Shown here piece by piece: positions 1-13,912 of a DNA stretch of 13,912 bases (position 1 is its first letter; every line of letters begins with the position of its first letter). The stretch is taken from the NCBI GenBank assembly GCA_001004085.1, contig LCQJ01000010.1, positions 1 through 13,912 of the forward strand, given 5' to 3'. The notes under the pieces are model-generated. The model had not been told where the DNA came from. It saw only the letters and a program-made list of their open reading frames with translations, and did not search any database. The position numbers and the translations under genes are program-made. The DNA is from Parcubacteria group bacterium GW2011_GWA2_50_10b. GTDB lineage: Bacteria; Patescibacteriota; Minisyncoccia; Phycocordibacterales; Zambryskibacteraceae.

Positions 1-339
1 CAGTCCACGGTCTCGCTCGAGAGCCCGGTAGGGGACGAGGGCGACGACGGCAAGTCCAAACTGGGCGACTTTTTGGCTGATGAAAAGATTCTTTCTCCAG
101 ATCAGGATTCTTCCCGTCGCATCATCTCCGACCAGGTCAAGGAAATATTAGGCGACCTGCCTCCCAAAGAAAGAAAGATTCTCGAGATGCGCCACGGACT
201 CCTTGATGGCTACACTCATACGCTCGAAGAAGTGGGCAAGGTCTTCGGCGTCACCCGCGAACGCATCAGACAGATTGAAGCCAAAGCACACGAAAAAGTC
301 CGCCAGCACGAAAAAATCGATAGATTGAGAGGGTATTAG
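1..339 (+). CDS. rpoD: RNA polymerase housekeeping sigma-70 factor, C-terminal part (5' truncated by window)
   Basis: The frame is open from base 1, so only the C-terminal 112 residues are present. The first residues (SLESPVGDEGDDGKSKLGDF) match the end of sigma region 3 to region 4 of RpoD/SigA proteins. They are followed by region 4.1 (LPPKERKILEMRHGL) and the region 4.2 helix-turn-helix with the near-invariant VTRERIRQIEAKA, which binds the -35 promoter element. The ending HEKIDRLRGY fits the usual short tail after region 4.2. As the primary sigma factor, the protein directs core polymerase to TATAAT-type promoters, which agrees with the -10 boxes seen across this window. The gene ends with TAG at 337-339, with no clear intrinsic terminator directly after it. 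The sigma-70 group 1 call is firm. The internal TTG at 73 is not a real start. Confidence 0.95.
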   Translation, partial: QSTVSLESPVGDEGDDGKSKLGDFLADEKILSPDQDSSRRIISDQVKEILGDLPPKERKILEMRHGLLDGYTHTLEEVGKVFGVTRERIRQIEAKAHEKVRQHEKIDRLRGY

Positions 340-343
340 AATA

Positions 344-371
344 AATTTCTAATTAACCTAATTTCTAATTA
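344..371 (+). repeat. 12-bp direct repeat in AT-rich gap
   Basis: AATTTCTAATTA occurs at 344-355 and again at 360-371, separated by ACCT, just after the sigma factor stop codon. The surrounding sequence is strongly AT-rich, unlike the neighbouring genes. No function is evident. It may be slipped duplication in a spacer. Confidence 0.5.
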
Positions 372-387
372 TTCTAAATAAATCTTA

Positions 388-425
388 ATACGTTACTTTT
401 CTACACGTGTAGGTTTGTAACGTAT
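388..425. repeat. Nested palindrome / hairpin between rpoD and the DUF2779 gene
   Basis: ATACGTTAC at 388-396 pairs perfectly with GTAACGTAT at 417-425. Inside it, CTACACGTGTAG at 401-412 is a perfect 12-bp palindrome. A symmetric 4x4 T-rich internal loop separates the two stems. There is no T-run after the hairpin, so it is not a classical intrinsic terminator. It could be a protein-binding palindrome, a transcript-end hairpin for rpoD or the remnant of a mobile element. Confidence 0.6.
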
Positions 426-444
426 ACGATTTTAACTGCCTATA

Positions 445-480
445 AGCCTCTGTGCAAGTCAGACTTGCACAGTTACGGCT
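445..480. repeat. Strong 10-bp-stem hairpin upstream of the DUF2779 gene
   Basis: CTGTGCAAGT (450-459) and ACTTGCACAG (463-472) form a perfect 10-bp stem with a 3-nt loop. An outer AGCC/GGCT stem (445-448 with 477-480) extends it. The inner GCAAGT/ACTTGC core also occurs in the hairpin inside the palindromic element at 6346-6368. No T-tract follows. It ends about 24 nt before the predicted -10 box of the next gene, so it may be an operator or attenuating structure. Confidence 0.6.
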
Positions 481-503
481 ATGAGAGTTGGGTGAGGTCG
501 GCA

Positions 504-512
504 TGGTAGAAT
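504..512 (+). promoter_or_regulatory. Extended -10 box (TGG-TAGAAT) for the DUF2779 gene
   Basis: TAGAAT at 507-512 is preceded by TGG, forming a TGn extended -10. The ATG at 522 lies 9 nt downstream, leaving room for only a 2-3 nt leader. No good -35 is seen at 16-18 nt, as expected for extended -10 promoters. There is no Shine-Dalgarno sequence. Confidence 0.45.
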
Positions 513-521
513 AAATAAAAT

Positions 522-2021
522 ATGACCCTATCCAAATCCGAGTTTATGATGTTTTTGAAACATCCGGCATGGCTCTGGCTCAAAAAGTACGATAAAACGA
601 AATTGCCGGAGCCAGATGCCAGCCTCCAGGCGCTCTTCGATGAAGGGTCTCTTTTCGAGAGTTACGCGGAAAAGATTTTTCCCGAGGCGATCAAACTTGG
701 CTACAAGAAAGAGGGCAACGTCTTTTCCGGCACGATGTATTACGCGCTACCGGAAGCTACTCTCAAAGAAATAAAAAAAGGCACCAAAGTTATTCTTCAA
801 GGCCGGCTAGAAGCGGATAATATCACTTCCATTTTCGACGTGCTCGAAAGAGTAGATGACCAGACCTTTGACCTCTACGAAATCAAATCCTCCACTTCCG
901 TCAAACCGGAGCATATTCCTGACCTGGCTTTCCAGAGCATTGTCATTGAGAAATCTGGATTTAAAATGCGCAAGGCCTATGTGCTCCATGTCAATAACAA
1001 ATATGAGAGATCTGGCGAAATTAAACCGGAAGAAATCAGTCTCAAGGAAGAGGTGACGGAAGATGTCCGCGCGGCCATACCGGAGACGCTCGAGAATATA
1101 GAGAAGGCTTTTGAAGTGCTTAAGAGCAAATCTATGCCTGATATTTCCCCGCGTCATCTCGCAAACGGAGAAATGTCTGAATGGCTCGACATCTATCAAG
1201 GAATTAAGGGCGACCTTCCCCAATATTCCGCCTACAAGTTGGCGGGCATTAATGCTAAAACTGCAGCCTGGCTGGAAGATAACGGTATAGAAGCGCTCCA
1301 AGATGTGCCGCTTGACGGGCCGTTAAATGAAAGACAATTAAGGCAAGTAATGGCCATGAAATCAGGCGAGCAAGAGATTAACAAAGACGAGATAAAGAAT
1401 TTCTTGAACGAATTGGAATTTCCCATCCACTTCTTCGACTACGAAACGATGATGGGTGTAATACCTTCCTTCGACGGCTACAGGCCCTACCAGCAAGTGC
1501 CATTCCAGTATTCTCTGCATATCCTACCCGAGCCCGACGCCGAATTGATTCACCGGGAATATCTTCATACCGAGAACACGGACCCGATGCCGGTACTCCT
1601 TGAACATATTCAGAAAGATTTTGAAGGCAAAGGCTCGGTCATTTCCTGGAGTATGAAATTTGAAAAGAGCAGGAACAATGAAATGGCTAAACTCTACCCG
1701 AAATATGCCAAGATTCTCGAGAGTATCAATGACAGAATGGTGGACCTGATGGTACCTTTTTCCAAAGGCTGGTTCGTAGATAAAGATTTCTTTGGGAGCG
1801 CTTCCATTAAGCGTATTTTGCCGGTGCTCTTACCTGAATTAAGCTACAAGGAACTCGAGATTAGCGGTGGAGCCGATGCTCAGCGTATCTGGATGGAAAC
1901 GGTACTTAAAGGCATGAATGCCAAAGGGAAGGACAAGATTATGGCCGACCTAATCAAATACTGCACTCTCGATACGTACGCCATGTACGCCATCTATCAA
2001 TATCTGTTGAAAGTTATTTAA
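522..2021 (+). CDS. DUF2779-type protein: PD-(D/E)XK-like nuclease domain plus RNase-H-fold domain
   Basis: The protein has 499 residues. Its N-terminal half resembles a Cas4/RecB-like PD-(D/E)XK nuclease: a candidate acidic residue D106, then E120-I-K122 (LYEIKSST) and a following glutamine helix around Q138. The C-terminal half starts near residue 300 with PIHFFDYETM (D306, E308), followed by further acidic positions around D408 and D484 (IKYCTLDT). This DEDD-like arrangement is typical of DUF2779 proteins. The family is predicted to act on nucleic acids, but its biological role is unknown. The start at 522 is supported by the extended -10 box just upstream. The 3' end overlaps the convergent dsbA-like gene by 8 bp. 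I am confident of the family-level description. Actual nuclease activity is inference. Confidence 0.8.
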   Translation: MTLSKSEFMMFLKHPAWLWLKKYDKTKLPEPDASLQALFDEGSLFESYAEKIFPEAIKLGYKKEGNVFSGTMYYALPEATLKEIKKGTKVILQGRLEADNITSIFDVLERVDDQTFDLYEIKSSTSVKPEHIPDLAFQSIVIEKSGFKMRKAYVLHVNNKYERSGEIKPEEISLKEEVTEDVRAAIPETLENIEKAFEVLKSKSMPDISPRHLANGEMSEWLDIYQGIKGDLPQYSAYKLAGINAKTAAWLEDNGIEALQDVPLDGPLNERQLRQVMAMKSGEQEINKDEIKNFLNELEFPIHFFDYETMMGVIPSFDGYRPYQQVPFQYSLHILPEPDAELIHREYLHTENTDPMPVLLEHIQKDFEGKGSVISWSMKFEKSRNNEMAKLYPKYAKILESINDRMVDLMVPFSKGWFVDKDFFGSASIKRILPVLLPELSYKELEISGGADAQRIWMETVLKGMNAKGKDKIMADLIKYCTLDTYAMYAIYQYLLKVI

Positions 2022-2679
2022 GCAGGGAGTCGATTTTCGCCTTGACTGTGGCCAGAGGCTCGGCCCCGTTGATGATAGTCTGGGTGCCGTCTTTAGTAAG
2101 TATTACGGAATATGGAGTGCCCATCTTAAATTTTATAAAATCTTGCAGGTTTTCTTTAACTAATTCAGAGTGACGTCCACTTGATAAACATTGATTGAAA
2201 GCTTCCAGATCAAGTCCTATAGCCAGAGCTATTTTAGGTAATTCCGCAGAATCAAGAGAGTCATTAGAATTTGTTGTCTCAAAAAGTTTATCTACATAAT
2301 TCCAGAAAGATTGGTTGCCTCCAAGCTCGGCTGCACACTCAGTGGCCTCAGCTTCTTTTGGGGCTAAAGAATGGTAAGGAACATGTCTGTATACCCACGC
2401 AACACGATTTCCATAAGATCTCAAAACTTCTAACATAGTATTATGAAAAACTTTGCACCATGGGCACTCAGTATCTGAATACTCGATAATAACAAGTTCT
2501 GCTGAACGACTTCCTCTGTAGTGGTCTTTTTCAGTGACAGGAGCAATCTTAAATGTTTGGGTAGTGGATTGCCCAGGCACGTAAGTGGCGGAGGTGCCGG
2601 TGCCGAAGTAGATGGCTCCGGCGATGAGGCCGCCGGCAACGACGATGGCGAAGGGGACTAGGAATTTATTTTCTTGCAT
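2014..2679 (-). CDS. Membrane-anchored DsbA-family thiol:disulfide oxidoreductase
   Basis: The protein has 221 residues. Residues 7-27 form a single N-terminal membrane segment, and a thioredoxin-fold domain follows outside the cell. The active site is C72-P-W-C75 (DTECPWCK). A cis-proline loop, GTPYSVI, has P189. The domain layout fits the DsbA/BdbD group, which oxidises or isomerises disulfides in exported proteins. C115 and C164 could form a structural disulfide. No DsbB or VKOR partner is present in the window. The ATG (2677-2679) lies within the left arm of the palindromic element at 2675-2760, which also carries a TATAAT (2714-2719) that may drive this gene. If the element is excised, the same ATG reforms and overlaps the end of the PAP2 gene by 14 nt. 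No Shine-Dalgarno site is visible. Confidence 0.88.
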   Translation of the reverse strand: MQENKFLVPFAIVVAGGLIAGAIYFGTGTSATYVPGQSTTQTFKIAPVTEKDHYRGSRSAELVIIEYSDTECPWCKVFHNTMLEVLRSYGNRVAWVYRHVPYHSLAPKEAEATECAAELGGNQSFWNYVDKLFETTNSNDSLDSAELPKIALAIGLDLEAFNQCLSSGRHSELVKENLQDFIKFKMGTPYSVILTKDGTQTIINGAEPLATVKAKIDSLLK

Positions 2680-2760
2680 CCCGTTAGAAGTTACTTCGAT
2701 TAAATTTCATAATATTATATCCCGCCAAGACATATTTAGTTAGACTTCTAACGGGATGCA
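2675..2760. mobile_element. Palindromic insertion element A (86 bp)
   Basis: The left arm TGCATCCCGTTAGAAGT (2675-2691) and right arm (2744-2760) are perfect 17-bp inverted complements enclosing an AT-rich core. The core contains the palindrome ATAATATTAT (2709-2718). The shared family arm is ATCCCGTTAGAAGT, also seen at 6332. The outer TGC/GCA reads as a flanking duplication (2-bp GC, or 4-bp TGCA if the terminal A/T is counted as target). On the minus strand the element supplies the TAG stop of the PAP2 gene and the ATG of the dsbA-like gene. It is too small to encode a transposase, so it is MITE-like or RPE-like. Confidence 0.75.
2714..2719 (-). promoter_or_regulatory. TATAAT -10 box inside palindromic element A
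   Basis: The minus strand reads TATAAT within the core of the element, 34 nt before the dsbA-like ATG. A -35 at 17 nt is weak. If used, it would make the element a mobile promoter for the downstream gene. Low to moderate confidence. Confidence 0.3.
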
Positions 2761-3200
2761 TATAACTTACTGGTTATTATAGCGCAGAGCATGGCTATAC
2801 CTATACTTGCCAGGACGTCCAAGGAATGGTGCACCCCGACATAGACTCGTGATACGGCGATAAAAATAGCGAATCCACCAAGCCAGGCTGCGTATCGGCG
2901 GTTGAAAAAGAATAATATCGCAGCGAGAGAAGCTGCGAGCAAGACATGGTCGGAAGGGAAGCCATTGTCCGCCGCGTGAGCGACAAGAGGTTCAAAGTTT
3001 TCTACAGCGAATGGCCGCGGGTTCACATACATTTCACGCGCCCCGATGCCTACAATATAGGCAAACGGCAGAGAGATTAGGAGAAAAATCATTAATTTTT
3101 TCCTAGTTTCAATGGGAGAAACAAAAAGGTAGTACCCCGTCAGAAGAATAGAGGCGAAAATCAAGTATTTAGCGCCGAAAATAAATAAAAGGTCTGGCAT
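2748..3200 (-). CDS. PAP2-family phosphatase, BcrC-like undecaprenyl-diphosphatase
   Basis: This 150-residue membrane protein has several hydrophobic helices (about 5-27, 36-53, 86-99, 106-118, 127-143). The PAP2 signature is present: R55-x6-R62-P63 (the usual first lysine is arginine here), PSDH at 82-85, and S117-R118 followed by H124-x3-D128. The PSDH form is typical of BcrC-type enzymes. These dephosphorylate undecaprenyl pyrophosphate to recycle the lipid carrier of peptidoglycan and polysaccharide synthesis. The start ATG overlaps the exonuclease stop (TAATG), implying translational coupling. The last residues (SR) and the TAG stop come from palindromic element A. Without the element the frame would end KLYARK plus TAA, so the catalytic domain is unaffected. 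The phosphatase family is firm; the exact substrate is inferred. Confidence 0.85.
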   Translation of the reverse strand: MPDLLFIFGAKYLIFASILLTGYYLFVSPIETRKKLMIFLLISLPFAYIVGIGAREMYVNPRPFAVENFEPLVAHAADNGFPSDHVLLAASLAAILFFFNRRYAAWLGGFAIFIAVSRVYVGVHHSLDVLASIGIAMLCAIITSKLYASR

Positions 3201-3775
3201 TAGAATGGCAGAGAAAAGGTCATTTTATTATCACCCGGCTTTTCCCAGGCAGAAGTGTCGAGTTTGATTTCTTTCAAAATCCCACCTTCTTTGAAGAGCA
3301 GTTTCTGGTTCTTGACGGCGTAATCGTAAATCTCTTTGGTAATCATGACGTCGTCTATGCAGTATTGCCGGATTTTCTCGATTTCACCCGCTTTCCACCA
3401 CTTGATGGCGTCGAGACCGTGGCCGGATTTGTTTTTGCCCAGAGTACCTTCGGCCAGCTGGTCGAGCTTCATCCGGCGGCCGTAAGCGTCTTTGATTTCC
3501 TTCAAAATATCCAGGCTGCGTATCTTGCCCAGGTCGCCAGGGTAGTATTTGTTCAAAAGGGGGATGTCGAAATGGTCGGAGTTGAAGCCGATAAGCATGT
3601 CGGCTCTTTCCAGAATCGGCCAGAGCTTATGCAGTTCTTCCTCCAGAAAGGAAGAATAAGAATCCGTTTCCGAATCGTAGATGGCGGCCAGGGAAATGTC
3701 GAGTTTGGCGGGGTCGGCGCTGCCGACATCGCTGAAAATATTGCGAGTTTCTAAGTCAAAAACTATTTTACGCAT
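3200..3775 (-). CDS. DEDDy-type 3'-5' exonuclease (DnaQ/RNase-H-like fold)
   Basis: This 191-residue protein has the three exonuclease motifs in order. Exo I is FDLET (D7, E9). Exo II is LIGFNSDHFDIPLL (N65, D70). Exo III is QYCIDDVMITKEIYDY (Y138, D142), the DEDDy variant. These metal-dependent enzymes degrade DNA or RNA from the 3' end. The sequence resembles the predicted PolB-like exonuclease group rather than the DnaQ proofreading subunit. The start chosen is ATG at 3775. It overlaps the hisS stop by 8 nt and begins directly with MRKIVFDLET. The longer open frame upstream (to 3862) runs inside hisS and has no supporting homology. The gene is followed by PAP2 with a 1-nt TAATG overlap. 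Confidence 0.82.
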   Translation of the reverse strand: MRKIVFDLETRNIFSDVGSADPAKLDISLAAIYDSETDSYSSFLEEELHKLWPILERADMLIGFNSDHFDIPLLNKYYPGDLGKIRSLDILKEIKDAYGRRMKLDQLAEGTLGKNKSGHGLDAIKWWKAGEIEKIRQYCIDDVMITKEIYDYAVKNQKLLFKEGGILKEIKLDTSAWEKPGDNKMTFSLPF

Positions 3776-4532
3776 TGGGCAATAAATTGTGGGTTTCGAG
3801 GAAGTCCCGGAGAGTGATATCACCCATGCCGAAACCGACCGTCGGAACGGATTCGACCTCAAACATTTCCAAGAGGTTATCGTAACGTCCGCCTCCGGCT
3901 AACGAGCGAGGATTTTCCGGGTTAGTGTCAAAAATTTCGAAGACCGTGCCGGTATAGTAAGCTTGGCCTCTGGCAAGCGATTCATCGTAAACAATATTGG
4001 GTGCAATTTCTTTAAAATCTTCGGCATTGGCATTATTGATTCTGATTTGGAAATCACTGTCCTGTGCCCCGAATTCTTTCATAACAGCATAAGCAAGGGA
4101 AATCATTTCCTTATCTCCTTCTAACCCCGCCACTCCCATAAGGTCTACGTTGAGTTGGTAATGTTCGCGTCTGCGGCCTTTTTGGGGACGTTCGTAGCGG
4201 AAGAGGTTTGGTATAGAATACCAGCGCAAGGGGAACTTGAGGCTTCGGCGCCTGGCTGCCACCATGCGGGCAAGTGAGGGGGTCATCTCTGGACGGAGTG
4301 TCACGCTCCTACCACCTCGGTCGAGGAAGGTAAAAGTTTGCTCATTGACTATCTCACTTCCGGACTTCTCGGTATATATCTCGGTCAATTCAAGAGGGGA
4401 GGCACTGTACTCGGAGTAACCGAATCGCTCGGCGATTTCGCGCCAGACTTTGAAGATATGGTTTTGGACAACCATGTCTTCTGGATAGAAGTCTTGGACT
4501 CCCTTGTACGGTTCGGTCGATAATTTGGACAT
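3768..4532 (-). CDS. hisS: Histidyl-tRNA synthetase-like protein reduced to the class II catalytic core
   Basis: The 254-residue protein starts MSKLSTEPYKGVQDFYPEDM, the classic HisRS N-terminus. It contains the LRPEMTPSLARMVA segment, motif 2 (FRYERPQKGRRREHYQLNVD, 111-130), a HisA-type motif (ARGQAYYTGTVFE, 187-199, where the family usually has RGLDYYTG), GGGRYDNLL (213-221) and motif 3 (VGFGMGDITLRDFLE). Bacterial HisRS is normally about 420 residues. Two parts are missing here. The segment between the INN strand (166-168) and the RGQAYYTG motif is only about 20 residues instead of roughly 80-100 (insertion domain). The protein also stops right after motif 3, without an anticodon-binding domain. 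No frameshift is visible. It could be a minimal HisRS, a HisZ-like or regulatory paralogue, or a degraded copy. The -10 box lies 6 nt before the ATG. Confidence 0.85.
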   Translation of the reverse strand: MSKLSTEPYKGVQDFYPEDMVVQNHIFKVWREIAERFGYSEYSASPLELTEIYTEKSGSEIVNEQTFTFLDRGGRSVTLRPEMTPSLARMVAARRRSLKFPLRWYSIPNLFRYERPQKGRRREHYQLNVDLMGVAGLEGDKEMISLAYAVMKEFGAQDSDFQIRINNANAEDFKEIAPNIVYDESLARGQAYYTGTVFEIFDTNPENPRSLAGGGRYDNLLEMFEVESVPTVGFGMGDITLRDFLETHNLLPNA

Positions 4533-4538
4533 GCGGGT

Positions 4539-4544
4539 ATTATA
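4539..4544 (-). promoter_or_regulatory. TATAAT -10 box of hisS, 6 nt before ATG
   Basis: The minus strand reads TATAAT, six bases, then ATG. A 4/6 -35 (TTCAAA, 4562-4567) sits exactly 17 nt upstream. Transcription would begin at or next to the start codon. The TAA stop codon of typA (4540-4542) lies inside this box. Confidence 0.65.
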
Positions 4545-6333
4545 CCGCTTTTCGCTGGGCTTTTGAACGGTCTTGCTGGGTGAGATAGACTTTGCGCAGG
4601 CGGACCGATTGCGGCGTGATTTCAATGTATTCGTCTTCATTCATAATCTCCATAGCGCGCTCGATAGAGAGTTTCCAAGCAGGGACGAGGAAAATACCTT
4701 CGTCCGAGCCGGAGGCGCGCATGTTGGTGAGCTGCTTGCCCTTGGTCGGATTGACGTACATGTCCTCGCCTTTGGAAGAGTTGCCGATCACTTGGCCGGC
4801 GTAGACTTCATCACCCGGCTCCGCATACAAGACGCCCCTTTGCTGAAGGTTGTCGAGAGAGAAGGCGAGGCACTTGCCGGCTTCCATGGAAATCATCGAG
4901 CCGACGTCGTGATGCTCGATTACCCCGACGTAAGGCTTGAACTCGGTGAATCGGGAAGAGAGGATGCCCAAGCCCTTGGTGGCGACCACGAACTCGCCGC
5001 GATAACCCAAGAGTCCGCGAGTCGGCGCCTCGAAGGTGAGCCGGGTTTGATTATTTTCCGTTTTCATATCCATAAGCTGTGCTTTGCGTTGAGTCAAAGC
5101 CGAGATAATACTGCCGCTCATTTCCTCCGGCACATCGACCAGTACTTCTTCAAACGGTTCGGTCTTCTCGCCATTCTCTTCTTTCAAAATTACTTTCGGT
5201 TGGGAAACTTGGAGCTCGAATCCTTCCCGGCGCATGTTCTCGCAGAGTATTGCGATGTGGAGTTCGCCTCTGCCGTAGACGGTGTAGTAGTCACTGGTGC
5301 CGAAGTCGACTTTAAGGCCGACGTTTACCTCAAGCTCACGTTCCAATCGCTCACGAATCTGTCTGCCGGTGACGAATTTGCCCTCGCGTCCGGCGAATGG
5401 CGAGTTGTTAACCAGGAAGTTTAAGGAGATGGTCGGTTCGTCAATGTTAATGGCAGGCAAGGGTTCAAAATTTTCTTGGCCGGAAACGGTGTCTCCAATA
5501 TAAATTTCCGAAAGTCCGGCAATCATACAAATATCTCCCGCCAAGGCTTCCGCACTTTCAACACGCTTAATGCCTTCGAAGGTAAAGAGTTTGGTAATCT
5601 TGCCTTTATAGCTTTCGCCTGTCGGCTTTTTTACCCAAATATCTTGGCCCGTTTTTATTTTCCCCTCGTAAATTCTCGCGATAGCGAGGCGGCCGAGGAA
5701 ATTGTCGTAGGCGAGGTTAAAGGGCTGGGCTCTTAACTCGTCAACCTGCCACGTTGACGAGTTGGCTGGGGGGACTTTTTCTAGAATGACATCGAGAAGA
5801 GGAGTAAGATTTTTTCTTTCGTCATTCAAATTTCGCATCGCTACCCCCTCTCGGCCCACGGCATAGACAGTGGGGAAGTCGATTTGTTCGTTATTGGCAC
5901 CCAATTCGAGGAAAAGCTCGAGCACCATTTCGTGCACTACCTCCGGGCGGGCAGCCGGTTTGTCGATTTTATTGATAATGACGATTGGCTTGAGGCCGAG
6001 TTCCAGTGATTTCTTAAGCACAAAGCGTGTCTGAGGCATGGGCCCCTCTTGGGCGTCAACAACGAGAAGCACGGTATCAATAGAGCGGAGCACGCGCTCC
6101 ACTTCGCTGCCGAAGTCGGAGTGGCCTGGCGTGTCGACGATGTTAATCTTGCTACCTTTATAAAAGATTGAAGTGTTCTTGGAATAAATGGTGATACCGC
6201 GCTCGAGTTCCAGAGCGTTCGAATCCATACTTACTCCTTCCTCGACCATGCCGGTCTGGCGCATCAAAGCGTCGGTAAGTGTGGTCTTGCCGTGGTCAAC
6301 GTGAGCAATAATCGCAATGTTTCGTATTTCCAT
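4540..6333 (-). CDS. typA: Translational GTPase TypA/BipA
   Basis: The predicted protein has 597 residues, close to the usual 600-615. The GTPase domain shows G1 [10 protein letters not shown] (10-19), G2 RGITI (45-49), G3 DTPGH (67-71) and G4 NKID (121-124). These are followed by EF-G-like domains II, III and V and the TypA-specific C-terminal region ([21 protein letters not shown]). TypA binds ribosomes and assists 50S assembly and adaptation to stress such as cold. The conserved N-terminus is [17 protein letters not shown], so ATG 6333 is preferred. That ATG is formed at the edge of palindromic element B. The frame remains open through the element to a second ATG at 6405, which would add 24 non-conserved residues and is probably the pre-insertion start site. 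The downstream hisS promoter is embedded in the stop codon. Confidence 0.96.
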
Positions 6334-6401
6334 CCCGTTAGAAGTCCGACTTGCTTTGGGCAAGTCGGCAGAAATCTCTGATTTCTTACTTCTAATGGGA
6401 T
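6332..6401. mobile_element. Palindromic insertion element B (70 bp) with two internal hairpins
   Basis: The left arm ATCCCGTTAGAAGT (6332-6345) pairs with ACTTCTAATGGGAT (6388-6401) with one G-T wobble. Between the arms two perfect hairpins are packed end to end. One is CCGACTTGC/GCAAGTCGG (6346-6354 with 6360-6368). The other is AGAAATC/GATTTCT (6370-6376 with 6380-6386). The fold is therefore a three-way junction. The flanks read ATGG on one side and GGAA on the other on the minus strand (2-bp GG, or TGGA, duplication). With the duplication, 72 bp or exactly 24 codons are added, without stops, between two ATGs at the start of typA. Confidence 0.75.
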
Positions 6402-6438
6402 CCATAATGAAACCGCCCATTCAGGCGGGTAGGCTGCA

Positions 6439-6467
6439 ATTAAAGCATAAAAACCACCAGCAGGCAA
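6439..6467 (-). promoter_or_regulatory. Promoter of typA (TTGCCT - 17 nt - TTTAAT)
   Basis: On the minus strand, TTGCCT (6467-6462) and TTTAAT (6444-6439) are separated by exactly 17 nt. They lie directly after the stop codon of the upstream gene. A small GC hairpin (CCGCC/GGCGG, about 6413-6428) lies between this promoter and the possible ATG at 6405, in the leader. Confidence 0.45.
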
Positions 6468-6947
6468 TTACTTTTCCGAGAGAGAGCCGTTCCGGTATAT
6501 GAGCTCTTTGGAGACTGATATGGTAGGTTCAGCGGCGAAGGCCTCGTCCGGAGCGCGGTCAAGATAGGAAACCTTTATGACGCCAGCAGCATTAATGGAG
6601 ACGGTTTGTGGAGCGATACGGTCGCCGAGAAAGACCGCGTTCGTGCCTTTGTAATTAACCGGGCCGGAGACGTAAGCTGCCGCGTAGATAAAGACGCCGG
6701 AACCGCCGCCACTCTCCGCGAGCAATACGGCCGTGTCCGGCTTCTGGTCTCCATTAATATCCCCGTAGGCTTTTTCCTCGAGTATGGTGACTTCTCCCTC
6801 AAGACCGGAGAAAGTGGCGAGAGTGGGGTCGGGACGGAAGGTGGCATCGGGATTATCGGGGACGGTGGTCTTAACCTCGCTTTTACTATCTTTGAAAAGA
6901 TAAAAGAGCGCCGCGATTATCACTACAACAATCAGTATTTTCTTCAT
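6468..6947 (-). CDS. Exported or membrane-anchored protein with a calcium-loop-like DxNxDxxxD motif
   Basis: The protein has 159 residues. MKKILIVVVIIAALFYLF (1-18) is a signal anchor or uncleaved signal peptide. The mature part contains GDINGDQKPDTAV (62-74), which resembles EF-hand or dockerin-like calcium loops. A glycine-rich GGGSGVF segment and GTNAVFLGDRIAPQ (101-114) follow. From memory, related small extracytoplasmic proteins with D-NGD...D-AVLL and LGDR motifs occur in several bacteria, but I know of no function for them. The start at 6947 is chosen because the membrane segment begins there and TATAAT lies 6 nt upstream. The open frame extends five codons further, through the promoter. 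A strong terminator upstream isolates this gene. Confidence 0.75.
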   Translation of the reverse strand: MKKILIVVVIIAALFYLFKDSKSEVKTTVPDNPDATFRPDPTLATFSGLEGEVTILEEKAYGDINGDQKPDTAVLLAESGGGSGVFIYAAAYVSGPVNYKGTNAVFLGDRIAPQTVSINAAGVIKVSYLDRAPDEAFAAEPTISVSKELIYRNGSLSEK

Positions 6948-6953
6948 GCTTAC

Positions 6954-6959
6954 ATTATA
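6954..6959 (-). promoter_or_regulatory. TATAAT -10 box, 6 nt before the ATG of the exported-protein gene
   Basis: A perfect TATAAT on the minus strand is separated from ATG 6947 by six bases, predicting a leaderless transcript. No recognisable -35 is present, because that position is occupied by the terminator hairpin at 6968-6993. Confidence 0.6.
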
Positions 6960-6967
6960 CACAAAGC

Positions 6968-6993
6968 AAAAACCCCGCCGAGGCGGGGTTTTT
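6968..6993. terminator. Strong intrinsic terminator, bidirectional
   Basis: AAAAACCCCGCC / GGCGGGGTTTTT form a 7-bp all-GC stem with a tiny loop, flanked by five A and five T residues. It works in either direction. On the minus strand it ends the candidate structured RNA and any tRNA read-through. It sits directly upstream of the next minus-strand promoter. Confidence 0.9.
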
Positions 6994-7123
6994 GATTAGC
7001 GAGGCCGGCATTCATGAAAAGAGAATTCCGCTTAAATTGCATTTTGGTCCGGTGTGAGGCTCATAACTCTCACTGGTTTTGGACCTATAATTTTAGTTAA
7101 GGAATCTCTTCCTAAGCCGACCT
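6968..7123 (-). ncRNA. Candidate structured non-coding RNA, rod-shaped (6S-like architecture)
   Basis: No gene fits this stretch, but both strands fold into one long imperfect rod. The pairs are 7116-7123 with 7002-7009 (8 bp, one G-U on the minus strand), 7105-7110 with 7019-7024, 7101-7104 with 7026-7029, 7097-7100 with 7032-7035, 7081-7085 with 7046-7050, and GTGAG/CTCAC at 7054-7058 with 7069-7073. A roughly 10x11-nt open bubble (7036-7045 / 7086-7096) sits in the middle. The minus strand is favoured. TTGACA (7157-7152) lies upstream, an A/T-rich -10 region (7134-7125) follows, and transcription ends at the strong terminator. A terminal stem, central bubble and apical hairpin recall 6S RNA, but length and sequence do not prove it. 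It may be another RNA. Confidence 0.5.
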
Positions 7124-7151
7124 GATAATATTTTCGTACGCCCAGAAAAAA

Positions 7152-7157
7152 TGTCAA
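7152..7157 (-). promoter_or_regulatory. TTGACA -35 element upstream of the candidate ncRNA
   Basis: A perfect TTGACA on the minus strand. At 17-18 nt spacing the -10 would be AAAATA or AAATAT, giving a start at about 7122, which matches the 5' end of the predicted terminal stem. TATTAT occurs too, but at 21 nt. Confidence 0.4.
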
Positions 7158-7207
7158 ACCCGTTTTTCGGACAATTCGGGGGATAGCCTGTTGATGAAAT
7201 GTGCATA

Positions 7208-7231
7208 AGAATCCGCCGGTGGCGGGCTTTT
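7208..7231. terminator. GC hairpin downstream of tRNA-Asn
   Basis: CCGCC (7213-7217), GGT loop and GGCGG (7221-7225) are flanked by AAGAAT and CTTTTCTT. On the minus strand the hairpin follows the tRNA 3' end by about 20 nt and is followed by ATTCTT, a plausible modest terminator. It could also act on the plus strand. Confidence 0.5.
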
Positions 7232-7247
7232 CTTATAAAATTCTCAG

Positions 7248-7320
7248 CTCCGCGACCAGGGCTCGAACCTGGGACATCCTCCTTAACAGGGAGGCGCTCT
7301 ACCGACTGAGCTATCGCGGA
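7248..7320 (-). tRNA. tRNA-Asn (anticodon GTT)
   Basis: The minus strand folds as a complete 73-nt cloverleaf. The acceptor TCCGCGA pairs with TCGCGGA. The D arm is GCTC/GAGC with loop AGTCGGTA. The anticodon stem CCTCC/GGAGG carries loop CTGTTAA, so the anticodon is GTT. The variable loop is ATGTC, and the T arm CCAGG/CCTGG has loop TTCGAGC. The discriminator base is G. The 3' CCA is not encoded and must be added. A TAGAAT -10 box lies 7 nt upstream, at the 3' end of the HNH gene. Confidence 0.97.
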
Positions 7321-7327
7321 GCTAAAA

Positions 7328-7333
7328 ATTCTA
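7328..7333 (-). promoter_or_regulatory. TAGAAT -10 box of tRNA-Asn
   Basis: TAGAAT on the minus strand is 7 nt from the mature tRNA 5' end, so transcription may begin at or next to the mature end. This mirrors the short spacing seen at protein genes here. No clear -35 is seen. Confidence 0.45.
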
Positions 7334-7334
7334 T

Positions 7335-7580
7335 CTATTTATTTTTCAAAGAACTCTTTGGGACCTTGGCTACGCCACCGTGTATTTCTCGGTGGCAGTT
7401 TGCGCGCACAAAAATACATTTATCCGCTTCTGCCCACAACTTCTTCCACGAACGCGTAAGGCCGCGGGAGGAAAGTCCGAATTCTTTCGTCGTCCCATCA
7501 ACATGATAAAGGTCAAACGCGCCAGCGTACCTATTATAGCCACAGAGTAAACATTTGCCACCCTTATACTCAATTACCAT
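7335..7580 (-). CDS. Small HNH-endonuclease-like protein, partly degenerate
   Basis: This 81-residue protein resembles the small stand-alone HNH proteins common in bacterial and phage genomes: C10-x2-C13 (GGKCLLCGYN), a central His (LYHVDG, H26), RSWKKL, and the terminal N61-C-H-R-E-I-H67. Intact relatives usually have FHHRD and LCANCHREIH. Here the first of the paired histidines is tyrosine (Y25) and the third zinc cysteine is arginine (R59). Metal binding or catalysis may therefore be impaired. The frame is open upstream for ten more codons (to a TGA) with basic, family-like residues but no start codon, so an N-terminal truncation is possible. The ATG at 7580 is the only candidate. tRNA-Asn follows on the same strand. 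Confidence 0.65.
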   Translation of the reverse strand: MVIEYKGGKCLLCGYNRYAGAFDLYHVDGTTKEFGLSSRGLTRSWKKLWAEADKCIFVRANCHREIHGGVAKVPKSSLKNK

Positions 7581-7617
7581 TTTCTTATAGCGAGTATGGT
7601 TCTTTCGAAATCAAGGC

Positions 7618-8007
7618 TCACCCGAAAATACGTTTCTGAATTTTGTATGAAAAGTAGCCAAGAAGGCCGAGTTGTATGGCCGGCGTAAGTCCAACGGAGA
7701 GCACCGGGATGACAAGCATGTACTCGTTGTACAACCACCTCCCGGTGCCGAGCGCCCACCACTCGATGCCTATGGCGAGAATCACGCCGAACAAAACGAT
7801 GAGCCAAGAGCGCTTCTGAAGCGCGGGAAACAAGATGAACGGCAGGGTGATGGCGGCGATCATGGCGGCGTCGGCGAGCGCCGCCCGCAGGAGAATAAAC
7901 TCTGTTATGGCGCCACCCATGTAGTTGTCGTAAAGGAAGACATGCAAGTTCTCCCAAATCGCGTTGAGTATAAAGGCTCCTATAAAGACGGTGAGAATTC
8001 TTTTCAT
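7618..8007 (-). CDS. Small four-helix integral membrane protein, unknown function
   Basis: The protein has 129 residues with four predicted membrane helices (about 5-22, 42-62, 67-84, 98-120). The polar residues cluster in NAIWENLHVFLY (15-26), EWWALGTGRWLYNEY (82-96) and PVLSVGLTPAIQ (101-112). These probably mark a conserved functional face. I do not recognise a characterised family. The start chosen is ATG 8007, because it begins with MKRILTVFIGAF and has a TATAAT 6 nt upstream. The open frame reaches 8265, but that extension runs antisense through the neighbouring pterin-dehydratase gene. It is divergent from that gene, and the -10 boxes are only 12 bp apart. Confidence 0.75.
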   Translation of the reverse strand: MKRILTVFIGAFILNAIWENLHVFLYDNYMGGAITEFILLRAALADAAMIAAITLPFILFPALQKRSWLIVLFGVILAIGIEWWALGTGRWLYNEYMLVIPVLSVGLTPAIQLGLLGYFSYKIQKRIFG

Positions 8008-8013
8008 GACATA

Positions 8014-8037
8014 ATTATACTTTTTCTTCGTTATAAT
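8014..8037. promoter_or_regulatory. Back-to-back divergent TATAAT boxes
   Basis: TATAAT on the minus strand (8019-8014) is 6 nt from ATG 8007. TATAAT on the plus strand (8032-8037) is 7 nt from ATG 8045. Both predict leaderless mRNAs. With only 12 bp between the boxes, each promoter occupies the -35 region of the other, so simultaneous polymerase binding is unlikely. Confidence 0.65.
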
Positions 8038-8044
8038 ACTGAAT

Positions 8045-8383
8045 ATGGACACACCCAAAATATTGAGCAAGGAGGAAATAGCGGAAGGGCTCAAAACCCT
8101 GCCCGGCTGGAAGTTCGAGCACGACCCCACTTCGCCAGAGGCTACGAGCGGGCAAGGCAAAATCTCGAAGCAGTATGAGTTCAAGGACTTCATGCATTCT
8201 CTGACTTTCATCAATACTATGGCCCCGGTCTTCGAGGCGAATGACCACCATCCTGACACGTGCATCTACTACAGCAAGGTGCTTTTCGAACTGCAACGCT
8301 TCGATATCGGCGGCAAAGTGACCGACCGCGACCTTTTCATGGCGGGGGAGATTGAAAAGCATTACAATAGCCTTAATGGTTAG
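8045..8383 (+). CDS. Pterin-4a-carbinolamine dehydratase (PCD/DCoH) family protein
   Basis: This 112-residue protein, of typical length for the family, has LPGWKFE near the N-terminus and the signature EANDHHPD (64-71), followed by YYSKVLFEL and GGKVTDRDLFMAGEIE. The family recycles 4a-hydroxytetrahydrobiopterin or acts as a moonlighting dimerisation factor. The paired active-site histidines (H68, H69) are present. The third histidine, usually in a TH-x-x-GG context, appears to be phenylalanine here (RFDIGG, F86). No biopterin-dependent hydroxylase is in the window, so the substrate is doubtful. TATAAT ends 7 nt before the ATG and there is no Shine-Dalgarno site. The last 8 nt overlap the start of the VanY-like gene. 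Confidence 0.85.
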   Translation: MDTPKILSKEEIAEGLKTLPGWKFEHDPTSPEATSGQGKISKQYEFKDFMHSLTFINTMAPVFEANDHHPDTCIYYSKVLFELQRFDIGGKVTDRDLFMAGEIEKHYNSLNG

Positions 8384-9224
8384 GAAGTTCTACGAAAGAT
8401 TCGACGGCTGGCCGGTGGCGGCGATAGGGGTGGCAGTGTTTGTCGGAGTGGCTTACGGCGCTTACTATACTTACGCGAATCTTCTCCGGGAGAAGGCCGG
8501 GCTTCTCTCGAAACTGGAGACCGAGAGGGAGGTGAATTACGGCCTCCTGCTCCGGGTACGGGAAAAAGAAGGAATCATCAATTCTTTCCAGGGGCAGATA
8601 AACGAAATCTTCGGCACCGTCGGCACTTTGGAAAAACTGGCCGCCACCGATGAGGAGCTTCTCAAGAAGTATTCCAGAGTCTATTTTTTGAATGAAAATT
8701 ATACTCCTTCAAAACTCGAAGATATAGAAGAAAAATACCTGGTAGAAACCGCGAGCAACTACCAGCTCCACGCCGATGTCTATCCGCAGCTCGTGCGCTT
8801 ACTCGACGCTTCGGCGAAAGAAGGGCTTGATATCAAAGTGGCTTCGGCCTACCGCTCTTTCGGAACTCAGTCTGCGCTTAAATCGGCTTATAGCTTTACT
8901 TACGGCTCCGGAGCTAACACCTTCAGCGCCGACCAGGGCTACTCCGAGCACCAGCTTGGGACGACGGTCGACTTCTCCGCCGGAGAGACCGGTATATCCG
9001 GCACGATTGTATCGACGAAGGAATATAAATGGCTCAAGGATAATGCTCACAACTACGGCTTCATCCTCTCTTATCCGGAAAATAATGCTTATTACAAGTT
9101 CGAACCGTGGCACTGGAGATATGTCGGCCGGGCACTGGCCAGTCGGCTTCATGATGAAGGTAAGCACTTCTATGACCTCGACCAGCGGATTATCGACACT
9201 TATTTAATCAAGCTTTTTGATTGA
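8376..9224 (+). CDS. Membrane-anchored VanY-type D-alanyl-D-alanine carboxypeptidase
   Basis: The protein has 282 residues. Residues 13-35 form one membrane anchor. Residues 36-100 are charged and heptad-like (probable coiled coil). The rest is a VanY/M15B peptidase domain. The zinc and catalytic residues are visible: S190-E-H192-Q-L-G-T-T-V-D199, then E243-P-W-H246-W-R-Y. The family trims the terminal D-Ala of peptidoglycan stem peptides. The start chosen is ATG 8376, which overlaps the previous gene's stop (ATGGTTAG, 8 nt), implying coupled translation. A TTG start at 8352 is possible but only adds residues overlapping the upstream gene. Nothing suggests vancomycin resistance, since VanH, VanA and VanX are absent. 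Cell-wall remodelling is the sensible role. Confidence 0.9.
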   Translation: MVRKFYERFDGWPVAAIGVAVFVGVAYGAYYTYANLLREKAGLLSKLETEREVNYGLLLRVREKEGIINSFQGQINEIFGTVGTLEKLAATDEELLKKYSRVYFLNENYTPSKLEDIEEKYLVETASNYQLHADVYPQLVRLLDASAKEGLDIKVASAYRSFGTQSALKSAYSFTYGSGANTFSADQGYSEHQLGTTVDFSAGETGISGTIVSTKEYKWLKDNAHNYGFILSYPENNAYYKFEPWHWRYVGRALASRLHDEGKHFYDLDQRIIDTYLIKLFD

Positions 9225-9227
9225 ATT

Positions 9228-9236
9228 TGATATGAT
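9228..9236 (+). promoter_or_regulatory. Extended -10 box (TGA-TATGAT) of hpf, 6 nt before ATG
   Basis: TATGAT at 9231-9236 with an upstream TGn is followed by six bases and then ATG 9243. It overlaps the spacer after the VanY-like stop codon. A leaderless transcript separate from the upstream gene is predicted. Confidence 0.5.
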
Positions 9237-9242
9237 TAAGCC

Positions 9243-9587
9243 ATGAAAATCAATATCAAAGCGACCGGGATCGAATTGACGCCGGCCATCGCCGGTTACG
9301 TGCAAAAAAAGATTTCCGCCATCGAAAAGTATCTGCCTGCAGGCGCGGTTGACCTGGTCGCCCAGGTGGAAGTGGGCAAAAGCACCCAACACCACAAGTC
9401 CGGCGAAGTCTTCAAGGCCGAAGTGCATCTGGTGGGCGCCGGTCTTGACCTCTACGCGGTTTCCGAACAATCGGATCTTTATGCCGCTATCGACCTGGTC
9501 AAGGATGAAAAAGACCCTGAATCCCGTACGAAACTTATGTTGTATACTTACTATATTAAAAATTTAAATTTATTTCGTACGGGATGA
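9243..9587 (+). CDS. hpf: Ribosome hibernation-promoting factor (short HPF/RaiA type) with C-terminus replaced by an insertion element
   Basis: The 114-residue protein opens with MKINIKATGIELTPAIAGYV, a typical HPF/YfiA start. It continues with IEKYLP, VEVGKSTQHHKSGEVFKAEVHL and the conserved SDLYAAIDLVKDE (77-89). HPF binds the 30S decoding region in resting cells and promotes inactive ribosomes. After residue 93 the similarity stops. Residues 94-114 are encoded by palindromic element C, and the stop TGA is created at its right junction. Downstream, AACGGATATCTCAAGCGC in another frame would read NGYLKR, reminiscent of an original basic C-terminal helix. The RNA-binding fold (about 95 residues) appears complete. 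The altered tail may be tolerated. Confidence 0.88.
   Translation: MKINIKATGIELTPAIAGYVQKKISAIEKYLPAGAVDLVAQVEVGKSTQHHKSGEVFKAEVHLVGAGLDLYAVSEQSDLYAAIDLVKDEKDPESRTKLMLYTYYIKNLNLFRTG
9521..9585. mobile_element. Palindromic insertion element C (65 bp) inside the 3' end of hpf
   Basis: The left arm ATCCCGTACGAAA (9521-9533) and right arm TTTCGTACGGGAT (9573-9585) are perfect 13-bp inverted complements. The core is AT-rich and includes AAATTTAAATTT. The outer ATCCCGT/ACGGGAT matches elements A and B, while the inner arm differs. The flanks GA...GA (or TGAA...TGAA) form the same kind of short duplication. It is read through in frame as the new C-terminus of Hpf. Confidence 0.72.
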
Positions 9588-9657
9588 ACGGATATCTCAA
9601 GCGCAAGGCCACCCCATGGGTTTCGATTTCCATCCTGGCGGTTGGAGCCAGATACCG
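9588..9657 (+). pseudogene. Probable detached 3' remnant of hpf
   Basis: Between element C and the convergent def-fmt stop lie 70 bp with no gene of their own. In one frame they read NGYLKRKATPWVS... to a TAA at 9658-9660. The NGYLKRK part could be the former basic C-terminal helix of Hpf, although a single extra base near 9516-9519 would also be needed to join frames. This is tentative. The rest is not recognisably coding. Confidence 0.3.
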
Positions 9658-10941
9658 TTAAGCGTTGCCCAAAAGGAATTCCTTCCAGGTCATTTCCCGT
9701 TTGCCGGCTGGAATGACGCGCACGGGCGTAAACTTTCCCTCTCTAACCTCGGCTTCTTTGACGACCAGGCGGATTTCCTTACCGGTCTTACTTTTGAAAA
9801 ACATGTAAGCCCCCGGCCAGGTGCTGTAGGCAAGCACTTTGCGCCAATTTTCTACGGCCGGAGCCGCCGGGTCAATCAAGCCGTCTTCTTTCTTAATCAT
9901 TTTGGTGAAAGTGGCCAGGGCGTGGCCCTGGGCCTTGGCTTTGATTTCGCCCCGTATCCAGGCCGGGATAATTTGAGCGAGGAGCCGCCCTCCGGCATGA
10001 CCCAATTTTTCTTCCACTGTCGCGTAGTGGTCGGGCCACGGCTCGATAGGCACTACTTCCTGGGCGATGACGGGTCCGTGGTCCATTTTTTCATCCATCT
10101 TGATGATGGTCACTCCCGGGTTGCTGTTGGTAAGGATAGTGCTTTGGATGGGGGAGGCACCACGCAGCGCAGGTAAGAGAGACGGGTGGACATTGAGCGT
10201 GCCGAACCGCGGCATCTCCACCACTGCTTTCGGCAGAATCTTGCCGAAAGAGGCGACCACGAACAAATCGGCGTCGAGTTCTTGGAGCGCCGCCACCGGC
10301 AAGGGGTCTCTGGCCGATTCGATTTTCAAAACCGGGGAAATGTTCATTTTTTCCAGTTCCTCGAGCACGTATGACGAGAAGCGGGAGCTGCCGAAAAAGA
10401 CCATCGAAAGCGGCGGCACATCCTGAATGTCCTCGGCCTTGTCGGTAAAGAGTATCCCGTTCAAGTGGTCGATTTCATGCTGGAAAATATGGGCCAGGAG
10501 GCCGGAGGCGCCATAAACGGCCTTAAGGCCCTTCTCGTCCAGCGCTTGTATGGTGACTTTTTCGTACCGCAGTACTTTGCCGTAGAGATAGCGCAGCGAC
10601 AGGCAGCCTTCTTCAAGCCTCTTCTTTTTCTGAGAAGTCTTCACGATTTCCGGATTGATGAAGACGAGGTCGTCGAGCTTTTCCGGCGTATCGCTTTTCT
10701 TGGCGCGTCTGGCGAGGGCGAGCGCCCTGCCGCTGACCACGAAGAGCCTGAGGCTCTCGCCTATTTGCGGCGCGGCGATAGCCACGCCGTCTTCTTCGGC
10801 ATGGAGAGCCTTTTTCATCCTGGCGATGACAGCGAGCGTTTGGGCGGAGCCGATTTCTTCGGCCGTGAGCGCTTTGGCGACCGCTCTCAAGACCGGCGCT
10901 TTGCGGTCCACCAGCAGCTTTTTCTCTTTGGTATCAGGCAT
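9658..10941 (-). CDS. def-fmt: Fusion protein: peptide deformylase (N-terminal) and methionyl-tRNA formyltransferase (C-terminal)
   Basis: This 427-residue protein joins two usually separate enzymes. The deformylase part (about 1-175) has motif 1 GVAIAAPQIG (52-61), motif 2 EGCLS (111-115, metal ligand C113) and motif 3 QHEIDH (154-159; H155, E156, H159). The formyltransferase part starts near SMVFFGSSRF (179-188), then has ASFGKILPKAV, the active-site block TLNVHPSLLPALRG (N250, H252) and KMDHGP (D287). A C-terminal OB-like domain follows with WPGAYMFF and FTPVRVIPAGKREMTWKEFL. Between the first strand and the FGKILP segment the sequence is some 35 residues shorter than in E. coli Fmt and lacks the tRNA-contacting loop (PDRPAGRG-type). 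Fmt formylates initiator Met-tRNA, while Def removes formyl groups from nascent chains. The start overlaps the priA stop (TAATG). Confidence 0.93.
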   Translation of the reverse strand: MPDTKEKKLLVDRKAPVLRAVAKALTAEEIGSAQTLAVIARMKKALHAEEDGVAIAAPQIGESLRLFVVSGRALALARRAKKSDTPEKLDDLVFINPEIVKTSQKKKRLEEGCLSLRYLYGKVLRYEKVTIQALDEKGLKAVYGASGLLAHIFQHEIDHLNGILFTDKAEDIQDVPPLSMVFFGSSRFSSYVLEELEKMNISPVLKIESARDPLPVAALQELDADLFVVASFGKILPKAVVEMPRFGTLNVHPSLLPALRGASPIQSTILTNSNPGVTIIKMDEKMDHGPVIAQEVVPIEPWPDHYATVEEKLGHAGGRLLAQIIPAWIRGEIKAKAQGHALATFTKMIKKEDGLIDPAAPAVENWRKVLAYSTWPGAYMFFKSKTGKEIRLVVKEAEVREGKFTPVRVIPAGKREMTWKEFLLGNA

Positions 10942-12737
10942 TAAAGTATGCTTTCAGGGTCTACTTTAATGGAAAACTGCGGCCCGAGCAAAGAAAGTTC
11001 GCGGCTCAAATCGGCGTTTGGCCATTCTGCTTTGGGTATTCTTAAAATCAGGGAATCCCTGAACCGGTCCGGATGCCATTTCCCGGTGTAGAAGTCGATG
11101 ATGTTGCCTTGAGAGGCCCAGGCCAGCACCTGCTTGCCGATATTTCTGGTCTGGATGACGGACTCTTTCCCCGTCATTTCCCGCAGATGACTGACCAGGT
11201 AAAAGATTTTTTCGTGCACGCCGAAATCCGGTATCGAGAAGAGGGCGTCGGCGGAAACCAGAGCGGTGTAAGGGACTTTGTCCAGATGGAAGAAGGCGAG
11301 CTCGGTGCCCACGAGTATCCCGCCCGTTTCCCTGAAGCGTTTGACGACGGCCCTGGCCCTCTTTTCCGTCGGCGCATGGTCTTTGTCGAGCACTAACACT
11401 TCGGTTCCGGGAAAAAGACTTCGCGCTTCTTCCGCGATTTTTTCGACTCCGATGCCCAGAGGCAGCAGTTTCCAGCTGCCGCAGTAACCGCAAACCGTAT
11501 CACTCTCCCTTTTGGTGCCGCAAGCGTGGCAGATGTAGATTCGTTCAGAGGTCGGACCTCTGGAATTCTTGAGGTCTGACCTTTTTGTGTGCAAAACCAC
11601 CGGCGCTCCGCAATTGAGGCAGGGAAGGATGTAACCACAATCGCCGCAGACCGTGGTCGGGGCGAATCCTTTTCTCACCCCGAGCAGAAAGATGGGCTCT
11701 TTTTCCACGAGTGCTTTGGCGACCAGGTTCTTCAATTCGGAAGAGAATATCTCGAATTTGCCGCCCTGGTCCGGTTTGGCACTGGCGTCGACCAGCCGGG
11801 TCGGCGCCGCCGGCAGGCGCCACCGGACGAGCGAGAGTTCGCCGTGGTCGGAGCCCATTTCTTTCCAATCACGGAGAGTTTCCAGAGAAAGAACGGAATC
11901 TCCGAGTACCAGCTGCCGCCCTGTTTCCTTTGAAAGATTCTCCAGAAAAACCCGAAAATGAATATAGGGACGGGCGAGTGTTCTCCAAGCGCGCGAGTTT
12001 TCACGCTCTATTATATAAGTAGCGAGGTCACGTCGCTCGAACGACAGCCCGGCCGGGGTGGTAATGAAAAGCACGGGATGCTTGTCACGCAAGGCTTTTT
12101 GCCAGATTTTCCTGGCTTCCGCGACTTTTTCCTTCAGAGTGAAGACGTAGACATAATCGGCAATGCCTTGGCGGAGCTGGTTTCCGGCTTTGAGGGCGTC
12201 GAGATGAGTGGGCGCGACAAACATCACGGAAGCTTTGCGGGCGAAAGACTGCCGGACCATGGCCCGGTACTGGCTGAAGCGCTCATCGCTCTCCATTTGA
12301 AGAAGAATGGTTTCTTTGGCCGCGGCTTCTCCGGTCTTCCGGGTCTTGCCGGGCGGCTGGAAAAAGAGTTCAGGCTCTGAGAGAAGCATTTTGGGCAGGA
12401 GGGTTTCGAGCAAGGCGCCAGGTGAGAGGGCGTAATACAAAGCGGTCCGGCTGACCGCGGCGAGAAATCGCGGCGAGAAACCGGCGGTGGAAACGTCTTT
12501 TGACCCGATTTTTTTGAGCATGAAGCCGGCCCGGCGAATGCCGCTTTTCTCGCTCAGGACACTCTTTGAATTGAGTACCACCGCCCTTACCGAACGGTTG
12601 CCGAGAGGGGCCTTGACGATGGTACCAGGGGAGAGTCGCAAAGGAGAGAAGTATGAAAGGGAACTCTGGTGGCCTGACCGGGTAAAAGGAGCAACTTCGA
12701 TGAGGTAGGTTCCGGCGGACGCTTTTCCTTTCGTCAT
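10941..12737 (-). CDS. priA: PriA-like primosomal protein N' with degenerate helicase motifs
   Basis: The protein has 598 residues, against about 730 for E. coli PriA. The N-terminal DNA-binding region (YLIEVAPF...LSPGTIVKAPLGNRSVRAVVL) and the zinc domain are recognisable, with all eight cysteines: C364, C367, C373, C376, C403, C406, C416, C419. The helicase core is eroded. The Walker A position (GxTGSGKTE in active PriA) reads QMESDERFSQY. The DEEH box position reads IIERENSRAW (242-251). Motif V reads GTELAFFHLDKVPY, and the motif VI arginines (QVAGRAGR) are replaced by SHLREMTGK. ATP hydrolysis is therefore unlikely. It may remain as a structural replication-restart factor. It forms an operon with def-fmt (1-nt overlap). 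TACTAT lies 6 nt before the ATG. Confidence 0.88.
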   Translation of the reverse strand: MTKGKASAGTYLIEVAPFTRSGHQSSLSYFSPLRLSPGTIVKAPLGNRSVRAVVLNSKSVLSEKSGIRRAGFMLKKIGSKDVSTAGFSPRFLAAVSRTALYYALSPGALLETLLPKMLLSEPELFFQPPGKTRKTGEAAAKETILLQMESDERFSQYRAMVRQSFARKASVMFVAPTHLDALKAGNQLRQGIADYVYVFTLKEKVAEARKIWQKALRDKHPVLFITTPAGLSFERRDLATYIIERENSRAWRTLARPYIHFRVFLENLSKETGRQLVLGDSVLSLETLRDWKEMGSDHGELSLVRWRLPAAPTRLVDASAKPDQGGKFEIFSSELKNLVAKALVEKEPIFLLGVRKGFAPTTVCGDCGYILPCLNCGAPVVLHTKRSDLKNSRGPTSERIYICHACGTKRESDTVCGYCGSWKLLPLGIGVEKIAEEARSLFPGTEVLVLDKDHAPTEKRARAVVKRFRETGGILVGTELAFFHLDKVPYTALVSADALFSIPDFGVHEKIFYLVSHLREMTGKESVIQTRNIGKQVLAWASQGNIIDFYTGKWHPDRFRDSLILRIPKAEWPNADLSRELSLLGPQFSIKVDPESIL

Positions 12738-12742
12738 TCCGT

Positions 12743-12749
12743 TATAGTA
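12743..12749. promoter_or_regulatory. Overlapping divergent -10 boxes of priA and mreB
   Basis: The plus strand reads TATAGT (12743-12748) toward mreB, and the minus strand reads TACTAT (12749-12744) toward priA, on nearly the same six base pairs. The minus box is 6 nt from the priA ATG. The plus box leaves a short leader of about 12 nt before the mreB ATG. Only one direction could be used at a time. Confidence 0.45.
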
Positions 12750-12766
12750 TCATGGTGTAAATTCCC

Positions 12767-13768
12767 ATGGCTAAAAAGCTCGGCATCGACCTCGGCACCA
12801 CCAATATCCTGGTTTTCGTACCCGGCAAAGGTATCGTTTTGAACGAACCGTCGGTGGTGGCGGTCTCCGGAGACAACAAAATTCTGGCCATCGGCGCCGA
12901 GGCCAAGAGCATGATTGGCCGCACGCCCGGAGATATCATCGCTTACCGGCCGATGAAAGACGGCGTCATCGCGGACTACCGCGTGACCGAAGCGATGCTC
13001 CGTTACTATATCGACAAGACTTTGGGGCGTTGGAATATTTTCAAACCGGACGTTCTTATCTCGGTGCCGGCCGGCGTCACTTCAACCGAGAGGCGCGCGG
13101 TTATCGAGGCGGCTATCAAAGCGGGCGCCAGAAACGCCTATGTAGTTAAAGAGCCAATTCTCGCCGCCATCGGCGCCGGCATTCCCATCCAGGAAGCGGC
13201 CGGACATATGATTGTCGACATCGGCGGTGGCACTACGGACGTGGCAGTTATTTCTCTGGGTGGTATCGTTGCCTCCACTTCGGTCAAGGTGGCGGGCAAC
13301 AAAATGGACGCGGCCATCATCGACTACATAAAGAAGACTTTTAACCTTATCGTCGGCGACAAGATGGCTGAAGATATTAAAATTAAAATCGGTTCGGCTA
13401 TCCCAATGGACGAAGAACTGGCGATGAATGTCAAAGGACGAGATTTTATTCTTGGTCTGCCGCGCACGGTGGAGGTCAAGACCAATGAAGTGGTCAAGGC
13501 GATTTCGAAAGAATTGCGCGAGATGGTTAAAGCGGTCAAAGAAGTTTTACAGGAGACCCCACCGGAACTTTCTTCCGATATCATCGACAGGGGAATCATC
13601 ATGACCGGGGGCTCTTCTCAATTAAGGAATTTTCCCGAGCTCATGTTCCGGAGAACCGGGGTAAAAGCGGTGCTCGCCAAAGACGCTTATTTCTGTGTGG
13701 CCAAAGGCACCGGCGTGGCCCTTGAACATCTGGATACCTATAAAAAGAGCGTTATCGCGAAGAGATGA
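12767..13768 (+). CDS. mreB: Rod-shape-determining actin homologue MreB
   Basis: The 333-residue protein is close to the standard MreB length. The actin-fold signatures are GIDLGTTN (phosphate 1, 6-13), KEP with E130, VDIGGGTTDVAV (phosphate 2, 150-161) and IIMTGGSSQLRNF (adenosine, 277-289). The family block GRTPGDIIAYRPMKDGVIADY (51-71) is also typical. MreB polymerises along the inner membrane and guides elongation-type peptidoglycan synthesis. It fits functionally with the PAP2 and VanY-like envelope genes in this window. The start at 12767 gives the canonical MAKKLGIDLGTTN. No Shine-Dalgarno sequence precedes it. mreC, often next in the operon, does not follow: 144 bp of apparently non-coding sequence do. 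Confidence 0.97.
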   Translation: MAKKLGIDLGTTNILVFVPGKGIVLNEPSVVAVSGDNKILAIGAEAKSMIGRTPGDIIAYRPMKDGVIADYRVTEAMLRYYIDKTLGRWNIFKPDVLISVPAGVTSTERRAVIEAAIKAGARNAYVVKEPILAAIGAGIPIQEAAGHMIVDIGGGTTDVAVISLGGIVASTSVKVAGNKMDAAIIDYIKKTFNLIVGDKMAEDIKIKIGSAIPMDEELAMNVKGRDFILGLPRTVEVKTNEVVKAISKELREMVKAVKEVLQETPPELSSDIIDRGIIMTGGSSQLRNFPELMFRRTGVKAVLAKDAYFCVAKGTGVALEHLDTYKKSVIAKR

Positions 13769-13788
13769 CCCCTCTCTGACCCCTCCTA

Positions 13789-13810
13789 TCCTCCCCTTAG
13801 CAGGGGAGGA
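13789..13810. repeat. GC-rich hairpin after mreB
   Basis: TCCTCCCCT (13789-13797) and AGGGGAGGA (13802-13810) form a perfect 9-bp stem with a TAGC loop, 20 nt after the mreB stop. No T-run follows, so it is a weak terminator at best. It could instead stabilise the transcript end or be a dispersed palindromic repeat. Confidence 0.6.
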
Positions 13811-13816
13811 ACGTAA

Positions 13817-13840
13817 AAGCCATATTCTTAGGCTTATTTT
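13817..13840 (+). terminator. Weak possible terminator hairpin
   Basis: AAGCC (13817-13821) pairs with GGCTT (13831-13835) around a 9-nt loop, followed by ATTTT. The 5-bp stem is weak. The rest of the stretch to 13912 shows no convincing gene. Confidence 0.3.
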
Positions 13841-13912
13841 AATGAACTCGAAAAATGTCCTAGGTACACACATTTGGCGGACTAAGTCTTGAATAATCGG
13901 CAAGAAATTCAT

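Follow-up and report, generated by a model that had tools for sequence, protein, structure and literature searches.

The window analysed here, a stretch of 13,912 bp of Parcubacteria group bacterium GW2011_GWA2_50_10b, contains three small palindromes bounded by ATCCCG...CGGGAT, at positions 2678–2757, 6332–6401 and 9521–9585 (80, 70 and 65 bp, respectively). All three are present in a preliminary description of this DNA, where the first is given as 86 bp by taking in flanking bases. Element 1 (minus strand; class B, with ATCCCGTTAGAAGT arms) lies in the start codon of a DsbA/thioredoxin-like gene (2014–2679, minus strand; PF13462 and PF01323) and at the 3' end of the PAP2 gene. It has a perfect inverted repeat of 17 bp when the flanks are counted, and two genome copies related to it (C9:5502 and C19:9553) match one another at 80/80 bases. 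The target duplication GC is found on the dsbA side (2676–2677) and on the PAP2 side (2758–2759). The ATG of the dsbA-like gene is regenerated by the end of the element, and a leader ORF of 25 residues, MHPVRSLTKYVLAGYNIMKFNRSNF, runs from the old start codon (2684–2761, minus strand) to a TAA that is located 4 nt before this ATG.

Element 2 (minus strand; class B, with additional inner hairpins) lies in the start codon of typA, with the duplication GG (gene strand) on the typA side (6330–6331) and on the upstream side (6402–6403). Read from the old start codon, typA (4540–6405, minus strand; BipA_C and GTP_EFTU domains) begins with MDPIRSKKSEISADLPKASRTSNG, fused in frame to MEIRN..., which provides TypA with an N-terminal extension of 24 residues, the first methionine included. 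The earlier statement that the elements have no coding capacity is not correct, as the frame of the old start codon continues into the element both here and in the dsbA leader. Element 3 (plus strand; class A, with ATCCCGTACGAAA arms) lies in the 3' part of hpf (9243–9587, plus strand), between copies of the duplication GA at 9519–9520, which is preceded by CT and not by AT, and at 9586–9587. Its arms are perfect over 13 bp, and the identical 13 bp are found at the ends of a 277-bp element elsewhere in the genome, discussed below. The hpf frame terminates with a TGA located at the right-hand boundary of element 3. When the hpf ends of 13 of the 14 matching relatives are compared (the partial match L296 was left out), hpf of the relatives is seen to run past the KDE/KDD/RDE region into a basic tail, which is not present in the window gene. 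Judged by this comparison, element 3 damages hpf, with loss of the C-terminal basic tail; the S30AE domain is still recognised.

The arm ATCCCGTNNGAA, searched with at most one mismatch, has seven matches in the window, where 200 shuffles give 1.31 on average and at most 5. The whole 384-kb genome has 39 exact matches and the reversed control none; if one mismatch is allowed, the numbers are 79 and 11, respectively. Within the ~94 kb examined around these matches, 31 palindromic elements are found; these are the arm pairs kept from a total of 33, with C6:4249 set aside as a chance pair and C20:7 as a contig-overlap duplicate of C12:15942. The further copies that the preliminary description proposed to look for do exist. 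A target duplication of 2 bp, mostly GN, matches in 28/31 of the genome copies and in 26/40 copies of the relatives, where some of the duplications look like 1 or 3 bp. In four of the 28 copies a duplication of 2 bp can be distinguished from one of 4 bp, and in all four the 2 bp alone match. A 4-bp ATGN duplication is rejected on the basis of these informative copies. The duplication first described as TGNA, with GN as an alternative, is thus of 2 bp (GC, GG and GA in the window). The orientation relative to the host gene is common to 26 of the 27 similar short pairs found when 276 pairs are compared.

The sequence ATGN stands at the left flank and is duplicated by the element in 25 of the 31 copies, a count that carries a small upward bias because the copy orientation was assigned by a script preferring ATGN flanks. 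Two further copies (C5:12820 and C12:15942) end in the ATG of the IF-1 and peptidase M50 genes. In the relatives, for which 40 arm pairs come from 80 stretches, ATG precedes the N in 24/40, and an ORF is present at the right-hand start codon in 34/40. Of the 44 non-coding ATGs of the window, 11 are start codons in our own gene list, and start codons are therefore over-represented even among the ATGs where an insertion would be tolerable. The positions are non-random, as was first described for start and stop codons, and the edge concerned is specifically the start codon. The hosts include S4, S5, L3, L9, L36, IF-1, PGK, RNase III and TypA, and a Pfam family is matched by 19 of the 20 host ORFs run (out of 26 of at least 36 codons). 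The target genes are unrelated and have mainly the ATGN context in common. Near-identical copies are present at unrelated genes, and empty sites, another expectation of the preliminary description, are found in close relatives for typA (16/16) and for ruvX, the host of the 277-bp copy (13/13). In the relative G029 there are tandem arrays, in which elements are inserted in the ATGA rebuilt by another element. From these features of the sequence, the window palindromes are identified as members of a dispersed mobile DNA family, the insertion of which occurs in start codons and leaves a new start codon.

The RNA folds calculated for the three window elements are all strong (z of −5.85, −7.56 and −3.96, with −35.9 kcal/mol for element 2), and together with the location at gene starts this would fit hairpins of an attenuator or riboswitch-like type in the leaders, regulating the host genes in cis and not being mobile DNA. 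This explanation is very improbable when considering the 16/16 and 13/13 relatives with the same genes and no element, the near-identical copies at unrelated genes and the target duplications. A cis-regulatory RNA family was also rejected by a search of the whole window with Rfam at the gathering threshold, in which the single match is a tRNA and no match is found at the elements.

In 19 of 24 short copies the frame of the old start codon runs into the element and then either continues into the host protein as a fusion or has its stop at the new start or no more than 12 nt from it (shuffle mean 6.6; as high in 0/2000 shuffles), and with near-identical copies removed this is the case in 14/19, compared with 5.8 expected (0/2000). 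In the relatives, the leader frames reach the new start in 10/22, with 3.6 expected (1/2000), and an early stop is found in 12/22 short leaders. Among 25 copies, 3 are fused to the host protein, and in 16 the frame stops at the new start codon or close to it. This suggests translational coupling between the leader and the host gene. The stop codons that the elements had been described as supplying are due to the upstream frame running into the arm.

A probable driver of this family is found at C19:7885–8161, where a 277-bp element with class A arms has as its sole gene an 86-residue GIY-YIG nuclease (PF01541, 61.3 bits). Its ends are common to the class A copies over 13–14 bp. A transposase acting in trans had been implied in the preliminary description, and this nuclease is a concrete candidate that was absent from it. 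Tyr3, Tyr5, Tyr16, Arg26, His30 and Glu62 are among the invariant columns of 39 nuclease sequences and are candidate catalytic residues. The structure model has a mean pLDDT of 88. The nearest solved structures are of UPF0213 and Slx1 GIY-YIG proteins, both by sequence (1zg2, E 1.7e-11; 1ywl, 1.1e-6; SLX1 7wme, 1.2e-4) and by fold, where 1zg2 alone has E≤0.001, followed by Slx1 (7cq2, 0.03) and I-TevI (1ln0, 0.18); to our knowledge, UPF0213 and Slx1 proteins are not known as mobile-element proteins. The comparison of the nuclease gene with that of G007 gives a dN of 0.074 and a dS of 0.677; pairings in which L094 or L096 was compared, ungapped, with a gene of different length are not used, and the identical genes L091 and L175, on contigs both of 14,971 bp, were counted as one.

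A terminal-repeat score of at least 12 is found at 18/76 homologous nuclease loci and at 0/370 shifted controls (of 80 loci, 4 were left out because of ORF length), with a search geometry that admitted little more than one small gene. Among the 120 nuclease homologues listed, of 2359 matches, 103 end in the residues TG, which is the reading of the terminal arm. The GIY-YIG gene sits exactly between arms in several genomes. Nuclease genes between differing terminal repeats, in units of 276–318 bp, are found in Patescibacteria, including Nomurabacteria, Kaiserbacteria, Harrisonbacteria and others, and the same arrangement is seen in records labelled Stahlbacteria, Cloacimonadota, Nitrospinota and a deltaproteobacterium, although such MAG labels may err. 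It is conceivable that a homing-type endonuclease gene has invaded a MITE as a passenger and that the real transposase is missing from the assembly, of which the completeness is 77.65%. This would agree with the single arm-matched full-length copy found in this genome, where two other GIY-YIG genes have no arms, and with the comparison of eight short class A copies with the 277-bp element, in which local alignment inside the arms detects no convincing similarity (the observed score is reached by 4 to 146 of 200 shuffles). The recurrence of the nuclease between differing terminal repeats, across Patescibacteria and other labelled phyla, is unexpected for a passenger, and we consider this explanation unlikely.

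The same alignments give no support for deriving these eight class A copies from the 277-bp element through simple loss of its interior. A 187-bp copy of G029 (L231) ends in the frame RQRFLFLTG, like the C-terminus of the nuclease, and could be a deletion derivative. For class B, no nuclease element with the exact commonest arms (TTAGAAGT) was found, the nearest arms being TTAGAGAT, TTAGAGAC or TTAGAAAT.

The comparison of 31 genomes bears on the choice between the nuclease and a Y1 (IS200-type) transposase, which could act in trans on the palindromes as in REP/RAYT systems, the GIY-YIG gene then being unrelated. A nuclease of at least 110 bits, a cut-off picked after the table was seen, is present in 4/5 genomes with at least seven arm matches and in 4/26 others (p = 0.0098); in this comparison 3/24 loci were unscored, the search motif being absent (L303, L323 and L313), and L327 is without a usable ORF. 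An ATCCCGT-type nuclease element is found in three of the five arm-rich genomes (G000, G007 and G029). In G027 the nuclease above the cut-off has an internal stop and no terminal repeat, and no close nuclease was found in G008. Arm counts correlate more strongly with Y1 transposase counts (rho = 0.61, p = 0.0003) than with the counts of all GIY-YIG genes (rho = 0.34, p = 0.06), and a Y1 gene is present in all five arm-rich genomes and in 16/26 others (p = 0.15). Also, the short, hairpin-rich elements recall REP sequences, and the search for a REP-type transposase proposed in the preliminary description does find three Y1_Tnp matches above the cut-off in this genome (L297, L298 and L299). However, no paired arms are present in the 2.2–3.2 kb around these matches; L297 has three arm-like sites (at most two mismatches), on one strand only, and L298 and L299 have none. 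Arm-poor genomes have as many Y1 genes or more (G012, 8; G016, 7; G001, 6). The duplication in 28/31 copies is also unlike IS200/REP insertion, which is not known to make a target duplication. With the GIY-YIG gene exactly between arms, these observations make a Y1-driven family an improbable alternative, even though REP/RAYT and IS200/IS605 systems share with this family the palindromic ends and the ordered orientation to the target.

We therefore favour, with somewhat better than even confidence, a mobile element driven by the GIY-YIG nuclease, with short non-autonomous relatives, three of which would be those of the window. The driver is probably the ~280-bp element with its one nuclease gene. 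Terminal inverted repeats, a short target duplication, empty sites, dispersed near-identical copies and presumed mobilisation in trans are shared with MITEs, and the 277-bp class A element is the putative autonomous relative. The family differs from MITEs in the recurrent duplication of a start codon, in the leader frames that reach the new start and in a full-length relative that has a GIY-YIG nuclease alone. In the accessible part of a MITE review, neither 'start codon' nor 'endonuclease' occurs (PMC10969869). Rickettsia palindromic elements are likewise small palindromes tolerated in genes, adding in-frame peptides to host proteins; these measure ~150 bp and have an ORF that encodes a conserved peptide in each, and in R. 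conorii nearly half of them are described as sitting in genomic ORFs as fusions (PMC10969869). In contrast, the site of the window family is the start codon, and 3/25 copies are fused. GIY-YIG homing endonucleases of the I-TevI type have the same catalytic fold, which makes cut-based spread plausible, and GIY-YIG genes are described in CPR rRNA insertions that match no intron and seem to be outside a homing context (PMC11270868). In contrast to the homing endonucleases, the present family has unrelated targets that share mainly ATGN, with terminal inverted repeats, target duplications and no intron or intein; spread into one allelic site by flank homology is not what is seen in these many unrelated genes. 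Among the open-access matches listed, titles and abstract openings mention no bacterial GIY-YIG elements with terminal repeats and no start-codon MITEs, subscription papers and bioRxiv being outside this scope.

In the proposed mechanism, the nuclease of a ~280-bp unit, consisting of terminal inverted repeats and one gene for ~86 residues, would cut at ATGN or in its vicinity, with a 2-nt stagger that generates the 2-bp duplication. Insertion would occur in a single orientation relative to the ATG, and the terminal AT of the element and the duplicated GN would rebuild the start codon, making the site reusable. We know of no GIY-YIG enzyme that joins DNA, and host repair would therefore have to complete the insertion. 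The old start codon, its upstream signals being kept, would be read into the element, in a frame that either continues into the host protein or terminates at the new start, where ribosomes can restart. The host gene would stay on, and the nuclease of a full-length element would be expressed from the host promoter. Short copies that share the arms alone would be moved in trans.

The chances are slightly in favour of a new class of transposable element, in which an ~86-residue GIY-YIG nuclease would be the transposase, or its cutting half, of a ~280-bp unit. Such elements would target and rebuild start codons, with tandem pile-up, and leader frames would keep essential hosts translated, in Patescibacteria and perhaps in other phyla; they might also account for the non-intron GIY-YIG insertions described in CPR rRNA genes. 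The prokaryotic DNA transposases known to us use DDE, HUH/Y1, serine or tyrosine chemistry. If true, a transposable element with no gene other than that of a GIY-YIG nuclease would represent a new kind of transposase chemistry, and the ~280-bp unit would be among the smallest autonomous mobile elements conceivable. Start-codon insertion with coupling would explain the presence of elements in genes of ribosomal proteins and translation factors in a tiny genome. There are consequences for annotation as well: N-terminal extensions like MDPIRS..TSNG, short leader ORFs and a large number of the CPR entries named 'GIY-YIG nuclease family' or 'excinuclease ABC subunit C' could be transposon-derived.

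The three palindromes reported in the preliminary description are present in the window at 2678-2757 (element 1, at the start of the dsbA-like gene), 6332-6401 (element 2, at the start of typA) and 9521-9585 (element 3, in the 3' part of hpf), and the whole-genome arm search proposed there finds many further copies. In the assembly of this bacterium (384,075 bases in 31 contigs, 77.65% complete), the arm ATCCCGTNNGAA has 39 exact matches, compared with none for the reversed control, and 79 versus 11 when one mismatch is allowed. The stretches fetched around these matches contain 33 arm pairs, of which 31 are kept, one pair being attributed to chance and another repeating a copy in a contig overlap; pairs in which neither arm is within the search tolerance escape this count. 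The arms fall into two classes, A (ATCCCGTACGAA) and B (ATCCC(G/A)TTAGAA). Two identical 80-bp copies sit at unrelated genes, and in 26 of the 27 similar pairs among the 276 pairs of short copies compared, both members point the same way with respect to their host genes. The window also has two inverted repeats at 388-472 (388-425 and 450-472), between a sigma-factor-like ORF and the next gene, whose arms are unrelated to this family.

In 25 of the 31 copies, ATGN is found on the left and GN follows the element, so that the element end and GN rebuild a start codon (ATG in 24 copies, GTG in one); this count is biased slightly upward, as the script used to orient the copies favours ATGN flanks. 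In the copies at the IF-1 and peptidase M50 genes, the element ends in the host ATG and the left side has no ATG. The right-hand ORF is short in three of the 25 copies (5, 40 and 44 codons). Of the 26 host ORFs with 36 codons or more, 20 were searched against Pfam and 19 match a family: PrsW, Hsp20, transglycosylase, S4, RuvX, PGK, L9, pyrophosphatase, IF-1, S5, NDK, DsbA-like, TypA, L3, peptidase M50, L36, RNase III, superoxide dismutase and FAD-binding protein. Both strands of the window contain 394 ATGs (344 coding, 33 intergenic, 11 start codons and six in elements), and start codons are therefore a minority even among the ATGs that are presumably harmless to hit, although the gene list behind this count was compiled by hand from a table of ORFs and could miss some starts. 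In the relatives (40 arm pairs in 80 stretches), the left ATG before N is seen in 24 pairs, and 34 have a right-hand start codon whose ORF either spans 60 codons or more or runs off the end of the locus. A 2-bp duplication flanks 28 of the 31 copies; four of these are informative, as the element's own end and the bases beyond the duplication are not the same, and in them the match is 2 bp only. In the relatives a 2-bp duplication is found in 26 of the 40 copies, and in some copies the duplication looks like 1 or 3 bp.

The empty sites that the preliminary description had called for are also found. In all 16 other genus genomes searched, typA has no element and starts directly with ATGGA(A/G)AT, preceded in two of them (L257 and L262) by TTTCATT as in the window, and none of the 13 relatives matched at ruvX, the host of a longer copy, has an element at the start of this gene. 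Upstream of ruvX in one genome (G010, locus L272), a palindrome of about 30 bp with class B arms (ATCCCATTAGAA..TTCTAACGGGAC) lies a short distance before the start, not inside it. It is well supported that these elements form a dispersed mobile family that inserts in start codons. Unlike typA and ruvX, hpf of the window is truncated by its element: the basic C-terminal tail, present in the 13 relatives read (14 have a match), is missing. It is possible that a rearrangement has occurred at this site. Within 9243-9660, the DNA past the element apparently does not code for the tail. A minus-strand ORF of the window (9658-10941, 427 residues) is a fusion of peptide deformylase and methionyl-tRNA formyltransferase (PF01327 and PF00551/PF02911).

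Tandem arrays, which are expected if rebuilt start codons are targets in their turn, are observed in genome G029: head-to-tail elements separated by GA occupy the starts of gltX and hpf, and a nuclease-bearing copy before murG interrupts an ATGA that goes back to an earlier insertion (gene names assigned from reading of the translations). The inner copies of the arrays (L233, L237 and L241) end on the right in TTTCGGAGGGATGA, not TTCTAACGGGATGA, which places a Shine-Dalgarno-like GGAGG beside the ATG. A 187-bp copy in the same genome (L231, 756-942) has an end that reads RQRFLFLTG and may have arisen by deletion from an element with the nuclease gene.

The copy hosted by ruvX (contig C19, 7885-8161; 277 bp) has an ATGA flank, arms of class A over 13-14 bp and a single ORF, MFYTYVLKSKKNGRLYTGYTNDLRKRF...RLKRFLFRTG, encoding a GIY-YIG protein (PF01541, 61.3 bits), with a stop codon supplied by the TGA within the ATGA on the right. 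Copies of 277-282 bp enclosed by arms are also present in G007, G012, G029 and G032 and in named records; around the two other GIY-YIG genes of the genome such arms are absent. When the geometry is fixed, a terminal-repeat score of at least 12 is reached at 18 of the 76 homologous loci measured (four of 80 were skipped for ORF length), compared with none of 370 shifted controls (maximum 10). The repeat sequences vary by lineage, and the records are mainly from Patescibacteria, with others labelled Stahlbacteria, Cloacimonadota, Nitrospinota and a deltaproteobacterium, metagenome-bin labels that may be wrong. The C-terminal TG, which is the translated terminal arm, is found in 103 of the 120 homologues listed (2359 homologous proteins in all). 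Since the gene recurs between terminal repeats, its membership in elements of this kind is strongly supported. In other genomes (L304, L306, L308, L309, L315 and L080), GIY-YIG genes lie between long, partly imperfect terminal repeats of different sequence, such as ATAATTTACCCTGTTAAATA and ACCCTCTAAAGTTTTATCTAT, which suggests further element families.

Between this genome and G007 the nuclease gene is under purifying selection (dN 0.074, dS 0.677), and Y3, Y5, Y16, R26, H30 and E62 are invariant in a 39-protein alignment. The structure model has a mean pLDDT of 88. Among solved structures, the nearest by sequence is UPF0213 1zg2, which is also the sole fold match with E≤0.001; Slx1 and the catalytic domain of I-TevI match more weakly. 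The substrate of Slx1 is branched DNA, and the nuclease could thus plausibly act on an extruded palindrome. In the nine copies counted with an ATG-type left flank (the C19 copy, G007, L092, L094, L097, L100, L101, G012 and G029), the nuclease reads in the direction of the left ATG.

The most likely reading of these sequences is that the nuclease would drive movement, also of the short copies. Against this, inside the arms the short class A copies have no convincing similarity to the long element, and the search gave no nuclease element whose arms match the commonest ones of class B exactly, the nearest being TTAGAGAT, TTAGAGAC and TTAGAAAT. Movement could instead depend on a Y1 (IS200-type) transposase, genes for which are present in this genome; across 31 genomes, the number of Y1 genes correlates with arm count (rho 0.61, p 0.0003), and the correlation is weaker for all GIY-YIG genes taken together (rho 0.34, p 0.06). 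Within the genus neither correlation is significant (p 0.13 and 0.10, respectively). The three Y1 loci of this genome lack paired arms, and a close nuclease relative (at least 110 bits, a cut-off picked after the data were seen) is found in four of five arm-rich genomes versus four of 26 others (p 0.0098), while any Y1 gene is present in five of five versus 16 of 26 (p 0.15). One of these four nucleases, that of G027, has an internal stop and no terminal repeat, and thus three of the five arm-rich genomes have an ATCCCGT-type nuclease element.

An earlier description of such elements was not found among the papers listed in searches of open-access literature; the nearest published hint is a report of GIY-YIG insertions other than introns in the rRNA genes of CPR bacteria (PMC11270868).

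The frames opened by the old ATG in the 25 copies have a characteristic layout: eight stop at the TGA of the new ATGA, seven at a TAA 4 nt before the new ATG and one 11 nt before it, three are fused in frame, and six, including that of the long element, stop earlier. Among the short copies, 19 of 24 are open to the new start codon, compared with 6.6 expected when the interior is shuffled and the arms are kept (0/2000 shuffles as high), and 14 of 19 versus 5.8 (0/2000) after removal of five near-identical copies. The relatives show the same trend more weakly (10 of 22 open versus 3.6, 1/2000; 12 of 22 stop early). When the class B right arm before ATGA (ACTTCTAACGGGATGA) is read directly, each of its three frames leads either to a stop or to a fusion. 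This layout points to translational coupling, by which, in the most likely reading, the leader frames would keep the host genes on.
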